Shown piece after piece: positions 1 through 64,000 of a DNA stretch of 64,000 nt. Numbering within the stretch: position 1 is the first letter of the stretch; the number at the start of each line of letters is the position of its first letter. Made by a program: the position numbers and the translations under genes. Under the pieces are notes generated by a model, which saw only the letters and a program-made list of their open reading frames with translations, was not told the DNA's origin and did not search any database. This DNA is from Nitrospirota bacterium (lineage in GTDB: Bacteria > Nitrospirota > Thermodesulfovibrionia > Thermodesulfovibrionales > UBA6898): assembly GCA_016214855.1 (NCBI GenBank), contig JACRMT010000004.1, forward strand, positions 372,001 to 436,000, written 5' to 3'.

Positions 1-605
1 TCAGGAGGCCATCTCTTGGATGATCCATAGGCTGCCCCGGGATTCAGCGCGATGACCGGCCTTTTCAGGCCTTCCAGTACACGCCTCGCCCCTTCCCTCT
101 CCTCAATATCCAGGAACAGCCACGGGCGATCAGGCATGCCGTTGAAACCGGCCTTTCTTATCAGATCGAGATAATAGTCAATATGGTGAAGACCCCTTGC
201 CGCCGCATCGCACGGGATTGCCTGCGTAAGAAGAAATCCCCTTCCATCCCTGCTGTACCCGATCCGGCTTTTGATCCCCGCAAGAAAGGTTATCAATGCA
301 GCGTCAAAGGCATTTTGAAAGAGCACGGCAGAATCAAAACCGCAGCCTTTTAATCGTTGGCCAAGCCTGACCTTTCCTGCTAGTCCCCTGTATTCATCCG
401 CATATATGATGATCTCATCAATATCAGGATCTTTCTCGAAAAGAGGGGCTACCCAGGGCTTTACCAGGAGGGAGAGCCTTGCATCAGGCAGAGATCTCTT
501 CAATGCCCTTAAAGCAGGTATGGTCATAACAGCGTCACCGATCCAGTTAACACCCCTGACCAGGACTGCATTCCGCTTTTCAGTCTGTTTTCTTTGCTCG
601 CCCAT
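1..605 (-). CDS. waaF: LPS heptosyltransferase II (WaaF-like), 5' part only
   Basis: Transfers ADP-heptose to the inner core of lipopolysaccharide at the cytoplasmic face of the inner membrane. The gene runs off the left edge, so only the first 201 residues are visible. They begin at an ATG (603-605) and carry the N-terminal glycosyltransferase-9 signature VRGVNWIGDAVMTIPALR near residues 16-33. At the very edge they reach NPGAAYGSSKRWPP, the conserved segment that opens the nucleotide-sugar-binding half of WaaF. No frame breaks are seen in the visible part. It is divergent from the small cytochrome c gene, with about 110 bp between the two. The family call (heptosyltransferase) is firm; type II rather than type I rests on the GAAYG-KRWP motif. 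It implies a Gram-negative envelope. Confidence 0.85.
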   Translation of the reverse strand, partial: MGEQRKQTEKRNAVLVRGVNWIGDAVMTIPALRALKRSLPDARLSLLVKPWVAPLFEKDPDIDEIIIYADEYRGLAGKVRLGQRLKGCGFDSAVLFQNAFDAALITFLAGIKSRIGYSRDGRGFLLTQAIPCDAAARGLHHIDYYLDLIRKAGFNGMPDRPWLFLDIEEREGARRVLEGLKRPVIALNPGAAYGSSKRWPP

Positions 606-714
606 GATGAGTTCTTCGTATCCTCAATGATTCAGAACTATGCCCAATATCCATTCGCGTATTCCTGAAAAAACAGTTCTATGATACTATAATTCTCAGA
701 TCGGATACATTGTC

Positions 715-1035
715 ATGGACAGATCGAATAAAAGGATAGCCCTTCTTGGTATTGGTTTTGCTGTCGTATTCCTGCTCATCAGTATTGTGCTCTTCATGCC
801 GAGTGGTGAGGGATTGTTCAGGGAGCAGAGATGCATCTCCTGCCACAGGTTTAAGGGACAGGGGGGCATGGCAGGCCCTGATCTTACGGAAGTAACAAAA
901 AGACGCGGCACAGTCTGGATCATGCGCCAGATCAGAAACGCACAGTCACACAACCCTGAATCACGTATGCCTGTGTACGACCATCTCGGTTATCTTGAGA
1001 TATGGGCGATCATCTCTTACCTGAGGTCCGCGTAA
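715..1035 (+). CDS. Membrane-anchored small c-type cytochrome
   Basis: A 106-residue protein with one N-terminal membrane segment (about residues 8-28), which is probably an uncleaved anchor, followed by a single haem c attachment site CISCH (about residues 41-45). The fold would place one covalent haem in the periplasm, and a Met near SRMPVY is the likely sixth ligand, as in class I cytochromes. It therefore probably carries electrons on the outer face of the inner membrane. A possible -10 box, TATAAT, lies at 688-693. The gene stands alone, divergent from waaF and convergent with the alpha/beta hydrolase, whose stop codon is 4 bp beyond its own. The partner redox enzyme cannot be deduced from the neighbours. 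Confidence 0.8.
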   Translation: MDRSNKRIALLGIGFAVVFLLISIVLFMPSGEGLFREQRCISCHRFKGQGGMAGPDLTEVTKRRGTVWIMRQIRNAQSHNPESRMPVYDHLGYLEIWAIISYLRSA

Positions 1036-1039
1036 GCAG

Positions 1040-1906
1040 TTATCGGAAATACTTCAGGATGAACTGTTCTATGCCGCTGCTATAGAACAGCCCGGACATG
1101 AGAAAGCCCTCATTATGACTCCCCTGCAGCTTCAGGAACTCCTTGGGTTCAGCCGCCTTTTCAAAGAGTTTCCTGCCCTGGTCATAGGGGATTATCTCAT
1201 CATCCGGACTATGGATAAAGAGCTTGGGCAGCGCAAGGCTGCTGACCTTGTCTATGGTTGCATAATGGAAGCGCGTGACAAGGCCGACCGGCAGATAGGG
1301 ATAATACTTCCGGCCGAGATCAGGAATTGATGTGAATCCTGATTCAATGATCAATGCTCCGGCCTTTCTCCTCAGCGCAAGTTCTGCTGCCACAGCACTG
1401 CCGAGTGACCTGCCGAAGATCACGATGCGTGACGGGTCGATCTGCTTATCCTTTACCATAAAATCCCATGCAGCCTCAGCGTCGAGATAGGTGCCCTTTT
1501 CCGTGGGCTCGCCCTCGCTTCGTCCATATCCGCGATAATCAAAAATGAGTACGCTGAGGCCAAGATCGTGAAATATCCTGATCGAGTCGAGGCGGTGAGA
1601 AATGTTGCCTGCATTGCCATGACAGAAAAGCAGCACAGCCCGCTCATCAGGGGCAGGTATATGCCATGCAGCGATAGTCAGCCCGTCCGCCGTCTTAAAA
1701 TTCACTTCTTCATAGGAAAGGCCGATGGCGGCAGGGGTCATCTCAATATCTCTTGAAGGAAAGTAGAGCATTTTGGGCTGGCGGAAATACACAAAAACGA
1801 TCAGGGCAAGATAGCCAAGCAGAAGACCGATCAAAGCGGTGAAGAGCATACGTTTCAGGCCCGGCAGCTTCCTACTCAGAAAGGCCATAATAAGGGCCTG
1901 GCGCAT
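1040..1906 (-). CDS. Membrane-anchored alpha/beta hydrolase (BEM46/ABHD-like)
   Basis: A 288-residue serine hydrolase. An N-terminal membrane helix lies at about residues 20-42, followed by an alpha/beta-hydrolase domain. The oxyanion region is FCHGNAGNISHR, the nucleophile elbow is GRSLGS, the acid residue lies in SPDDEIIP, and the catalytic His is in GSHNEGF near the C-terminus. The arrangement matches the BEM46/ABHD13-like family, whose substrates are generally unknown (acyl esters or thioesters). It is the last gene of the minus-strand operon with the VOC protein and KorAB, 6 bp after the VOC stop codon. Several Met codons are possible starts; the first is used here. No specific substrate can be assigned. 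Confidence 0.8.
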   Translation of the reverse strand: MRQALIMAFLSRKLPGLKRMLFTALIGLLLGYLALIVFVYFRQPKMLYFPSRDIEMTPAAIGLSYEEVNFKTADGLTIAAWHIPAPDERAVLLFCHGNAGNISHRLDSIRIFHDLGLSVLIFDYRGYGRSEGEPTEKGTYLDAEAAWDFMVKDKQIDPSRIVIFGRSLGSAVAAELALRRKAGALIIESGFTSIPDLGRKYYPYLPVGLVTRFHYATIDKVSSLALPKLFIHSPDDEIIPYDQGRKLFEKAAEPKEFLKLQGSHNEGFLMSGLFYSSGIEQFILKYFR

Positions 1907-1912
1907 AGGCCA

Positions 1913-2500
1913 TTACTTTATCCCCTTAATATACCGGATCCCCTCTCCGGGATATATTCTGCGCTCTGCGGCCGGGGTGGGCCTCACTGCCGTCGGCCAG
2001 ACATCCGTATTCTGATCAGGGCCCTCCTGTGCGATTGCGGTCGGCGCCGGGTCTGTAAGCACCGGTGTCTTCCTGATATCAAGATCCCCGGCATTACAGC
2101 TGAATTCAATAGGGATACCATTGGGGTCAAAGGAATATATGGAATGGATGATCCCGTGATCGATCATCTCTGATACCCAGAAACCGGCAGCATCGATCCT
2201 GTCCTTTAGGGCCCAAAGATCATCTGCTGTCTCCATACCGAAAGATACATGATCAAAGATAAACGGTCCCGAGACCACCTGTCCATGCTCCTTTTCTCCA
2301 ACAGGCCTCACCGACGGCCACTCAAAAAAAGCAATGGCACAGGTCTCTGATATCTCGAAAAAATAGTGTCTGTATCCCGGCTGGCCGAGACCGGCAACAA
2401 GCCTCATGCCAAGCAGATCACGCCAGAAGCGGATCGTGCTGTCCATATCACCCGTGGCCATGGCGAGGTGATTAACACCGTTGAACGTCACCCTTGACAT
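1913..2500 (-). CDS. VOC-family metalloprotein (glyoxalase/dioxygenase superfamily)
   Basis: A 195-residue protein with one vicinal-oxygen-chelate module in its first ~130 residues. NHLAMATGDMDSTIRFWRD is a typical VOC opening with a metal-ligand His, FDHVSFGM is the second strand-ligand region, and DPNGIPIEFS carries the closing Glu ligand. The last ~60 residues are proline-rich and look like a tail. VOC proteins include glyoxalase I, extradiol dioxygenases and antibiotic-resistance proteins; nothing here picks one. The ATG overlaps the korB stop by one base (TAATG), so translation is coupled to the 2-oxoacid oxidoreductase. That suggests a role linked to oxoacid or CoA-thioester metabolism, but this is inference from position only. 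Confidence 0.75.
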   Translation of the reverse strand: MSRVTFNGVNHLAMATGDMDSTIRFWRDLLGMRLVAGLGQPGYRHYFFEISETCAIAFFEWPSVRPVGEKEHGQVVSGPFIFDHVSFGMETADDLWALKDRIDAAGFWVSEMIDHGIIHSIYSFDPNGIPIEFSCNAGDLDIRKTPVLTDPAPTAIAQEGPDQNTDVWPTAVRPTPAAERRIYPGEGIRYIKGIK

Positions 2501-3351
2501 TAATAAAACTCTTTAAGTATATCGCATAACTTAGCGATATCATGAGATTGTTTTACAAGAGGTCTCTCATGGATCATCGGAATTCTCTCTTCGAGCGAGA
2601 GACGACTGTTCCGGTAAATGACGCCGATAGGGATCCGATCCCCCCATTCAAGGGAGCGCTCGAATGCCTTTACCCTGTCAGCAGGGTCATATTCTGGCTC
2701 AATATGATATACCCGCTGCCTGTACCATTCGTGGGTATTCAGTTTATTGAACGATACGCAGGGCTGGAGAATATCAACAAGACAGAACCCTTTGTGCGCT
2801 ACCGCCTCCCTGACAATCGATCTGAGATGCTCCGGATCGCCGGAAAAACTGCGGGCAACAAAGCTGCAGTCAAGCGCGACAGCCAAAGCCATCGGGTTCA
2901 ACTGCTCAGAAAAAACACCGAACGGCATATTCTTCGTCACCGTACCTTCATGGGTTGTGGGCGATGCCTGGCCTTTTGTGAGACCGTACACCTGATTGTC
3001 ATGGACAAAAAGCTTCACATTCACGTTCTTTCTCATGGCATGCATCAGATGATTGCCGCCCTCGCCATAGCAGTCGCCATCCCCGGCAACAGCAAATACC
3101 AGCATCTCATGGTTGGCGAGCCTGAGTCCCGTAGCAACAGGAAGGCTCCTGCCGTGAAGACCATTAAAGGTGTTGCATTTGAGATAATGCGGGAACTTGG
3201 CAGCCTGTCCAATACCGGAGACTATGGTAAACTGGTGCGGTTCAAGACCGAGTTCAACAAGCGCTTCCTTGAATGTCCTGAGGATGCTGAAATTGCCGCA
3301 TCCGGGACACCATGCAGGCGTCTGCCCTTTATAATCATCCAATGTGGCCAT
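2500..3351 (-). CDS. korB: 2-oxoacid:ferredoxin oxidoreductase, beta (TPP-binding) subunit
   Basis: A 283-residue thiamine-diphosphate subunit that, with KorA, oxidatively decarboxylates a 2-oxoacid to an acyl-CoA and reduces ferredoxin. The N-terminal WCPGCGNF is the conserved segment of this subunit, and GDGDCYGEGGNH is the TPP/Mg motif, with its usual Asn replaced in context by the downstream DNQVYGLTKGQ segment. The length fits the two-subunit KorAB type. The start overlaps the korA stop by 17 bp, so the two are cotranslated. 2-Oxoglutarate is the most common substrate of this architecture, but other 2-oxoacids cannot be excluded from sequence alone. No 4Fe-4S ferredoxin-domain subunit is encoded nearby. 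Confidence 0.88.
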   Translation of the reverse strand: MATLDDYKGQTPAWCPGCGNFSILRTFKEALVELGLEPHQFTIVSGIGQAAKFPHYLKCNTFNGLHGRSLPVATGLRLANHEMLVFAVAGDGDCYGEGGNHLMHAMRKNVNVKLFVHDNQVYGLTKGQASPTTHEGTVTKNMPFGVFSEQLNPMALAVALDCSFVARSFSGDPEHLRSIVREAVAHKGFCLVDILQPCVSFNKLNTHEWYRQRVYHIEPEYDPADRVKAFERSLEWGDRIPIGVIYRNSRLSLEERIPMIHERPLVKQSHDIAKLCDILKEFY

Positions 3352-5053
3352 GCAGTTCTCCCAGGAGGTTCTCTACGGTAAAGGGGCGACCGTCATATCT
3401 GTTTATTGCAGCCGAAAACTCAAAGCCTGTCTCAGCACGCACGAGCCGCGCAAACTGGCCCATGGCATTCTGCTCGATGCATATTGTTTTCTTCGCATTC
3501 CTGAGCAGCCCGAGGAAATCAAATCCGTCAGTGCCGGGAAATGGGAATATTTCGCTGAAATGGAGCATGGCAACGGACTGTTTTCCTGAAAGCTCATCAA
3601 CCGCTTCTTTTATCACGCCATAGGTCGATCCCCATCCCACGAGCACAATTTCCGCATCTGCAGCGCCATAGAGCATGGGAGGAGCGATCTCTTTTTGTAT
3701 CAGGGGCATTTTCCTGAGAAGTCTTTTTTCGACCATCTTCTTCCGCGTTTCTGCATCTTCAACAAGATGGCCGTCCTCATCATGTTCATCACTGTCTGTA
3801 ACAACTATATGCCTTGACTGCCCGGGCACTGCCAGGGGAGAAACGCCGGTTTCGGTGTATGCATGTCTCTTATATTCTGAAAGACCGCTAAGGCTATCCG
3901 CCCTCAGCCGGTAGTCCGTGTACACCAGCCGGTTCAGGTCCAACCCCGCATAGGTCCACTGTGTATCAGCCAGATACTGGTCAAAGATGACAAATGCAGG
4001 CACCTGGTATTTTTCTGAAAGATCAAATGCCTTGTTGGTAAGATATAAGGCCTGTTCAGGATCTCCCGGCGCAAAGATGATCCGGGGGAACTCACCGTGA
4101 GCTGTATAGAGGGCAAACTGCAGTTCTGCCTGTTCCGTCCGCGTAGGGAAGCCTGTTGCAGGGCCCGGTCTCTGGCCAAGTCCTATGACGATCGGCGTTT
4201 CCGTCATTGCAGCAAGCGAGAGACCTTCCACCATCAGCGCAAATCCGCCTCCTGAACTTGCGGTCATTGCCCGGACGCCGCCAAAGGATGCGCCGAGAGC
4301 CATATTTATCGCAGCGATCTCATCCTCTGCCTGTTCAACAATGATCCCGAATTCCTGCGACTTGCCTGCGAGGTAGTTCATGATGCCGGTCGAGGGTGTC
4401 ATGGGATACGCTGCATAAAACTTGCAGCCCGATGCCAATGCTCCAACCCCGATCGCGTCAATGCCTGCAATGAGCATCTTCTGCTCAGCCCTTGCTGCCG
4501 CGGAAAAAGAACAACTCGCGCACCCTTTGACCGCAAAATCGTATCCGGCTGCAGCTGCTGCAACATTTGCCTTTATGACATCATCTCCTTTTTTCTGAAA
4601 GGTATCAGAAATGATCTTAAAGAGAATATCCATATCCATGCCGAGCAGGCCCAGGATAGCGCCTGTTGCAACGGTGTTGGCCATGATCCTGCTCCCGCCA
4701 TGCTCGATCGCAAGGGAAGTAAAGGGGATATCAAGAAATTTCCGGCCATCGGGCTTCTGCTTCAGGACCGTGGAGTCATAGATAATCTGTCCCTGCTCTG
4801 CAACGAACAAAGCATCCTTTTCCATGCTTTCAACGTCAAAGGCAATAAGGATATCGATGCGGTCGCATGCTGCGGTCAGCGGTCTGTCAGCAATGCGGAC
4901 CTGATAGAAGTTGTGTCCTCCCCGGATGCGGGACTCATAATCCTGATGGGTAAAAACATGGTAACCGTTCCGTGCAAAGACCCGGGAAAGGGTATCACCG
5001 ACCGTCTGGATTCCCTGGCCGGCCTCTCCGCAGATCCTGATAGAATAGTCCAT
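3335..5053 (-). CDS. korA: 2-oxoacid:ferredoxin oxidoreductase, fused gamma-alpha subunit
   Basis: A 572-residue partner of KorB. Residues 1 to about 175 form the gamma (CoA-binding/core) domain, beginning RICGEAGQGIQTVGDTLSR. A short Cys-bearing linker, GCASCS, leads into the alpha (pyrimidine-binding) domain from about residue 195, with YPMTPSTGIMNYLA and EAEDEIAAINMALGAS-like signatures. The gamma-alpha fusion is the usual form of bacterial KorA/2-oxoacid:acceptor oxidoreductase. The gene is 11 bp downstream of the ferritin-like gene and overlaps korB, so all belong to one transcript. The enzyme supplies or uses low-potential reduced ferredoxin in the cytoplasm and implies anaerobic or reverse-TCA-type metabolism. 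Confidence 0.88.
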   Translation of the reverse strand: MDYSIRICGEAGQGIQTVGDTLSRVFARNGYHVFTHQDYESRIRGGHNFYQVRIADRPLTAACDRIDILIAFDVESMEKDALFVAEQGQIIYDSTVLKQKPDGRKFLDIPFTSLAIEHGGSRIMANTVATGAILGLLGMDMDILFKIISDTFQKKGDDVIKANVAAAAAGYDFAVKGCASCSFSAAARAEQKMLIAGIDAIGVGALASGCKFYAAYPMTPSTGIMNYLAGKSQEFGIIVEQAEDEIAAINMALGASFGGVRAMTASSGGGFALMVEGLSLAAMTETPIVIGLGQRPGPATGFPTRTEQAELQFALYTAHGEFPRIIFAPGDPEQALYLTNKAFDLSEKYQVPAFVIFDQYLADTQWTYAGLDLNRLVYTDYRLRADSLSGLSEYKRHAYTETGVSPLAVPGQSRHIVVTDSDEHDEDGHLVEDAETRKKMVEKRLLRKMPLIQKEIAPPMLYGAADAEIVLVGWGSTYGVIKEAVDELSGKQSVAMLHFSEIFPFPGTDGFDFLGLLRNAKKTICIEQNAMGQFARLVRAETGFEFSAAINRYDGRPFTVENLLGELHGHIG

Positions 5054-5064
5054 GCGATATAACG

Positions 5065-5535
5065 CTATTTAATGAAACTGTCCCTGAATTTCGCAAGCCA
5101 CATGATATGGCTCCTCTCTTCATTGATGATCTCGTCAACCACATCTTTCTGCTGCACCGCATCCCTGAGAGCATAAAAATAGAGCAATGTCTCCTTCTCA
5201 AACCCCATCGCAAAACGCACTGCGTCCTCGACCGTTTTCACATGCTCAAGGGAGGGAAGAGACTTATGTTTGCCGAGGAAAAACTCCGATTCCACTATTG
5301 CACGCATATATTCAGACACGTCAGCCCATGCCTCCGGCTCCTCTTCGCCCATGATATCCTTCAGCTCAAGGAACATCTTCTCATGAACAAGTTCTTTGCC
5401 TGCAAGCGTGTCGAAAAGCCTCTTCAGACCTTCATTCTTTTCAAATCTCTTTGCTATCGTTGTGTAAAACTCATACCCCAGCCTCTCGGTCCTGACAGCC
5501 TGCTCCACCACTTCCCTGATAGAATATCGCTCCAT
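5065..5535 (-). CDS. Ferritin-like/rubrerythrin-family diiron protein
   Basis: A 156-residue all-helical protein of the ferritin-like superfamily. Repeating diiron-ligand patterns are visible: E-FY-T in helix 1, ELVHEKMF (ExxH), EKETLLYFY in helix 3, and EERSHIMWL (ExxxH). It lacks the C-terminal rubredoxin CxxC domain of classical rubrerythrin, so it is a stand-alone erythrin or oxidoreductase-associated member. Such proteins reduce peroxide or protect oxygen-sensitive enzymes. As the first gene of the korAB operon it may protect the oxygen-labile oxidoreductase; this is inference. A clear Shine-Dalgarno (GGGAGGAA) precedes the ATG. Confidence 0.75.
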   Translation of the reverse strand: MERYSIREVVEQAVRTERLGYEFYTTIAKRFEKNEGLKRLFDTLAGKELVHEKMFLELKDIMGEEEPEAWADVSEYMRAIVESEFFLGKHKSLPSLEHVKTVEDAVRFAMGFEKETLLYFYALRDAVQQKDVVDEIINEERSHIMWLAKFRDSFIK

Positions 5536-5581
5536 AGTTCCTCCCTAAAAGTGTCATGCACAGCTTCCAACAGCAACTGAT

Positions 5582-5947
5582 TTAGATTACCCGATTTATA
5601 TCCTCAATATCTACCGTGCCTTTCTCTATGCAATGCCCGAGGCAGAGAAGCCCGCCGCAGGGATTCACTGCCTTGCGTGTCATATCCCTGCCTTCCCCCC
5701 TCTTCCATGCAGCAAAATCGCAATCCTCTTTAAAAAAAGGACATCCGCCGCAGACCAGCTGAAAAAGATCGTTCTCTGACCTCATGCTCATTACTGTCTT
5801 TTCCGTCACGGCAGGGAGCTCCTTGCCCTGCCGCAGAAGTTTTTCGATAATAATAAAACCCCGGCAGGCAAGTTCTTCGTCTTTCCCTGGTTTATAAAAC
5901 GAACAATATCCTGCACAGAGCCGGTCCGGAAGCTCCTCTTTGTCCAT
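5582..5947 (-). CDS. Cysteine-rich conserved-looking hypothetical protein next to radical SAM gene
   Basis: A small cytoplasmic-looking protein with nine Cys in clusters: LCAGYC, ACRGF, VCGGCPFFKEDC and PCGGLLCLGHC. The spacing resembles Fe-S or zinc ligand sets, and no family name can be given. The frame is open up to 5992, but that start would overlap the start codon of the divergent radical SAM gene. The Met at 5947 (after an earlier one at 5956) is taken as more plausible, giving about 121 residues. No good ribosome-binding site decides it. It is head-to-head with the radical SAM maturase, and gene pairs of this kind are often functionally linked, so it could be an accessory Fe-S protein of the peptide-modifying system. 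That link is inference. Confidence 0.6.
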   Translation of the reverse strand: MDKEELPDRLCAGYCSFYKPGKDEELACRGFIIIEKLLRQGKELPAVTEKTVMSMRSENDLFQLVCGGCPFFKEDCDFAAWKRGEGRDMTRKAVNPCGGLLCLGHCIEKGTVDIEDINRVI

Positions 5948-5957
5948 GAATTCCATC

Positions 5958-5985
5958 TTAGCAGAAATAAGGCTTGTTGTATAAT
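5958..5985 (+). promoter_or_regulatory. Candidate promoter of the radical SAM gene, close to its start codon
   Basis: TTAGCA at 5958-5963 and a perfect TATAAT at 5980-5985 are 16 bp apart. The -10 box ends only 5 bp before the ATG at 5991, so transcription would begin at or within about a base of the start codon. The gene also has no visible Shine-Dalgarno, which would fit a leaderless message or a real start further downstream. Confidence 0.4.
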
Positions 5986-5990
5986 GAAGC

Positions 5991-7145
5991 ATGCGCTATT
6001 ACCTGTCGCCGCATGTCTGTTTAAAGCAGCTTGAAACCCCCTCGGTCTACCATCCGGGAACAGATGAGCTCTATGAGCTGGATGGAGACTCGTTCGATCT
6101 CCTCAGAGCATGCTCTGCAGAAGAAGGATGCTCTTCCGCAGAAAAAGAATTCATTGACTACTGCGTTCAGGAAAAGATACTGATCACAGACCGTATCCCG
6201 ATACAACGGCCTCCCCTGATCAAGGCGCCAGAGCCGTCCCTCCGCTATCTTGAACTCCAGATCACGGACAGATGCAATCTGCACTGCAGACATTGCTATA
6301 TTGGGCCGTCCTCGGGTCCGGATATATTTCATGAACTTTCTCTCGATCAGATAAAGACCAGTCTTCGCGAGTTTGAAGAACTCCAGGGGCTGCGGGTACT
6401 GATCACCGGCGGCGAACCCCTGCTGCACAGGGATTTCGCGTCTATCAACAATATGCTGCCTGATCTCCTGATTCGCAAGGTGCTCTTCTCGAACGGACTC
6501 CTCCTGAACCGGGCAGTTCTGAAAGATCTTCATGTCGATGAGATCCAGGTCAGCATTGACGGCCTTCAGCAGGCACATGATATCCTGAGGGGAGCTGGTA
6601 CGTTTGCGCGATCAATGGACAGCATTCGTCTCTGTCTTGATATGGGCTATGAGGTCTCAGTATCTACCATGGTTCATGCCGACAACCTTAATGATTTCGA
6701 TGATATGGAATTGCTCTTCAGAAAAATGGGGATCAGGGACTGGACCGTTGACGTGCCCTGTGTTGCAGGAAGACTTGCGGACAATGAAAGATCCCAGGTC
6801 ACGCCGTCAACAGGAGGAAGATATCTGAAATACGGATTTGGTGAGGGTCTTCACAGCGGCGGCGAGGGGTTCGGATGCGGGCTTCACCTCATGTCGGTCA
6901 TGGCTGACGGGAAGGTCTCAAAATGCACCTTTTTTGCAGACAGATCTGTCGGGACTGTGCAGGACGGTCTCAGAACGTGCTGGCAGAGGATCTCCCCTGT
7001 CCGGTTAAGCGACCTCACCTGCGATTGTGAATATCTTGCCTCGTGCAGAGGCGGCTGCAGATACCGCGCAGAGGTCCTTGGCGATGCCCGGGGAAAAGAC
7101 CTTTACAGATGTGCGCTCTATGATATAATTAACAAAGAAAAGTGA
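5991..7145 (+). CDS. Radical SAM/SPASM peptide maturase with N-terminal RRE-like domain
   Basis: A 384-residue radical SAM enzyme. Residues 1 to about 80 look like a PqqD/RRE-type peptide-recognition domain (VYHPGTDELYELDGDSFDLL). The SAM-binding 4Fe-4S motif is CNLHCRHC (CxxxCxxC) near residue 95, followed by ITGGEPLLH and a TIM-barrel core. The C-terminal SPASM-like region holds further Cys: FGCGLHLM, KCTFF, LTCDCEYLASCRGGC and YRCALY. Such enzymes install thioether or other crosslinks in short peptides. The 20-codon Cys-rich gene 43 bp downstream is the obvious substrate candidate. The overall arrangement recalls the geopeptide-type radical SAM maturases of Geobacter, but that family match is from memory. 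It is divergent from a Cys-rich hypothetical gene. Confidence 0.85.
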   Translation: MRYYLSPHVCLKQLETPSVYHPGTDELYELDGDSFDLLRACSAEEGCSSAEKEFIDYCVQEKILITDRIPIQRPPLIKAPEPSLRYLELQITDRCNLHCRHCYIGPSSGPDIFHELSLDQIKTSLREFEELQGLRVLITGGEPLLHRDFASINNMLPDLLIRKVLFSNGLLLNRAVLKDLHVDEIQVSIDGLQQAHDILRGAGTFARSMDSIRLCLDMGYEVSVSTMVHADNLNDFDDMELLFRKMGIRDWTVDVPCVAGRLADNERSQVTPSTGGRYLKYGFGEGLHSGGEGFGCGLHLMSVMADGKVSKCTFFADRSVGTVQDGLRTCWQRISPVRLSDLTCDCEYLASCRGGCRYRAEVLGDARGKDLYRCALYDIINKEK

Positions 7146-7188
7146 TCGGGCACGAAGTCCGTATCTTTGCACAAAGGAGGTGTAAAGC

Positions 7189-7251
7189 ATGACGATCAGG
7201 AAGATCTCGAAAAAGGCAGCAACGACCTGTAAGTGCAAGAGTTCCTGTTAA
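7189..7251 (+). CDS. Candidate RiPP precursor: 20-residue lysine- and cysteine-rich peptide
   Basis: ATG at 7189, TAA at 7249-7251, preceded by a near-perfect ribosome-binding site (AAAGGAGGTG, 7173-7182) at good spacing. The peptide has a basic leader-like start (MTIRKISKKAA) and a tail TTCKCKSSC with three cysteines in a C-x-C-x3-C pattern. It lies between the radical SAM/SPASM gene and a strong terminator, with no other gene in between. A strong ribosome-binding site on so short a frame, directly after a peptide maturase, argues that it is translated and modified, possibly as a thioether-bridged (sactipeptide- or ranthipeptide-like) product. No family assignment is certain. It ends with TAA, so it is not a selenopeptide. 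Confidence 0.7.
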   Translation: MTIRKISKKAATTCKCKSSC

Positions 7252-7272
7252 TCAGGACTGATAATGAAACAT

Positions 7273-7307
7273 AAAGAGGGTCCCGAACCATAATCGGGAC
7301 CCTCTTT
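7273..7307. terminator. Strong bidirectional rho-independent terminator
   Basis: A perfect 14-bp stem (7273-7286 with 7294-7307, AAAGAGGGTCCCGA and its complement) closes a 7-nt loop. T-rich sequence follows on both strands (TTTTATTTT on plus, TTTATGTTT on minus). It ends the radical SAM/mini-peptide unit from the left and the nitroreductase-tpx-sod operon from the right. Confidence 0.9.
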
Positions 7308-7351
7308 TATTTTCAACCCCGCTTTTTGGCAGGATAAATACCGGGTATCTC

Positions 7352-7930
7352 TTACGTAAGCCTTGATTCAGCCGCACCCCAATTGATGTTCTTGAAGAAT
7401 GCCTCGATGTAATCAGCGCGTTTGAGGCCGTAATCGATCATATACGCATGTTCGAAAACGTCCATGATCAAAACCGGGGTGCATCCGGCAGGATGGGACA
7501 CGTCATGCTCATTCACCCAGACGTTAAAGAGCTTTCCATTTGCAGGGTCAGCATAAAGCGCAACCCATCCGATACCGCGCATCGTGCCTGTGGCCTTAAA
7601 GTCCTTTTCCCAGTTCTCATAGCTTCCGAAATCGGCCTGCATCTGCTTCATCAGCTTCCCGTCCTTATTCAGGCCGCCCTTGCCCCCAAGGTTCTCGAAA
7701 TAATATTCATGAAGCCTCATCCCATTAAATTCCCATCCGAATCTTCTTTTCAGCTCCGCATACTCGGGTGTGGCGGTTTTGCCATCCCTGAGCATCTGGT
7801 CAAGGATATCGGCGACCTTGTTCGTATTCGTCACATATCCCTGGTACAGGGTAAAATGGTTCTTTATCAGTGTTTCACTAAACCCTTCCATTCCAACCAA
7901 TGCGCTAAAGTCCCTGGCAGTGTATGACAT
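7352..7930 (-). CDS. Iron/manganese-family superoxide dismutase
   Basis: A 192-residue cytoplasmic enzyme that dismutates superoxide to hydrogen peroxide and oxygen. The metal ligands are recognisable: His in KNHFTLYQGY near residue 25, His in MRLHEYYFENLGG, and Asp and His in MDVFEHAYMIDYG (the DxWEHAY motif with Phe for Trp). The second-helix motif differs from the HSxFW of classical Fe/Mn SODs, which places it in the divergent SOD branch common in anaerobes. Metal preference cannot be read from this. It is the last gene of a three-gene oxidative-stress operon (nitroreductase, tpx, sod), 21 bp after tpx, and ends at the shared terminator near 7300. Confidence 0.88.
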   Translation of the reverse strand: MSYTARDFSALVGMEGFSETLIKNHFTLYQGYVTNTNKVADILDQMLRDGKTATPEYAELKRRFGWEFNGMRLHEYYFENLGGKGGLNKDGKLMKQMQADFGSYENWEKDFKATGTMRGIGWVALYADPANGKLFNVWVNEHDVSHPAGCTPVLIMDVFEHAYMIDYGLKRADYIEAFFKNINWGAAESRLT

Positions 7931-7951
7931 GATCTCTCCTCCTTGCGTAAT

Positions 7952-8464
7952 TTATATGATCTGTTTGGCAGCAGCAACTGCCTTTTCATAATCCGGGTGG
8001 TCCGTTATCTCGGGAACGATCTCAACATAGCGTATCACGTCGCCTCTGTCCAGCACAAAGATCGCCCTGGCAAGCAGGCGCAGCTCCTTTATCAGCACGC
8101 CATACGCCATACCAAAACCTGCATCCCGATGATCCGAAAGTGCCTTTGCCTTGTCAATGCCGGCACTGGTGCAGAATCTTGCGACAGCAAACGGCAGGTC
8201 CATGCTTACATTCAGGACCATGACGTCACCCGGAAGACCGGCAGCCTCTGTGTTAAACCTGCGCAGCTGGAGGTCACAGACCGGGGTGTCCAGCGACGGC
8301 GTCACGCTGATCAATTTGACCTTTCCTGAAAGATCCTTCAGGCCAAATGGCTTCATCTCTCCGTCCAGGAGACTGAAGTCCGGAGCCTTATCGCCCGGTT
8401 TGAGAGCAGGACCGAGCAGTGTAAGGGGGCTGCCCTGAAATGTTATTACTCCGCTTCTCTCCAT
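7952..8464 (-). CDS. tpx: Thiol peroxidase (Tpx-type atypical 2-Cys peroxiredoxin)
   Basis: A 170-residue peroxiredoxin that reduces hydrogen peroxide and alkyl hydroperoxides using thioredoxin. The peroxidatic motif TPSLDTPVCDLQLRRFN and the resolving Cys in ARFCTSAGI are both present, as in the Tpx subgroup, and the length is normal. It sits between the nitroreductase (15 bp upstream) and the superoxide dismutase (21 bp downstream). The operon therefore handles superoxide and then the peroxide made from it. An AAGGAGGA-like ribosome-binding site precedes the start. Confidence 0.92.
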   Translation of the reverse strand: MERSGVITFQGSPLTLLGPALKPGDKAPDFSLLDGEMKPFGLKDLSGKVKLISVTPSLDTPVCDLQLRRFNTEAAGLPGDVMVLNVSMDLPFAVARFCTSAGIDKAKALSDHRDAGFGMAYGVLIKELRLLARAIFVLDRGDVIRYVEIVPEITDHPDYEKAVAAAKQII

Positions 8465-8479
8465 ATATATCCTCCTCCT

Positions 8480-9109
8480 TTAATAACTGTCAAACGTCAC
8501 AAAATCCTCAAAACTCTTCCTGTACGCCCTGGGCAGAAGGGTTATACCAGACCTCAGGTATCCAACCGTGATCAGCATGGGGATGATCTTGTCAGGCGGA
8601 ATAGTAAATTCTTTCTTGATGCAGTCCTCGTCAAAACCGTCCATGGGATGGGTTTCGAGCCCTAATCCTCTTGCTGCAAGCATGATGTTCATGGCGAGTA
8701 TTGACGTGTTCTTGACTGCAAAGACCTTCCGCCTGAGACTGTCCACAGTGCCGTACAGCCCCCCTGCCATGCCCTTATAAGTCTCAACCATCTCCGGTTT
8801 CATGTATCCGAGATCAACCCAGCTCTTGAGTACCGTCTCGATGCTCTGCTCCAGGGACCCGGGATCAGCGATCATGATAAGGACCGCAGAGGCCTCTTCA
8901 ATCTTCGGCTGATCATATGCGCACTTCCTCAGGGCTTTTTTCTTGTCATTGTCCTTAACCACAATGACTCTCCAGGGCTGGAGGTTCATCGAAGACGGCG
9001 CCAATTTCGCGGCTTCAATGAGCTCTCTGATCTTTTCATCAGACAGCTTCCGGCCCGGCTCGAAAAAATTGATCGAACGTCTCTCTTTTATCGCCTGTAT
9101 AACGTCCAT
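8480..9109 (-). CDS. Nitroreductase-family FMN oxidoreductase
   Basis: A flavoprotein of about 209 residues. The FMN-binding signature KERRSINFFEPGRKL begins near residue 6, and the active-site segment PSSMNLQPWR near residue 37; the C-terminal half carries the usual GLETHPMDGFD region. The frame opens at 9130, but the second Met at 9109 has a GGAG ribosome-binding site and matches the usual MDxxxAIKxRRS start. Family members reduce nitroaromatics, quinones or flavins with NAD(P)H; the physiological substrate is unknown. It is first in the operon with tpx and sod, suggesting a role in redox stress. A TTGACA-like -35 element lies on the minus strand at 9181-9186, without a convincing -10. Confidence 0.85.
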   Translation of the reverse strand: MDVIQAIKERRSINFFEPGRKLSDEKIRELIEAAKLAPSSMNLQPWRVIVVKDNDKKKALRKCAYDQPKIEEASAVLIMIADPGSLEQSIETVLKSWVDLGYMKPEMVETYKGMAGGLYGTVDSLRRKVFAVKNTSILAMNIMLAARGLGLETHPMDGFDEDCIKKEFTIPPDKIIPMLITVGYLRSGITLLPRAYRKSFEDFVTFDSY

Positions 9110-9323
9110 GCCACACTCCTTTCTCTCCATGACAGATTGGAAATTATGCTGATGGTACAGGTTACCACACTGGAATATACTGTCAAGACAAATACTGAAT
9201 TATCAATTCGCGGTATAAAAAAAGCCTTGAGAGGCGCGTTTCACCAGGTAATACAAGTGATATTACACTGAGCACTCGCGTCAGGAAAGATAGATCATAA
9301 TGCAGTAATTTATCACATAAAAG

Positions 9324-9350
9324 CAGCCCGCGGCCAATGACCGCAGGCTG
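9324..9350 (-). terminator. Rho-independent terminator ending the giant-protein operon
   Basis: On the minus strand, CAGCCTGCGG pairs with CCGCGGGCTG (10 bp with one G-T pair) around a 7-nt loop, followed by CTTTTAT. It lies about 40 bp after the stop codon of the last gene of the long exported-protein operon. Confidence 0.7.
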
Positions 9351-9389
9351 TGCTGCCTCATTTATCGCCCGCTCTTCGCTGACTCAATA

Positions 9390-10133
9390 CTAAAACCCCA
9401 TCCCTATCCCTCCGCCTGATGCCTTTCCTGTTCCCGTCAGAGAGATTGTTGCGTTACCACCATTCGAAAGTATATTAAAGCTCCCGTTATACACTATCGC
9501 ATTTGTCGGGGCAAACCGGACGGTAATGGCGCATGTTCCATTAGGAATCAGTGTCGCTCCAGTGCAGGTGTCGCTAATCTTGGTAAACGGAGCCGCAGGG
9601 GATGTGACTGAAGTTATCGTAAGATTTGCGGTACCCGTATTTCTTGCTGTCAAAGCTGCGTTTGCTGTTGTATTCACGGTAATTGTGCCGAAATTAAGCA
9701 GAGTGGCGCTTGGAGTCAATATCGGTGTTCCCACAGATACTAAGGTTATGTCTTTGATAGTATTGAGGAAAGGCTGACCGCCACTGTCGTGAAAAACATA
9801 TGCCGTGCCGGCTGCTGCGTCACAGGCAAGGCTGACATCGGTATGCTGAGCATTCGCTTCAATAAGACAGAGATTCGTCGTTGAACTGTCCGGATTCAGG
9901 CAATGGAAGGGCGGAGCCGCTCCTGAAAAAGCCTTGATTTTGTCGTGGGTTACGAGTGCTCCGGTTAACGGGTCAGTAACCTCGAGAACAAAGCCAAAGG
10001 GATTTGCTACTCCCTCTGACACAACCCGTATTATCCAGTTATTCTTAGTCTGAAGACAACCAGCCTCTTCACAATACCCTGTCCCTGTCAAAAGGGGAAG
10101 TAACAGCACCGCGCATATCCATATCTTCTTCAT
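9390..10133 (-). CDS. Exported protein with choice-of-anchor D-type Ig domain
   Basis: A 247-residue secreted protein. A signal peptide (MKKIWICAVLLLPLLTGTGYC) starts at the Met at 10133, which has a GGAGG ribosome-binding site; the upstream in-frame Met at 10202 lacks one. Residues ~25-125 begin with NNWIIRV and resemble the C-terminal module of the 2,834-residue and MopE-like proteins of the same operon. Residues ~135-235 form an ASPM/SPD-2/Hydin-like (choice-of-anchor D) beta-sandwich with LNFGTITVNTTANAALTARN and CTGATLIPNGTCAITVRFAP. The tail is glycine-rich and ends in Phe (GGGIGMGF). It is probably a small surface or periplasmic companion of the giant proteins. It is the last gene of the run. 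Confidence 0.75.
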   Translation of the reverse strand: MKKIWICAVLLLPLLTGTGYCEEAGCLQTKNNWIIRVVSEGVANPFGFVLEVTDPLTGALVTHDKIKAFSGAAPPFHCLNPDSSTTNLCLIEANAQHTDVSLACDAAAGTAYVFHDSGGQPFLNTIKDITLVSVGTPILTPSATLLNFGTITVNTTANAALTARNTGTANLTITSVTSPAAPFTKISDTCTGATLIPNGTCAITVRFAPTNAIVYNGSFNILSNGGNATISLTGTGKASGGGIGMGF

Positions 10134-10235
10134 TGTGCACCTCCATAGTAATTTAAAAGCATTCATTTCCCTTGGGTGAACCACACCTCTATCAAATTTC
10201 ATCAGGCCCCTCCCTTCCGTATGACCTCTTCGGCC

Positions 10236-10352
10236 TTAACATAGCAATAAACCTATGGCGTTCGAGATAATCTCAGAAATTTCCCGTTCGATCCTTATCT
10301 GATTTTCGGCAGTATGGATAAGCATCAGATATTCATTACTCACGACATCCAT
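10236..10352 (-). CDS. Possible 38-residue small protein between giant and Ig-domain genes
   Basis: ATG at 10352 with an excellent ribosome-binding site (AGGAGGTACGAT) and TAA at 10236-10238. The product has no signal peptide. It is acidic-amphipathic in the middle (IHTAENQIRIEREISEII) and ends in a short hydrophobic stretch with a terminal Cys (GLLLC). It fills a gap of more than 240 bp in an otherwise tightly packed operon. No family is recognised; it may be a real small protein or a translational coupler. Confidence 0.4.
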   Translation of the reverse strand: MDVVSNEYLMLIHTAENQIRIEREISEIISNAIGLLLC

Positions 10353-10378
10353 ATCGTACCTCCTGCTTGTCAATGTCC

Positions 10379-13300
10379 TCAATGCCGTATACCGAATATC
10401 TCAGATATGACCTCTGCACCTGTATGGTCATACGAGAAAATATAGCCCTTGCCTGCAGGCTCGTCATAAACGAAGGTGATATCCGCACTGCTGGCAGAAT
10501 CAAGAACCAGATACGGGTTCGTGGGAAGCAATACGGACCCAACCGGGACCAGAATATTGCTCTGTGCATCCAGAACTGCCACATATACCTGGTAAGAATC
10601 TGAAACAGCCAAATAGGTTGTATAGGCCTTCACAAGCCAATTGTCAGATATCCGGAAAAAGCTGTTTCTTGCCATCTGGCCGATTTCCGTATAGGTTTTT
10701 ACCACAAGAGCTTCACTGTTGCCGGCCTTATCAATTGAGTAAAAACGCAGATCTTCTGTAAAAGTAATTCTGATCGGAACCCCTGTATAAACAGTAGTCG
10801 GGGCACAGCCGATCCCAAGACAATAATATGTCCTATCACAGCCGGTTTCAGAATCTGCACAGGTGAGTGTCACGAATACTGAAGACCTGAACTGTCCGTC
10901 TGATGGCTCAGGAGTTGTTACCGGGGCTGTTACGTCTTTCGCAAACGTAGCGTTCACCGTTATATCACCATTAACCAGTACAACACATTCACCCACACCC
11001 GTACAGCCGCCTCCTGACCATCCGGTGAATATGGATAATGTGTCCGGAACTGCGGTCAAGGTCATTGTCACCTGCGGCAGGGAAGTCTCATCACAGTCAT
11101 TACCGCAGGTTATCCCCACAGGAAGACTGGTAACAGTGCCCGTCCCGTTGCCAAGCTTAACAACCCTCAACCGGTAGTGAATTGTTGTGTTTTCAGTCAC
11201 CGTATTGTTCGATAAATCAGCATCGTTTGTATCTGAAAGCACACGCGCAGTGTTGGTGATCACTCCGCTCACCATGGGGGCAGTAATGTTTACGACCACT
11301 ATTGCCGTATTGCCCGGAGCTGTTGCACCAAGGTTTCCGACAAGGCAACTAACCTTGCCGTCGGCTGCACTGCATGAGGGGTTTGACCCTGCAGGCTCAA
11401 AAGACGTGCCGGTGGGAAGTGTGTCCTCAAGCAGAACGCCGGCTGCTTTGTCAGGACCGTTGTTCGTCACTGTGTACGTGTATGTTATGACATTACCAAC
11501 GACAGCCGGGTCAGGGTTATCAGAAACCGTTACTGAGAGGTCAGCATGGCCGATAGCCCCGCCCTTCTTCGAACGCACACAGCGCACACCGAGGAGTTGG
11601 TCCTTTGCACGGGTTATCACATCACCGTTGCTGAAGGATACACCCCAGGCATACATCGGATTCAAGAGGGCTGTAGCAACGCTGGTCGTAGAACTCCAGT
11701 ACACGCCCTGACTCACAGCGGTAAATACTGCCGGATCTGTCGCCGGTTTGTTCCTGGTATCAACGGTGATGGATTCCAGTTCCCTCACATCAGGCAGACG
11801 CCAGTCAATTATTCCTGACAAGGCAGGGAATTCGAGATTTTCACAGTAATCCAGCGCGTCCAGCCACGTCTTGGCCACTGTTTCTCCCTGCAGCCAGATA
11901 AGGCCGGTGGCATTGTCCGAGACTGTCCCGTCCCCGTTTGTATGAAGGTCAGGATAGATCAGGGCCTTTCCGCGCACACAGCGTGTTAGCGACGTCGTTG
12001 TAACAGCATGGCCATCCGCATGACCCATAAAAAAGTCGAGGTTCCATGCCATTCCTGCACTGTCCTTATATTCCGTATCCACCCAGTAAGGAGCAGGATC
12101 CGCTGCAAGGAATGGGGCACTGAGGGACGGATTATAGATCCCAAAGTTAACAATGCTCAGAAGTTCCTTCTTGCTCGGCAGACGCCAGTCAGGATAGAAT
12201 CCGCCAGGATACAGCCCAAGGGACATTCCTTCACAATACGCCTTGGCCGCTGCCTTTGTCCTCAGCGCGTTATCATCGATCTTCTGCCACATCAGATGGG
12301 TATTATTATCGGTAACCGTGCCGTCGCCATTGTCAGTAATAGACATTGGGTTTGTAGCATAGTCTGCGTCTTCACCCGGGACATGCGGATTGGTGAAGGG
12401 TATAAGCTGACCTGAATCAGGGAATTTAATCTCGCACGCATCACCGATACCATCCCCATCCGTATCCGTCTGTTTCGGATTATTGACCAGCGGACAGTTG
12501 TCCACCCCGTTTAAGACGCCATCATTGTCCTTATCCGGGTCACACGCATCACCGAGGCCATCCCCATCCGTATCAAGCTGATCGGTATTCGCGATAAGCG
12601 GGCAGTTGTCCACCCCGTTTAAGACGCCATCATTGTCCTTATCCGGGTCACACGCATCACCGAGGCCATCCCCATCCGTATCAAGCTGATCAGGGTTATA
12701 AACAAGTGGACAATTGTCAATGCTGTCCGGGATCAGGTCTAAGTCATTATCAGAATCGACCTGGGTAACAACAGCGGACGTATTATTGGCCCTGTAATCA
12801 TCATTGGTTATAGAGCTGACTGTCACCGTATTTGTCATAAGTCCCGGTGTGCCCTGAGCCTGAATGATGAGGTCAACTATAACATCACTGCCGCTTGCCA
12901 GTGATCCAATTTCACAGATTGCTTTACCGAGATCGCACGCCCCGTTGTTCCAGGAACCGGAGACAAGAACAGTTCCGGCAGGAAGCACTTCGGAAAGTAC
13001 TACCCCTACGGCATCAAAAGGACCATTGTTATGCACCGTTGCCATAAACGGCACTGGAACATTCACAATCACCGGCGCTGCTGGACCGGTCGGACCAGTA
13101 AGGACAACAGAGAGCTCAGCCTCTCCCAGTGACCCTGCACGTCCTCCACGGACGCACCTGACAAGATACTGCTTAAGTGGTGAAATACTGTACTGGCTGT
13201 CTGTCTTCGTCCCTGCGGTAACACTCCCTTCCAGGAAATCAACTGTCCAGGCTTCTGCGCTGGCAGACTGCCTCGTTGTTGACGACCAGTAACGTGCGCT

Positions 13301-16300
13301 ATCAGCACCAATCAGTAGCGGGTTAATCGCAGGATCTGTTCTGTCCCTGGCGGCAAGAGACTGCAGCTCCTTGATATTGGGAAGCCGCCAATCATTCACA
13401 AGAGGTGATGTCGGCAATTCAAGATTCTCACAATAGCCCAGAGCCTCTTCCCATGTCCTCGGAGTATTATCATCCGACTGCTGCCACGTCAGCCCGGTAG
13501 TAAGATCAGAGACTGTGCCGTCAGTATTGTCCGTAAAACTGCCATAGACAATTTCAGTTTCCCGAACGCAGCGAACCCTTTGCGGAATACTCTTTGTATG
13601 AATATTCACAAAGCCACCCGCAAAGTCTATTGCCCATGCATCTGACGGTGCGCTGCTGAATGTATCACGCGACCAGTATTTCGCCGGCTCTGTACCCGGG
13701 AAATACAGAGCATCTATGGCAGGAGAGCTTTGACCGAAGTCGACAATACCCATAAGCTCTTTGACTGACGGCATCCGCCAGTCACCCACAAACCCGCCGA
13801 GCATCAGAGAAGAGCAATAGGCTCCCGCATCGTCCCATAAATATGAGGTATTGTTATCTTCTGCCTGCCACATGAGATGAGTGTTCAGGTCAGTAACCGT
13901 ACCGTCTCCATGGTCAATAAATAAAGGCAGATTAATCGCGTAGTCCGAGTCTTCGCCGAAGGTCTCGGTAAAATCACCAGTCTGACCGGTATCGGCAAGC
14001 CTGAGTTCGCAGGCGTCTCCGATTCCATCTCCATCCGTATCAGCCCGATCAGGGTTCGGCACAGAAGGACAATTGTCAATCCCGTTGGGAATACCGTCGC
14101 CATCCCGATCATCATCACAGGCATCGCCAATGCTATCCCCGTCGCTGTCGGCCTGTCCGGGATTCCAGACAAATGGACAGTTGTCCGCAACATCAGGGAT
14201 TCCATCCTCATCCGAATCAAGGATAAAGGTGGCTGTCACCGTAATATCTGCATTTATCAAGACCGAGCACGTTCCTGTTCCTGAGCACCCGCCACCTGAC
14301 CAGCCTTCAAAGACTGACCCGATACTCGGCACTGCGGTAAGAGCAACCTCAGGCGGACCGATTGGGAACGATTCACTATAATCATTGATTGCGGTATCTA
14401 TTCCTGAAGGAGAGCTCGTTACCTTCCCCGAGCCGGTCCCCTTCAAAGAAACTGAAAGCGTCTGATGGTCATATCCTGCAACCGTGCTGAGAGACACCGC
14501 GTTGTTCGATAAGTCGCCATCATGGGTCAGTGCTGTAACAGTAGCAGTATTCATAATCGTCGCCGGTGCAGACGGAGCAGCAATAACGATCGTCACCAGA
14601 ATGTCCCCACCAATTCCGATATCCCCTATTGCACAGGTCATTGTACCTGAGGAATTATCAATACAGCCCGTTCCTCCTGTCCAGTTTCCTGAGACGAATG
14701 TGCCGGCAGAATAGGTATCTGTCAGGACAACTTCGTGCGCCTCAAATGGCCCGTTATTGGAGACTGTTATCGAATAGGTAATATTGTTGTTCACAACAAC
14801 CGGGTCAGGTGAATCTGTTGCCGCAACCTTCTGCAGAGAGAGCTCTGCCTCTCCAATTGAACCCGATCTGCCTCCACGAACACACCGGATGCTCTTGAAG
14901 CCGTTCTTGAGGGCATAAGAAGTACCGCCGCTTGCAAAATCGGCGAACCAGGCATTATCAACATATTCCGAACTGGTCGTTGATGACCAATAGCCGGTTG
15001 CATTTACTCCATAGAAGAAAGAATTATCGACAGCGGCATTATTGGAAGCAGATGGTAAAGCATCATCAGCAATTGTCTCCAGTTCTCGTATATTCGGAGC
15101 TCTCCAGTCGGTTACGCCGCTGGCGCTGGGGAGTTCGAGATCCTCGCAATAGGAGATGGCCTGCTCCCATGTCCTGGATGTCGCAGGTGTCTGCTGCCAT
15201 ACAAGACCGGTAGAATTGTCCTGTATGGTGCCGTTTCCGTTATCGTGGAAATTATCAAATGATAAAGGAGTGTGCCTGACACACAAGACCCTGTATTTAT
15301 TATCTTTCCGTGAGAAAGTTGTCTGCCCGCTGCCAAAGTGCACGGCCCAGGCATTTATCTGGCCGTCGGCATATGTGGTGGCTGTCCAGTAGTTCTGCGT
15401 ATTCATGCCCGGGAAAATTGACGTCTCAACAGCCGGGTTCTTGAATTGGTAATTCACAATGCTGAGTAGTTCCTTCTTCTTTGGCAGTCGCCAGTCAGAA
15501 TGTCCTCCAGCAACAAGACTACCGCATACGTCAAGCTTTGCATTGGGATTGAACGCATCGGAAATACCCATTGCCTCATACCAGTTGTAGTTTGTATCGT
15601 CGTCAGCCCTCTGCCACATAAGATGCGTGTTCAGGTCTGTTACTGTGCCGTTGCCGTTGTTAATCAACGAAGGCGGGTAGATGAAATAATCGGAATCATC
15701 CCCCGTCACAGATGCATAGTGTGTGGTCTGGCCTGTATCAGGGAGTCTCAGTTCACAGGCATCCCCTACCCCATCATTATCAGTATCAGCCTGGTCTGTG
15801 TTGGGAACATATGGACAATTATCAATTGAATCCCATATAAGGTCATTATCGAAGTCAGAATCATATGCAAATATTGCGGTTACGGTAATGTTTGCGTTTA
15901 TCGTGACCTCACATGTATCGCCTTCCGGATCGCCCGTGCTGAGACAACCGCCTCCGGACCATCCCACAAATCTGGTCTGTGTCGCATCCGGAGGAGATAC
16001 GGAAGGCCGATTCGGCGTTGCGGTAAGGATCACCTTTTCCTCGAATGCATAGATATCAAAACATGCATCCTGCTGGTCACCCGGACAGTTAATCATGTTT
16101 CCGTCACCATCTATGCCGTCATGGTCTGCCGTCACCTGTCCCGGCACATCACCCTGCACTACAACCGTCAACACTGCTTCACGGCCGCCCCTGACGCAAC
16201 GGACATAGTTGGTTTCGTTCTTGTAAAACGGATATGAATAGCCATAGTCAAAATAGATGCCCCATGCAATAGTCTTATCAGCAACATTCGTCGTAGATGA

Positions 16301-18883
16301 CCAGAACTTTGACGTATCGTTCTCATCGAGGAAGCCCCGGAAAACAGTCGTATCGCGGGTATCGATCGCAGGGTTGGCCATTTCGAGGCTGGTTAAGGAT
16401 GCAAGCTCCTTAATATTGGGGAGTCTCCAGTCTGAACGTAGCGCTGTCCCTCCTGCCATATTCAGGTCAACCTTGGTTATATTCCCTGATACCGTGCTGA
16501 CAACAGAGAAGGTGTTCGGCCCGGTCCCTGTCAGCGCTGCAGCACTGATCGTAACGATAGGGCCTGAAGATGTTGCCGTATACTCAGGCGTAGAGCTATA
16601 TGCATTGATATTGGCTGCAACTGCTGTAGCCAACTGCTGGAGGTTCGTGGTAAATGGCACCGGTGACCCAGTATCCATGATCTGCACGCCGTCTACCGTA
16701 ATGCCGGTCACCGAACCGGAGTTGCCGGTCATAAACCGTACTGAACCTGTTGCCACAGTTTGACTTAATTGACTATTCTCGCAATAGCTCGTAGCAGCAC
16801 TCCAGTCCAATGGACCGGAGAAGCCCCTTTCCCACATGAGGTTTGTCCCTTTGTCGAGCACCCAATCGTCAGATGTGTCGCCGGGAGTGCCATTGTCAAA
16901 CATCGCATACTCGTTGAAATGCAGGGGATTACCTCTTACGCATTTCACATACGATTTGCTTGACTTGCCGACAGGGAGAAACGTTCCTGTAGCAAAGTTA
17001 ACATTCCATGCTATATCAGAGGAAAGGGCAAAGGAATCAGAAGACCAGTAATCGGTCTTGGTGGACAAAAATACTGAGGTATCAATCGACATATTGTCAG
17101 TACGCTCAGCATAATCCATCAAGGTAACAAGTTCCTTCATGGAAGGGAGTCTCCAATCGTCATGTCCATTCAGAGTAAGATTGCCACAGATATTCACAAC
17201 GCCACCGGGATTATCGCCAATTCCAGTATTGGCAGATGCAGTCCCGCTCGCCTGATTCCAGGTATAGGTCTGGGTTCCTGTCATCTGCTGCCACACAAGG
17301 CCGGTAACATTATCAATCACCGTGCCTCTGTCCACCGTGAAAGAGGGGGATTTAATCAGATAACTGCCGTCCTGGGCCAGTATACTGCCTGCTGTCGGAC
17401 ATGCTATAGGTGAGCCAGAAGCATTATAGCAGATAGTCTGACCTGTATCAGAAAGATTCACCTGACACGCATCACCCCTGCCATCATGATCAGAATCCCG
17501 TTGGTCGGGATTAAACACTGAAGAACAATTATCCTGCAGATCCGCAATACCGTCACCGTCAGCATCACCGTCACAGGCGTCACCAATGCCGTTGCCGTCA
17601 GCATCGGCCTGATCAGGATTATGGACATTCGGGCAGTTATCGTCACAATTAACCGTATTACCACCCCTGCACTTATTGTCACCCGCTGTACCGCTCAAGT
17701 CACCGTCATCTGCAATGCCGTCGCTGTCAGTGTCCTGTCCAAAGATCGCATTGACCACACGGTTTGAGGTCATCACCAGAGTGCATGTTTTTGAAGCGCC
17801 GGTGCAGTCGCCTGTCCAGCCGATAAAGGTCGAGACGAGATCATTTGGAGTTGCCTCAAGCGTTATGGTATCGTTTTTTGTATAGATCTCAGAACATGCT
17901 CCAGTGCATGAAATAGCAGGTCCAGACGGGATGACGGACGTTGAACGTATAGTCCCGCTCCCTGTTCCGAGTTTGTTTACGTTGAGCGTGAAGTCATTAT
18001 CAATGATCGTAACCGTAGCAGCATCGACGAAGACCAGCGCGTTCGATGAACTGATGTGGACAGTAAAAGTTTCGTCACCTTCAACCTCGTGGTCATTTCT
18101 GATCGGTATCCTGATTTCAGCAGAAGGTTGATTGGGAGAGATGGAGCCCGACAGAGGTAACGCAACAGTGCCGCTGATGGTATAATCATCCGTCGTACCG
18201 CTGACACTGCCGATCGCAGTACCATCTTGCGTATAATAGCTGAAGTGCACGGTCTCGTTAGTCGTCTTGCTTAACGATACAGTCAGCACTGCATCACCAG
18301 CATCTTCATTGACAGAAACATCTGTAATGCTGAGGATTGGCCGCTTTTTCAAACCATATTCCTCGCCGTTGATTGGGTCGGCACCTTTCCTGCCTGTCAG
18401 TTTTATCCAGCCGAGGTTTTCGGACCAGACAGCACCGGTGAATTTTTCGACATTTTCACCGCCAAGTGCAGGCACATTATACTTTGCTGCTACTACAGGA
18501 GGGCACAGCTCTGTACATGAAGGATTGAAGTTGATCCATCCTGCGAGTTCGCTCCATCCATAACCTGAGAGCAAACCGTTAACAAGGTTGACATTGACGC
18601 CCCAATTAGTCCCATTTGTGTTGGTATAAGGACCGGCAGAACCATACCCGAGCTGTATCCAGCCAATATTTTCAGCCCAAATATACCCAGTCAGATAGCC
18701 GGTACTGCCATCAACAATCTGCATGCCTTCTGCGGCATTAAGCCAGCCGGCTGTCTCGGACCATGCAAAGCCGCTGACATTAGTGCCCGGAAGCGGCGCT
18801 GCCAATGCAATGGCCGGCAGCAGGAGCACCAATATCATGGTTTCGATGAGTATTTTTCTATATCTGGCTTGGGCCGTTTTCAT
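10379..18883 (-). CDS. Giant multidomain exported protein (2,834 aa) with DUF1566, DUF11, TSP3 and Calx-beta modules
   Basis: A signal peptide spans about residues 1-28. Four G-x-x-W-(S/A)-E-x-x-GW repeats follow at about 35-165, a Calx-beta domain at about 185-297, and the first of four divergent InlB-type repeats (each with GWxGxC). Four units follow, each containing thrombospondin type 3 calcium-binding repeats (DxDxDGIGD), a pair of DUF1566/Lcl domains (HLMWQ...DWRLP.KKEL...YW...RCVR) and, in three of them, a DUF11 domain. There are eight DUF1566 copies in total. The C-terminus has a chitobiase-like segment and a ~95-residue module starting near SDNWLVKAY. One DUF1566 copy holds a ~108-residue insertion. 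The many Asp-rich repeats predict calcium-dependent folding outside the cell. It is likely a surface adhesin or matrix protein; no catalytic motif is seen. Confidence 0.85.
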   Translation of the reverse strand: MKTAQARYRKILIETMILVLLLPAIALAAPLPGTNVSGFAWSETAGWLNAAEGMQIVDGSTGYLTGYIWAENIGWIQLGYGSAGPYTNTNGTNWGVNVNLVNGLLSGYGWSELAGWINFNPSCTELCPPVVAAKYNVPALGGENVEKFTGAVWSENLGWIKLTGRKGADPINGEEYGLKKRPILSITDVSVNEDAGDAVLTVSLSKTTNETVHFSYYTQDGTAIGSVSGTTDDYTISGTVALPLSGSISPNQPSAEIRIPIRNDHEVEGDETFTVHISSSNALVFVDAATVTIIDNDFTLNVNKLGTGSGTIRSTSVIPSGPAISCTGACSEIYTKNDTITLEATPNDLVSTFIGWTGDCTGASKTCTLVMTSNRVVNAIFGQDTDSDGIADDGDLSGTAGDNKCRGGNTVNCDDNCPNVHNPDQADADGNGIGDACDGDADGDGIADLQDNCSSVFNPDQRDSDHDGRGDACQVNLSDTGQTICYNASGSPIACPTAGSILAQDGSYLIKSPSFTVDRGTVIDNVTGLVWQQMTGTQTYTWNQASGTASANTGIGDNPGGVVNICGNLTLNGHDDWRLPSMKELVTLMDYAERTDNMSIDTSVFLSTKTDYWSSDSFALSSDIAWNVNFATGTFLPVGKSSKSYVKCVRGNPLHFNEYAMFDNGTPGDTSDDWVLDKGTNLMWERGFSGPLDWSAATSYCENSQLSQTVATGSVRFMTGNSGSVTGITVDGVQIMDTGSPVPFTTNLQQLATAVAANINAYSSTPEYTATSSGPIVTISAAALTGTGPNTFSVVSTVSGNITKVDLNMAGGTALRSDWRLPNIKELASLTSLEMANPAIDTRDTTVFRGFLDENDTSKFWSSTTNVADKTIAWGIYFDYGYSYPFYKNETNYVRCVRGGREAVLTVVVQGDVPGQVTADHDGIDGDGNMINCPGDQQDACFDIYAFEEKVILTATPNRPSVSPPDATQTRFVGWSGGGCLSTGDPEGDTCEVTINANITVTAIFAYDSDFDNDLIWDSIDNCPYVPNTDQADTDNDGVGDACELRLPDTGQTTHYASVTGDDSDYFIYPPSLINNGNGTVTDLNTHLMWQRADDDTNYNWYEAMGISDAFNPNAKLDVCGSLVAGGHSDWRLPKKKELLSIVNYQFKNPAVETSIFPGMNTQNYWTATTYADGQINAWAVHFGSGQTTFSRKDNKYRVLCVRHTPLSFDNFHDNGNGTIQDNSTGLVWQQTPATSRTWEQAISYCEDLELPSASGVTDWRAPNIRELETIADDALPSASNNAAVDNSFFYGVNATGYWSSTTSSEYVDNAWFADFASGGTSYALKNGFKSIRCVRGGRSGSIGEAELSLQKVAATDSPDPVVVNNNITYSITVSNNGPFEAHEVVLTDTYSAGTFVSGNWTGGTGCIDNSSGTMTCAIGDIGIGGDILVTIVIAAPSAPATIMNTATVTALTHDGDLSNNAVSLSTVAGYDHQTLSVSLKGTGSGKVTSSPSGIDTAINDYSESFPIGPPEVALTAVPSIGSVFEGWSGGGCSGTGTCSVLINADITVTATFILDSDEDGIPDVADNCPFVWNPGQADSDGDSIGDACDDDRDGDGIPNGIDNCPSVPNPDRADTDGDGIGDACELRLADTGQTGDFTETFGEDSDYAINLPLFIDHGDGTVTDLNTHLMWQAEDNNTSYLWDDAGAYCSSLMLGGFVGDWRMPSVKELMGIVDFGQSSPAIDALYFPGTEPAKYWSRDTFSSAPSDAWAIDFAGGFVNIHTKSIPQRVRCVRETEIVYGSFTDNTDGTVSDLTTGLTWQQSDDNTPRTWEEALGYCENLELPTSPLVNDWRLPNIKELQSLAARDRTDPAINPLLIGADSARYWSSTTRQSASAEAWTVDFLEGSVTAGTKTDSQYSISPLKQYLVRCVRGGRAGSLGEAELSVVLTGPTGPAAPVIVNVPVPFMATVHNNGPFDAVGVVLSEVLPAGTVLVSGSWNNGACDLGKAICEIGSLASGSDVIVDLIIQAQGTPGLMTNTVTVSSITNDDYRANNTSAVVTQVDSDNDLDLIPDSIDNCPLVYNPDQLDTDGDGLGDACDPDKDNDGVLNGVDNCPLIANTDQLDTDGDGLGDACDPDKDNDGVLNGVDNCPLVNNPKQTDTDGDGIGDACEIKFPDSGQLIPFTNPHVPGEDADYATNPMSITDNGDGTVTDNNTHLMWQKIDDNALRTKAAAKAYCEGMSLGLYPGGFYPDWRLPSKKELLSIVNFGIYNPSLSAPFLAADPAPYWVDTEYKDSAGMAWNLDFFMGHADGHAVTTTSLTRCVRGKALIYPDLHTNGDGTVSDNATGLIWLQGETVAKTWLDALDYCENLEFPALSGIIDWRLPDVRELESITVDTRNKPATDPAVFTAVSQGVYWSSTTSVATALLNPMYAWGVSFSNGDVITRAKDQLLGVRCVRSKKGGAIGHADLSVTVSDNPDPAVVGNVITYTYTVTNNGPDKAAGVLLEDTLPTGTSFEPAGSNPSCSAADGKVSCLVGNLGATAPGNTAIVVVNITAPMVSGVITNTARVLSDTNDADLSNNTVTENTTIHYRLRVVKLGNGTGTVTSLPVGITCGNDCDETSLPQVTMTLTAVPDTLSIFTGWSGGGCTGVGECVVLVNGDITVNATFAKDVTAPVTTPEPSDGQFRSSVFVTLTCADSETGCDRTYYCLGIGCAPTTVYTGVPIRITFTEDLRFYSIDKAGNSEALVVKTYTEIGQMARNSFFRISDNWLVKAYTTYLAVSDSYQVYVAVLDAQSNILVPVGSVLLPTNPYLVLDSASSADITFVYDEPAGKGYIFSYDHTGAEVISEIFGIRH
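12495..12691 (-). repeat. Exact tandem duplication inside thrombospondin type 3 repeats
   Basis: Two 89-bp stretches, 12495-12583 and 12603-12691, appear identical and lie one 108-bp period (36 codons) apart. Each encodes DxDGDGLGDACDPDKDND-type calcium-binding repeats. Identity at the DNA level, where the neighbouring repeats have diverged, points to a recent duplication or gene conversion. Confidence 0.75.
16437..16765 (-). other. Domain-sized insertion within one DUF1566 module of the giant protein
   Basis: In the second DUF1566 copy, about 108 residues (about 706-815) separate the CENSQL element from SDWRLPNIKEL. In the other copies these elements are directly adjacent or separated by about 10 residues. 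The insert has a beta-rich, Ser/Thr/Gly-rich composition (VRFMTGNSGSVTGITVDG; ANINAYSSTPEYTATSSG) resembling modules of phage tail and adhesin proteins. The frame is intact on both sides. Confidence 0.6.
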
Positions 18884-18980
18884 AAGAGCTCCTTATTATT
18901 GAACTTTATTGTCATCTGCTTATAATCTTCTGCCCTGTGAGTCTTTCAGACAAAGCATGATTATGATTGCTCTCGCTCAG

Positions 18981-20342
18981 TTATAAGGTAATATTAAAAG
19001 TGGTAGAGCCGATTGACCCGCCTGAACCGTCAGATACGGTAAACGTGAAACTGTCAGTGCCTGTGCTTGCCGGGCCTGTGTCACTATATCTCAAGTCGCA
19101 ATTATCGATATCAGCCTGCAAAAATGTCCCGTTTACCACTACTGCTGACCATGTACCTGTACCGGTACAACCTGAACCGCTGCTTCTTAACTGCAGCTGT
19201 CCCTTTGTAGGAAGAGTTGTCACCGTGTAAGTAATCTGTGCAGTAGTATTATCAACATCGGTAACATTAAGAGAAGTGTTCTGGATAACAGCAAAACTGC
19301 CGGAAGTCACTGTGAGGAGATTATTCGCTGCAAGCACAGGAACGTCATTGACTGCAGTGATGGTAATACTGATGGTTGCAGTTGTTGAATTTACTGTCCC
19401 GTCATTTACCCTAAACGTAAAATCGTTAGAAACATTTGCCTGGGTCGGTGGCTCATACGCTGATGCGTCAAGTATAAATGCATTTGTATTAGGAATGATC
19501 GTAACTGTGCCGTGAGGGGGTGCAGCAACAATACTGTAAGTCAGGGTACTGCCTTCAGGATCACTTCCGACGAGGTTTCCGTTAAGTATCCCGTTTTCGG
19601 TTACTGTGAATGAACCATTTGAGGCAGTCGGCGGATCATTTACTGCGGTTACGGTTACAATGACCGTGCCTGTGTCTGTTAAGCTGCCGTCACTCACCGT
19701 GTACTGAAACGAGTCCTTGCCGTTGAAATTGAGGGGGGGGGTGTACGAGAGAGTCTGGGTCGTTCCAACTCTGGCTACGGTACCCCCATCGGCTGATGCT
19801 GTGTTAAAAGTGGATACGGTCAATGTATCGCCATCATCATCAGTATCGTTTGAAAGGACAATTATCGCTGCTGACGGTGTGTCTTCATTTGTCGTAACGC
19901 TGTCATCCACTGCCTTGGGCCGTCTGTTGCATGTGCGACTTCCTGTTATATTACCCCAGCCACCGGTTCTAAGACCCCAGAAGGTCTTGGTATTGCAAAC
20001 CTCACTCTGCAAGGCGCCGTTTGTGTTATCCAGCGCAGGGAGCAGGCCCATAATGTCGTTCAGAGGATAATCTGTCGTGCCAGTTATGGTCGGACTGATC
20101 GCTCCGACCGGGGGCTCGGCAAAGGGTGTGGCAGGAAGCGGGGTCCCTGCAGTACCGTCGTTTAATCGGTCATAGATATTCTTTAACGTATATCTCGTTG
20201 TGCTCTGCGCCCCAGGGCCAGCCGGTGCATTAAGCGAACCGGCAAAGACCGCTGTCGGGCATAGCAGCCCAAGCAGGAGCGATACAGCTATTCCATATGT
20301 TGCCAACCGTGAAGATCTTCTCTTTTTCCAGGATCTATCCAT
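18981..20342 (-). CDS. Exported protein with cadherin-like (tandem-95) repeats
   Basis: A 453-residue protein with a signal peptide (LLLGLLCPTAVFAG). Next come a ~110-residue region with four Cys near GLRTGGWGN and three tandem cadherin/Ig-like repeats from about residue 145. These carry typical joints: DDSVTTNEDTPSAAIIV, DGDTLTVS, VTAVNDPPTASNGSFTV and ITAVNDVPVLAANN. Repeats of this type are found in bacterial surface adhesins and bind calcium at the DxNDxxP linkers. There is no sortase or PEP-CTERM sorting signal; the protein ends in a beta strand (GSTTFNITL). A run of nine C on the coding strand (19733-19741) lies in the first repeat. The gene overlaps a possible 40-codon frame at its start and belongs to the giant-protein operon. 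Confidence 0.8.
   Translation of the reverse strand: MDRSWKKRRSSRLATYGIAVSLLLGLLCPTAVFAGSLNAPAGPGAQSTTRYTLKNIYDRLNDGTAGTPLPATPFAEPPVGAISPTITGTTDYPLNDIMGLLPALDNTNGALQSEVCNTKTFWGLRTGGWGNITGSRTCNRRPKAVDDSVTTNEDTPSAAIIVLSNDTDDDGDTLTVSTFNTASADGGTVARVGTTQTLSYTPPLNFNGKDSFQYTVSDGSLTDTGTVIVTVTAVNDPPTASNGSFTVTENGILNGNLVGSDPEGSTLTYSIVAAPPHGTVTIIPNTNAFILDASAYEPPTQANVSNDFTFRVNDGTVNSTTATISITITAVNDVPVLAANNLLTVTSGSFAVIQNTSLNVTDVDNTTAQITYTVTTLPTKGQLQLRSSGSGCTGTGTWSAVVVNGTFLQADIDNCDLRYSDTGPASTGTDSFTFTVSDGSGGSIGSTTFNITL
19733..19741. repeat. Homopolymer of nine G (C on the coding strand) inside an exported-protein gene
   Basis: Nine consecutive G on the plus strand fall in codons for a Thr-Pro-Pro-Leu stretch of the cadherin-like protein. 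Tracts of this length slip readily during replication, and a one-base change would truncate the protein after about 200 residues. Confidence 0.8.
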
Positions 20343-20457
20343 TGCAGCCTCCCTTTGCTAATACGTTTTTATATGCTGTCAGTCGTATATCCGATTCCAT
20401 TTTTTCGTCAATGTCCGTTTCTGCAACACCCGCGTCAGCTGTTAATATTCTTCCCAT
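20335..20457 (-). CDS. Possible 40-residue small protein overlapping the cadherin-like gene start
   Basis: ATG at 20457 follows a GAGG ribosome-binding element. The frame ends in TAG at 20335-20337, inside the first codons of the cadherin-like gene, so the two would be translationally coupled. The product (MGRILTADAGVAETDIDEKM... ending KGGCNG) is acidic in the middle and has no signal peptide. No family is recognised. Like the frame at 10236-10352 it fills one of the few gaps of the operon. Confidence 0.35.
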   Translation of the reverse strand: MGRILTADAGVAETDIDEKMESDIRLTAYKNVLAKGGCNG

Positions 20458-20486
20458 TTCAATACCTCATCCCCTGTGTCAGCAGG

Positions 20487-21659
20487 CTATTGACCGACAG
20501 GCACTTTCGTCAGGACCTGTCCGGCAGCTGTTGTGTACAGCATATAAGCGGCCGATTCGGCCTCATCAAATACCATCGTAATATCCGATGCTTCACCCTC
20601 AGACGAAATCAGAAGAGGGTTCGTAATCATCCTGGTAATTGCCGAAGCTGGACGCTGGCCGGTCGTGTCTATAACCTCAAGGTATACTGAATAGAGCCCG
20701 GTTGACTCCCTCATGGTATAGGCCTTGATTATCCAATTCTTTGCTTTCAGATAATGACTGTTGCGGCACATCTTGCCATCATCACCGACACACTGATTGT
20801 CCACTATTCCATCACAGTCATTGTCCTTCTTGTCACATATCTCAGCTGCGCCAGGATAAATAGAGGCATTGCTGTCATCGCAGTCAGTATTATTGGAGAC
20901 ATATCCGGCAGGAAGTGAGCAGGCAATAACCGTAACCGAGGGATTTCCATATCCGTCGCCGTCAGCGTCTCTATAGAAGACAACACCGGAATGGATCGAA
21001 GCGTCATTGTCATTACAGTCAGTATTATTGGAGATGTATCCGGCAGGAAGAAAGCAGGCAATGACCATAACCGAGGGATTTCCATATCCGTCGCCATCAG
21101 CGTCTCTATAGAATGCAGTACCGGAATGGATCGAAGCGTCATTGTCGTTACAGTCGGCAGCACTCGAGATCAACTCCTGCAGAGTCTTATACCCCGAGGG
21201 CCTGACACAAGAAGTTATGATCCCCGAACCAGGGTACCCGTCATTGTCAGCATCTGGATAATAGGTTGTCGGCGTAGCGCAGTCATCAAGAGGAATTTTC
21301 GTGACCGAACCGCGCGGCCCTATGGTTGCGCTCGCAATAAGCTTGCCGTTTAGAAAAATACCTGCAGATTCACCCGGAAGAGCGGCCGATGGATCGCGGG
21401 GGGTCTGCGAATCTATCGGCACACGCAGGATAAAGGTATCCAGTGCACTCTTATTACTGCCTAATGTATAACGAGCAATCGGAGAAAAACTGCCGTTTAT
21501 TGACAGCGTGACCTCGCCGCTCGTGACCGGTTGCCCATTAAGCGTCATGGTTCCATAAAATATATTGTCCGGCTCCGTGAGTCTCGCAAGCCCCGTTCCG
21601 GCTGTAAACAGCACACAGCCCAGTATCAGCAAACAGATTCCCATCCTGTTCGACCTCAT
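20487..21659 (-). CDS. Exported MopE-like metal-binding-motif protein
   Basis: About 390 residues from the Met at 21659, which directly precedes a signal peptide (GICLLILGCVLFTAGTGLA); in-frame Met codons at 21740 and 21710 would overlap the preceding gene. After a beta-rich N-terminal domain come repeats of the MopE-type putative metal-binding motif: DCNDNDASIHSG, YRDADGDGYGNPS and, near the end, AAEICDKKDNDCDGIVDNQC. Two 45-residue units are tandem duplicates. The C-terminal ~95 residues (AKNWIIKAYTM... DITMVFDEAESAAYM) match the C-terminal module of the 2,834-residue protein. Asp-rich repeats of this kind bind calcium or copper in surface proteins. It belongs to the giant-protein operon. 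Confidence 0.78.
   Translation of the reverse strand: MRSNRMGICLLILGCVLFTAGTGLARLTEPDNIFYGTMTLNGQPVTSGEVTLSINGSFSPIARYTLGSNKSALDTFILRVPIDSQTPRDPSAALPGESAGIFLNGKLIASATIGPRGSVTKIPLDDCATPTTYYPDADNDGYPGSGIITSCVRPSGYKTLQELISSAADCNDNDASIHSGTAFYRDADGDGYGNPSVMVIACFLPAGYISNNTDCNDNDASIHSGVVFYRDADGDGYGNPSVTVIACSLPAGYVSNNTDCDDSNASIYPGAAEICDKKDNDCDGIVDNQCVGDDGKMCRNSHYLKAKNWIIKAYTMRESTGLYSVYLEVIDTTGQRPASAITRMITNPLLISSEGEASDITMVFDEAESAAYMLYTTAAGQVLTKVPVGQ
20880..21150 (-). repeat. Two ~135-bp tandem repeats in the MopE-like gene
   Basis: Two adjacent units of 45 codons, roughly 20880-21015 and 21016-21150, encode nearly the same sequence (DCNDNDASIHSG through PAGYxSNNT), with a handful of differences. They are Asp-rich metal-binding repeats. 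Confidence 0.7.
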
Positions 21660-21711
21660 TGCTTTCACCCCGCCTTCTGGATTCTCACCATATATTAGTA
21701 GCTTTTTCATC

Positions 21712-24700
21712 TCAGTTCCCCGAATACCCATAGGATTCAAAGTAGATCTTTATATCCGAGACCCCTGACAGGAACCTGCTGAGCCCTATTGTTGGGTTAT
21801 AGTTAAGCGTGCCTCCAGGGATGATCAGCATCCATTTCGTATTCCAGACTGAACGACCTATGAGCCTGCTTTCGATAGTTGTTCCTGAAGTATCTTCATC
21901 AGGAAATGCCCTTAAGCTCGAGAACTTCCGTATGCCGCCCAATTGATCGGAAAGGCTGTCGTTGATCGGAATCCAGTCAGGGTTAGCAAGATCCGAGGCT
22001 CCGATAGGGAACGGCACAGGGATTTTCTGGTCAATGATCTTCCACTGCCTTGTCTGCATCATATTGCCGGTCGACGCCCGCATAACATCCATGCCTGTCG
22101 GGACCAGATAGACTCTCGGGGTGTTAGGCAACTGTGTTGTATCGTAATCAGTGAACCATACCCCTACGGACCGTATTTTTGTGGCAAACATGGTCGGATC
22201 ATAAAAACTATCGCCAGCCCCAAGCTGCTGACCGAAGAAGTTCCTGCCAAAATTAACTTCTGTACTGAACGGGATCACCAACCCCGGCTGGGGACCGGCA
22301 CTCTCGAGCGTAAAGGGTCGGCAGTATTTTCTGAACTCAGGTATCTGCCAAAGGTCAGCAGCATAGTACCCAGTGCCACCTACAGGATCATACGGGCTCG
22401 AAAGGAGGGTCCTGAAATCTGCGATATCCGTGAGCCTGAAGAGTTCGCTCCTGAGCGAGAACCGGTTCGTCTCTATCTGCGGATTATTGAAACCTATCTG
22501 CCCCTTGAGAACACCGAAGTTCTGTCCCAAACGGGAAAGCGGATCAGATAGTCCCTTGGCACCGACAATAGGTCTGCCGTCAATAATCTGTCCAAGGCTC
22601 CTCTGCTTCACGATATTGGTAAGGAATTTCTGTCCGGAGGCCGTGTCGCTTCTGAGCAGACCTGTCTCGAAGTCATATGCCTTAGCAGCCAAATAGGTAA
22701 ATCGCGCTGCCAGATCAAACTGGGCCCGATATTTCTGTATACCGTCATTCCTGAATATCCGGAAGGTCATATCCCGGTAACGGGCCTCCTGGACTTCAGA
22801 GGCTACCCATGCACGGTACCCAAAGATTTCGGACTGGAGTCTCTGCCCCGTTGCAAGCACCGAATAATAATTCTGTATGGCCTGCTGCGCGACTTCCTTC
22901 TGCGCAAAGACGTCAAGACGGGCTGCAGGCTCCTGCCTGATAAGCGCCTCAAGCTCAACAAACGCACTTGCGAACTCGTAGTTCTGCCCTGTCCTTTCTA
23001 TCGAGATTTCAAAGGCCTTCTCCGAGACATTCTTACCCCACTCTGTCCATAATTTGAGGATGTCGACTACATCAGCGACTGTGTCAAAGGCAAAGGCCCC
23101 ACCATCTCCTGCAATCTCAACCGTGCAGGACACAGGGTTTCCGACAGAAACAGCAAGCCCGACATTCTGCGGTACACAATGGGCTGCATCTTCAGAGACA
23201 AAATTTAACCCTGCTGAAATCCGCCTCATAATGATATTGGCACTCTCCATTACTTTTATAATGGCATCCAGTCCAAGACTTACGGTAGAACTCTGCTGCA
23301 TCAATGACAGTTTGTCGGTCTGGAAATCATAAAGCGCCTCTAAACTCTTTACCTTGTCATTTATATCCTTGAGGTAGTTTTCGTAGTTCCTCAGGGAAAC
23401 TTCATACGCATTACGGGCAAGATATAAATCCGAGAGCGCCCGCTGTATCTCTCCCTCTGCCCTTCTCTGCCCCGCGTTATCTGGCTTGACAATTCCCAAC
23501 CCTTGAGTAGAGAAGCGATAGGTTACATTACTGGTAGTCGGATCCGTCGGCGGATACGCAGGTGCCTTACATTTCGCTATTATGGGGTTCAGAATAGCTT
23601 CTATAGGTGACTGTCCGTAGCATATGGGCGTGAAACTGAGGGTTACGGTGTGAACCGTATCTGGTGGAGCAGATTCACCGGTCAGTTCTGTCTTATCCAG
23701 CCACATATAATGAAGGAGGTCAGGTCCGTCATAACCGCTCGGATATGTACCAGTTGGCCCCATATCTCCTGAATACGGGTACCCGTAGATCTCGATCAGA
23801 CGATTCATGTAGTCAAGTTCCTGAACATACACATCACCGCTGAATTCATAGAGGGTATTTTCATTCTGCCTCAGCATATTGCTGGCCTTGTTCGCATAAT
23901 CCCAGACACCTTCCACATTCTGAAGCGCCACGGCTGCACGATCATAGATCTGTTCAAAATGAGTCTTTCCCTGAATACCTGACCCTATGGTATTAAAGGC
24001 AGGATCAATATCAAACGGAACTATGTCCCGCGCAAGCCCGAGCGGATTCAGCCCCGCATCAGCCTTATCAAGCTGAACCTGGACCTCCAGGAAATTCGCT
24101 GGTATTTCTGAGAGATCCTGGACAGTCTTCCGGTCTATCTTCGTCAAATAGGTGCCGGTGACAGCAGGGTCATGAAGCGGATCATTGTCAACTTCTGGCA
24201 AAATCGAATTGGCCACGACCCAGTCAAAGTATGCCCCCTGTCCTGTCCTTCTGCCCCATTCCGAGAGTCCCCACGCGCGTGCTGACTCTGGGTCTGCAGG
24301 GTCCATCAGGGTATTGTCCTTATACCCCTGCCACTGACCGGCCGGGTCCTCCACATATTTAAGGCGGTACGTAAGGTTCATAATTTCGGCCCCTGCCTTG
24401 GCCTTTGCAGCTGCTGCTTTGGCAAACTTCCTCTCATCAAGGTAATCGACCCGAACAGCACCTCCTGCGACCGAAACAGCCTCAGATCTGGGATCCCATG
24501 TATAGAACGGATGCCTCAGCAGACGGTAATATCCTTTTACCGAAGTGAGGTAATGACCCCACGCATCTCCGTGGCCCTGTGGGAACATGGTCCTCGCATC
24601 ATACTCGTCAATAAATCCATCGCCATTGTGGTCCTTGATATTGTAAACCTGCGAATACGCAACCTCGCCGTCATTAGAGGTGAAATTCCAGACCGCGCGG

Positions 24701-27700
24701 TTATAAACCGGTCTGGCAGAACGGTAGTCAAAGCCCCGGAGCAGCACAAGTTCCTCTTCCAGGAGTGAATCGGCCTGGTTCTGGAAGGCAAAGATCGAGG
24801 AAGCAGCAGAGCCGTATTCGATGCTGTTTGTGCCAAAACCTATAGTCGGATCCTGAGCGTCACCATATGCCTCGTTGCCCAGCAGCATGTAGAAATCGGA
24901 TATCCTGGATGCTGCAAGCAGCAGCGCAGCATTTGCCGGTGCATAATTGACCGGAGGAGTACCGCCAATCGAAAGACTGATGCCTCTGCGAAGCACCGTC
25001 TCGTACGCAGAAATCAGCCCCATGCTGTTAAGGTTGTCAGGATCGTTATTCATCGCAACTGCACCTTCATACCGCTCACCAAGCTGGATAAGCATACTGC
25101 CATACGTGTTTGTGGGTGCAGATGCAAAGTCTTTTACCCGTGCTTCAAATGGGTTCAGAGCCCGAATTACACGCTTTATCCAACCCTCTGCAAGCGCAGG
25201 CCTTGGTGTATCAGCAGTTCCTGAAGGGTCACCTGCCCATGGCGTTGCAACTGATGTGTTGTTGCAGACAGGATATCCCTTGTACCTGACATAGAACCAG
25301 TTATCAGATATTGTTGTTTCCGTAGCACCCTTGATAGTTATATCTATGGCACCAAACGGATCCGGAACATTAAAGGGAAGCCATCTTCCTGTAGGTGTCG
25401 AAAACTCAGCGGTCTCAGGTGACGGTGGCGGCTCCGGTCCCCTGCCTGTGCCAGGGTCGGGATGATAATACCACTCGAACTCGAAATTCTCAGGTCTTCC
25501 GCCGAAATCACCACTATGGCGCAGCACCAGTTTTTCATCAAAAATGATATCTGACTGAATGACCTGTATCTGCCCCTGATAGGGAGCACAGTCTACACGT
25601 ATAATCTGGAGGCTCACCGGCAGCGAACCGAGACTCGGATCGTCGTTAAAGGCAAGCGTCACAAATCCTGTTCCTGCGGCTGCACCTGCGGTCAGGGCAA
25701 AGCCTCCGCCTAAGGCTTCAAGACGCTCAGGATCTCCATCACTGAGGTAATTGCCGTTCAGGTCCTTCATCTTCTCCTTGTTAGCATCATACTTAAAGTC
25801 CTGTAAACCTATCAGAGACGGCATGCCCTGCAGCAATGTCCTTTTTTCTGCGCTGTCAAGATTCTCCCAATTCGATAGGTCAACCGACTGCGGCGCAGCA
25901 GGCCGTGTTCCTCCGGAATTCTTTAGACGCAGTTGCTGAGGGTTCCTTGTCAGATTAAACAGTGCCTTTACTGTCCTGACATAATCCTCATCATCGCTGA
26001 GGGCAAGCAGTTCATCAAGCTCGCTCGCAGACATCACATTAATGAGCATGAGCGGATCACCCATGCCGGTATTATCAAAATAGCCCTTAAAGCCGAGTTT
26101 GTGGGTTATGGGGTTATAATAAAATCTGACCATCAGATGAAACGGCAGGTCATTGAAGATTAACTGTCCATTGTCCTCACTAGTGCTGATTTCAGAAGGA
26201 ATTATCACCCATTTCCCATTTCCGTCATCAAGGAGCAGTTCACGCGGCTCAAGCGGATTGATCAGTTGAACCAGAGAATTATTCGGATCCTGCACATTTG
26301 GATCAAGTTCATCATAAACGACCTTGACTGCTGACTGGTTCATCATGTCCGGCAGACCCCTTTTTGCGGTCAGCAGAGTTTCTCCAACATGCAGCACCGG
26401 CACGTCAGTAGGCCAGCTTATAGAATATGAAACCTGAATTGGCTGTCCTCCGCCACCCGATCTTCTGTCAAGCCAGCCTACGCACTGTCCTGCAGTTCCA
26501 TCGAACTTCTGAGGCAGTGTTGGATTATTTGGGTAATCAAAATCGCTCAAGAGCGGATAGTAATACCCTACGTTTACAGTCCCCGCAGAACGAGCCCAAT
26601 ACTGGTTATTAACGCTATCCTGCCAATAGGGGTCACCCTGGGGAATCGACTGAGGACATCCGCTCAGAAGTCGAATCGGATAGGGCGGGTTGATAGTCGA
26701 ACCCGCTGTCCCCTGGTAATTGAACGAGTTGTACCCATACCCGGTAGTCAGTACTTTATAAGTCAGCATAGACCACTGGTTGTCCACCGGGTTCTTGTAT
26801 TTAAGCAGCACGTAGGGCTTTGACGGCAGATTGGTCAGAGGATTATACAGGTCATTTCGAAGTGCAAAGACCGCCGCAAATCCGTTGCCTGTTGCAGAGG
26901 GGAAGAGAGAGGCATGCTCCTCATTCGGATTATACCCTGCCTGATCCGACTGCGACTGACGATAAACGTGCGCCTCCGGATAGACTGCCGTATCCAAAGC
27001 CGGCTGGTTCAAAACATCCGAACCGAGTTCACTGGCTATAATGATCTTGTAAACAACATTGTCCTTCGGCCATTCACATTTATATCTGACAGATCTTACC
27101 GGCCACGGGATGTTCTTCAGGTTTGTCTCTGACCAAACGACCACCATATCGCGTCCTGCATCAGGGTCGGTCAGATTCGTACTCTTTGTGGTGGTTACCT
27201 CATTGACAGGAATGATCGGCCCCATTCTGGTCTCCTTATCATACGCCCGCTTCGTGCCGAATCCGTCGTAGAAGGCCTTGTTGAAATAAACAAATCCGTT
27301 TCTCCCGAGAGGGTCATTATGAACAAAATCCGTTATCCTCTGCCCGACCGTGCAGGCAGCGTCGTCCTGAAATACCGCGCTGTTATCCCAGACGTGCGTC
27401 TTGACCACCTCAAAAGCGACAGGGAAATTGGTCAGGTCAAACCCTCCATTGCCGTAGCGTATGACAGAATAGCCCTCTTTTGCAGCATTGAAAAGGGCCC
27501 CACCGGTAGCGGTCTTGTCAGTATCAGTTGCTCCATTACCGGTGCGCTGGATACCGGTGTAGCTATAGGTCGTGGTCGACGGCTGCAGTTCAGTCGGCAC
27601 GCCGGCAATATGGATCTGCGGTCTGTCCGGCCATTTGCTTACACCTGTGGTGAGCACCCGGGTCATGTCCAGAAGGTCAGTCGAGACGCGCCATTTGATC

Positions 27701-30426
27701 ACTGCACCCTTGTCGCCCCATACTGAATAGAGTTTCTTGCTATATTCGCTCCAGAAAAAATTGTTCTCTGCATCCGGTGGAGACAGAAACTCCGGCTTCA
27801 TTGCCACTGCCCCATCAGGCATTGGGACTTCTTCTCCAACAGTCCAGACCTCGCTTTCCCTCCAGTGTCCAAGCTGGCTGACGCTGGCGAGAAAGACATC
27901 GGAATTCCCATCAGAAAAGAGGATCTTGCCGCTTGAGGTATTGCTCGGCTTCTTATTGGGGTCCAAGAAATTACTCATTATAGTCTGCGCATTCAGAACG
28001 CTTCCGAACTGCAGACCGGAGATCATACCAGTAAAATAATTGGTGCCGCTCACACTGCTTGCATAGGCTATTGTTACGCCGGTATGAATAGTTTTCGTTG
28101 AACTCGTCTTTGTCCCTGCGGCCCTCTCGATCCCGTCGACATACAGCTTCTGCGTTATGCCTGCTCCGAAGGTATGCACCGCATAGTGCCATTGATTGTC
28201 AGCAAAATTAGTCCCGATGGTCTGAATAATCTCTTCTGTTCCGTTAAATAACTTGGCCTTAAGATTGCCGTTAGAGAGCCAGATATCCCTGTCCCCGTTT
28301 CCCACTTTCGGACCGTTTGTTATCGAAAGGATACCCTCATTAGGTTCACCTGTCTTGAACCAGAATGAGACAGCATAGCTCGTATCGCTGACGGTTTCCT
28401 CCCCGAAGATATATTGCTGCTTGCTGCCGTCAAAATACATGGTCGAACTTTCGATAAAGCTGGAGGCAGTCTTAAAGCTGCCGGCAACAAAGGTGGTCCC
28501 GGAACCGTCAGTGACAATACCCCGAGCATTTTCGTCATCATACAAGCCCCCCCTCGTAGACCATGACAGGCCGCCGCTGGCCGCCACATACTTACTGACA
28601 AAGGCATCGTTCTGGGAATTACCCTTTGCGTTTATCGTATTGATAACACTGCTGTTTTCGAACATCTGGAGATTGCCCTTGAAATTACCTGTTACATAAA
28701 CTCCGCGACTGGCCAATGCCAGCGAATCGACCGACAATGAGAATGCCTCAGCAGCGTTTAAAGTTGTTGAAGGACCTGCGGACCTGGCCCATTGCCATTG
28801 AGCAGAAACGTTGCTTCCACCATTCAATCTTGCGACAAAGGCGTTTACCGGGGCACTTGTGCCGCCGGTCGTATCATGGAGCTGTATTGATCCAAGCTTG
28901 GGGGCATTCTTGTAACCGCCCGCTATGTACAGGTCTCCATCAGGGTCCATGGCAATAGCATTCGCCCAGATTGAATCAGTTGGGGCAGTATTTGAAGAAT
29001 CAACAAGCCACTTTATCGACGGGTTAGGCACCGGGACGGAATTGTTAAACATATTTTTCCCCTGATCGTATATTTTCATTACGAAGAGGTCCTTATTGCC
29101 TGTGCCTGAGGCCATGGCAGTCTTAACATTTACCCCATCAGAAAATCTGAAGTCAAAGGTGCTGCTGCCGTCGGAGTTGCCGCCCTGGAAATAACCGGTC
29201 ACGTAGATCATTGTTTTGGGAGTTGTATAATCTGACTCGTCAAATTTCACCACAAGGCCCGCGGCACGGTCATCACTTTCACGATATCCGGAAGGGCTTG
29301 AGATGCAGACATTTTGGCCATACAGATACTGGGCAGCACGGTCTTCAGTGTAGGGCTTGGGAAATGAAGGCTTATTTATTCCGGTGCTATAATCGAGATA
29401 GTTGGAGAAAGTAAACGGCGCGGAATAAACAGGCGTTGGGTTCTGTCCATACCACTGTCTGCATTCGTTTTCGTTGAGACCCCAGTTGGAGTCCCAATAG
29501 CCGATCTCGCAGGCATGGTGATAGTTAAAGGAAGTCCAGGGTGCTGCTAATGTGTGGTCGTGCTTGTAATATGCATTCGGAGAGTTGCAGCACCAGTTGC
29601 CGGTCAGACATTCTATGCCGGGAAAATTCCCTCCCCCTGAAAGAGCCCATTTCCAGTCTCCATTTTTAGTCAGTTTAGCCACGAATACATCGTAGTCAGG
29701 ATTATCCGGTTTGGAGGGATAACTCTGCGTTGTCAGTGTTTTTGTTGTTATCGTACCGTCATCGTTTAAAATCTGAAAGATCTGGTTTCCTGAAAAAGTC
29801 CCTGCCACATAAACTTCAACATCACGGGTAGTATTGATCCCAACGGGTGTAACCCCTATGGCTGTCCCATATCCCTGCCAGTCTCCAGGGATGCTTTTTG
29901 CCCAGAGCCAGGTCCCGTTCGCATCGAGCTTTGCCACAAAAGCATCATGCAGCCCTTGCGAGATAAGAATAATATTTCCGAAACTCGCAGTTGCACCGAA
30001 TTTCCCTGTGATATACACATTGCCTTCATGGTCAACGGTAATGGCATCTGCTGTGTCTTCCCATATGCCGCCCGCACTGACAACCCAGTCCCAACCGCCG
30101 CCTGCATCAAGCTTACCCACAAAAAGATCTGAACAATAACCGTTTGTACAGCTTGCGTTTGGGGGTGCCTGGAGAGTCGTTGTCCCAATAGTCGCTGTGC
30201 CGGTAAAATAGCCGGCAACATAAACATTCCCGTTCTTGTCGACTGTTGTTGCAAGTGCCTGGTCATTCAAAGAACCGCCGGCCCTCTGCGGCCATCCGGA
30301 ATCCGCATAAGCCTGTCCTGCATGCAAAAGAAAAAGACAGGAGAACAGAAGGAAAATTGCGGACAACAACCTGGTAAGCATCAGTTTCTTACGATCCCTC
30401 ATAGTTGTTTCGACGAATGTTTTCAT
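21712..30426 (-). CDS. Giant exported protein (2,904 aa) with SBBP propeller repeats and LamG domain
   Basis: The signal peptide ends near HAGQAYA. Residues ~40-650 are SBBP-type beta-propeller repeats (DKNGNVYVAGYFTG, DHEGNVYITGKFG, DPDGDLYIAGGYK, interspersed with FVAKL). A LamG/concanavalin-like domain lies at about 660-810 (SYAVSFWFKTGEP to GMISGLQFG). The middle 1,100 residues match nothing I recognise. An EF-hand/dockerin-like loop (DHNGDGFIDEYDA) lies near residue 1935. A coiled-coil-like stretch at about 2320-2400 and a conserved-looking C-terminal beta domain (VWNTKWMLIIPGGTLNYNP) follow. The ATG overlaps the stop codon of the preceding 287-residue gene (ATGA), so the two are coupled. 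It is probably a surface or secreted structural protein; function unknown. Confidence 0.82.
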   Translation of the reverse strand: MKTFVETTMRDRKKLMLTRLLSAIFLLFSCLFLLHAGQAYADSGWPQRAGGSLNDQALATTVDKNGNVYVAGYFTGTATIGTTTLQAPPNASCTNGYCSDLFVGKLDAGGGWDWVVSAGGIWEDTADAITVDHEGNVYITGKFGATASFGNIILISQGLHDAFVAKLDANGTWLWAKSIPGDWQGYGTAIGVTPVGINTTRDVEVYVAGTFSGNQIFQILNDDGTITTKTLTTQSYPSKPDNPDYDVFVAKLTKNGDWKWALSGGGNFPGIECLTGNWCCNSPNAYYKHDHTLAAPWTSFNYHHACEIGYWDSNWGLNENECRQWYGQNPTPVYSAPFTFSNYLDYSTGINKPSFPKPYTEDRAAQYLYGQNVCISSPSGYRESDDRAAGLVVKFDESDYTTPKTMIYVTGYFQGGNSDGSSTFDFRFSDGVNVKTAMASGTGNKDLFVMKIYDQGKNMFNNSVPVPNPSIKWLVDSSNTAPTDSIWANAIAMDPDGDLYIAGGYKNAPKLGSIQLHDTTGGTSAPVNAFVARLNGGSNVSAQWQWARSAGPSTTLNAAEAFSLSVDSLALASRGVYVTGNFKGNLQMFENSSVINTINAKGNSQNDAFVSKYVAASGGLSWSTRGGLYDDENARGIVTDGSGTTFVAGSFKTASSFIESSTMYFDGSKQQYIFGEETVSDTSYAVSFWFKTGEPNEGILSITNGPKVGNGDRDIWLSNGNLKAKLFNGTEEIIQTIGTNFADNQWHYAVHTFGAGITQKLYVDGIERAAGTKTSSTKTIHTGVTIAYASSVSGTNYFTGMISGLQFGSVLNAQTIMSNFLDPNKKPSNTSSGKILFSDGNSDVFLASVSQLGHWRESEVWTVGEEVPMPDGAVAMKPEFLSPPDAENNFFWSEYSKKLYSVWGDKGAVIKWRVSTDLLDMTRVLTTGVSKWPDRPQIHIAGVPTELQPSTTTYSYTGIQRTGNGATDTDKTATGGALFNAAKEGYSVIRYGNGGFDLTNFPVAFEVVKTHVWDNSAVFQDDAACTVGQRITDFVHNDPLGRNGFVYFNKAFYDGFGTKRAYDKETRMGPIIPVNEVTTTKSTNLTDPDAGRDMVVVWSETNLKNIPWPVRSVRYKCEWPKDNVVYKIIIASELGSDVLNQPALDTAVYPEAHVYRQSQSDQAGYNPNEEHASLFPSATGNGFAAVFALRNDLYNPLTNLPSKPYVLLKYKNPVDNQWSMLTYKVLTTGYGYNSFNYQGTAGSTINPPYPIRLLSGCPQSIPQGDPYWQDSVNNQYWARSAGTVNVGYYYPLLSDFDYPNNPTLPQKFDGTAGQCVGWLDRRSGGGGQPIQVSYSISWPTDVPVLHVGETLLTAKRGLPDMMNQSAVKVVYDELDPNVQDPNNSLVQLINPLEPRELLLDDGNGKWVIIPSEISTSEDNGQLIFNDLPFHLMVRFYYNPITHKLGFKGYFDNTGMGDPLMLINVMSASELDELLALSDDEDYVRTVKALFNLTRNPQQLRLKNSGGTRPAAPQSVDLSNWENLDSAEKRTLLQGMPSLIGLQDFKYDANKEKMKDLNGNYLSDGDPERLEALGGGFALTAGAAAGTGFVTLAFNDDPSLGSLPVSLQIIRVDCAPYQGQIQVIQSDIIFDEKLVLRHSGDFGGRPENFEFEWYYHPDPGTGRGPEPPPSPETAEFSTPTGRWLPFNVPDPFGAIDITIKGATETTISDNWFYVRYKGYPVCNNTSVATPWAGDPSGTADTPRPALAEGWIKRVIRALNPFEARVKDFASAPTNTYGSMLIQLGERYEGAVAMNNDPDNLNSMGLISAYETVLRRGISLSIGGTPPVNYAPANAALLLAASRISDFYMLLGNEAYGDAQDPTIGFGTNSIEYGSAASSIFAFQNQADSLLEEELVLLRGFDYRSARPVYNRAVWNFTSNDGEVAYSQVYNIKDHNGDGFIDEYDARTMFPQGHGDAWGHYLTSVKGYYRLLRHPFYTWDPRSEAVSVAGGAVRVDYLDERKFAKAAAAKAKAGAEIMNLTYRLKYVEDPAGQWQGYKDNTLMDPADPESARAWGLSEWGRRTGQGAYFDWVVANSILPEVDNDPLHDPAVTGTYLTKIDRKTVQDLSEIPANFLEVQVQLDKADAGLNPLGLARDIVPFDIDPAFNTIGSGIQGKTHFEQIYDRAAVALQNVEGVWDYANKASNMLRQNENTLYEFSGDVYVQELDYMNRLIEIYGYPYSGDMGPTGTYPSGYDGPDLLHYMWLDKTELTGESAPPDTVHTVTLSFTPICYGQSPIEAILNPIIAKCKAPAYPPTDPTTSNVTYRFSTQGLGIVKPDNAGQRRAEGEIQRALSDLYLARNAYEVSLRNYENYLKDINDKVKSLEALYDFQTDKLSLMQQSSTVSLGLDAIIKVMESANIIMRRISAGLNFVSEDAAHCVPQNVGLAVSVGNPVSCTVEIAGDGGAFAFDTVADVVDILKLWTEWGKNVSEKAFEISIERTGQNYEFASAFVELEALIRQEPAARLDVFAQKEVAQQAIQNYYSVLATGQRLQSEIFGYRAWVASEVQEARYRDMTFRIFRNDGIQKYRAQFDLAARFTYLAAKAYDFETGLLRSDTASGQKFLTNIVKQRSLGQIIDGRPIVGAKGLSDPLSRLGQNFGVLKGQIGFNNPQIETNRFSLRSELFRLTDIADFRTLLSSPYDPVGGTGYYAADLWQIPEFRKYCRPFTLESAGPQPGLVIPFSTEVNFGRNFFGQQLGAGDSFYDPTMFATKIRSVGVWFTDYDTTQLPNTPRVYLVPTGMDVMRASTGNMMQTRQWKIIDQKIPVPFPIGASDLANPDWIPINDSLSDQLGGIRKFSSLRAFPDEDTSGTTIESRLIGRSVWNTKWMLIIPGGTLNYNPTIGLSRFLSGVSDIKIYFESYGYSGN

Positions 30427-31283
30427 TGGTTCAACTCCCCTATAGCGGTCACCTTTTGCAGGCGGAAAGTGCCGGAAACTTTTATTGTATTTTTGTGAAG
30501 ACCTTTAAGGGCCTCCTCATACAGGCCTCCCATCAGGCTGCTGCCCCATGCAGGTGATGCGTTCGGATCAGTTGCGCTAAAGGTAAGTGACATGTCCCTG
30601 GTGACGCGATAGACCTCAAGAATAGGAGTGTTTACCGCACATATTTCTCCGGCAGGGCAGTCTGCATCGATTGTGCAGCTTCTTCTTGGCAGCGTAAGTG
30701 AACAGACTTTCTTTGCCTCATTTCCGTCGGCATCAAAAACTGCAAGATTATTGAGAGGCTTAAATTCCTCGGTCAGATTGTCATGCTCAGGATTAAACCG
30801 GTGCATAAAAGGATTTGTCGGATTCGCAGGAGTAAGTATGAGCTGTCCAGTGAGAAGACCGGTAAGAGAAAAGTCACCGTTCATGCTCACATGCAGACCG
30901 TCAAAATCATACGCTGCCGTACTGATCCGGTGGCAGAACTCCGTATCAGCCAGATTGTCACATACAAAATTATTCGGAATAAGGGTATCGTCGGTAATAA
31001 GAGCATAATGACCTGGATTACCCGGCTTCCACATCTGAATAACATCTTTGATGATCCTTGTGTTCCCATTTGCATCCACATGCAGCAGTATCCTGAATTT
31101 AAACGGTGAAGCGACCGGAGTAGGAGTCGTAAAGGCATCATTTGACGGAATCTGCGACTCCGTAACCTTGTCAACAGACACGGTACCGACCCACAGGCCG
31201 GTATATGGCGCAGCATGAATCATTCCTGCGGCGCTCAGCAAACAGATGCAGAACATCATCAAAACAGAACCGAAGATTTTCAT
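30423..31283 (-). CDS. Exported hypothetical protein coupled to the giant LamG protein
   Basis: A 287-residue protein with a signal peptide (MKIFGSVLMMFCICLLSAAG) from the Met at 31283, which has a GGGGGA ribosome-binding site; the frame is open to 31364. The body is beta-rich (TGLWVGTVSVDKVTESQ; FKFRILLHVDANGNTRIIKDV) and has a short Cys cluster, CSLTLPRRSCTIDADCPAGEIC, that resembles a small disulfide knot. No family is recognised. Its TGA overlaps the ATG of the 2,904-residue gene by the ATGA rule, indicating tight stoichiometric coupling, so it may be a secretion or assembly partner of that protein. Confidence 0.7.
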   Translation of the reverse strand: MKIFGSVLMMFCICLLSAAGMIHAAPYTGLWVGTVSVDKVTESQIPSNDAFTTPTPVASPFKFRILLHVDANGNTRIIKDVIQMWKPGNPGHYALITDDTLIPNNFVCDNLADTEFCHRISTAAYDFDGLHVSMNGDFSLTGLLTGQLILTPANPTNPFMHRFNPEHDNLTEEFKPLNNLAVFDADGNEAKKVCSLTLPRRSCTIDADCPAGEICAVNTPILEVYRVTRDMSLTFSATDPNASPAWGSSLMGGLYEEALKGLHKNTIKVSGTFRLQKVTAIGELNQ

Positions 31284-31341
31284 GGGTACTCTTCCCCCTT
31301 GTACCGTATTACAGTATTGATCGATATTTCTTTGTACCATC

Positions 31342-32358
31342 TTAGAACCCACCCTTCTCAGCACTTACAGGAATAAGGTATCTGCTCCCTGCATCATCAA
31401 GTATCTCTATCATCGACTCCGTACGCTGAGTTGATATACCAGCCCTTTTAAGAACAAATCTATAAACCTTCTCCTGGCCTGCAGCAATAGCAAACGTCTC
31501 CTCTGCGTTGAACGAAGGCCAGATAATTCCGCCCATAGTGCTGATCTCAAACTTTACAAGCGGTACCGGAGTTGCCATGGGGATATATCGAACGGTGACT
31601 GTCTTTACAGATGGGGATGCGTTCTTTATCAAGAGCTTGTTCTCATTAAGTAATTTTTGAAAATCAAGTCCGTCACCAAAATCGGTGCGGACTGTTACAG
31701 GACCTGAATATGTTGATGCTCCCTCGGTATAAATCCAGAAGGCCTCGCCAGAACGCATCTGTGCTGAAGCTGGGTTCTGGAGCATCTCCCAAATCCCGGC
31801 ATTGTTGAGGCGGTATATCGCCTGTCCGGAATGGGCTGCAGAGCTCCCGAAGAAATTGGCAAATGTGGGACCGCCCGCACTATTTATGGAAAAACCGGTG
31901 AGATTAAAAGAATTCGGCTCCCATGCCTGGCGCTTGAGCGACGGCCGTCCGGTCACATTCCAGGTGACATTATTATTGCCCCGTATTTCAATTAGATACG
32001 CCCGGTTTGCCTGAAGCGTAAAGAGGTTGCTCAACATATTCTCTTCTCCCCTTGACTTAGGGAAATAAACATGCCATCCCTTTACGCCGAGCAGTTTCTC
32101 ACTCGGGTCCTGGACATACTGCATTGCAATCCCTCGCGGGACCCATGTCCATATGCCTGCCAACGGCAGCCCCTGCAATAGGACCTCCATATCTTTTTGC
32201 TCAGGCTCAACCTCAAGGAATATTGCATTCCAGCCAGGATGCAGGTTGAATGTCTGCGTCACCACCGGCCCGGCATGAACTGCGGCAGAAGTGACTATCA
32301 AGACAAAAACAACAGACACCAGTAATTCCATCGTGCGAGCAACAATATTCTTCTTCAC
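31342..32358 (-). CDS. Exported hypothetical protein of the giant-protein operon
   Basis: A 338-residue protein with a signal peptide (VSVVFVLIVTSAAVHAG). The mature N-terminus holds FNLHPGWNAIFLEVEPEQ, followed by several GW-type aromatic segments (GIWTWVPRG, GWHVYFPKS, RLNNAGIWEMLQNP, MRSGEAFWIY) typical of beta-sandwich secreted proteins. No catalytic motif is seen. It is the second gene of the operon, between the prolyl isomerase and the 287-residue protein, with gaps of about 60-80 bp. It may be a carrier or surface component. The family is not recognised. Confidence 0.65.
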   Translation of the reverse strand: MKKNIVARTMELLVSVVFVLIVTSAAVHAGPVVTQTFNLHPGWNAIFLEVEPEQKDMEVLLQGLPLAGIWTWVPRGIAMQYVQDPSEKLLGVKGWHVYFPKSRGEENMLSNLFTLQANRAYLIEIRGNNNVTWNVTGRPSLKRQAWEPNSFNLTGFSINSAGGPTFANFFGSSAAHSGQAIYRLNNAGIWEMLQNPASAQMRSGEAFWIYTEGASTYSGPVTVRTDFGDGLDFQKLLNENKLLIKNASPSVKTVTVRYIPMATPVPLVKFEISTMGGIIWPSFNAEETFAIAAGQEKVYRFVLKRAGISTQRTESMIEILDDAGSRYLIPVSAEKGGF

Positions 32359-32436
32359 AGTATCTCCTTTACAAGCCGCCCCTGTAACCCAGGCGCGTAA
32401 ATAGTTCCGTGGCCATTACATGCTTTTTTGTCATCA

Positions 32437-33411
32437 CTATCTCGGCACTGCAGGAGGAGCAGAGCTGCCTCCTGCGTTTGGCAGTTCTATCTTGCTGAGA
32501 AGTTCTCTATTGATCTCGATTTTCAATGCTGATGCGAGCTTTTCATAGAATTCCTTCTCTTTATGAATCTTCTTCTCAAAGAAAAGTCGGCTTTGTATGA
32601 TCTCTTTCACATCAAAAAAGGGACGGGTTACGCCTGCCTTCGTCTCCATAAGTTTTACGATGTAATAGCCGTCAGAAGAAACGATCACCGAACTGACCTG
32701 TCCCGGTTCCTTCAGTGAAAAGATAGCATCCATCACCTCTTTGCCCCACCTGACATCAGAAGCCCCTCGCTTCATTAATCCTGTGTCGCCTCCGCGGTAC
32801 CGGCTCATCTGGTCGTCCGAAAATTTAATCGCCACTTGTCCAAAAGACAGGGTAGCACGATCAAGAGCCATTGCCTCTGCCCTCGCATATTCTGCCCTTT
32901 TGAGAAGCTCTGTCCTCTTTTCATCCGGGGCTTTTGCAGGGACAGATATCTTGATGACCGCAGCCCGCACCATCTGAGGGGTCGAGAATTCGGATGTGTG
33001 CTCGTTATAAAATAAACGTATCTCATCATCTGTCACGGTTATTTTTGCCAGCTCCGGTTCAAGATGGTCCTGCCTGTACTGATTGACGATAACCCGCTTA
33101 AGCGCGTCGAGTATCGCTGGCTTCTTGTCATATCCCGCATTGATTGCATTGGCATAAAGCACCTCGAACCTGACCATGTCCTCAAGCAAGGTCTCTCGCT
33201 GTTCCGGTTTTTCAAATCTGCCCGGCAGGCCGGATCCGCCCTTCTCCATCTCAGCCTTGAAAGCCTTCTCCGTAATATTGAAACTGCCAATTACGGCAAT
33301 CGGCCTGTCAGCATCACCAGCCGTCTCGGCAGTTCGGCTCCCCCCGACAACCAATATGACACATATCATCGCGGCTGCTATTCCGACCCGAATAGTTATA
33401 CTAAATTTCAT
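32437..33411 (-). CDS. Periplasmic PpiC/SurA-type peptidyl-prolyl isomerase
   Basis: About 324 residues, taken from the Met at 33411 that precedes a hydrophobic export signal and has an AAAGGA ribosome-binding element; the frame opens at 33444. Residues ~45-150 form a SurA-like helical chaperone domain. Residues ~165-270 form a parvulin domain with FSDDQMSRYRGGDTGLMKRG and SSVIVSSDGYYIVKL. It catalyses cis-trans proline isomerisation and chaperones unfolded exported proteins in the periplasm. As first gene of the operon that makes the giant exported proteins, it is probably dedicated to their passage or folding; that is inference from position. Confidence 0.8.
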   Translation of the reverse strand: MKFSITIRVGIAAAMICVILVVGGSRTAETAGDADRPIAVIGSFNITEKAFKAEMEKGGSGLPGRFEKPEQRETLLEDMVRFEVLYANAINAGYDKKPAILDALKRVIVNQYRQDHLEPELAKITVTDDEIRLFYNEHTSEFSTPQMVRAAVIKISVPAKAPDEKRTELLKRAEYARAEAMALDRATLSFGQVAIKFSDDQMSRYRGGDTGLMKRGASDVRWGKEVMDAIFSLKEPGQVSSVIVSSDGYYIVKLMETKAGVTRPFFDVKEIIQSRLFFEKKIHKEKEFYEKLASALKIEINRELLSKIELPNAGGSSAPPAVPR

Positions 33412-33548
33412 ACAGTCCTTTAGTCCCTTCAGGAGATATGACATTCAGTCTCACCCTCACATCTGAAATTGCGGAATCTATCCTTACAGACTTGAAGCCT
33501 GTTACAAACAATAGTAAAGTTAAGATTAATAACTAAGTTTAGAACAGC

Positions 33549-33568
33549 AGATTAAATAAATTTAATCT
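33549..33568. promoter_or_regulatory. Perfect AT-rich palindrome upstream of the giant-protein operon
   Basis: AGATTAAA and TTTAATCT (8 bp each) are separated by 4 nt, about 140 bp upstream of the prolyl isomerase start. It could be an operator or a small hairpin. I see no clear promoter hexamers nearby that would fix its role. Confidence 0.3.
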
Positions 33569-33871
33569 TGATTGCAGTATATCACTTCGAAATACAATGT
33601 CAATTATTTTTTGTGTTCAGTTTTTGTGTCATGTCAAGCCAAAGTAGAAATGTCCTGTTTTTATGCTACGGCGTCCACCCGCGAGGTTCACCCGATAGCT
33701 TCCACAGCTATTCAGATAGCTATTCAGATGTGTCCTGCACACGAGTAGGCTTTCTCAAATTCAGGTCCTTCTCCTCCATAAACTTCCAGAATTTCAAAGA
33801 TATTTTTTCCGCCGATATCACTGCATGTCGTGATTTCGTCGCAACATTTCTGCTTTTTTCGAGACAAAAAA

Positions 33872-33911
33872 AACCCACTGAATCTTTGTTTTCCGTTAGA
33901 TTCAGTGGGTT
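33872..33911 (-). terminator. Rho-independent terminator directly after a tRNA-Pro 3' half
   Basis: A perfect 14-bp stem (33872-33885 with 33898-33911) closes a 12-nt loop. On the minus strand it is followed by eight T. It begins 3 bp beyond the CCA end of the tRNA fragment, which is where a tRNA gene terminator belongs. Confidence 0.85.
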
Positions 33912-33914
33912 ATA

Positions 33915-33964
33915 TGGTCGGGGCGACCTGATTTGAACAGGCGACCACTCGCACCCCAAGCGCT
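33915..33964 (-). pseudogene. 3' half of a tRNA-Pro(GGG) gene, a probable attachment site
   Basis: Read on the minus strand, the piece contains the anticodon loop TTGGGGT (anticodon GGG), a variable region, a T arm GCCTG-TTCAAAT-CAGGT, the 3' acceptor strand CGCCCCG, the discriminator A and an encoded CCA. The D arm and 5' acceptor strand are absent: upstream sequence turns AT-rich at the anticodon stem, and only three of its base pairs remain. Loss of homology exactly at the anticodon arm is the usual outcome of tyrosine-recombinase integration into a tRNA gene. The region 33412-34151 otherwise holds no supported gene; the AT-rich stretch 33965-34151 shows nothing else recognisable. Confidence 0.8.
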
Positions 33965-34151
33965 GTTAAATACCCTATCTATTTGATTTTATTTGCTTTT
34001 TCTTGTCCTAATTTACCCTATTTTTGCACTATTTATCATAATTTTTCCGACATTCTTCCGACATTGAAAACAACTGCCATTCACGACTCATATCTCGACC
34101 CATTTTGCCACTTTTTCAATGATCGGGCACCCTATTGCCGCTCGCTCTATA

Positions 34152-35504
34152 TTATATATTACCAATCATAAGCTCATCAATTCTATAAAGCAGGTAAAAG
34201 GGAACTGAAAAGAGTGAATAGCTTTTTTTGTTCAGCGTAGTAATCCTTTCGGTTTTCATATTTCCGGAATATATCCTGACCGCAAAGTCACTATTGCCTT
34301 CATCAATGAAATTGTGCAATGAGCGCAACGTGCCTGTCTTGCCGGATTTAACCTCAATCGGTATGAGCCTCTCATTCATCACAACCAGGTAATCCACCTC
34401 AGATGTGGCGCCCTTCTGCTGCCGGTACCAGAAATGCAGATTTGCATTCTTCCTGACATTCAACGACAACAGCATCTGCCCAACGATCTGCTCACTAATC
34501 TGGCCATGATAAACAGCATTGATATCCGTAATATTAGCTATTTCATTTCTTATTCCCAATTGGTAGTTGACCAGCCCAACATCAAGATGCAGGAGTTTGG
34601 GCGCTTTCTTCAGATTGCTCATCAAAGGCAGCTGCTTTGACGTGGAAGCATGAACCCTGCTGATTATCATAGCCTTCTCAAGCACATCAAAAGCCTCGCT
34701 CATCTCCCTGCTTCGAAAGTTGGACTCTCCAAACTTCTCATACTTCACCTGAAGGCCTACGTACTGAGCAGCATGTTCAATGATATGTTGTATATATTTT
34801 GTCCTGGCAGCGCTTGAATACTTGGAGACATCATCCCTGAAGCCGGTGAGAAGTGATTCATATACAGGGTCAACATCTATAAATGACCGGGTATCGGCAT
34901 ACCGGGCAACGGCCTCAGGCATGCCTCCTACCAGAACATATTCCTGGAATTTTTTCATAACGAGGCTGTGTATCTCTTCAGGGATCACCGAATCAGAGGT
35001 TATGGCAGCTATATAATTCAAAGTCTCTGTCTCCTGCAGGGCGGCCAGGAACTCATCAAAGGTCACTGGATACATATAGCAATACTCCACCCTGCCGACC
35101 GGAAAGGTAAACCCCTCTGTTTTCATCTTGACCTCCAGAAGGGAGCCTGCAGCAGCTACATGAAGATCAGGCATTTCTTCGTAGAAGTAACGCAGCTGGT
35201 TCATGGCTATGGCAGAGTTCTGCACCTCATCAATAAAAATGAGGGTGGAACCGGGGATAATCTTCTTGTTAAATTTGAGCTGAATAAGCTGGAGCAGTTC
35301 CCTGAGCGGATACATACGAGAAAACAGGGCGCTGTCATCTTTAAGCTCAAGGTTGATATATATGTATGTTTCAAATGCCTCCCTGCCGAGATGATGCACT
35401 GCCGAAGTCTTGCCGACCTGGCGAGCACCCCTGATAATAAGAGGTTTTCGATTCGCCCTATTCTTCCATTCAAGCAGGTATTTGTGAATATTGCGGTTAA
35501 ACAT
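34152..35504 (-). CDS. AAA ATPase with C-terminal DUF4143 (AAA_14) domain
   Basis: A 450-residue protein. The Walker A motif is GARQVGKTSAV near residue 26, Walker B is LIFIDEVQNS, and an arginine-bearing sensor follows (GSLLEVKM...FPVGR). The C-terminal DUF4143 part includes DVGLVNYQLG and a nuclease-like segment, SEVDYLVVMNERLIPIEVKSG, of the PD-(D/E)XK type. This family is very common, often in many copies per genome and on mobile islands; its role is unknown. It is the first gene after the tRNA-Pro scar, consistent with an island. Cytoplasmic, with no operon partners. Confidence 0.8.
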   Translation of the reverse strand: MFNRNIHKYLLEWKNRANRKPLIIRGARQVGKTSAVHHLGREAFETYIYINLELKDDSALFSRMYPLRELLQLIQLKFNKKIIPGSTLIFIDEVQNSAIAMNQLRYFYEEMPDLHVAAAGSLLEVKMKTEGFTFPVGRVEYCYMYPVTFDEFLAALQETETLNYIAAITSDSVIPEEIHSLVMKKFQEYVLVGGMPEAVARYADTRSFIDVDPVYESLLTGFRDDVSKYSSAARTKYIQHIIEHAAQYVGLQVKYEKFGESNFRSREMSEAFDVLEKAMIISRVHASTSKQLPLMSNLKKAPKLLHLDVGLVNYQLGIRNEIANITDINAVYHGQISEQIVGQMLLSLNVRKNANLHFWYRQQKGATSEVDYLVVMNERLIPIEVKSGKTGTLRSLHNFIDEGNSDFAVRIYSGNMKTERITTLNKKSYSLFSVPFYLLYRIDELMIGNI

Positions 35505-35603
35505 TATGTCATATTATATAACATATCTTAATGCTAAATTGTAATGGTTTAGAGGCTATACCTGAAGAATATGTAATGATAGCTAACCTGTCTCATACCC
35601 TTT

Positions 35604-37028
35604 TTAACCAATTTCAATGGTCTCATCCTGATCTGACGGATCCATGCACAGATTTCTTTCCGGTTTTACAATATGCTCAGCGAGGATCTCGTTCAAATTC
35701 CGAGAGGCACCACCGCCGGATTCCTTGGAGATCCCTTTCGACTTTGCCGAGGCTGTCCTATTTGTCGGGATTTTTTTCTTACCTGCAGACTCCTGTCGAT
35801 CGGCATTATTGGATTTGATAGCGTCTTTTTTGGGGGCTGCAGGAAAACCATCAATATATGAGGTAACCATATTTCTACCTCCCTGCTTTGATTGATACAG
35901 GGCATCGTCAGCCTTTTTGAAGAGATCACTGAGGCTCACAGCTTCGTCTTGATGGAGTTCAGTAAGGCCCATGCTTATCTGAATGTGGTGCTTCACATCC
36001 TTATATTCAAATATTTCTCTGTCAACCTTGTTCCGGATCTTGTCCAGTGCAGTAAATGCCTCTTCTTTCTTTGTTTCGGGTAAAAGTATGGTGAATTCTT
36101 CTCCTCCGTACCTTCCAAAGACATCTGTGGTTCTTATGCACGAGAGCACGAATTTGGAAAGGACCTTGAGCACATAATCGCCAACCTCGTGCCCATATTC
36201 GTCATTGAATCTTTTGAAGTGATCGATATCAAACATGCAGAGGCAAAACGGGTGCTTGTAGCGTTGAGATAGCTTCATGAGTTCGTAGGCACGTTTGAAC
36301 AGGGTCCGACGGTTAAAAAGCCCGGTCAGCTGGTCCCGGGTTGCTGAATACTGGGCCCTCTCATAAATGACAGCGTTTCTAATTATTCCGGATAAGTCGT
36401 CGCTTATGTATTTGTGCGCTTTGGTAACTCCCCTTCCGGTGACGGCAAAGACCCCCACCGGGAGGAAAGAGCGGCAGTTCATGCACCTGGCCGTCTTTTC
36501 TTTGTATGTCTTAAGATCATCCCCCCTATATCTCTTATCGCTTTTTACCCAGCATTTATGTTCCTGCTTGTGATAGCAGCTGCAGCCGGTGTCGTTGCAA
36601 TCGTTTACTTGCCAGCAGGGTCCTTCCCATTTCATATTGACAGGAAGAAAGGACAGTTTTCCCCCGTATTTCTCCTTGATAAAATTATCTGCCTCGTTGT
36701 CCCCGAGCTCATCATTAGGGATGGGGTCCATCGTGAGAAAGGACCTTACCATGGTGTTATGCTGCAGAACGGGGATCGAGTGGGTATCGTCCTCCAGAGA
36801 CATGGTTTTCCTGTTCTTTACAAAAATTCCCTTAATTTTCAAGCCGAAGCCAGATAGGTCCTCACTGATAACTTTAAGCATTTTCTCGATTCCGGCCTCT
36901 GGATTGAGGTTGTTATAGATTTCTTTCAGCTTTTTATTCTGGCGTTGCTTTCTATGGAACAGCAAAAAAAGAACGGCATTCGCTCCGAGACTTATGACAA
37001 GAATAGAGAGGAGAAGAATGGAAAACAT
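35604..37028 (-). CDS. Membrane-anchored diguanylate cyclase with Cys-rich sensor region
   Basis: A 474-residue protein. One N-terminal membrane helix (residues 1-24) is followed by a sensor region of about 200 residues. This contains a Cys cluster (GPCWQVNDC, GCSCYHKQEHKCW, ARCMNC) that could bind a metal or Fe-S centre or act as a thiol switch. The GGDEF domain starts near residue 235 (ATRDQLTGLFNRRTLF) with the active-site motif GGEEF. It makes cyclic di-GMP from two GTP. The inhibitory RxxD site five residues before GGEEF is not obvious. A Ser/Lys-rich tail of about 80 residues follows. It stands alone. Confidence 0.85.
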   Translation of the reverse strand: MFSILLLSILVISLGANAVLFLLFHRKQRQNKKLKEIYNNLNPEAGIEKMLKVISEDLSGFGLKIKGIFVKNRKTMSLEDDTHSIPVLQHNTMVRSFLTMDPIPNDELGDNEADNFIKEKYGGKLSFLPVNMKWEGPCWQVNDCNDTGCSCYHKQEHKCWVKSDKRYRGDDLKTYKEKTARCMNCRSFLPVGVFAVTGRGVTKAHKYISDDLSGIIRNAVIYERAQYSATRDQLTGLFNRRTLFKRAYELMKLSQRYKHPFCLCMFDIDHFKRFNDEYGHEVGDYVLKVLSKFVLSCIRTTDVFGRYGGEEFTILLPETKKEEAFTALDKIRNKVDREIFEYKDVKHHIQISMGLTELHQDEAVSLSDLFKKADDALYQSKQGGRNMVTSYIDGFPAAPKKDAIKSNNADRQESAGKKKIPTNRTASAKSKGISKESGGGASRNLNEILAEHIVKPERNLCMDPSDQDETIEIG

Positions 37029-37129
37029 CGCCTACTCCTCCTTATATTATGTCGTCAGATTTCAGGTTACTACTTAAGACATATTACCTTGGAGTCGGAG
37101 ATAAGATTTTAGACATCAAGGCTATCCCG

Positions 37130-38359
37130 TCAGGCATCAGGCAACCCAAGCTCTCTGCCGATAACGGTTGCGGCAAAGCGTTGACCCGAGGATTGCGATT
37201 TCACAAGTTTACGGATGCGCTCAAATATCTCTTGTTTGCAGCCCTGGTTTTCAGCAGCGATCATTGTATAGTTGTATGCCTCCCGAACTTCCATAGCCGT
37301 AATTTCGTACCCATAGCCTTCTAACAGCCATCTGAGAGCCGCCATGCCGGCTTCAACTGCAAAACCCGGCTGGGTCGTAGACATTTCCTTTGCTGCTCGT
37401 GTCAGCGTCCTGGGGTCGCAGGGTGTTCGGTTGGCTAAGGTTATAGCCTCGTCATATAAACCTGCAGACTTAGCTGCAGCAAACCACTTACCTTCCTCTC
37501 CCGGAGTACTGGCGACAAGATCACTCAAGATTTCACTTGCCGTTTTGTGAGGGTATTTGTTGGCAACGGCACGAAAGGTTGCAAGGTAGGTTGTCCCCTG
37601 ATTGACCTCTACGGCATAACGGTTATAGGCTTCCGCTACCAGTCCGCTTGAAAGCAGGATCTCTTCGCAGGCTTCTGCTATGGCCCCTGAGGGCTCATTA
37701 ATGCCGCGTGAATCCTCTGCATAACGGATGGCCTCAGCCTTTCTTCCCATTGCTGCAAGCGCCTTAACTCCCCACTTCCTGTAATACCAGTATTTATTTG
37801 GAGAAAGTTGAAGTAATGACAGGATTTCATCATTCCGCCCGGCCTTAAACAAGGAGCTCAAGCAAGCTGTTGTGCCTTTGAAATAGCTATATCCCCCCGG
37901 GCGAGGTCTCCACGATAAGCGGACCATCTCAATAAGACTATCAGCCCACCGCGAGGCTTGCTCGCTGGTGGCGCACAGTTCACCCCAAAAATCCGGCAGA
38001 AGCTCCAGATATGGTATTTCATCCTCCTCCACTGCGTGCCATAAACGATCCAACCACTTATCACGCACTGCAGTGTCGGCCGGAGCGACGGCAATAATAG
38101 TCACCAGCGTATCCATGGCATTATTCACTGCAGTTCCGATGGAGCCAGAGGAACTATCCACATGGGCCAGAGCCGGAGACACCTTTTCCAGAAACATAAC
38201 AGCGCCTTCCGCGGCCAGGACAGGATCCTTGCGCGCCGCTTTCTTTATTTCTGACACTGCCTCTCTGATCCTCGTTATAGCTGGTTGTGAGCGCCAGCCG
38301 AAGGCATTCCGACGGAAGCGAGGGGCAAAAATCCATTTGTGAGTGGTTCCTGTAGCCAT
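37130..38359 (-). CDS. Conserved hypothetical alpha-helical repeat protein
   Basis: A 409-residue soluble protein from the Met at 38359 (MATGTTHKWIFAPRFRRNAF); the frame also has a Met at 38374. It is almost wholly alpha-helical, with Ala/Leu/Glu-rich repeats suggestive of a TPR- or HEAT-like solenoid (AEGAVMFLEKVSPALAHVDSS; AAMGRKAEAIRYAEDS). There is no signal peptide and no catalytic motif. I recall similar hypothetical proteins across Proteobacteria but cannot name a function. It lies between the diguanylate cyclase and the HU gene, with its own promoter region shared divergently with HU. Confidence 0.65.
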   Translation of the reverse strand: MATGTTHKWIFAPRFRRNAFGWRSQPAITRIREAVSEIKKAARKDPVLAAEGAVMFLEKVSPALAHVDSSSGSIGTAVNNAMDTLVTIIAVAPADTAVRDKWLDRLWHAVEEDEIPYLELLPDFWGELCATSEQASRWADSLIEMVRLSWRPRPGGYSYFKGTTACLSSLFKAGRNDEILSLLQLSPNKYWYYRKWGVKALAAMGRKAEAIRYAEDSRGINEPSGAIAEACEEILLSSGLVAEAYNRYAVEVNQGTTYLATFRAVANKYPHKTASEILSDLVASTPGEEGKWFAAAKSAGLYDEAITLANRTPCDPRTLTRAAKEMSTTQPGFAVEAGMAALRWLLEGYGYEITAMEVREAYNYTMIAAENQGCKQEIFERIRKLVKSQSSGQRFAATVIGRELGLPDA

Positions 38360-38465
38360 TTTGTGCATTTTCAATTTTAACCAAATAATGCAGCGGATTC
38401 CTACTGTGTCTCAACGAATCTATTATTGCTCTTGTTCTATTGGACTTGAAGGTAGATTTTCCGTG

Positions 38466-38471
38466 TATAAT
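38466..38471 (+). promoter_or_regulatory. Candidate -10 box of the HU gene
   Basis: A perfect TATAAT lies 34 bp upstream of the HU start codon. The best -35 candidates (GACTTG at 17 bp or TTGGAC at 20 bp spacing) are weak. Confidence 0.4.
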
Positions 38472-38504
38472 TTTAAGTATCGAATTACCACTATGGGAGG
38501 CAAT

Positions 38505-38777
38505 ATGACAAAGGCAGAGCTTATCGACAAAATGGCAAAGGATTCTGACATCTCAAAGGCAGCAGCAGATAAGGCACTTGCTTCCCTCATCGATGGGATC
38601 AAGAAGACTTTGAAGAAGGGGAATAAGGTAACGCTGGTAGGTTTCGGGTCTTTTTCGGTATCCCACAGGAAGGCAAGAACTGGTCGGAATCCGCAAACAG
38701 GAGAAGCTATCAAGATCAAGGCTTCCAAGGCTCCTAAGTTCACGGCGGGGAAGACCTTCAAGGATTCGGTTAAGTAG
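38505..38777 (+). CDS. HU-family nucleoid DNA-binding protein
   Basis: A 90-residue histone-like protein that binds and bends DNA as a dimer. It starts MTKAELIDKMAKDSDISKAA at the ATG with a GGGAGG ribosome-binding site; the frame extends upstream to 38343 without support. The DNA-binding arm signature GFGSFSVSHRKARTGRNPQTG is typical of HU/IHF, and length and residues are normal for HU. Monocistronic, with a candidate -10 box just upstream. The copy lies among accessory genes and may be one of several in the genome. Confidence 0.95.
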   Translation: MTKAELIDKMAKDSDISKAAADKALASLIDGIKKTLKKGNKVTLVGFGSFSVSHRKARTGRNPQTGEAIKIKASKAPKFTAGKTFKDSVK

Positions 38778-38927
38778 GAAAAGCCTAAGACTATATATCT
38801 CAGGCCAATTATAAAGTCCTTCAGTGATAGCACTTTTTATCCAGAGTTTGTAACACGGCTTATCGATAGACTGGATATTTTCGACTGAAGCAGCTGAAGT
38901 CATACCAACAGGGGAAAGATAGTAACT

Positions 38928-39272
38928 ATGGGATATGATGATAAATTAGCAGAAAGGGTCCGGGCGCTCTTAATAAAACAGCACGAATGTGAAGAAAAAA
39001 AGATGTTCGGCGGTATTACCTTCATGCTGACCGGAAAAATGTGCTGTGGTATTCTCAAGAACGACCTGATGGTAAGGGTTCTCCCCGAACGGTACAAGGA
39101 GCTTCTGAGAAACCCTGCAGCCAGGGAGATGGACTTTACCGGAAGGCCGATGAAAGGCTTTCTGTTCATCAGTCTCGACGGTCTCAGGTCGGATTCAGAC
39201 CTGAAGTTCTGGATCGATGAATCTCTCAGATTCATAAAGAAAACACCGGTAAAAGCAACAAGGAAATCGTAA
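38928..39272 (+). CDS. TfoX N-terminal-domain protein
   Basis: A 114-residue protein with the TfoX-N fold: VRALLIKQHECEEKKMFGG followed by FMLTGKMCCGILKNDLMVRV. Full-length TfoX/Sxy regulates competence in gamma-proteobacteria. Stand-alone N-domain proteins like this one are widespread and of unknown function, so a competence role should not be assumed. Its stop overlaps the next gene start (TAATG), suggesting coexpression with the exported helical protein downstream. Confidence 0.8.
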   Translation: MGYDDKLAERVRALLIKQHECEEKKMFGGITFMLTGKMCCGILKNDLMVRVLPERYKELLRNPAAREMDFTGRPMKGFLFISLDGLRSDSDLKFWIDESLRFIKKTPVKATRKS

Positions 39273-40069
39273 TGAAAAGCCGCAGATACTGGTCAGTTAA
39301 AACCTCGTGGCATATAAATATAACGATATCAATATCGCTGGCGCACGTCATGCCTGTATTACTCATTATTCTCGCTTTTCCGGTCTGGACATCTGGACAG
39401 GAAAATGCTCCTTCAACTGACAAAGTCATCGCCAAAGTCTTCGAAACCAATATTACTGAGAAAGACAAGGATATGCTCAGCGGCATTATCATCAGGGCTC
39501 TGCTTGACCAGTTCGCCCTGGAGAACAGGATTGAGCCAACTGAGGAAGAAGTGGACATCTTCATAATCAGGACCGCAGAATTGGAAAGAAGAAACAGAAT
39601 AAAATTCGAGAGGGATCGCCTAAAGCTCATCGAAGAGCTTAAGTTCAATTCACTCAATGTTAAGGCCCGAAAAGAGAAAGAGGACCATCTCAAGAATCTT
39701 GAGTTCATCATAAAAACCAATAGGGAGATGGATGAGCGCGCCAGAGAGATGGAATCCAAATGGCGCCCAATGAAACTCAGGATGGCAATAGATACGGTAA
39801 GGGCCTGGAAGATCAACAAGGCTCTTTATCATAAATACGGCGGCAGGCTCATATTCCAGCAGGCGGGGATAGAACCTCTTGACGCATACAGGGACTTTCT
39901 CAAAGAGCAAGAGAAGAAGGGTGCGTTCAGAATCATAGATAAGAGATACGAGCCGGCTTTCTGGAGGTATTTCGTTGACGAGAATATGCACACATTCTAT
40001 TCAAAGGACGACGGAGCGAGGCTCATGGAAAGACCATGGTGGATGATAGAAAAGCTGTCGGATGAATAG
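39272..40069 (+). CDS. Exported SurA-N-like helical protein without parvulin domain
   Basis: A 265-residue protein. A hydrophobic export segment (VMPVLLIILAFPVWTSGQ) lies near residues 27-44. The rest is highly charged and helical (DKVIAKVFETNITEKDKDML, EEEVDIFIIRTAELERRNRIKFERDRLKLIEE in outline), resembling the N-terminal chaperone half of SurA/PpiC proteins. No parvulin catalytic domain is seen. It may be a periplasmic chaperone-like protein; the similarity is by pattern only. Translation is coupled to the TfoX-like gene by a one-base overlap. Confidence 0.55.
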   Translation: MKSRRYWSVKTSWHINITISISLAHVMPVLLIILAFPVWTSGQENAPSTDKVIAKVFETNITEKDKDMLSGIIIRALLDQFALENRIEPTEEEVDIFIIRTAELERRNRIKFERDRLKLIEELKFNSLNVKARKEKEDHLKNLEFIIKTNREMDERAREMESKWRPMKLRMAIDTVRAWKINKALYHKYGGRLIFQQAGIEPLDAYRDFLKEQEKKGAFRIIDKRYEPAFWRYFVDENMHTFYSKDDGARLMERPWWMIEKLSDE

Positions 40070-40157
40070 TTTCACATGAACAGTTACTTATAAAGCTATC
40101 TAATTGAAGCGATGCGTCTCCTAAACAGAATAGAACTGCCGCATCGGGAGGTTTGCC

Positions 40158-40595
40158 ATGAAGAAGAGTAAGAGTGCCATTCTGCTGGCCGGTCTCATCG
40201 GCGGTTTCGTGGGTAATGGCGTTTTAGGCGTTCTGTTCACCCTTCCGGTCATCAAAAACCTTCTTTATGATCCGACCATCCAGAGCCGATTATTCATCGA
40301 CATCACCCCTTCACGCAATATGCCGGTATCCGTGACAGGATTGGTAATCTTAAGCATCAGCCATGGCTGGTTATTTTCGGTCTTCCAGCCGTCCATTCCT
40401 GGCAATTCCTGGTGGAAGAAAGGCATCTTCTGGGGGCTGACCATCTGGATCATGTACTGGGTATTCCAGGAATGGTTCATTTATCATACTCTGCTTGCAG
40501 AACCGATCATTCTCAATATACTGGAATTAACGCTGCTCCTCGTGGGCTCCTTGGTCGAGGGAGTGATAATTGCGTACATTCTGGCTCGGAAGTGA
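40158..40595 (+). CDS. Small membrane protein, unknown family
   Basis: A 145-residue protein with about four membrane segments: LLAGLIGGFVGNGVLGVLF, VTGLVILSISHGWLFSVF, GIFWGLTIWIMYWVFQEWF and LELTLLLVGSLVEGVIIAYIL. A GGGAGG ribosome-binding site precedes the start. No motif suggests an enzyme or known transporter. It lies in a run of small plus-strand genes for exported or membrane proteins. Confidence 0.65.
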   Translation: MKKSKSAILLAGLIGGFVGNGVLGVLFTLPVIKNLLYDPTIQSRLFIDITPSRNMPVSVTGLVILSISHGWLFSVFQPSIPGNSWWKKGIFWGLTIWIMYWVFQEWFIYHTLLAEPIILNILELTLLLVGSLVEGVIIAYILARK

Positions 40596-40627
40596 TTTCG
40601 TCACAAGTGAACAATAGCAGTTATATA

Positions 40628-41524
40628 ATGAAATCAGGTCGTTTGGCCTGTTCGGGTAGAATCAGGACGATAACGGTCACAATGCTGATCACCCTCTTCC
40701 TCATGGTGGATCTGGCCCCGGCGCAGATGCAGATGACAGCGAGCAGGCGCGACATGGTATCAAAGGAGCGTGCGCAGCGCATGGAGGCTATGATCGATAA
40801 GGCATACCCCGGCGTCAGCCTGGATTGGGACAGGGAACAGCTCGTTTATCCTAATGGAAACCGAGTTTCCTTCACATTCCAGCTCTATAAAGAACTTCCC
40901 CAGCCGAACGATAATGCTGTTCTCGTGATCGCAAGCCACACTATGAACGAGAAAATGAAGAACGATGCTGTTCAGCAGATCCAGAACTTTCGCGGACAGC
41001 CCACTGAATTTCCTGTGTGCAGACTGAGCCTGATGCGCTCAGCCCCCTACGGCCGCGTTCTCGGTTACAAAGAGATAACCATCGATGTCCCGGATGTGCC
41101 TTCCTCATGCAGCAATGTCAATTTCGACTATGCCTACGGATCTGCCGGCGTGCTACCGCCTTTTTCGTCTGCAGCCTCAGCACCGAACTGGCCCTGGGTG
41201 ATCATTAATTACACTACACTGCATGCGCTTCCGGATGCCTGGGCAACCATAACCTGGGCCGCAGTCCTTGACACCGATACACTGCGATGGGTCACCCGTC
41301 TGCCGGTCTGGTTCGAGGGTAGAAGGCGTGACGGAAAGGCGACGGTTTTTGCAATACATAATGATCACGGCAAATCAGGAGGCAATGAATGGGTCTTCAG
41401 CGGTTATGACGGACGTGAAGAGAATGTGCCATGGCAATATCGGACTGCCTGCAGTGCTGGTGACTGCCGGGTGGACCCAAGACTTGTTCTGGACTCTGTA
41501 CTCAGCAGCGGCAGATGGAAATGA
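40628..41524 (+). CDS. Exported hypothetical protein
   Basis: About 298 residues from the Met at 40628, which places a hydrophobic export signal (VTMLITLFLMVDLAPAQ) near the N-terminus. The frame is open back to 40412, but that part overlaps the preceding membrane-protein gene and lacks signal character. The mature part is a mixed fold with two Cys pairs (FPVCRLS, VPSSCSNV; RTACSAGDCRVDP). No family is recognised. Its stop is 9 bp before the next, TTG-started gene, so they are likely cotranscribed. Confidence 0.55.
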   Translation: MKSGRLACSGRIRTITVTMLITLFLMVDLAPAQMQMTASRRDMVSKERAQRMEAMIDKAYPGVSLDWDREQLVYPNGNRVSFTFQLYKELPQPNDNAVLVIASHTMNEKMKNDAVQQIQNFRGQPTEFPVCRLSLMRSAPYGRVLGYKEITIDVPDVPSSCSNVNFDYAYGSAGVLPPFSSAASAPNWPWVIINYTTLHALPDAWATITWAAVLDTDTLRWVTRLPVWFEGRRRDGKATVFAIHNDHGKSGGNEWVFSGYDGREENVPWQYRTACSAGDCRVDPRLVLDSVLSSGRWK

Positions 41525-41533
41525 GGCCACAAT

Positions 41534-42127
41534 TTGAGATTTAAGACTGGAGTTTTCATTCTCATTGTTTTCATACTCATGACCGCTACGGGCTACTCAG
41601 CCATAGCGGCTGCCGACAACTGTGAAGAGCTGCGCGGAGATGAAAAGATCCTGCCCGGTGAAATATACGGTAGCCGGTATTGGAGAAGTCAAAAGCTGCC
41701 ACTCAGAGGCGATCTTAACAAGGCGCTTTCGGACTTGGATTACCGGGACGAATTGCCATTTGCTTTATTCATTGACCTTAATGATGACGGCAAACAGGAA
41801 ATACTGCTCACCTCTCCTGATGGCAGGTTATGCGGCAACGCAGGCTGTCCGTATCTGCTACTTGATCCCATTACGATGGAGCGCATCGGAGAGTTCTTCG
41901 GGCACCCGGCCATACTTGACGAGCGCATAAACGGCTTCAGGATCATCCAGATCTATAGCCGTTACAGGGTTTCCGCCTCAAGTCTCGATACCTATGTGTA
42001 CGATGGCAAGGCCTACCGCCTGGTCTCCCACACGATAGTCGATTATTGCGGTCTGGAACAGTGGCAGCGCAGAATGCGTATACGAAAAGAACCGGAACGG
42101 AATGAACCATCAGGAGGCAAGAAATGA
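41534..42127 (+). CDS. Exported protein with FG-GAP-like calcium-binding motif
   Basis: A 197-residue protein starting at TTG, 8 bp after a GAGG element. Its signal peptide is FILIVFILMTATGYSAIAA. The mature part contains FIDLNDDGKQEILLTSPDG, the DxNxDGxxE loop of FG-GAP/integrin-like repeats, followed by LCGNAGCPYLLL with a Cys pair. Probably a small periplasmic or surface calcium-binding protein. Its stop overlaps the next start (ATGA). Confidence 0.6.
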   Translation: MRFKTGVFILIVFILMTATGYSAIAAADNCEELRGDEKILPGEIYGSRYWRSQKLPLRGDLNKALSDLDYRDELPFALFIDLNDDGKQEILLTSPDGRLCGNAGCPYLLLDPITMERIGEFFGHPAILDERINGFRIIQIYSRYRVSASSLDTYVYDGKAYRLVSHTIVDYCGLEQWQRRMRIRKEPERNEPSGGKK

Positions 42128-42771
42128 ATATCGGGAAACTTAAGGCGGCTGAAAGAGATTTTCTCAATGATTACCCCGGAGGGTTTGCTCACCCGGTCAT
42201 GCTGGAGTTGGCCAAGAAGCACAAGTCAGACAAGATGACCGCCCTGGCAAAGGAAGCGTTTGCAAAAGACAATTTCAGGGACCCTGTTAAAATAGTAGAG
42301 GATATGGAAAAAGTGGTCAGTCGTTCTTCAATGGTCTCATTATTCGAAAAACCCAAGTTCAGGGACTACGCTCGATCTCTGACACTACCAGGAAAAGAGA
42401 AATTGTCAAAGGGACTTTACGATTTTCTGCATGGCGATGAAGAACGAGGGTTTGAAGTGCTTGTCGATATCCTGCGAAAGGGGAAACTGGCAAAGTGGTC
42501 ACTGGTCACCATATGCCCTGCCTATTTCCGACCAACGACCGAGGTTTTTATCAAGCCGACTACCGTAAAGAATGTTATCCAATATTTCGAAATAGAGGGA
42601 CTTGAATATAATCCGACCCCCACTTATGCTTTTTATAGGCAGTACAGATCAGTGATTAACAAAATGAAAAAGCAGGTTGATAAATCGCTATCTCCGGATA
42701 ATGCCCACTTTTCAGGGTTCTTAATGATAGTTGTGGGTTGGCCAGGCAGGCCACAACCTGATAAGGATTGA
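42124..42771 (+). CDS. Conserved-looking hypothetical protein, cytoplasmic
   Basis: A 215-residue soluble protein (MNIGKLKAAERDFLNDYPGG) with no signal peptide. It is mostly helical, with a central SLTLPGKEKLSKGLYDFLHG region and a C-terminal aromatic stretch. No function can be assigned. It is translationally coupled to the exported FG-GAP-like protein by an ATGA overlap, which is odd given their different predicted locations. Confidence 0.6.
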   Translation: MNIGKLKAAERDFLNDYPGGFAHPVMLELAKKHKSDKMTALAKEAFAKDNFRDPVKIVEDMEKVVSRSSMVSLFEKPKFRDYARSLTLPGKEKLSKGLYDFLHGDEERGFEVLVDILRKGKLAKWSLVTICPAYFRPTTEVFIKPTTVKNVIQYFEIEGLEYNPTPTYAFYRQYRSVINKMKKQVDKSLSPDNAHFSGFLMIVVGWPGRPQPDKD

Positions 42772-42905
42772 ACATCAAATCTAATGACTTCCTGATATTT
42801 CGCTGGAAGTTTGTTTATGCCCCCTTGTTGGGCATCAATGAAGAGAACGCTGCATGCTTATGACAACGAAGATATTTTAGGGATATATTTTATTCTGGAG
42901 GCAAA

Positions 42906-43262
42906 ATGGCAAAGTCAACAATCACCTATTGGAATCCTCTGAGTAAAGGAGAGTGGACGCCGATCAGAGGACTGGAAAGGATGGCAGAGGAACTGACTCT
43001 GAGCATTGATGAGGCCACCGGTGAATATACCAGATTGACAAGATTCCTGCCCGGGGCGGATACCATGCCTTTTGGGGGAAAGAGCCATGAATATCCTGAG
43101 GAGGTCTTTATAGTGAGCGGCCGACTTTACGATAAGGCTTTTGATATGTGGCTTGAGAGCGGTCATTATGCAAGCAGACCACCCGGTGAGGTGCACGGCC
43201 CATTCACAACCGATATCGGGTGTGTTGTATTGGAAATATCCTTTCCGAATAAAATGAGATAA
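42906..43262 (+). CDS. Cupin-domain protein (ChrR-like)
   Basis: A 118-residue single-domain cupin. The metal-binding motif is recognisable as HEYPEEVFIVSGRLYDKAF, with the second half RPPGEVHGPFTTDIGCVVLEIS. The sequence resembles the C-terminal cupin of the anti-sigma factor ChrR and stand-alone relatives. A GGAGGC ribosome-binding site precedes the ATG. Ligand and reaction are unknown. The isochorismatase-like gene follows 33 bp downstream. Confidence 0.75.
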   Translation: MAKSTITYWNPLSKGEWTPIRGLERMAEELTLSIDEATGEYTRLTRFLPGADTMPFGGKSHEYPEEVFIVSGRLYDKAFDMWLESGHYASRPPGEVHGPFTTDIGCVVLEISFPNKMR

Positions 43263-43295
43263 TCTGCACACATGAGGGCTACAGGAGGATCGTAT

Positions 43296-43952
43296 ATGTC
43301 TCTGAAAAATAAAGCATTGATAGCTGTAACTGTTATTATCGCCATTATCGCGGTCTATTCCTTTGTAATGATCAGAAAAATATATACACCGACGACAGGC
43401 GATAAGATCGGAACTTATGCTCATCCGGCAAAGGCCCTTCTGGTTATCGACGTTCAGGAAGATTACACGGGAGCAAAGAGCAAAACACCACTCTTCAAGA
43501 ATGTAGATGGCCAGATCGCTGCCATTAACGGGCTTATTGATACAGCATCGAAATCGGGCATGCAAGTGGTCTATATCCGGCAGCTTTTTGATAACAATCT
43601 GATGACGAGAAGATTTATAGGCAGGACTATCGAAGGACTGCCAGGAGCCGAGCTTGATTCCCGGATTAAAGTGATCAATGATAATGACTTCACCAAGAAG
43701 ATATCCGATGCTTTCTCGAACCCGAGGCTTGACGACTTCCTGAGATCGCGTCAGGTGGATGAATTGTATCTCACGGGACTGGATGGCGTCTATTGCGTGC
43801 ACAAGACAGCTTTGGGCGGAATGAATCGGGGTTACAAGGTTGCCGTGGTTACGGATGCCGTCATGTCACAAAAAAAGATGCCCGAGGTTCTAAAGCTTTA
43901 TGAAAAAGACGGCATCGGGAAGATAACCAGTGATCAATTGCTTGCGATGTGA
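43296..43952 (+). CDS. Membrane-anchored isochorismatase-like cysteine hydrolase
   Basis: A 218-residue protein from the ATG at 43296, chosen for its AGGAGG ribosome-binding site (the frame opens at 43272). An N-terminal membrane helix (LIAVTVIIAIIAVYSFVMI) places the domain outside the cytoplasm or tethers it to the membrane. The catalytic Asp is in LLVIDVQEDY and the nucleophile Cys in LDGVYCVHKTALGG. The family includes isochorismatases, nicotinamidases and related amidases; the substrate is unknown. A membrane anchor is unusual in this mostly cytosolic family. Confidence 0.8.
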   Translation: MSLKNKALIAVTVIIAIIAVYSFVMIRKIYTPTTGDKIGTYAHPAKALLVIDVQEDYTGAKSKTPLFKNVDGQIAAINGLIDTASKSGMQVVYIRQLFDNNLMTRRFIGRTIEGLPGAELDSRIKVINDNDFTKKISDAFSNPRLDDFLRSRQVDELYLTGLDGVYCVHKTALGGMNRGYKVAVVTDAVMSQKKMPEVLKLYEKDGIGKITSDQLLAM

Positions 43953-44217
43953 GGGTGACCAATATCACCCGGCTGCCGATGTTGGCTTAGGTGAGAAGAT
44001 GTACCAGAGCAGCTCAATTCCCTTGCGGTACACTCGGTGTAATGGTCCACAGTTCTACTGAAGACGCTGGAGCTTCTCTTCGGGATTTGATGAACCGCTC
44101 TGATAGCAGCTTTAAGGCGTATTTGTAAGCACTATTACAGTCTTTTCCCTTCATAAAGTTTATCGTAATACATGACAGGAATACGCATTATTAACGTCAG
44201 TGATAAGGAGATCATGA

Positions 44218-45042
44218 TTGATACGCGCGGTTATATTCGATCTCGATGATGTAATTGTAAAGACTGAACACCTGAAGGCTATTTCCTATGCTCGCGCCAT
44301 TTCTCAGCTTTGCCCTGGCAAATTTGATCAAAAGACAGTCGAAACAGCATATGATGAATTTGTCGGCCAAACGGTAAGCAGGGAAGATGATCAGTGCAGC
44401 TGCATGGTAAGTGAGCCTGATGTCATGGAGACCTATCGGGAAATGGTCGGCAGATCTCGTCGCGATATGGCTACTGCCATGGTGAACCGCTTTGATCTTG
44501 AACCTTTTCTCCTTTCATATACGGGACAATATGGTATCAGTGAGCCCTGGCAGGCATTGATCAAAGTAAGGATGCCTATCTATGAAACAATACTGGAGGA
44601 TCCCGAACTTCTTCGGGACAGCCAATGGTCTCACAATGTTGCTCTGCTCCATGTGGTCAAGAAGAATAAGCTCAGAGCGGCACTGGCAACGATGTCTGAA
44701 CGGAGACACGTTTTGAAGATTCTCGCTGCCATAGGACTTACGGATTCATTTGAATGCATTGTCACCGGTGAGGATGTCAACCAGGGCAAGCCCGATCCGG
44801 AAATTTATCGGCTTGTTTCACAACAGCTTAAGGTTCCACCTTCGGAATGTCTTGTTATCGAGGACTCACCATCCGGTATCAGGGCCGGTTTATCGGCAGG
44901 AATGCGGGTTATTGCTGTTACCACACCGTTCAGCCGGGACAAGGTACACGCTGCAGACCTTCTCGATAACAAATGGGTTGTAGATGAACCCAGTCTTCTG
45001 CTGGATGTCTTTGACACGATGATCCAGGAAGCGAATATCTGA
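44218..45042 (+). CDS. HAD-superfamily phosphatase/phosphomutase-like protein
   Basis: A 274-residue protein starting at TTG, with AAGGAG about 8 bp upstream; the overlapping ATG is out of frame. HAD motifs: FDLDDVIVKTEH (nucleophile Asp and acid Asp), a Ser/Thr region near ATMSERRHV, GKPDPEIYRL (Lys), and VIEDSPSGIRAGLSAG. A large helical cap inserted after motif I places it near beta-phosphoglucomutase and sugar-phosphate phosphatases. It sits 13 bp upstream of the PPDK-like gene, so the pair probably form an operon; the HAD enzyme might act on a phosphorylated product of the second. The 264 bp before it (43953-44217) show nothing recognisable. Confidence 0.82.
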   Translation: MIRAVIFDLDDVIVKTEHLKAISYARAISQLCPGKFDQKTVETAYDEFVGQTVSREDDQCSCMVSEPDVMETYREMVGRSRRDMATAMVNRFDLEPFLLSYTGQYGISEPWQALIKVRMPIYETILEDPELLRDSQWSHNVALLHVVKKNKLRAALATMSERRHVLKILAAIGLTDSFECIVTGEDVNQGKPDPEIYRLVSQQLKVPPSECLVIEDSPSGIRAGLSAGMRVIAVTTPFSRDKVHAADLLDNKWVVDEPSLLLDVFDTMIQEANI

Positions 45043-45055
45043 CGCGGAGAATTGA

Positions 45056-48000
45056 GTGACGGATCATACTGAAATATGCCGGCTTGACTATCTTGTCGGT
45101 ACGCTCGCTACTGCATACAAAGGCCCTATTTCGTCGCTGGTTCTCAAAAACCTTTGTGTAAACGAGATGCAGGAACAGACTGTAATCAAGGGATCACTTC
45201 TTGCGATTCCAGCGGGCAATTATGAAGCTTGCCTGATGCGGGAGGGTTCAGAACTGTGCCGCTCAATTCTTCAAAATGGACATATGGAACTGACCGCAGA
45301 TACAAAAAAGACCAGCAGCGCCGCAAGCTTGCAGATAGACATCATTCAACAGGGAAGACATATCGGCACATTTCTATTAAAAAGGGCCCATCCCAATGAA
45401 TTCTTCACAAGCGCTTTCGAGCTATCGGCAGAAGCTCAAGAGATAAATCTGAGTTGTCTAACTGTTGGAGTCAGGAATAAGCCTGGGCTTCTGAATGATG
45501 CCGAGAGCATTATTGCCGGATTTCTTTCGTCAAAACGCGACTGGAAAACCCTCTCGGAGCAGGTTAACTCATTTTCAAAGGATCTCTTCTGGGGGAACAG
45601 AGAGGCTTATTACCTCTGCTTCGATACCTTTGCAATCCTCCTATTGAAGGCCTTGGTGCAGACGGATGCACGGGTTTCAGGAAAACTTGCGGCAAATTTT
45701 ATTTCCCTTCTCGAATTGCCCCTTGAAAAAGAAGATGACGTGAGCAAGCTTCGCTCCTCCATTGAAGCATGGCAAGAGCACCTTGTGGACTCCTGCTGCG
45801 ATCTTTCGTATTCACTGAATACTGCGAAGAGACTGATCCGGAATATACGTGAGCGCACACCTTCGGTTGACATCAGTGGCATGTCCAGCTGCATTGTTGC
45901 ATCGTTGAAAAAAAGAATATCTGGAGCCCCGGCAATAGGTAATGCAGCGCTTGACGATCTTAGGGCACTGCTTACCGGAGAGGCTTTCACCGGACTGTCA
46001 AAATATGGCGGGCAATACAGAGATAGTCTCAGCAAGGTACTCTCTTCTGCTGAGTCGATGATTGCAGCTGGTGAACTGACTCATGCTTCAGAGATGATTC
46101 TCAATATTGATGCAAATCTATTTGATGATGCAGACATGATAGATGCATACTTTGATGCCGTTACGAAGGCGATAGATACAGTAACTGCCGACAGGGCTGT
46201 GCGCACTATTATTACGGGGATAACGACATTCAACGCGCTTTCTTCCGGTGCTGCAAAAAATGTGGCATTGGGCGTTGCCGGAATTATCGAAAAACTTGCC
46301 GTGCAGGGCAGCATTTCTGCAGGCAAGGCATTAATTGCCTTCATTGGATCTGAGGAGCTGGCTTTCAGGGATGAGGCATTACTCAATCCTAAGGTTGCTT
46401 CATCAATAATTTCGACAGGAGATCAGGATCTCATTATGCTCTATACGGATCTGGTCTCTCGTATAGTAGTCCCTGTCCCGAGAGTAACGTCATTTTCGCA
46501 GGATACGTGGGCAGAGGTTATTGACCCCCGTCATTATGAGAGACTCTCCAGGTTCTTTTCCATATTGGGTCTTCACAACGAGACACTTTCATCGATCATA
46601 ATGCATCTAATCTGCAACCTCTTTGTAACGGGCGTGTATATATCTGATGACAAACTATTCCAGAGAGACATCTCCACATATCTCAATTCCGGTGCGATGC
46701 GTGATAATTTCCTGCCGAACTATATACTGCTCCAGAAGCTGCCTGTCTATTATAATGAGGTTGCTGCTACCGGTAAGCTGCGCGATTACTCGACTGAGAT
46801 CGACTCTTGGGGAAATGACCCCCTTCTCTACTTCCTGAGAAAGCAGGTCCATGTAAACGCAAGTAATAACAATATTCGCCTTATAGAAGATATTATCAGA
46901 GCATGGTCAAGCGCAAATGCAGTGGTCCTTAAAGGCAGTGTCCCGGATGAAGTATTTGACAAGGTGGATTCTGCGGTTCTCGAATCCTACTCTGTCGCGA
47001 TGAGGCCTTTGCTTGTCTCGATCGGTGCATACGATGGCAATACCATCAATTTTGGGAAAATTCTCATGGTCGCAGAAGGCGAAATAAGCAGACAGGCCGA
47101 CGCCATTTCGACGTCCCGGGAAATGCAATCGAAGATTAGACTGATCTGCATGCTATACCGCGAGCTGAAGAAGAAATACTCCCTTCTTGCAACCAGCGCT
47201 TCTGACGGCGGCGATCCCCTCTCCTTGCTCTCTGATCTGGTGGGGAGGGTCAGGAGGGCAAGGGAAGTAATCGGGTCGCCGATCAAGACAGAGGCAGTAG
47301 AGTCGCTCTACTACAAGCGCCATATAGCCTTTGGCATTCCTTCTGTTATGGGTTCATACCATGAGCCAAAATTTGATGCCTTAACTGAGCTTTACCGAAG
47401 TGAAGAGAGCATTCGCGTAATCCTTGAAGGCATCATTGCAGAAATAGATGCGAGTCGTAAAAATTTCCGCAATGATGAACTGAAGAAATGGCTTCGCTGT
47501 CTCAGTGCTCTTCGCGATCTTTACACTCTGCATGACCATGAAAATTTCCAGATTGATGAGATCCTCGCGGTTCTACAATCCAATGCTCTCCGCTTATCGC
47601 AGATAGTCGATCTTCTTAAACTATGGCAAAAAGAACTTGTTTCCATGGTTGAATTCTGCTACAGGATGTTTCATGTCCCTCTCCAACAGGTTCTGACCGC
47701 CTTTTCTTCTGAAGAACTGCCGGAGCGCTTAACTAATCTTGCACGCGGAAATGGCGACTTCCTGAATAAAGCAGCCGATATTGTTCTTAGAGATATCATC
47801 GGCAGTATTACAGGTCTTATGGAGCTTGACAGGCTTTTGATCAATATCATGAACGCACTCAGGGCGCGCGTCGCTGCCGGGTCTGACGATATAATAAATT
47901 TGACGAATACGACCGTCTTAGCAAAAGACCACTATCTGATGCAGGATCTGCCTGATAGTGAGATCATGACATTGTCTCCATTTCTGGGGAGTAAAGCAAA

Positions 48001-49426
48001 AAACCTGTTTTATCTTTCGAATCGCGGACTGCCTGTGCCGTCGAGCGCCGTCTTTTCCTCTGCCCACACAGATGATTGTGAGACTTATACGAAAAGTGAC
48101 CCGTTCCATCTGTCGCTCAGGGATGCGATCGGGCATATCGAGCGGATTTCAGAAAAGACTCTGGGTGACCCTGAAAATCCGCTATTTCTGTCTGTAAGAA
48201 GCGGATCATATATTTCGATGCCGGGGATACTTTCTTCCATCCTCTATTGCGGCATGAATGATGCCACACTGGCCGGTCTCATAAAAAAATCGGGCAATGC
48301 CATTCTTGGATGGGATTCGTACCGCAGGTTTATCGAGCATTACTCCACTGTCGTCTTTGGTGTCCAGCAGGATGTTTTCGAAGATCTCAGGGGTGCTGTC
48401 CTTGCTGAAAAACCTCGTGAACAGGGCGCTGGGGAAATCGAAAGGATAGTTCAGGCGTATTTGAAATACCTCTCTTTAAGGGGACTGAAGATACCTTCTG
48501 ATGTTTACGAGCAGCTTATGACAGCGGTAAATGCTATTTATCTCAGCTGGAATCGGGATCGTGCAGTTCAGTTTAGAAAGGCCATGGGGGTATCAGACCA
48601 TTGGGGGACCTCGGTCATGCTTGTTGAGATGATTTCAGGGAATGCAGATGGTTCCGGGGCCTCGGTCTTCTTTACTCGCGCCCGCTCCTCGCTGCTGAAG
48701 GGGATTTACGGGGAGACGCGTGAAGAGGCAACAGGCGATGACCTCGTATACGGCAAAATGCTCAATCGGCCGCTTGCGAAAACACAGACAGGATCAGACC
48801 AGCTCAGCCTTGAGGAAATGGATCCTGACCTGTTCTCAAAGCACAAGGAAATGGCTGAGCGGATCGAAACTGCAATGGGAGGACTTCCGCAGGAGGTCGA
48901 GTCAACCTATGTTCTGGACGGCAGCGGCCATAGGTCTATCTATATTCTGCAGACAAAACGTATGGAGCAGCACTATGGCCTGGCAACAAGATTTGACGAA
49001 GTATGCAAGATGGAGCCGAAGATCGTCGGCCGGGGTGTGGGAGTTTTCGGTGGCGCGCTTAGTGGAATCGCGACATTCTGCCCGTCTGTTGAGGAATTGA
49101 ACAAACTCCGGCAGGAAACCAGCAGACCGATAATCCTTCTGCGTCGGGCTGCAAGCACCGATGATGTTTCTTTGATGCCCTTGATCAACGGTATTATCAC
49201 CTCTACTGGTGGTCCCACCTCCCACGCATCTATTCTTGCTCAAAAGTTCAATCTGACTGCTGTAGTAGGGTGTTCGGATATGCAGATAAATGAATCAAAT
49301 AATGAGCCCTACGCCTTCATGAATGAGCACCTTATACGGGAGGGCACAGAAGTGAGCATTGATGGATCCACAGGGCTTGTCTACCTCGGCTCATGTATGT
49401 TCACTGTTCAATCGAGACTCGTTTGA
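45056..49426 (+). CDS. PPDK/PEP-synthase-like ATP-grasp and phosphohistidine protein with ~960-residue novel N-terminus
   Basis: A 1,456-residue cytoplasmic protein starting at GTG (GGAG upstream). Residues 1 to about 960 are helical and unrecognised. From about residue 970 it follows pyruvate phosphate dikinase: GSKAKNLFYLSNRGLPVPSS, SVRSGSYISMPGILSSIL (ATP-grasp), RRFIEHYSTVVFGV and SDHWGTSVMLVEMISGN. These are followed by the swivelling phosphohistidine domain TSTGGPTSHASILAQ with the phosphorylatable His at residue 1390. The protein ends soon after, without the PEP/pyruvate-binding TIM barrel, so it can carry phosphate from ATP to His but must pass it to another acceptor, as rifampicin phosphotransferase does. 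Probably an operon with the HAD phosphatase upstream. The substrate is unknown. Confidence 0.8.
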   Translation: MTDHTEICRLDYLVGTLATAYKGPISSLVLKNLCVNEMQEQTVIKGSLLAIPAGNYEACLMREGSELCRSILQNGHMELTADTKKTSSAASLQIDIIQQGRHIGTFLLKRAHPNEFFTSAFELSAEAQEINLSCLTVGVRNKPGLLNDAESIIAGFLSSKRDWKTLSEQVNSFSKDLFWGNREAYYLCFDTFAILLLKALVQTDARVSGKLAANFISLLELPLEKEDDVSKLRSSIEAWQEHLVDSCCDLSYSLNTAKRLIRNIRERTPSVDISGMSSCIVASLKKRISGAPAIGNAALDDLRALLTGEAFTGLSKYGGQYRDSLSKVLSSAESMIAAGELTHASEMILNIDANLFDDADMIDAYFDAVTKAIDTVTADRAVRTIITGITTFNALSSGAAKNVALGVAGIIEKLAVQGSISAGKALIAFIGSEELAFRDEALLNPKVASSIISTGDQDLIMLYTDLVSRIVVPVPRVTSFSQDTWAEVIDPRHYERLSRFFSILGLHNETLSSIIMHLICNLFVTGVYISDDKLFQRDISTYLNSGAMRDNFLPNYILLQKLPVYYNEVAATGKLRDYSTEIDSWGNDPLLYFLRKQVHVNASNNNIRLIEDIIRAWSSANAVVLKGSVPDEVFDKVDSAVLESYSVAMRPLLVSIGAYDGNTINFGKILMVAEGEISRQADAISTSREMQSKIRLICMLYRELKKKYSLLATSASDGGDPLSLLSDLVGRVRRAREVIGSPIKTEAVESLYYKRHIAFGIPSVMGSYHEPKFDALTELYRSEESIRVILEGIIAEIDASRKNFRNDELKKWLRCLSALRDLYTLHDHENFQIDEILAVLQSNALRLSQIVDLLKLWQKELVSMVEFCYRMFHVPLQQVLTAFSSEELPERLTNLARGNGDFLNKAADIVLRDIIGSITGLMELDRLLINIMNALRARVAAGSDDIINLTNTTVLAKDHYLMQDLPDSEIMTLSPFLGSKAKNLFYLSNRGLPVPSSAVFSSAHTDDCETYTKSDPFHLSLRDAIGHIERISEKTLGDPENPLFLSVRSGSYISMPGILSSILYCGMNDATLAGLIKKSGNAILGWDSYRRFIEHYSTVVFGVQQDVFEDLRGAVLAEKPREQGAGEIERIVQAYLKYLSLRGLKIPSDVYEQLMTAVNAIYLSWNRDRAVQFRKAMGVSDHWGTSVMLVEMISGNADGSGASVFFTRARSSLLKGIYGETREEATGDDLVYGKMLNRPLAKTQTGSDQLSLEEMDPDLFSKHKEMAERIETAMGGLPQEVESTYVLDGSGHRSIYILQTKRMEQHYGLATRFDEVCKMEPKIVGRGVGVFGGALSGIATFCPSVEELNKLRQETSRPIILLRRAASTDDVSLMPLINGIITSTGGPTSHASILAQKFNLTAVVGCSDMQINESNNEPYAFMNEHLIREGTEVSIDGSTGLVYLGSCMFTVQSRLV

Positions 49427-49477
49427 TTATAATTTAAATAGAGGCAATAAGATGTTTGCTGCAGGAGAGAAAACAAC

Positions 49478-50029
49478 ATGAGGAGAAGACACTTTTTAAT
49501 TCTGATTGCCTGTTTGATTTCCTTCCAGGCATTTGCCGCTGCCAGTGAGTATGCCCACGATTCTCGAAACGTGGAGATGATTGTATGGGAGCAGCAAAAC
49601 TGGGAGCCTAACGGAGGATACAAGCGGCTCACGATCTGGCACGATGGCCTTTCAAAGGTTGAAGTGTCGCCACGTGCGCACTGGTCCATCAGCCAGATGA
49701 ATATCCAGCCCAAAAGTGGATGGGTGGCGGTAAGACAAGAGCATCACGTCATGTTTGTTCGCAAGGACGTCTTTCCTCCCGAAGTCGCACGAGAGAAGAT
49801 GCAACGGGCGATTGAGGCAGGCATTCAGTTTCTCGAAGCGTTTCGGCCCGGGTACCGAGATGGCAGTGGGATCCGAGTTGTTGTCCAGATTAACGGTCAA
49901 CAGAAAGAAACGGTCATTCCAATGTTCATGGACAATGACAAGAGTACCGCCAATTACAAACGATTTCTGGCTGTATCGAAAATTCTGAACGGTTTCGACA
50001 CGGATGCATATGAAATACCGAGCAAATGA
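49478..50029 (+). CDS. Exported hypothetical protein
   Basis: A 183-residue protein with a clear signal peptide (HFLILIACLISFQAFAAA) and a GGAGAG ribosome-binding site. The mature part begins EYAHDSRNVEMIVWEQ and is a mixed fold rich in Trp and Arg. No family is recognised. The 145 bp between it and the mercuric-reductase-like gene are GC-rich and show no gene. Confidence 0.6.
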   Translation: MRRRHFLILIACLISFQAFAAASEYAHDSRNVEMIVWEQQNWEPNGGYKRLTIWHDGLSKVEVSPRAHWSISQMNIQPKSGWVAVRQEHHVMFVRKDVFPPEVAREKMQRAIEAGIQFLEAFRPGYRDGSGIRVVVQINGQQKETVIPMFMDNDKSTANYKRFLAVSKILNGFDTDAYEIPSK

Positions 50030-50198
50030 TAACAGCTAATCGGGTAGCGGAGGTAATTAACCCCCAGACCCCTCAACACTCGCCATGCGGGTTCGCAGTG
50101 TGCGTATGGAAGTGAGCCTCTGTTTCTTTAGATGCGCATTCGATAGCTCGCAATTCGTTGAAAGAGCGACTGACTTATGTCGACCGAAAATAGAATAC

Positions 50199-50230
50199 TT
50201 GACTCTGGACTTGACTCAAGGGTTTATAAT
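50199..50230 (+). promoter_or_regulatory. MerR/ZntR-type promoter-operator overlapping the merA-like start
   Basis: TTGACT (50199-50204) and TATAAT (50225-50230) are 20 bp apart, the elongated spacing typical of promoters activated by MerR-family regulators. The spacer contains an imperfect dyad beginning ACTCTGGACTTGACTCAAGG, close to the ACTCTGGAGTCGACTCCAGAGT-type ZntR operator in its left half. The -10 box touches the ATG at 50231. No merR gene is present in the window. Confidence 0.45.
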
Positions 50231-51625
50231 ATGAAATATGATCTCTTAATCATTGGCGGCGGCTCTGCGGCTTTTGCTGCGGCCCTCAAGGCGGCAGGCA
50301 TAGGAAACAAGAAAATCGGCATCATTGAATATGGACCTATCGGTGGGACCTGCGTTAATCGAGGTTGCATTCCTTCAAAGAGTCTCCTGAGGGCGGGTGA
50401 GATCTTGTACTATGGCACTCGTCCACGCTATAAAGGCATAACCCTCAAAGGCACAATCGACCTTTCAGAGATAGTCAGACAGAAAGACAGTCTTGTAAAA
50501 GAACTAAGAAAAAAGAAATACCTCGATATCCTAAGAGCCGTCCCGCAGATCGAGCTTATCAGGGGAAAGGCTGAATTTGTCGCGTCTGATGAGGTCAGGA
50601 TCGGTAAGAAAAGGATCTCAGCAGAAAAGTTCATCATCGCAACAGGAGCGAGACCGGCTGTTCCTGCTATTCCCGGTATCGAGAAGGTCCCGTCTCTGAC
50701 GAGCACCGAGGCATTGAATCTGACCAAAATTCCGGGGTCCATCACGATCATCGGCGGGAGGTTTACAGCTCTTGAGTTCGCTCAGATATTCAGGCACTTC
50801 GGCTCCGAGGTGACCGTCCTCCAACGGAGCGGCAGGATAGTGCCCGAGGAGGAAGAGGATATTTCGGAGGAAATGAAGAATCTCCTGATAGGGGAGGGAA
50901 TTAGAGTTTACACAGGCGTGAAGATCATGGGCTTCGATAGGCGGAAGGACAAAATTTATACCCATGCCGAAATTTCAGGAAAGAGCCGTAGGATAGCTTC
51001 TGACAGTCTCATGATGGCGACAGGGATAACACCAAACACTGACCTGAATCTTGAAATCGCCGGAGTGAAGTTGGACGATAGGGGTTTTCTCATCGTAAAT
51101 GATTCCGTGAGGACGACCGCTGACCATATTTGGGCTGCAGGTGATGTGACTGGAAAGATGCCACTTGTTACAGTTGCGGGATACCAGGGCGCTATTGCAG
51201 GAGAGAATGCGGTGGCCGGCTCTCAGAAGACAGCGGACTACGTGACAGTACCGCACACGATATTCACTTCACCGCAGATCGCATCAGTGGGTCTGACCGA
51301 AAGAGAGGCGGAAGCGAAGTACATCAAGTGCATATGCAGGGAGCTTCCCATGAAGTATGTTCCACGGGCAAAGGCGGTCCATGATACAAGGGGGCTTATC
51401 AAGATGGTCGCCGAAGCTGAAACCGGACGTGTTCTTGGCATCCATATCCTTTCGCATGAGGCCTCAGAGGTGATTCACCAGGGCGTTCTGATTTTGAGAA
51501 ACAGAATGACCGTGCAGGAAGTGGCTGAAAAGATAGACGTATATCCAACAATGAGTGAGATGATCAAGCTTTGCGCGCAAAGCTTTTTCAGAGATATTGA
51601 GATGCTCAGTTGTTGCGCTGAGTAG
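50231..51625 (+). CDS. MerA-like FAD/NAD(P)-disulfide oxidoreductase (mercuric reductase)
   Basis: About 464 residues from the ATG at 50231, which has an AAGGG element 8 bp upstream and begins at the FAD fold (MKYDLLIIGGGSAAFAAA). An upstream in-frame ATG at 50177 would add 18 residues. The redox-active disulfide is in GGTCVNRGCIPSKSLL. The NAD(P) fold (ITIIGGRFTALEFAQIF), ATGITPNTDL and AAGDVTGKMPLVTVAGYQG follow. The C-terminal LSCCAE matches the metal-binding vicinal Cys pair of MerA. The N-terminal MerP-like domain is absent, as in many environmental MerA proteins. It reduces Hg(II) to Hg(0) with NADPH in the cytoplasm. The merF-like gene follows 11 bp later. Confidence 0.85.
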   Translation: MKYDLLIIGGGSAAFAAALKAAGIGNKKIGIIEYGPIGGTCVNRGCIPSKSLLRAGEILYYGTRPRYKGITLKGTIDLSEIVRQKDSLVKELRKKKYLDILRAVPQIELIRGKAEFVASDEVRIGKKRISAEKFIIATGARPAVPAIPGIEKVPSLTSTEALNLTKIPGSITIIGGRFTALEFAQIFRHFGSEVTVLQRSGRIVPEEEEDISEEMKNLLIGEGIRVYTGVKIMGFDRRKDKIYTHAEISGKSRRIASDSLMMATGITPNTDLNLEIAGVKLDDRGFLIVNDSVRTTADHIWAAGDVTGKMPLVTVAGYQGAIAGENAVAGSQKTADYVTVPHTIFTSPQIASVGLTEREAEAKYIKCICRELPMKYVPRAKAVHDTRGLIKMVAEAETGRVLGIHILSHEASEVIHQGVLILRNRMTVQEVAEKIDVYPTMSEMIKLCAQSFFRDIEMLSCCAE

Positions 51626-51636
51626 AGAGAGCAAGA

Positions 51637-51858
51637 ATGGAAAAGAGAGAACAGACTTTGAGGAAAAGATTTTATGCGGCGCTCAGCGGTACGTTCATCG
51701 TGGCGATATGCTGTTTTACGCCCGTTCTTGTTGTCCTTTTTGCAGTGGTGGGCCTGAGTGCTTTTACGTCCTATCTGGATTATGTGCTCTACCCTGCTTT
51801 GGTGATTCTCATAATTCTGACTGTCTATTCTTACCGGCAATGGAAGAAGTCGCAATAG
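51637..51858 (+). CDS. merF: MerF mercury transporter
   Basis: A 73-residue membrane protein with two transmembrane helices. AICCFTPVLVVLFAVVGLSA carries the vicinal Cys pair that binds Hg(II), and YLDYVLYPALVILIILTVY forms the second helix. This matches MerF closely in motif and length (about 80 residues). It imports Hg(II) across the inner membrane for reduction by MerA. It lies between the reductase and the thioredoxin-like gene in one compact unit (gaps of 11 and 22 bp). The second, cytoplasmic Cys pair of classical MerF is not present. Confidence 0.9.
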   Translation: MEKREQTLRKRFYAALSGTFIVAICCFTPVLVVLFAVVGLSAFTSYLDYVLYPALVILIILTVYSYRQWKKSQ

Positions 51859-51880
51859 TATAGATTGCAGGAGGTGTTTT

Positions 51881-52177
51881 GTGAAGATCGAGTGCTATAT
51901 GTCTGCAGGGTGCGGGGCTGAGGAACTCTTGCGGGCGAATGTGAGGGCAGCCGTCGAAAGGGAAGACGTAGCCGCAGAGGTGATATTCCGCCGCATAACG
52001 GATAAAGAGGCTTCTGCGCTTGAGATCAAAGGTTCGCCCTCTGTGCTCATTAATGGCGTGGACATCGAACCGCAGGAGATGGCGGGATTTTCCTGAAGGA
52101 TGTTCACTGACGAGTCAGGCAGACTCATGAACGTACCGTCAGTCGAGATGTTGAGAAGAGCAATACGGAAACATTAG
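51881..52177 (+). CDS. Thioredoxin-like selenoprotein (SaoT-like) read through an in-frame TGA
   Basis: Starts at GTG with a GCAGGAGG ribosome-binding site. The first 71 residues form a small thioredoxin-like domain: CYMSAGCGAEE at the N-terminus, and GSPSVLINGVDIEPQE. A TGA (52094-52096) then interrupts the frame, which continues for 26 codons to TAG at 52175-52177 as RMFTDESGRLMNVPSVEMLRR. In relatives the family pattern, as I recall it, is G-(F/L)-S-C-R-x-(Y/F)...PS(V/T)E, so the TGA falls on the Cys and is read as selenocysteine, residue 72 of 98. A hairpin fitting a bacterial SECIS follows. The position next to merA and merF fits a role in mercury or organomercury handling. I recall a thioredoxin-like (seleno)protein family named SaoT in a predicted organometal system. 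Confidence 0.82.
52102..52132 (+). promoter_or_regulatory. Candidate bacterial SECIS element of the thioredoxin-like gene
   Basis: The outer stem GTTCA/TGAAC (52102-52106 with 52128-52132) and inner stem GAGTC/GACTC (52112-52116 with 52122-52126) close a five-base loop AGGCA. The GG of the loop lies 22-23 nt after the TGA, within the known 16-37 nt range and close to the fdhF arrangement (AGGUCU loop). Confidence 0.7.
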
Positions 52178-52229
52178 CAACCTTTATTAGCACATCCCCT
52201 GTCCTTCGGGGAGATCATATGCTGAGATC

Positions 52230-52559
52230 CTATTTCTCCAAGTCTTTCTTCTTATCCTCAAACTCCTCTTTGTTTATCTCTCCATGGGCGTACCTTTTCT
52301 TGAGAATCTCGATCGCCGAATCATCATGACCCTTGTTGCGCGAACCGGAGCCAGTAGACGTTATAATCCATCTGATAAGAAGAACAACAGCCACAATTAC
52401 AACGATCCAAAATACGAACATGAAGAAAAAACCCGGCCAGCCCATTCCAAATCCCCAGCCCATCATTCCGGGTCCCATCACTCCCGGTTCGTGAGCATCA
52501 GCGGAAGTGATCGTCATCAAAGAAAGTATCGCGGTCAAGAAACCCAATAGCTTTTCCAT
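52230..52559 (-). CDS. Small SHOCT-domain membrane protein
   Basis: A 109-residue protein from the Met at 52559 (AAGGAG six bases upstream; the frame opens at 52574). It has a signal-like N-terminus (LLGFLTAILSLMTITSADA), a Gly/Met-rich stretch (GVMGPGMMGWGFGMGWPG), one membrane helix (WIVVIVAVVLLIRWII) and a C-terminal SHOCT motif (AIEILKKRYAHGEINKEEFE). Proteins of this plan are common near metal-resistance and heavy-metal efflux genes, and Met-rich segments can bind copper or silver. Function is unproven. Confidence 0.75.
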   Translation of the reverse strand: MEKLLGFLTAILSLMTITSADAHEPGVMGPGMMGWGFGMGWPGFFFMFVFWIVVIVAVVLLIRWIITSTGSGSRNKGHDDSAIEILKKRYAHGEINKEEFEDKKKDLEK

Positions 52560-52640
52560 TGTATTCTCCTTCACTAACGTTTGCGCGACGGCTCAAGCCC
52601 ACCGATATGAGGCCTACACGTCAAACCCTAAAAAAAGGAC

Positions 52641-53000
52641 CTACGTCGCCCTTGCATAATCTATCATCCCCTGGAAATCTACGACAACTGCAGGCTCGTC
52701 ACCGACCACCCAGGCATCATGGCCCGAGGGGAGCAGGGATACATCGCCAGGCCGACACTCAAACTCTGTTCCGTCATCCATGAGAATCTTCAGCACGCCG
52801 GACAGGTGATACTGGAAGTGCGGCGCTTCGCAGCTCTTTGTCTTGGCAAGAGGCTGAACCGAGGTCGCCCACCTCCAGCCGGGCTCGAAGATAGCCCGAC
52901 CAATGGTCGCACCGCCGATCTTTATGAGTTCGAGTCGCCCCTTCGGAAATTCTCGGACTTCATCCGGGTTCCCAAAGCTTTTCAGTTCTGCCTGTTCCAT
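52641..53000 (-). CDS. Cupin-domain protein
   Basis: A 119-residue single cupin domain. Metal-binding motif 1 is in APHFQYHLSGVLKILMDDG and motif 2 in CRPGDVSLLPSGHDAWVVGD. Its N-terminal part (RLELIKIGGATIGRAIFEPGWRW) is typical of small cupins acting as sensors or isomerases. Substrate unknown. It stands alone on the minus strand between the SHOCT protein and the exported 304-residue protein. Confidence 0.75.
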   Translation of the reverse strand: MEQAELKSFGNPDEVREFPKGRLELIKIGGATIGRAIFEPGWRWATSVQPLAKTKSCEAPHFQYHLSGVLKILMDDGTEFECRPGDVSLLPSGHDAWVVGDEPAVVVDFQGMIDYARAT

Positions 53001-53084
53001 ATTGCGCCTCCTCTTCCCTTGCTCTCAGAATGCTGGCTTATCTCAACTATATAATAAATTCTATCACAAAATAACTTCAATGAT

Positions 53085-53999
53085 TCACTCAACCTTCACC
53101 ATAAAATCGAGAAGTATCACTTTTCCTCGCTGCTGAATCTGGCTGAAAATATTGTATGTGCCCCTTTTCGGAAATACCACATCAGATTCGATTTCGGGTC
53201 CGACTTTCTCCCTGACTGTTCCAATGCTATTGTCTGAGCGGGAATGGTCATGTGATGCCCCCGGAACATCTCCATGAGCATGAATGAAACCGTTCAGGTC
53301 CGTCATAACAACGGCAAGATGCATGGGTGCACCGAGGTACTGCTCAAGATCCTTTACCGGCTCGCCGTTTCTTGTTATCGCATAACGCAATAAGTTTTTC
53401 TCTCCTGCGCGTAACTTCTCAGGAATGCTCTTTAGCGATACATCATATCCACCAAAGGACTTTCTCTGGGTAAAATCCCTTTTTATTGATGCCATCTTCG
53501 GTATTCCATCCACGGTTACATGAAACTGTTTCGAGACATGGGTGCCCTCTGCCGCTGTGTCAACCGCGACAAGATACCGGCCTGCCTTGGGGAATGCATA
53601 TCGTACCGAGTACCGGGCATTCTTCATCATCTCGTCAGTAATCGGCCCAAAATCCTCGGGATGGATATGGGCAAAAGAACTTAAATCTTCGCTGATAATG
53701 ATTACGTGAAGAATCCGTTCATGAGAAATAGTCAGGTTTTCAGCAGGCCTTCCTTTCCCGTCCGTTATACGGAAGGTGATCGCCACCTCGTTTTGCGCTG
53801 TCCAGGGAGCAGCACCCTTCTCTATCTGAATGAGGAATGATGAGAGCTCTTCGACTTTGTCGGAATGCATGTCGTTCATCTGTCCGTGATGAGAGTCATG
53901 ATGACCGGGTTCACCGGCAAACGTGCCTGCTCCCGGCAAAAAAAGACAGGACACCAAAGCAATGACAAAACAGAATATTTTTCCAACTGCAGATTTCAT
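53085..53999 (-). CDS. Exported protein with two His-rich Ig-like domains (metal-handling?)
   Basis: About 304 residues from the Met at 53999 (GAGGTG upstream; the frame opens at 54011). A signal peptide (IFCFVIALVSCLFLPGAGTFA) is followed by a His/Asp-rich segment (GEPGHHDSHHGQMNDMHSD). Two beta-sandwich repeats follow, containing SFAHIHPEDF and GFIHAHGDVPGASHDHS. His-x-His motifs at the same position of each repeat suggest metal binding, as in YtkA- or CopC-like periplasmic proteins. The neighbouring mercury and arsenic genes fit such a role; the metal is unknown. Confidence 0.6.
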   Translation of the reverse strand: MKSAVGKIFCFVIALVSCLFLPGAGTFAGEPGHHDSHHGQMNDMHSDKVEELSSFLIQIEKGAAPWTAQNEVAITFRITDGKGRPAENLTISHERILHVIIISEDLSSFAHIHPEDFGPITDEMMKNARYSVRYAFPKAGRYLVAVDTAAEGTHVSKQFHVTVDGIPKMASIKRDFTQRKSFGGYDVSLKSIPEKLRAGEKNLLRYAITRNGEPVKDLEQYLGAPMHLAVVMTDLNGFIHAHGDVPGASHDHSRSDNSIGTVREKVGPEIESDVVFPKRGTYNIFSQIQQRGKVILLDFMVKVE

Positions 54000-54144
54000 C
54001 GCACACCTCATATCTGAAAATGGAGAACTGCAAAGCAGTTTATGGTCAGTTTAGTTGTGCTGCCCACCGCATGCGTGAACTCGGCAAGCCGGGTAGCTGT
54101 ATTGATTCCATAATGAAAGGGGGTTTTTCTGAATGATGTTCTGC

Positions 54145-54834
54145 TCATTTTTCTATAAATCGCCCATATATCGCTTTAGCTGCAAGGGGAAACAAGGCAA
54201 GCAACCCAAAAGACAATATGACGCCGGGCGACAGGATATCGTCTGACGAGTTCATCGACTGAAGCCTGCTTCCGGCATTGACAAAGATAAATGAGACAGG
54301 CAGCATGCCAAGCTGTGATACCCAATAGAACGTGAATAGCGGCATTCTGGTGAGGCCTGCAGCCATATTTACCAAAAAGAACGGAAACAGCGGCACGAGT
54401 CTCAGGATAAAAAGATAGTAAGGCCCATTTTTCTCCAACGCAGAGTTGATGGCCGCAACTCTCTTTTGAAAAACAGCTTCAACCCAGTCCTTCAGAAAAT
54501 ATCGAACAACTATACAGCCGAGCAGCGCGCCTATGGTGCTTGCAAACGAGACGACCACAGTACCTGCAAACAGTCCAAAAACAGCACCACCTGCTATGCT
54601 CAATATCTCTGCTCCTGGCAGTGATAGAGCGGCAATCAAAATATACAACGCCATAAAAACAAAAATCACTGTAGCCGGCTGCTTCTGAAATAGGTGAGCA
54701 AGGTTCCCCTGAAGTGCCTTGAGATTGGCAAAGGTGAGATAATCTCCAGCACCGTAGGCCCAGAAAAGGGCTATTACGCCAATCAGGATAAATAGAAATA
54801 AAGCCTTCAGTGCACGCGGTCCTCTAATACTCAT
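54145..54834 (-). CDS. TVP38/TMEM64-family (DedA-like) membrane protein
   Basis: A 229-residue inner-membrane protein with about six hydrophobic segments. It carries the SNARE-associated/TVP38 signature: LSLPGAEILSIAGGAVFGLFAGTVV, then LLGCIVVRYFL and LFILRLVPLFPFFLVNMAAGLTRM (F/N-x-x-x-G-x-x-x-M). Family members are implicated in lipid or small-molecule transport and are repeatedly found in mercury- and arsenic-related operons. It is the last gene of the arsenic cluster, 35 bp after the AhpD-like gene. Confidence 0.85.
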   Translation of the reverse strand: MSIRGPRALKALFLFILIGVIALFWAYGAGDYLTFANLKALQGNLAHLFQKQPATVIFVFMALYILIAALSLPGAEILSIAGGAVFGLFAGTVVVSFASTIGALLGCIVVRYFLKDWVEAVFQKRVAAINSALEKNGPYYLFILRLVPLFPFFLVNMAAGLTRMPLFTFYWVSQLGMLPVSFIFVNAGSRLQSMNSSDDILSPGVILSFGLLALFPLAAKAIYGRFIEK

Positions 54835-54869
54835 AACCTGAAAGACTGCAGATTCATCATTTTGCCGTG

Positions 54870-55202
54870 TTACAGGGAGAGTTTGTCTACCGCATTGTGT
54901 GCCTGTATGCCATGGATCAGGGACGCGCCCCCCCTGACTGCAGAAGCTACATGCACAGCCTCAGTTATGTGCTCCAGGCTCATGCCCTCCTCAAGGCAGC
55001 TCTTGGTATATGCATCAATGCAGTAAGGGCACTGGATGGCGTGAGCAACCGCCAGCCCAATTAATACTTTTTCTCTTTTACTAAGCACCCCCGGCTGGAG
55101 GGCGGCAGTGTACCAGCTCATGAATTTCTTGAAAAGCTCAGGACTGCATTTACCAATCTCACCGAAACGGTCGAGGTCTTCACTATTGTAATACTCGGTC
55201 AT
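54870..55202 (-). CDS. AhpD-like carboxymuconolactone decarboxylase-family protein of arsenosugar loci
   Basis: A 110-residue single-domain protein with the AhpD-type redox motif CPYC in AVAHAIQCPYCIDAYTKSC, followed by AVHVASAVRGGASLIHG. The beginning MTEYYNSEDLDRFGEIGK matches the peroxidase-like proteins that accompany ArsM and ArsS in arsenosugar-type clusters. It is probably a thiol-dependent peroxidase or disulfide reductase protecting thiols that bind As(III). A strong GAGGAG ribosome-binding site is present, and it is 33 bp downstream of the DUF3047 gene. Confidence 0.85.
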   Translation of the reverse strand: MTEYYNSEDLDRFGEIGKCSPELFKKFMSWYTAALQPGVLSKREKVLIGLAVAHAIQCPYCIDAYTKSCLEEGMSLEHITEAVHVASAVRGGASLIHGIQAHNAVDKLSL

Positions 55203-55235
55203 ATTTTCTTCTCCTCACGCCAGTAATGGGACATC

Positions 55236-55973
55236 TCATTTAAACACTTCTATAAAATCAATATATGAAACTGATTTTTCGCCGGTATTGTCTGAATCAT
55301 TCATAATCGCGAGGCTCGCAGTTGATGGAGGGAGAGTGCCAAAGACCTCCTTATAGTCCTCCACAATATTGACTTCCTCCGGCCTCCATTTCCCGACATT
55401 GTCGCCGCCGGCCTCCAATATCAACATCTTTGATTCTTCGGCAAAAGGATTTGTAATAATACGCCTGTCATGTTTTCTGCTTTCCCATATATAGGTCAGG
55501 CTGCTGTGTGGGGGGTATTCCCCATAAATTGCCTTTGCAAGTCCATACCTTATTCGCTGGCCAAGAGAGGCTTTATCGGGATCATATTTGAAAATGACAT
55601 ATACTCTAATCGGATAATCGTCCCCTGATTTTTCTTCGGCATTTCCCTTTATGTAGACATTGCTTATCTTCCAGAGCCACTTTATCCTTGGATATGCAGA
55701 AACATTGAATTCCTTCTTCAGAATCAGTCCTGACGCAGATGCATTACTCTCAGCTCTGAGATAGCTCCTGTCGCCATCTTTTTCTATGGTATACTCCGTA
55801 TGTTTTTTAATCTTAGGAAAGAACAGCGGCCTCCAGTTGTGGAGATCGTTGAAATCTTCCCGTAAAAATACTCCATCATCCTGAGCATAAAGATTGATAC
55901 AGCTCAGCAAAATAAGTAATAACGAACCTGCCGCGATAAACCAACTTATTACAGCAAAATCCCGCTTTTTCAC
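55236..55973 (-). CDS. Exported DUF3047 protein
   Basis: A 245-residue exported protein starting at GTG directly after the arsM stop (TGA-GTG), hence translationally coupled. The signal peptide is AAGSLLLILLSCINLYA. The body is a beta-sandwich of DUF3047 type: REDFNDLHNWRPLFFPKIKKHT, YPRIKWLWKISN, YGEYPPHSSLTYIWES and SKMLILEAGGDNVGKW. Function is unknown. The position in the arsenic operon suggests an envelope role for a methylated or glycosylated arsenical, but this is inference. Confidence 0.75.
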   Translation of the reverse strand: MKKRDFAVISWFIAAGSLLLILLSCINLYAQDDGVFLREDFNDLHNWRPLFFPKIKKHTEYTIEKDGDRSYLRAESNASASGLILKKEFNVSAYPRIKWLWKISNVYIKGNAEEKSGDDYPIRVYVIFKYDPDKASLGQRIRYGLAKAIYGEYPPHSSLTYIWESRKHDRRIITNPFAEESKMLILEAGGDNVGKWRPEEVNIVEDYKEVFGTLPPSTASLAIMNDSDNTGEKSVSYIDFIEVFK

Positions 55974-57041
55974 TCAGCAGCATGCCCCTCCGCTGCATCC
56001 ACTATCGGCATTTTCCGCTTTCGCAGAGGCAGGCGCACAATCAAAGGGTCCATAGTGAGTCTTTCTATCGCCCACAATCCGAAAATGTTCGAAGAACCTG
56101 GTATTTTGAAGCATGGATGCCGTATTGCCACACACGAGCATTGGCTTGCCGGCAATAAATCTATGGTGATCATCCAGATCGAAGAAATGGGGACTTCCCG
56201 GCATCGTTCCCTTGTAGATTGCTACCTGTCCGTAGTCCTCGCAGATGTCCTCAAGGTCGCTCAGCTTAAACGCTCGTATGGTCATCGAATAAAAATCGAC
56301 CATCCCTATCTTCTCACTGATCTGAGGATTATCAATGGCTATTCTTCGCTTTGAGACCACCCGATAATCCGTGCATCCGATGTCGCGTAAGAGCCGCCGA
56401 AAGTCTTCGATGTACATCGCACCGGCCAGGCACTCTCCCCGAAGCACCTGATCGTCTTTAAGCTGGTCAGGAATTCTTCTGCCTGCAAACACGTCCGAGA
56501 AATAGAGCTCTCCGCCCGGTTTCAGTACTCTGAAGATTTCACTGAAGACCGCAGCTTTATCCGGAGAAAGGTTGATGACACAGTTGGAGATCACTACATC
56601 AACGGAATTATCCTCAATGTCAGCAGTCTGAAGGTCCTCAATATATCCGCATTTAAAGTCGACATTCGGCCTGTCGTATCCAAATCTCTTCATCTGGGAT
56701 TCGACATGTCTTCGTCCCACCTCAAGCTGCTCCTCGGTCATATCGACACCTATAACAAAGCCCTGATCTCCGACAAGTCTGGATACGATATAAACGTCCC
56801 TGCCGGTCCCACACCCCAGATCCAGAACCGTAGCCGAATTGAGGAGCGGTGGGATTGGCGAGCCACAACCGTAGAAGCGATCGAGTATTTCCTTGTCAAT
56901 GTGGCTAAGGGCCTCTTTTACCTCCGCCGGTATACCTTCATCCGTGCAACAGCAGGCACTTGTTTGAAGATCTTTTGTTCCACCGAGGATCTTCCCGTAG
57001 TATTCTCTCAGATTATCATGTGTTTTCGAATCAGTTTTCAT
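55974..57041 (-). CDS. arsM: Arsenite S-adenosylmethionine methyltransferase ArsM
   Basis: A 355-residue enzyme that methylates As(III) using SAM. It begins with the YYGxxLxxTxDL-type motif of arsenosugar-associated ArsM (LREYYGKILGGTKDLQTSACC). The SAM fold has VLDLGCGTGRDVYIVSRL. The As(III)-binding Cys are present in TSACCC, DVVISNCVINLSPDK and GECLAGAM. A Cys-rich tail (ADSGCSGGACC) follows. AAGGAGATATAA precedes the ATG. The DUF3047 gene is coupled to its stop codon, and the aquaporin ends 18 bp upstream. With arsS 4 kb upstream on the same strand, it points to arsenosugar or dimethylated-arsenical metabolism. Confidence 0.92.
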   Translation of the reverse strand: MKTDSKTHDNLREYYGKILGGTKDLQTSACCCTDEGIPAEVKEALSHIDKEILDRFYGCGSPIPPLLNSATVLDLGCGTGRDVYIVSRLVGDQGFVIGVDMTEEQLEVGRRHVESQMKRFGYDRPNVDFKCGYIEDLQTADIEDNSVDVVISNCVINLSPDKAAVFSEIFRVLKPGGELYFSDVFAGRRIPDQLKDDQVLRGECLAGAMYIEDFRRLLRDIGCTDYRVVSKRRIAIDNPQISEKIGMVDFYSMTIRAFKLSDLEDICEDYGQVAIYKGTMPGSPHFFDLDDHHRFIAGKPMLVCGNTASMLQNTRFFEHFRIVGDRKTHYGPFDCAPASAKAENADSGCSGGACC

Positions 57042-57059
57042 TTATATCTCCTTGATAGT

Positions 57060-57884
57060 TTAATTGCATTTGCACATACCCGTATTTTTCTTGCTTTTCA
57101 TCAGCGGCTCAATAAGTCCTGTAAACACCAGCGAAGCAATACCGGCTCCTAAAATCGGTCCCCCAACGTAGACAGCGAGCGATCCGTACCAACCATTGGC
57201 AAGAGCTGCCCTGTCCCATCCCAGAAGCATTGAGAAAAGCCTTGGGGAAAGGTCCCGTGCCGGATTGAGACCGGTCTGTGTAAGGGGAGCTGTCACCGAA
57301 ATTATAAGAGCAACAGTCAATCCTATGAAAAGCGGGGCCATCATATCATCAGGTCTTCCCAGATTGCAGCCTTCAGTCAGAGTAAATATCAAGAATACAA
57401 GGATAAAAGTACCGATGCCTTCCGTAATTACAGCAGTAAGCGTACTAACCGATGCAGCCGCTCCTGCGCCTGGATTAGGATAGAACTCTCCGAACATCAT
57501 CGCTGTCTTAACCGATTCAGTCCCTCCTCTTACAATTCCGTGAATCTCCTCGAAACGCGCAATAGATTCGCCAAATATGAGATAGAGCACCGCAGCGGCG
57601 AAAAACGCTCCGGCAAACTGGGCGATGATGTAGACTGGCAGCCTCCGGGCTGACATCCTTCCCCCTATTACCATAGCAATGCTGACAGCAGGGTTCAGGT
57701 GTGCGCAGGAGAGATGTCGTGTTGCGTAAATCGCTATGGTGACACCAATTCCCCAAACAGCCGCTACCTGAAAAAGGCCCACATGAGAGGAGAACATTAC
57801 AGTGACGGCAACTGAGCTGCATCCGAAAAAGACCAGCAGGAAGGTGCCGATAAATTCACCCGCAAAATCATGCTTATATGTCAA
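57060..57884 (-). CDS. Aquaporin/aquaglyceroporin-family channel
   Basis: About 274 residues from TTG at 57884, chosen because GGGAGG lies 6 bp upstream and the frame then starts TYKHDFAGEFIGTFLLVFFG as in MIP channels. The ATG at 57980 lies inside the upstream hairpin. Both pore motifs are present (HLNPAVSIAM and GLNPARDLSPR), with six membrane helices and a short Cys tail (GMCKCN). Aquaglyceroporins conduct arsenite and methylarsenicals. Its position immediately before arsM suggests movement of As(III) or of a methylated product across the inner membrane. Confidence 0.88.
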   Translation of the reverse strand: MTYKHDFAGEFIGTFLLVFFGCSSVAVTVMFSSHVGLFQVAAVWGIGVTIAIYATRHLSCAHLNPAVSIAMVIGGRMSARRLPVYIIAQFAGAFFAAAVLYLIFGESIARFEEIHGIVRGGTESVKTAMMFGEFYPNPGAGAAASVSTLTAVITEGIGTFILVFLIFTLTEGCNLGRPDDMMAPLFIGLTVALIISVTAPLTQTGLNPARDLSPRLFSMLLGWDRAALANGWYGSLAVYVGGPILGAGIASLVFTGLIEPLMKSKKNTGMCKCN

Positions 57885-57950
57885 TGGGTACCTCCCAATA
57901 TTATCCAATATATAATCGAATATACGTAACAATTTAATAATTGTGAACTG

Positions 57951-57982
57951 AGGTGGGAGAACATTGCGCTGCTCTCCCACCT
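57951..57982 (-). terminator. Hairpin between cytochrome c and aquaporin genes
   Basis: A perfect 10-bp stem (57951-57960 with 57973-57982, AGGTGGGAGA and its complement) closes a 12-nt loop, 10 bp after the cytochrome c stop. There is no run of T after it on the minus strand, so it may attenuate or protect the transcript end rather than fully terminate. Confidence 0.5.
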
Positions 57983-57991
57983 GAATCAGCT

Positions 57992-58354
57992 TTAATATCC
58001 TGCAGCTTTTTTGTCCATCTTCTTGCCCAACGACTTGATATAGGCCACTAAGTCCGTCATCTTTTCAGACTTCGAATCAATAGCTTTACCCTTGCTGGCG
58101 TTTTCAATGCAGAAATTCACAGCCTCTTCGATACTTTTCTGTGTTTTTCCCATAATCTTAAACTCTTTTTTTGCGCCGGCTTTCTCCAGTCCCTTTCCAT
58201 CAGGATGACACGCACTGCAGGCCTTCTCGCCGCCGAATGCCTTCGGATCAGTGAAAAGATTCTTCCCCTTTCCCGCATCCCCCGCTGCGAATGCAACAGA
58301 GAATATCAATCCAACAACTGTCAGAGTGATCAACATCATTCTTGTGATCTTCAT
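57992..58354 (-). CDS. Periplasmic single-haem cytochrome c
   Basis: A 120-residue protein with a signal peptide (ITLTVVGLIFSVAFA, cleaved near AFAAGDAGKG) and one haem c site, KACSACHPDGKG, near residue 46. A Met in the C-terminal half (SEKMTDLVAYIKSLGKKM) is the likely axial ligand. AAAGGAGGTGAGAAAG is a very strong ribosome-binding site. It sits between the GH63 gene and the aquaporin. An electron carrier within an arsenic cluster might serve an As redox step, but no arsenite oxidase or arsenate reductase is present. Confidence 0.85.
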   Translation of the reverse strand: MKITRMMLITLTVVGLIFSVAFAAGDAGKGKNLFTDPKAFGGEKACSACHPDGKGLEKAGAKKEFKIMGKTQKSIEEAVNFCIENASKGKAIDSKSEKMTDLVAYIKSLGKKMDKKAAGY

Positions 58355-58381
58355 TCTTTCTCACCTCCTTTCCATGAAATC

Positions 58382-61015
58382 TCACTTACACCAGCACCAC
58401 CGGATCATTTCGGCCACAAGTGCAGTCCATCCGGTTTGGTGACTCGCTCCAAGACCCTCGCAGGTATCACCGTGAAAATACTCATTGAAGAGAACCAGAT
58501 CCCTGAAGTGCGGATCGTTACGATATTTTTCTTTTTCGCCGTGAACAGGTCTTTTCCCATCTGCACCCAGCATAAAGATTCCTGATATTCTCTGCGAGAG
58601 CTTCTGGGCAACATCCATGAGGTTCAGGAAGTTGCCGGACGCAGTCGGGAACTCAACTTTCAGTGATTCGCCATAGTAGCTGTAGTATTTCTTCAGGGAT
58701 TCTATGAAAAGATAATTTATCGGAATCCATATTGGGCCTCTCCAATTTGAGTTGCCGCCAAAGAGATTGGTTGTCGATTCCGCGGGTTCATAATCCACTC
58801 TATATTCATTTCCATTGACCTTCAGAACAAAGGGATTGTCTTTATGATATCTGGAAATGGATCTGATGCCACCGGAAGCAAGGAATTCATTTTCATCAAG
58901 CATCCTCTGCAGTATTCTAACCAGTCGGTGCTTCGGTATCAGCGAAAGCAAAATATCCCTGTCTTCAGCAAGTTCCTCGATCGGCCGGTATTTACCAAGC
59001 TCAGTCCGGTTGTTTCTGAACCAGAGAAGTCTTTTTCTGAACCCTTTCAGTCGGTTAAAGAGGTCTTTGTTTATCACGGAAACAGCGAGCACGGAAGTAA
59101 GACCCACAAGCGATCTTACCCTTAAAGGAATAGTGGTTCCGTTCGGAAGATGGAGGGAGTCGTAGTAAAACCCGTCTTCTTCATGCCAGAGACCGCTCTC
59201 CCCAAGCGTATTCAGGGATTCAGCGATATGGATGAAATGCTCGAAGAACTTTGAAGCGACATCCTCATACGCCGGGTCCTCCTGCGCAATTTCGAGGGCC
59301 ATGTCCATGAGATTCAGGGCATACATCGCCATCCAGCTTGTTCCGTCTGCCTGCTCGATATGTCCGCCGGTCGGCAGTGTACTGCTTCTGTCAAAGATGC
59401 CGATATTGTCCAGACCGAGAAATCCGCCCTGAAATATGTTATGTCCTTCGGAATCCTTTCTGTTGACCCACCAGGTGAAATTAAGCAGGAGTTTCTGAAA
59501 CACCCTTTTGAGGAAAACAATGTCCCCTTTGCCGGAATTTTTCTTGTCGAGTTCATATGTCTTGAGGGAGGCCCATGCATGGACAGGCGGGTTCACATCG
59601 CTGAAATTCCATTCATAGGCAGGGAGCTGCCCGTTGGGGTGCATGTACCACTCCCTCAGAAATAAGATCAGCTGTTTCTTGGCGTAATCAGGATCGATCA
59701 CCGCAAGGGGGACACAGTGAAAGGCCAGATCCCACGAGGCATACCAGGGATATTCCCATTTGTCAGGCATTGATATAATGTCCCTGTTGAAAAGGTATGG
59801 CCAGTCGTGGTTACGTCCCTGCTTTCTTGCAGCAGGAGGCACGGGTTGCCCCTTGTCCCCGCTTAGCCAGGTCTCTATCTCATAGTTGTAATACTGCTTG
59901 CTCCAGAGCAGACCGGCAAAAGCCTGCCTCTGAACCTGAAGAACATCGCTTACCGGCTCATCTGGAGACACAACTGCATAAAATTCATCGGCCTCGGCGA
60001 TTCTCTGGCTGAATATCTCAGAGAAAATGCCCTTAAAAGGCTCATCGAGTTTCTTTTCGGAAAGTCGCAGTCGTACGGAAGCAGACGCTCCAGCCTGTAT
60101 ACGGAAACGATAAACCACTGCGCTCTTGGTGCCGGAATTCTTATCTTCCAACAGGTTGTCCTTTCCTCCGGCGATCACATCGTGGAAAGCATCTTTCACA
60201 AAAGGAGAAGCGTTCGGAACATTAAAAAGCCTTGCTGCATTCGTCTCATTTTCGGTAAAGAGCACCTCCCTGCCGCCATCGCAATGGAGATAGCATATCC
60301 CTGAATGTTCATGTTCCGCTTCCAGCACAGCATCCTGACCTTCATCCGAGATAAGCCTCAGCTGGGGTCTCTTTTTTACTTTTCCAAATGACCAGGTATT
60401 TCTGAACCAGATGGTCGGCAGCACAGCGATGTCAGCAGCTTCTTCAGCGCGGTTGAAGATTTCAATCCGAATCAGGATATCGTCAGGTTCGGCCTTTGCA
60501 TATTCGACAAAGACATCAAAATATTTGTTCTGATCAAAGATACCGGTGTCAGCCAGCTCATACTCAGGGGCTTTGCGGGAGCGTTTCCGGTTTTCTTCAA
60601 CAATTTTACGGTATGGAAACTCTCCCTGCGGATACTTGTAGAGATATTTCATGTACGAGTGAGTCGGAACATTATCAAGGTAGTAATAAAGCTCCTTGAC
60701 GTCCTCACCGTGGTTTCCCTCAAAAGCGCTTAAACCGAAGAGTCGCTCTTTGAGAATAGGGTCTTTGCCGTTCCAGAGGGCAATGCTGAAGCAGAGATTC
60801 TGCTGAATGTCGGATATACCTGCGAGACCGTCTTCTCCCCACCGATAGGCCCGCGACCGTGCATGATCAAAGGGGAAATAATTCCATGCATCGCCATTTG
60901 GACTATAGTCTTCGCGGACTGTGCCCCACTGTCGCTCGCTCAGATAAGGACCCCATTTTTTCCAGAAGACCTGGTGATTGGTATTCTCTTCAAGCCTTTT
61001 TCCTTCAGCTGTCAC
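58382..61015 (-). CDS. GH63-like glucosidase (mannosyl-oligosaccharide glucosidase-type)
   Basis: An 877-residue protein starting at GTG. The N-terminus (WKKWGPYLSERQWGTVREDYS, then WNYFPFDHARSRAYRWGEDG) and the (alpha/alpha)6-barrel catalytic part (KWEYPWYASWDLAFHCVPLAVID; QADGTSWMAMYALNLMDMAL; GGNSNWRGPIWIPINYLFIES) match bacterial GH63/MGH1-like glucosidases. No signal peptide, so cytoplasmic. These hydrolyse alpha-glucosides such as glucosylglycerate or trehalose-like compounds; this one's substrate is unknown. Finding it between arsS and arsM is unusual and raises the possibility that it acts on a glycosylated arsenical or its precursor. Confidence 0.85.
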   Translation of the reverse strand: MTAEGKRLEENTNHQVFWKKWGPYLSERQWGTVREDYSPNGDAWNYFPFDHARSRAYRWGEDGLAGISDIQQNLCFSIALWNGKDPILKERLFGLSAFEGNHGEDVKELYYYLDNVPTHSYMKYLYKYPQGEFPYRKIVEENRKRSRKAPEYELADTGIFDQNKYFDVFVEYAKAEPDDILIRIEIFNRAEEAADIAVLPTIWFRNTWSFGKVKKRPQLRLISDEGQDAVLEAEHEHSGICYLHCDGGREVLFTENETNAARLFNVPNASPFVKDAFHDVIAGGKDNLLEDKNSGTKSAVVYRFRIQAGASASVRLRLSEKKLDEPFKGIFSEIFSQRIAEADEFYAVVSPDEPVSDVLQVQRQAFAGLLWSKQYYNYEIETWLSGDKGQPVPPAARKQGRNHDWPYLFNRDIISMPDKWEYPWYASWDLAFHCVPLAVIDPDYAKKQLILFLREWYMHPNGQLPAYEWNFSDVNPPVHAWASLKTYELDKKNSGKGDIVFLKRVFQKLLLNFTWWVNRKDSEGHNIFQGGFLGLDNIGIFDRSSTLPTGGHIEQADGTSWMAMYALNLMDMALEIAQEDPAYEDVASKFFEHFIHIAESLNTLGESGLWHEEDGFYYDSLHLPNGTTIPLRVRSLVGLTSVLAVSVINKDLFNRLKGFRKRLLWFRNNRTELGKYRPIEELAEDRDILLSLIPKHRLVRILQRMLDENEFLASGGIRSISRYHKDNPFVLKVNGNEYRVDYEPAESTTNLFGGNSNWRGPIWIPINYLFIESLKKYYSYYGESLKVEFPTASGNFLNLMDVAQKLSQRISGIFMLGADGKRPVHGEKEKYRNDPHFRDLVLFNEYFHGDTCEGLGASHQTGWTALVAEMIRWCWCK

Positions 61016-61044
61016 TTTTCCATGTCCTCTTCTCTATCTATTAG

Positions 61045-61060
61045 GCAGGCGACCGCCTGC
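61045..61060 (-). promoter_or_regulatory. Candidate bacterial SECIS hairpin of arsS
   Basis: On the minus strand GCAGGC pairs perfectly with GCCTGC around a GGTC loop. The loop GG is 24-25 nt downstream of the arsS in-frame TGA (61078-61080), the same geometry as the hairpin after the TGA of the thioredoxin-like gene. It overlaps the final TAG stop by one base. Confidence 0.65.
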
Positions 61061-62019
61061 TATGCAATTGAGCCTGTTCAGGTAGATCCCTGCCCGGCAG
61101 TGCAGCCGTAACAGTGATCACCTACGTGTATCTCCCTGCCCAAAAGACGTTCAAGGTCAAATTCCTGAATGTGCTGGGGACAGGAATCGTGCATATGAAG
61201 ATCAAGCACCTGGTTGAAATCGCAATCATAAAGAGCGCCATCCCATCCGACACTTATGAGGTGCCTGCACATAAGTCCATTCAGCGTTGCGGGGTTAAAT
61301 GCCTGCTCAAGCTTCTCCAGGTAGCTATCAAGAGTTCCTGTCTTTTCGAGATGATTTCTGAACCTGCCGACCGGCATATTAGAAAAAACAAAGAGATGGT
61401 TAAAAGAAATTTCGTGCCGCGCTCCAAGCTCCCGTCGGTACTCGTCTTCAAGACACTTCTGTTCAGGGGCGAGAAAGGCTCCCGAGGGGTTAAAAACGAG
61501 GTTCAACTTTCTCATGCCTGAGCCGTTTCCGTATCCCAATCCGTTGAGCACCTGAATTGCCTTGATGCTTTTTTCAAAAGCCCCATTTCCTCTTACCCTG
61601 TCAACGCTGCTGTCAAGGTAATACGGAAGAGATGCTGATATTTCTATGTTATGCTCACGGTAGAATTCAGGCAGGTAATCAAACCCCTTCTCAAAGAAGA
61701 TGGTAAGATTTGAACGAACAATAACATGGCAGCCAACCCGCTTTGCCTCCGTTACAAAGTAGGTGAAATGCGGATTCATCTCAGGAGCGCCGCCTGTGAG
61801 GTCAAGCGTCTGAATATTGTACTTTCCTATCACGTCAAGAATCTGATCAACGGTATCCTTTTTCATAACTTCCGGCCTGTTCGGTCCGGCTGCTACATGG
61901 CAATGCTTGCAGGACATGTTGCATGTATAGCCCACGTTGACCTGGAGGCTTTGCAGCCCAGCTGATATCAGAGGGGCCTTCATTACCTCATACACTTTAT
62001 TCTTAAATTCCATAGTCAT
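61060..62019 (-). CDS. arsS: Arsenosugar-biosynthesis radical SAM selenoprotein ArsS
   Basis: A 319-residue radical SAM enzyme thought to add the 5'-deoxyadenosyl group to dimethylarsinous acid. The 4Fe-4S motif is CNMSCKHCHVAAGP near residue 33, followed by LDLTGGAPEMNPHF. The C-terminal Cys-rich part has LMCRHLISVGWDGALYDCDFNQ and HCYGCTAG. A TGA at 61078-61080 follows GQGST, and the frame then runs on as TGSIA to TAG at 61060-61062. Relatives end in CTAG-x-GS-S-C-x-G, and some are known (seleno)proteins at that Cys, so the TGA is read here as selenocysteine 314. Stopping at the TGA would remove the conserved residue. Confidence 0.88.
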
Positions 62020-62056
62020 GTTTTTTCAGCTCTGACAAACTCTTTCATATCCGCTT

Positions 62057-62857
62057 TCATTTTAATCCATTCAACTCCCACAGGTAATCAAAGTAATTCA
62101 CCGTGTATTTCTGCGTGTCGATATATCTTCTCTCATCCGCCTTAAGAAAGGGGGATATGATATCAACGGCACTGAGCGCACCTTCAGGAAAAGTCTTACT
62201 GTCGAATTTGAAGATCTGGGAAAAATAGACGGTATTGTTTTTAGTATCAATCAGAATGCCTTTTTTCGTATTACTCAGAAATCTGCGGGCCTGGTCTTCC
62301 AATTGTTCCTTGAGACGGGCGCCGACATAGACCTCTTTTCTCATGTCGGGACAGCTGAGAGATGCGCAGACAATAGCATAATGTGCCATGCGAGCCCTAA
62401 ATGTGCCCATGAGAATACCGTGTTCGATTTCATCCAGACTGTATTCCCTGCCACCGATGTTCAAGACATTCTTTTTCCATGGGTTTTTCAGTAGATTGAT
62501 CTTCGTGCTCCTTATGCTGTCAACCGGGTAATGGTCCAGAATCATCTTAACCGCGCCGATATTATAGGCGTTGATCCAGAAAGCAATCCTGTCTAAATGG
62601 GAAGATATAGTTTCAGGATTAAAGGAGCTCAATTGTCTAAGAATAAATGCATAATCGGACGACGAGGACGTGGACTCTTGATGAAGACCAGCATAGTCGA
62701 CTGCGCTAATTGTTATTCCACTGATCGTTTTTCCTTCCTGCACGTAATTGTTCAGGAGCCTCTGGTACTGCTCTCCATCAAAAGGCGACGCGTTTGCCAT
62801 TGCCGACATGACGGAAATAATAAAAACCACCAAACCGATATTCATGCTTCTATTCAC
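62057..62857 (-). CDS. Exported DUF547 protein
   Basis: A 266-residue protein starting at GTG with GGAGG seven bases upstream. The signal peptide is IGLVVFIISVMSAMANA. The DUF547 core is recognisable: FWINAYNIGAVKMILDHYPVDSI, REYSLDEIEHGILM and RMAHYAIVCASLSCPDMR. Together they form a papain/transglutaminase-like fold with a Cys in SLSCP. DUF547 genes recur beside arsS in other genomes, but the role is unknown. It is the first gene of the minus-strand arsenic cluster and is divergent from the Crp/Fnr regulator. Confidence 0.82.
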   Translation of the reverse strand: MNRSMNIGLVVFIISVMSAMANASPFDGEQYQRLLNNYVQEGKTISGITISAVDYAGLHQESTSSSSDYAFILRQLSSFNPETISSHLDRIAFWINAYNIGAVKMILDHYPVDSIRSTKINLLKNPWKKNVLNIGGREYSLDEIEHGILMGTFRARMAHYAIVCASLSCPDMRKEVYVGARLKEQLEDQARRFLSNTKKGILIDTKNNTVYFSQIFKFDSKTFPEGALSAVDIISPFLKADERRYIDTQKYTVNYFDYLWELNGLK

Positions 62858-62885
62858 GATTTGACCTCCATCTTTTCTTGCTTAA

Positions 62886-62891
62886 ATTATA
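62886..62891 (-). promoter_or_regulatory. Candidate -10 box of the arsenic cluster
   Basis: TATAAT on the minus strand, about 30 bp before the DUF547 start. There is no good -35, but TGCAAAAGCA and TTTGTGC lie just upstream and TGCTT-N8-AAGCA spans the box. This would suit a promoter depending on an activator such as the divergent Crp/Fnr protein. Confidence 0.35.
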
Positions 62892-63036
62892 AAGCACAAA
62901 CATTGCTTTTGCATGTAATAGAGCTTACAATATAGGCCATTAGGATAAGCACTTTATATAGAAGGCTCCTCCTCGCGCAAGCTGGGGGGAATAATGCTCT
63001 TGGAGGAATTAGACGAACAGTGATAGGGTCAAAAGC

Positions 63037-63735
63037 ATGACACAGGAAAAATCAAAGCTCTGGTATCTTCGCAACCTCGAAATATGTGCTCAAATGGGAG
63101 ATGCCGGACACACGTTGATTCACGATAATTCCGACATGAAAGATATAAAAAAAGGCGAATCTCTATATATGCAGGGGTCTGCGGATCGGAATATCTACAT
63201 ATTAAAAACTGGCACGGTAAAAATGACTAAGCTGTCACCGCAGGGGAAAGAGATTATCCTCGATATCGTTAATAAAGGTTCAATTTTTGGGGAGATGACC
63301 TATACAGAGCCAAGAGAGCGCAACGAATCTGCAGTAGCCATGGAAGACAGCGTAATCTGCATCATCTCGAAACAGAATTTCGATAAACTGCTGGATATGA
63401 TCCCGGGGCTCTCGATACAGTTCACCAAGATATTCGGAAAAAGAAGATGGAAGATTGAAAACAGGTTGTTCGACCTTCTTTATAGCACCGTAGAGCAGAG
63501 GCTTGCGAAGACCCTGTTGAATCTTCTCGATGAGCATTCAGTCCCGCATGATCATGGGAAGCGCCTTACAATCAAGCTTACACATCAGGATTTCGCCGAC
63601 CTCATTGCATCGACACGCGAAACAGTAACTGCCACCCTGAACACATTGAGGGAACGCGAGTTGATTAATTATGAGGGAAGACATATTGTTGTCACTAATG
63701 CTGCGAAACTTAGGAATCTGGCGGAACAGCAGTAA
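63037..63735 (+). CDS. Crp/Fnr-family transcription regulator
   Basis: A 232-residue regulator. The cyclic-nucleotide-like sensor domain (KKGESLYMQGSADRNIYILKTG, GSIFGEM) spans about residues 25-140, then a long dimerisation helix and a winged helix-turn-helix, KLTHQDFADLIASTRETVTATLNTLRE, near residue 180. Two N-terminal Cys candidates are few and unlike the FNR Fe-S set, so the sensed signal is unclear. It is divergent from the DUF547-arsS-arsM cluster and probably controls it; that is inference from position. Confidence 0.88.
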   Translation: MTQEKSKLWYLRNLEICAQMGDAGHTLIHDNSDMKDIKKGESLYMQGSADRNIYILKTGTVKMTKLSPQGKEIILDIVNKGSIFGEMTYTEPRERNESAVAMEDSVICIISKQNFDKLLDMIPGLSIQFTKIFGKRRWKIENRLFDLLYSTVEQRLAKTLLNLLDEHSVPHDHGKRLTIKLTHQDFADLIASTRETVTATLNTLRERELINYEGRHIVVTNAAKLRNLAEQQ

Positions 63736-63757
63736 ATCTCACATCTTCACTCCGATG

Positions 63758-63778
63758 CTTGATCAATTTTAGATCAAG
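63758..63778. promoter_or_regulatory. Inverted repeat between convergent genes
   Basis: CTTGATC and GATCAAG (7 bp each, perfect) are separated by 7 nt, between the regulator and a convergent radical SAM gene. TTGATC/GATCAA halves resemble Crp/Fnr-type half-sites, but the spacing is too wide for a standard FNR box. It could equally be a weak transcription stop. Confidence 0.3.
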
Positions 63779-63849
63779 GACAATCTCGACATCCAGTCAA
63801 AGCATAGTGTCACCTTTGCCAGCGATTGGCCAATACAATTCCTTGCGTA

Positions 63850-64000
63850 TCAGTTAAGCAGAAAACACTGCGGGTCCTCCGCAAGGTAACTGCCCTCGCC
63901 CTGTGACTGGGAGAAAGCATAGGCTATTGCCCTGCATCCTCTGCAGGCAGACCACTTTGAGCAGGTACCGCATCTGCCCTGATATTGGGTCTTGTCCCGT
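63850..64000 (-). CDS. Radical SAM/SPASM protein, C-terminal 50 residues only
   Basis: The last ~50 codons of a minus-strand gene that continues past the right edge, ending in TGA at 63850-63852. The fragment contains GRCGTCSKWSACRGCRAIAYAF and LAEDPQCFLLN. This is the auxiliary Fe-S cluster (SPASM) ending, C-x2-C-x5-C-x2-C...C, typical of the NirJ/AhbC/AhbD haem-pathway enzymes and related maturases. The radical SAM core and therefore the exact family lie outside the window. No selenocysteine readthrough is suggested: the terminal Cys precedes the stop. Confidence 0.7.
   Translation of the reverse strand, partial: RDKTQYQGRCGTCSKWSACRGCRAIAYAFSQSQGEGSYLAEDPQCFLLN

Follow-up and report, generated by a model that had tools for sequence, protein, structure and literature searches.

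A conserved radical SAM/SPASM maturase, a 20-residue cysteine peptide and a Cys-rich protein form a candidate RiPP-type pathway in Nitrospirota

We analyzed a 64,000-nucleotide stretch of a genome from the Thermodesulfovibrionales (Nitrospirota), referred to here as the window. Its maturase gene (5991-7145, +) encodes a protein of 384 residues that comprises an RRE (residues ~1-65), a radical SAM domain with a CX3CX2C motif (residues 95-102) and SPASM-type cysteines (residues 296-374). It is followed by a 20-codon precursor peptide gene (7189-7251, +; product MTIRKISKKAATTCKCKSSC), which is preceded by a Shine-Dalgarno (SD) sequence (7173-7182, +; AAAGGAGGTG), and by an intrinsic terminator (7273-7307, +) with a perfect 14-bp stem (-28.4 kcal/mol; folding z of -8.6). 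The ORF of a Cys-rich partner (5582-5992, -) diverges from the maturase and encodes nine cysteines, seven of them invariant across its family as judged by alignment; its true start is probably at 5947 (MDKEEL) and not at the first ATG. The maturase, the 20-codon frame, the 14-bp terminator and the divergent nine-Cys ORF were thus all recovered as the original prediction had described them. Two promoter-like sites were found, i.e., TTAGCA-16-TATAAT (5958-5985, +), whose -10 box ends 5 nt 5′ of the maturase ATG, and TTTACA-16-TATAAT with a TG extension (7102-7129, +), which lies within the 3′ end of the maturase gene upstream of the peptide and matches the consensus at 11 of 12 positions. A two-hairpin leader RNA (7145-7191, +; folding z of -2.9) consists of hairpin 1 (7147-7161) with an ACGAA loop and hairpin 2 (~7165-7187), which contains the SD sequence. 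A rubrerythrin-like gene (5065-5535) is located upstream of this group of genes. Downstream of the terminator, the opposite strand encodes an Fe/Mn superoxide dismutase (7352-7930) and, beyond it, a thiol peroxidase-type redoxin (7952-8464). At some distance, the product of a 2834-aa ORF (10379-18883, -) is apparently an exported repeat protein, in which domains of calcium-binding-like (D-x-D-x-D-G) and DWRLP type recur.

The maturase matched the Pfam family Radical_SAM (PF04055; E 5e-22). Among 25 orthologues, the CX3CX2C cysteines C95, C99 and C102 are invariant, as are the SPASM-type cysteines 296, 312, 344, 346, 352, 356 and 374 together with C257 and C330. The SPASM-type residues are arranged as C296-x10-G307-x4-C312, C344-x-C346-x5-C352-x3-C356 and C374, where CX9-15GX4C...CX2CX5CX3C...C would be expected; one spacing is therefore CXC where the pattern has CX2C, and the Pfam SPASM model did not report the domain. 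An AlphaFold2 model (pLDDT 85.8) displays the predicted RRE-radical SAM-SPASM fold. It aligned to SuiB over residues 3-381 with the N-terminal domain included (Z 24.0, VIA-align), to SkfB over residues 7-368 (Z 23.8) and to CteB over residues 79-378 (Z 21.0). These three, all carrying an RRE, are the closest matches among RiPP maturases with a solved structure. SuiB forms a C-C bond, and SkfB and CteB are sactipeptide/ranthipeptide maturases. All three share architecture and fold with our maturase, and SkfB and CteB also act on Cys-containing substrates, as we propose here; however, sequence identity is as low as 14-21%. The strands (residues 3-21) and helices (residues 32-60) at the modeled N-terminus support an RRE-like unit. 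This region gave no sequence match to the PqqD Pfam model, by which RREs outside PQQ clusters are often missed (PMC7470986). The fused RRE, radical SAM and SPASM domains proposed originally are thus borne out by PF04055, by the invariant cysteines and by the match of the model to SuiB.

In NCBIfam, the maturase did not reach any equivalog. The best score was obtained for NirJ (92.6 bits, cut-off 515), and SkfB (57.9, cut-off 300), AlbA (54.4, cut-off 850) and StsB (72.6, cut-off 625) likewise stayed below their cut-offs. With 65.5 bits against a cut-off of 265 for TIGR03962, the Nitrospirota system is not a member of the mycofactocin pathway, but it may share its mode of working. The geopeptide (TIGR04280) and GeoRSP (TIGR04303) systems resemble ours in that radical SAM/SPASM enzymes of environmental anaerobes come with small partners; membership in either was rejected, as the maturase scored 32.8 and 69.5 bits, respectively, against cut-offs of 400, and was outscored for TIGR04280 by further radical SAM proteins encoded in its genome. 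The likeness to geopeptide-type systems assumed at the outset therefore did not hold. In a search of plasmids, the best matches listed were generic radical SAM proteins of 23-32% identity.

We then turned to the peptide. Of 30 relatives, 25 have the complete short frame directly 3′ of the orthologous maturase, and in another one a contig end interrupts it. A GTDB scan was evaluated for its best 80 loci, which bear Nitrospirota titles apart from a few records named 'uncultured bacterium' or after a strain. A CxCxxxC peptide is encoded ≤200 nt downstream of the maturase in 55 of these loci, and four of those lacking it run up to a contig edge or close to one. In many of the other maturase genomes in which adjacency is missing, the peptide gene is located elsewhere. 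The consensus of 105 distinct 20-codon genes reads M-x-I(103/105)-[KR]-K(103/105)-V-x-K-K-x-[AS]-T-T(100/105)-C-K-C-K-[S/G/N/E/A]-S-C, in which the invariance of C14, K15, C16, K17, S19 and C20 is partly by construction, as these were fixed in the later search pattern; identical core letters appear in the pattern-free list of 30 relatives and in the list of 80 loci selected for CxCxxxC only. Variability at the three codon positions of these genes amounts to 0.134, 0.154 and 0.445, i.e., the third position is about three times as variable as the others, and it amounts to ~0.18, 0.23 and 0.51 for codons 2-13, which were free in the pattern. Because the 105 homologues vary mostly at the third position, we consider the 20-codon frame real and, as judged from this pattern, the peptide to be under purifying selection. 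A chance open frame is ruled out by its presence in the relatives, by the codon-position variability and by a reversed control (see below). The original prediction of a translated 20-residue Cys peptide with a leader of only about a dozen residues is thereby supported; it had been staked on conservation of the frame beside orthologous maturases, and the frame is conserved there. The peptide matched no NCBIfam family, and the open-access papers searched yielded no report of a CKCKSSC or CKCKGSC peptide or of a SPASM maturase in Nitrospirae. Precursors of 20 residues are of a size that gene callers tend to skip, and the locus offers a concrete candidate maturase-substrate pair.

Two variants deserve mention. 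A genus that we place by inference as Thermodesulfovibrio-like (g19) has a peptide of 19 residues (MIKKVSGKAMPTCKCKGSC); its gene stands alone before a TPR-type gene and ispE-like and prs-like genes (L163-L171), and its leader contains an extra, third hairpin with an AUGAA loop. At a contig end of another genome (L182, G010:C26), a tandem partial duplication comprises two maturase 3′ ends, each with its own peptide gene and leader.

To follow the genes across the phylum, we used 395 Nitrospirota genomes, most of which are MAGs. The maturase is present in 118. A CKCK[SG]SC-stop pattern, searched at the DNA level, hit 79, of which 75 are maturase-positive (Fisher 2e-44, a value inflated, like all such profile statistics, by shared ancestry), and its reversed control gave 0 matches in the 395 genomes. 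With a looser pattern the peptide was found in ~36 of the remaining 43 maturase genomes, which brings the total to ~111 of 118. Within families of mixed maturase state, the peptide occurs in 71 of 75 maturase-positive and in 5 of 45 maturase-negative genomes, and none of 20000 within-family permutations matched this association; such tests reduce the effect of ancestry but do not remove it. In one of the five maturase-negative genomes (G010) the maturase is broken by a contig end, and in two genomes (G039 and G312) peptide and partner were found without the maturase. Seven maturase-positive genomes lack a detected peptide; among them, G006 is cut by a contig end, G090 and G095 are fragmentary or incomplete, and G216, G304 and G319 belong to one genus, the seventh being G071. 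The Cys-rich protein is present in 116 of the 395 genomes, 108 of which also carry the maturase, leaving only 8 others (Fisher 2e-74; within families, CMH 45 and permutation 0/20000). The three genes are widely separated in many genomes (e.g., in G035, maturase at C1:70790, partner at C1:533556 and peptide at C2:137591), and therefore linkage does not account for their joint presence and absence. As the Cys-rich protein co-occurs as tightly as the peptide while often being unlinked, we regard the system as one of three components. The suspicion that the nine-Cys protein might be a partner is borne out by its occurrence in 108 of the 118 maturase genomes, and the description of the system as 'minimal' has to be given up, since the phylogenetic profile makes this protein its third component.

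The Cys-rich family has seven invariant cysteines in the order CxxxC, C, CxxC, C, CGG. No Pfam, PDB-sequence or Foldseek match was obtained, although a match may have been missed with a model pLDDT of only 75; the locus thus adds a conserved third gene without a known domain. This gene is the commonest neighbor of the maturase, nearly always upstream and on the opposite strand. Where unlinked (20 loci examined), it lies directly 3′ of cutA (CutA1) in nine loci, with overlapping stop and start codons in most pairs (e.g., among L275-L280, L282 and L284), and near an HhH-GPD DNA glycosylase in five or endonuclease V in three. Since the partner follows the maturase across genomes no less closely than the peptide, and its gene often lies next to that of the maturase in divergent orientation, one could imagine that the maturase mainly acts on the Cys-rich or another protein, the 20-residue peptide being a regulatory or helper peptide; the special leader RNA of the peptide gene and its occasional separation from the maturase would fit. 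We consider this improbable, as a product of 20 residues whose C-terminal core is invariant is shaped like a substrate, its gene directly follows the maturase in most loci, and RREs of known systems read short leader peptides.

The three conserved genes thus co-occur, and comparison of their upstream regions reveals an equally conserved layout of promoters and leader. Among 66 orthologues, a TANAAT box is located 3-9 nt 5′ of the maturase start in 61 (2.1 on average after shuffling), and no SD-like 4-mer precedes this start in any of them. As the -10 box abuts the start and no SD-like 4-mer is present, the maturase mRNA is probably leaderless. Upstream of the peptide gene, a TANAAT -10-like box is found at 25-75 nt in 66 of 88 cases (shuffled mean 9.3), and 82 of the 88 leaders have an SD of at least 5 nt. 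Besides having a promoter and a structured leader to itself, the peptide gene is located far from the maturase in many genomes. The leader lies between promoter and start codon, with an A[UC]GAA loop in hairpin 1 and the SD covered by hairpin 2. Covariation in 39 rows supports this fold: 91.5% of the cells are paired, and 48 double changes and a score of 0.506 compare with 12.4 and 0.194, respectively, after shuffling. These rows had been selected for hairpin 1, and the fairer measure is its occurrence in 53 of 88 leaders against 3.9 in dinucleotide shuffles. A covariance model of the leader (R1) matched window positions 7145-7191 with an E of 2.6e-8, the window leader being among the rows used to build it. 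Strong matches (E below 1e-5) are found only at peptide genes, which speaks against a wide regulon element, and no Rfam family matched. The leader RNA is a candidate new regulatory element. With an own promoter, a strong SD and a hairpin leader for the peptide and a leaderless mRNA for the maturase, the layout points to scarce enzyme and abundant peptide, the latter being controlled at translation.

A weaker R1 match with a structurally convincing look was found in G037, a genome without the maturase, where the same two-hairpin leader (loops ACGAA and AAGAA over an SD) precedes a TonB-dependent receptor gene (L243, G037:C76, ~6299). CCA[UC]GAAGG hairpins and a terminator-like stem also precede the upstream methyltransferase-like gene, and the hairpins of this genome possibly belong to a wider class of regulatory RNA hairpins.

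Considering these data, we lean, with somewhat better than even confidence, toward a three-gene RiPP-type pathway of Nitrospirota that yields an intracellular, cofactor-like modified peptide with a redox or metal-binding function. The RRE would bind the basic leader of ~12 residues (M-x-I-[KR]-K-V-x-K-K), and the radical SAM/SPASM domain would modify the invariant C-terminal core TCKCKxSC of the peptide, which would be made in excess over the enzyme. That the maturase modifies this peptide, and at which residues and through which bonds, is what we infer; the chemistry is probably that of Cys thioethers, with at least one Cys sulfur joined to neighboring residues; cysteines and possible acceptors are present in TCKCKSSC. 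An unlinked general peptidase would then release a small conserved molecule that may serve as an intracellular redox or metal-binding cofactor, comparable to the products of PQQ and mycofactocin biosynthesis. The Cys-rich protein would be an obligate partner, i.e., a redox or Fe-S donor, a chaperone or the receptor of the product.

PQQ (PqqA/PqqD/PqqE) and mycofactocin (MftA/MftB/MftC) likewise combine a very small precursor, which is strongly conserved and carries its core at the C-terminus, with an RRE and a radical SAM/SPASM enzyme; they too have a clean phylogenetic profile and no exporter (PMC3023750). In our system, however, the RRE is fused, the core is CKCKxSC instead of Glu-Tyr or Val-Tyr, the Cys-rich partner has no fold match, and no further pathway enzymes are clustered. 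A strictly conserved precursor of PqqA size, invariant C-terminal residues and a clean profile mark the cofactor side of the two grammars described by Haft, whereas bacteriocin precursors diversify quickly (PMC3023750). We favor a cofactor-like product because of the fixed length, the C-terminal core, the conservation, the clean profile and the absence of exporter and immunity genes; no gene for an exporter, a protease or immunity was recurrent beside the maturase in our neighborhood survey. A secreted bacteriocin or signaling sactipeptide/ranthipeptide, exported and processed by unlinked general systems, might be suspected from the closeness to SkfB, which makes the sporulation killing factor, and to the thioether-forming CteB. 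It is highly improbable, given a peptide nearly invariant across a class and beyond, the rapid diversification of bacteriocins and the missing exporter, protease and immunity genes; in contrast to the SkfB, CteB and SuiB systems, the precursor is fixed at 20 residues and conserved across a branch of the phylum.

The main rival of the cofactor-like product is a metal-handling peptide, either a metallophore or a metallothionein-like Cu/Zn/Fe buffer, whose CKCKxSC cysteines bind metal, with the maturase rigidifying or tuning the ligand and the Cys-rich protein as metal carrier. The spacing of CKCKxSC resembles metallothionein motifs, CutA1, whose gene precedes the unlinked Cys-rich genes in the nine loci above, is linked to divalent ion tolerance, and genes for superoxide dismutase, rubrerythrin-like proteins and thiol peroxidase are common neighbors. 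We nevertheless judge it rather unlikely, as the loci have neither a recurrent transporter nor a recurrent metal regulator, thioether formation would use up the thiols, and CutA and stress genes occur so widely that their adjacency may be incidental.

Should the product prove to be a cofactor, it would be one of very few of ribosomal origin (PQQ and mycofactocin being the others named here) and would bring a further part of the physiology of Thermodesulfovibrionales and related Nitrospirota into view. The kind of system, i.e., an RRE with a radical SAM/SPASM enzyme and a short precursor, is already known; searches of NCBIfam, Pfam, Rfam and open-access literature turned up neither its precursor family nor the three-gene set with the Cys-rich protein nor the leader RNA. 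More tentatively, and with more doubt than confidence, we consider that the pathway may make a new thiol-based redox or metal cofactor from a 20-residue precursor by means of a fused RRE-radical SAM-SPASM enzyme and an obligate Cys-rich protein, under a new two-hairpin leader essentially specific to the precursor.

Genes recurring near the maturase encode rubrerythrin-like proteins, superoxide dismutase and 2-oxoacid:ferredoxin oxidoreductase; some lineages add a flavodiiron protein. This neighborhood is equally compatible with metal or stress functions, and the role of the product is perhaps in metal or oxidative stress. A second, smaller radical SAM/SPASM gene near the peptide adjoins rubrerythrin-like and flavodiiron genes at one locus (L177:1100-2071), and a cluster of genes similar to it is found at 10 maturase loci.

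Follow-up and report, generated by a model that had tools for sequence, protein, structure and literature searches.

A predicted selenoprotein related to the DF family encoded behind merA and merF in a Nitrospirota bacterium

The principal finding in the 64,000-nucleotide stretch of Nitrospirota DNA analysed here (the window) is a short gene directly behind merA and merF whose product, a DF-like protein with a thioredoxin fold (Sec-DF), is almost certainly a selenoprotein. The gene stands third in a merA-merF-DF operon, and we propose that SelB and tRNA-Sec decode UGA72 as selenocysteine, aided by a hairpin just downstream; this mode of decoding is strongly supported by the sequence data. The protein would act in the detoxification of thiophilic metal(loid)s. 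The features concerned are collected in Table 1.

Table 1. Features of the predicted merA-merF-DF operon (positions in the window)
Feature	Position	Strand	Details
merA, mercury(II) reductase	50177..51625	+	482 aa; TIGR02053, 543.6 bits (cut-off 454)
merF, mercury transport protein	51637..51858	+	73 aa; NF033565, 88.5 bits (cut-off 50); PF11431
GGAGG ribosome-binding site of the Sec gene	51870..51874	+	read directly from the letters
Predicted Sec-containing DF-like thioredoxin-fold protein	51881..52177	+	98 aa, GTG start, Sec72, TAG stop; NF049942 match
In-frame TGA, codon 72, selenocysteine reading	52094..52096	+	same alignment column as the TGA of the 52 other Sec homologues and the Cys of the Cys homologues
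Bacterial SECIS-like stem-loop	52098..52137	+	folding, synonymous-codon test, rules of PMC13188914
Lower helix of the stem-loop	52098-52106 with 52128-52134 and 52136-52137	+	
Apical stem of the stem-loop	52112-52116/52122-52126	+	5 bp, encloses loop AGGCA (52117-52121)

The initial annotation had described a frame that is cut by a TGA and continues for 26 codons to a normal stop. Translation with TGA read as selenocysteine (U) bears this out, giving 98 residues with U72 and 26 codons between TGA72 and the TAG at 52175-52177. Under translation table 11 the same frame yields a complete ORF of 71 aa, just as had been predicted for a standard annotation, and standard translation thereby cuts Sec-DF proteins off upstream of their key residue.

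Two samples, 150 relatives and 296 genomes of a phylum sample, were searched in six frames with the NF049942 profile, and matches were obtained in 46 and 51 genomes, respectively. The window gene was itself recovered with one internal TGA, and a search of genome contigs for related loci led to one locus. Nitrospirota genomes yielded 53 homologues with a TGA, and in every one of them it is found at the site homologous to codon 72, although independent Sec members are fewer than 53 because the set includes several duplicates or near-duplicates (L058 and L059 are identical; L109, L112 and L113 are >90% alike). In these 53 homologues the tail approximates to G-[FILSV]-x-U-R-x-[FY]-x-D-E-S-G-R-L-x-N-V-P-S-V-E-x-L. 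Relatives had been expected to carry a Cys at the TGA position, and such homologues do align there: 11 Nitrospirota forms as well as forms encoded on actinobacterial plasmids. Homologues do not end at this site without Cys or Sec but have either TGA or Cys aligned with it. The Sec forms constitute one group in the tree (support 98/99), which supports this group as a whole while leaving the placement of the window protein within it unfixed. The ratio pN/pS is 0.27 after the TGA versus 0.33 before it (133 pairs, which share sequences), indicating that the downstream codons are under purifying selection, a check that the initial annotation had put forward.

Two further observations concern individual homologues. 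In L075 (G073) a second TGA lies exactly at the Cys11 position, so that this may be a double-Sec protein; if it is not an error, it would identify the second chalcogen of the active site as residue 11. Two pairs of loci, L062 (G023) with L111 (G212) and L058 (G101) with L059 (G010), are near-identical or identical and yet come from genomes of different families, which may reflect either recent transfer or binning contamination.

As described initially, the hairpin downstream of the TGA has the loop AGGCA with its GG 22-23 nt from the TGA, but it does not start 6 nt after the TGA, as the lower helix begins at 2 nt. Its geometry agrees with all the published rules for bacterial SECIS elements, which specify a loop of 3-9 nt with a G in its first two positions, an upper stem of 4-16 bp, a distance of 16-37 nt between UGA and loop and an MFE of <= -7.5 (PMC13188914). 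The corresponding values in the window are 5 bp, AGGCA, 20 nt and -14.9 kcal/mol, and 52 of the 53 Sec homologues conform to the rules for stem, loop and distance in the form coded for this analysis.

On its own the hairpin is weak evidence, because the fold of the 48 nt from the TGA has a z of -1.81 and 10 of 200 shuffles were as good. It also lies within a conserved coding stretch, and conservation alone is therefore no proof. Covariation was abandoned, as RNAalifold returned no useful consensus hairpin from 38 downstream segments and no stem pair in these segments had changes on both sides. We used instead a synonymous-codon test, in which codons were redrawn 20,000 times from the usage of each locus. 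Stem pairs were kept in 172 of 190 cases in the 38 sequences, against an expectation of 119.8 (sd 6.3) and a maximum of 144 among the draws. In a second set of 13 previously unused sequences, mostly from one further family, all 65 pairs were kept (41.2, sd 3.7, expected; maximum 57). Within the 38 sequences the stem Ser codons are always TCN and never AGY, the Leu codon is CTC in 32 while CTG, TTG and TTA are absent, and the Glu codon is GAG throughout. This points to stem pairing that is kept through synonymous codon choice. An Rfam scan of the region gave nothing relevant.

A stop codon, a pseudogene or a sequencing error at TGA72 was rejected because the site is conserved in 53 sequences. 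That TGA72 is a true stop, with only the 71-residue protein being made and the tail a relic or a product of chance, is scarcely credible: the short ORF is complete under standard translation and the z of the hairpin by itself is unimpressive, but TGA, tail and stem-forming codons have been kept across many families and dozens of genera, the tail has a low pN/pS and Cys occupies the site in other homologues.

The genome also encodes the machinery for selenocysteine insertion, for which a search had been suggested. All four components scored over cut-off, with selA (615.9 bits) and selB (375 bits) together on contig C20, a tRNA-Sec (selC, 70.9 bits) and selD (343.5 bits). The selD gene (L096, G000:C2:175951-176877) has an in-frame TGA of its own near the N-terminus, in GCAGUAAK.

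The Sec-DF protein matches NF049942 (DF family (seleno)protein) over the complete profile (1-96/96; 60.8 bits, E 9.5e-17), with Sec or Cys at the same type of position, and by this criterion is a full-length relative of that family. As its score is below the curated cut-off of 70, which in the six-frame search no Sec form reached in either survey, we call it a DF relative rather than filing it as a member. Kinship with SaoT, which had been considered initially, was not upheld, and membership was rejected since no SaoT (NF040730) match was obtained at E<=0.1 in NCBIfam. The first description of DF, as the ‘hypothetical protein DF’ of deep-Sep (Xiao and Zhang 2025, PMC12013277), included one Sec member, from Desulfosediminicola flagellatus, and gave neither a homologue with TGA nor a function; its main text makes no mention of mercury, mercuric or merA.

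The thioredoxin-like fold suggested by the initial annotation is supported both by structure and by profile comparison. An AlphaFold model (pLDDT 86.6, from a two-row alignment, with one of five models good) corresponds to solved thioredoxins with Z 8-9 over 78 of 98 residues, while Foldseek E-values for this fold are only about 1e-3. Thioredoxin_3 (PF13192) scored 15.7 bits, under its gathering score of 24.8, and among PDB sequences a profile of 20 homologues detected the MJ0307 thioredoxin (1.9e-9). Thioredoxins of the MJ0307/MTH895 type (PDB 1fo5, 1ilo; Thioredoxin_3, ArsE family) are the nearest solved sequences and are alike in fold, in the place of the first Cys and in the cis-Pro loop. 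Sec-DF differs from them in having no CXXC (the residues from position 11 are C11-G-A-E) and in an extra C-terminal U/C-R-x-[FY] segment. The conserved core comprises Cys11, GSP51-53, Gly59, Sec/Cys72-Arg73 and Pro86, and of these S52, P53, G59, C/U72, R73 and P86 are invariant in 20 diverse rows. Cys11 is at the usual place of the first Cys, GSP is the cis-proline loop and Sec72 lies behind, in the invariant U/C-R motif.

Both merA and merF, named as partners from the outset, are genuine, scoring over their NCBIfam cut-offs, and lie with the Sec gene on the same strand, separated by gaps of 11 and 22 nt. The window MerA ends in MLSCCAE, with a vicinal Cys pair; at the other end it begins almost at the FAD-binding motif (profile position 1 corresponds to residue 21), and there is no Pfam match to an HMA (NmerA) domain. 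No MerR was detected within 4 kb of Sec-DF in the window; MerR is present at loci L055, L062, L064 and L065 and, according to tblastn, at L078. A scan for promoters and terminators gave nothing above shuffles. Convergent to the Sec gene is a SHOCT-domain membrane protein (52230-52574, minus strand); in L062 a homologue of it separates merA from Sec-DF. Arsenic-related genes are also found near the mer operon (54870-57980, minus strand), namely an arsenosugar-associated AhpD-like peroxidase (TIGR04169, 158 bits) and an ArsM-like methyltransferase of 355 aa, followed by an ORF that reads as aquaporin-like.

Among the relatives, MerF occurs in 3 of 150 genomes, and in all three Sec-DF is in the locus. 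MerA was found over cut-off in 11 relatives and Sec-DF adjoins it in 5, whereas the stretches read for the other 6 contain no DF-like frame; the MerAs next to Sec-DF have 467-482 aa, which leaves no room for NmerA. Three of the 8 MerB genes in relatives are fused C-terminally to Sec-DF (PF03243, E 4.7e-29), and a fourth such fusion (L111) comes from a genome of another family. Overall, mer genes lie within 4 kb of 7 of the 53 Sec-DF genes, four of the 7 being fused to MerB. On actinobacterial plasmids (Gordonia, Nocardia, Rhodococcus), Cys-DF is encoded beside and downstream of MerR, either alone or fused to MerB (PF03243, E 4.2e-42), and is mostly annotated as ‘alkylmercury lyase’ or hypothetical. 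The fused proteins (‘alkylmercury lyase family protein’) have an N-terminal DF domain with an invariant Cys-Arg, thus Cys for Sec, and MerB behind it, whereas the window protein stands as a polypeptide of its own, and its operon includes merA and merF while lacking merB. When mercury context is mapped on the tree, at least 4 changes are forced by the starred branches, so that recruitment to mer seems repeated and the association seems to have arisen several times.

A separate group of five MerB-like proteins, L128 (G042), L129 (G005), L130 (G062), L131 (G002) and L132 (G004), three of which come from the same genus as the window, has two in-frame TGAs each, in GQUGIE and in SAUSR/TUSR. In an alignment with PDB 5c17 each TGA coincides with one MerB2 Cys, the two being what we take to be the catalytic pair. 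Scores of 51 and 41 bits compare with a SaoL cut-off of 140, and these proteins are candidates for a bis-selenocysteine organomercurial lyase.

Hg(II) prefers selenolate over thiolate and binds Se more tightly than S, and the Sec72 selenol is a plausible ligand for Hg(II). The C-terminal Cys pair of MerA takes Hg(II), usually from NmerA or small thiols. Placed between the importer MerF, the lyase MerB (in relatives) and a MerA that lacks NmerA, Sec-DF is best read as an acceptor and carrier of Hg(II)/RHg+. The Cys11/Sec72 pair (with Cys5) would accept Hg(II) brought by MerF or, in relatives, freed by MerB, and Sec-DF would then pass the ion on to the two Cys at the C-terminus of MerA; that the protein is cytosolic, that it binds metal, that Cys11 pairs with Sec72 and that MerA receives the metal from it are points that we infer. 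Taken as a whole, this scheme of a merA-merF-DF operon with uptake of Hg(II) by Cys11/Sec72 and hand-over to MerA is the best explanation, and we regard it as reasonably probable. That the protein is a selenium-based mercury chaperone which replaces NmerA/MerP, bringing Hg(II) to MerA via a thiolate-selenolate site, is a tentative proposal. The likeness to these metallochaperones lies in the proposed task, delivery of Hg(II) to the MerA Cys pair; they have a ferredoxin-like HMA fold with GMTCXXC and are not homologous to Sec-DF.

A role confined to mercury, as initially suggested, has proved too narrow, because arsenic contexts (12 of the 53 Sec-DF genes have arsenic genes within 4 kb) outnumber mer contexts and neither kind of marker accompanies 34 of the 53; we therefore favour a wider role with thiophilic metal(loid)s. 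Loci of the ars type include L063, L066, L067, L069, L074, L079, L081, L086 and others, where the partners are an ArsP-like permease, ArsR, Acr3, ArsC and an ArsE-like thioredoxin, possibly amounting to a selenium-dependent arsenic module. Such company would also suit a thioredoxin-like protein whose selenol serves metal(loid) resistance as a general reductant, acting on oxidised partner enzymes or metal-thiol adducts and carrying no metal itself. Arsenate-reductase-like phosphatases, MerB and MerA are candidate partners, a Nitrospirota Cys-DF is indeed fused to an LMW-phosphatase/ArsC-like domain (PF01451, E 2.1e-14), and the fold with its cis-Pro is that of a thioredoxin. We nevertheless consider this rather unlikely, as the CXXC motif is absent, ars loci often have a thioredoxin-like protein with CXXC already, encoded separately (cluster CL7), and DF is fused to MerB, a lyase that needs removal of its product and not disulfide reduction. 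A housekeeping or oxidative-stress redox selenoprotein, incidentally placed after merF, is very improbable: most Sec-DF genes do lack a nearby metal marker, several lying beside rplQ or other ordinary genes, but the presence of DF in every MerF locus of the 150 relatives, the MerB fusions in two phyla and the repeated recruitment on the tree argue against coincidence.

The proposed carrier of Hg(II) resembles the Sao system in that selenoproteins are tied to organometal chemistry. According to the summary of Haft and Gwadz 2023 in PMC13188914, the Sao selenoproteins include the thioredoxin-like SaoT and the MerB-like SaoL, the latter with its Sec within the lyase, in a CU motif, whereas the Sec of the window protein belongs to a thioredoxin-like domain of its own; no sao genes were recognised beside the window Sec-DF. 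Other mercury-related selenoproteins are also known (SaoL, HgcA, HgcB, MerP, a putative mercuric transport protein and a putative mercuric reductase), and DF is already in NCBIfam and in a 2026 selenoprotein review as ‘Hypothetical protein DF’, the table of which has no entry for DF in metal loci. A link of DF to metals, its placement in mer operons and its fusions to MerB were not found in the literature searched, a scope outside which Haft's PMC9879109 and PMC12013261 lie. Within that same literature, there is no description of a genetically encoded selenol of this kind, carried by a thioredoxin-fold protein that belongs to a merA-merF operon here and is joined to MerB in relatives. The results of the current study extend the known Sec members of DF from one to dozens and provide a first strong functional lead, detoxification of mercury and arsenic, for a family that had been without a function.
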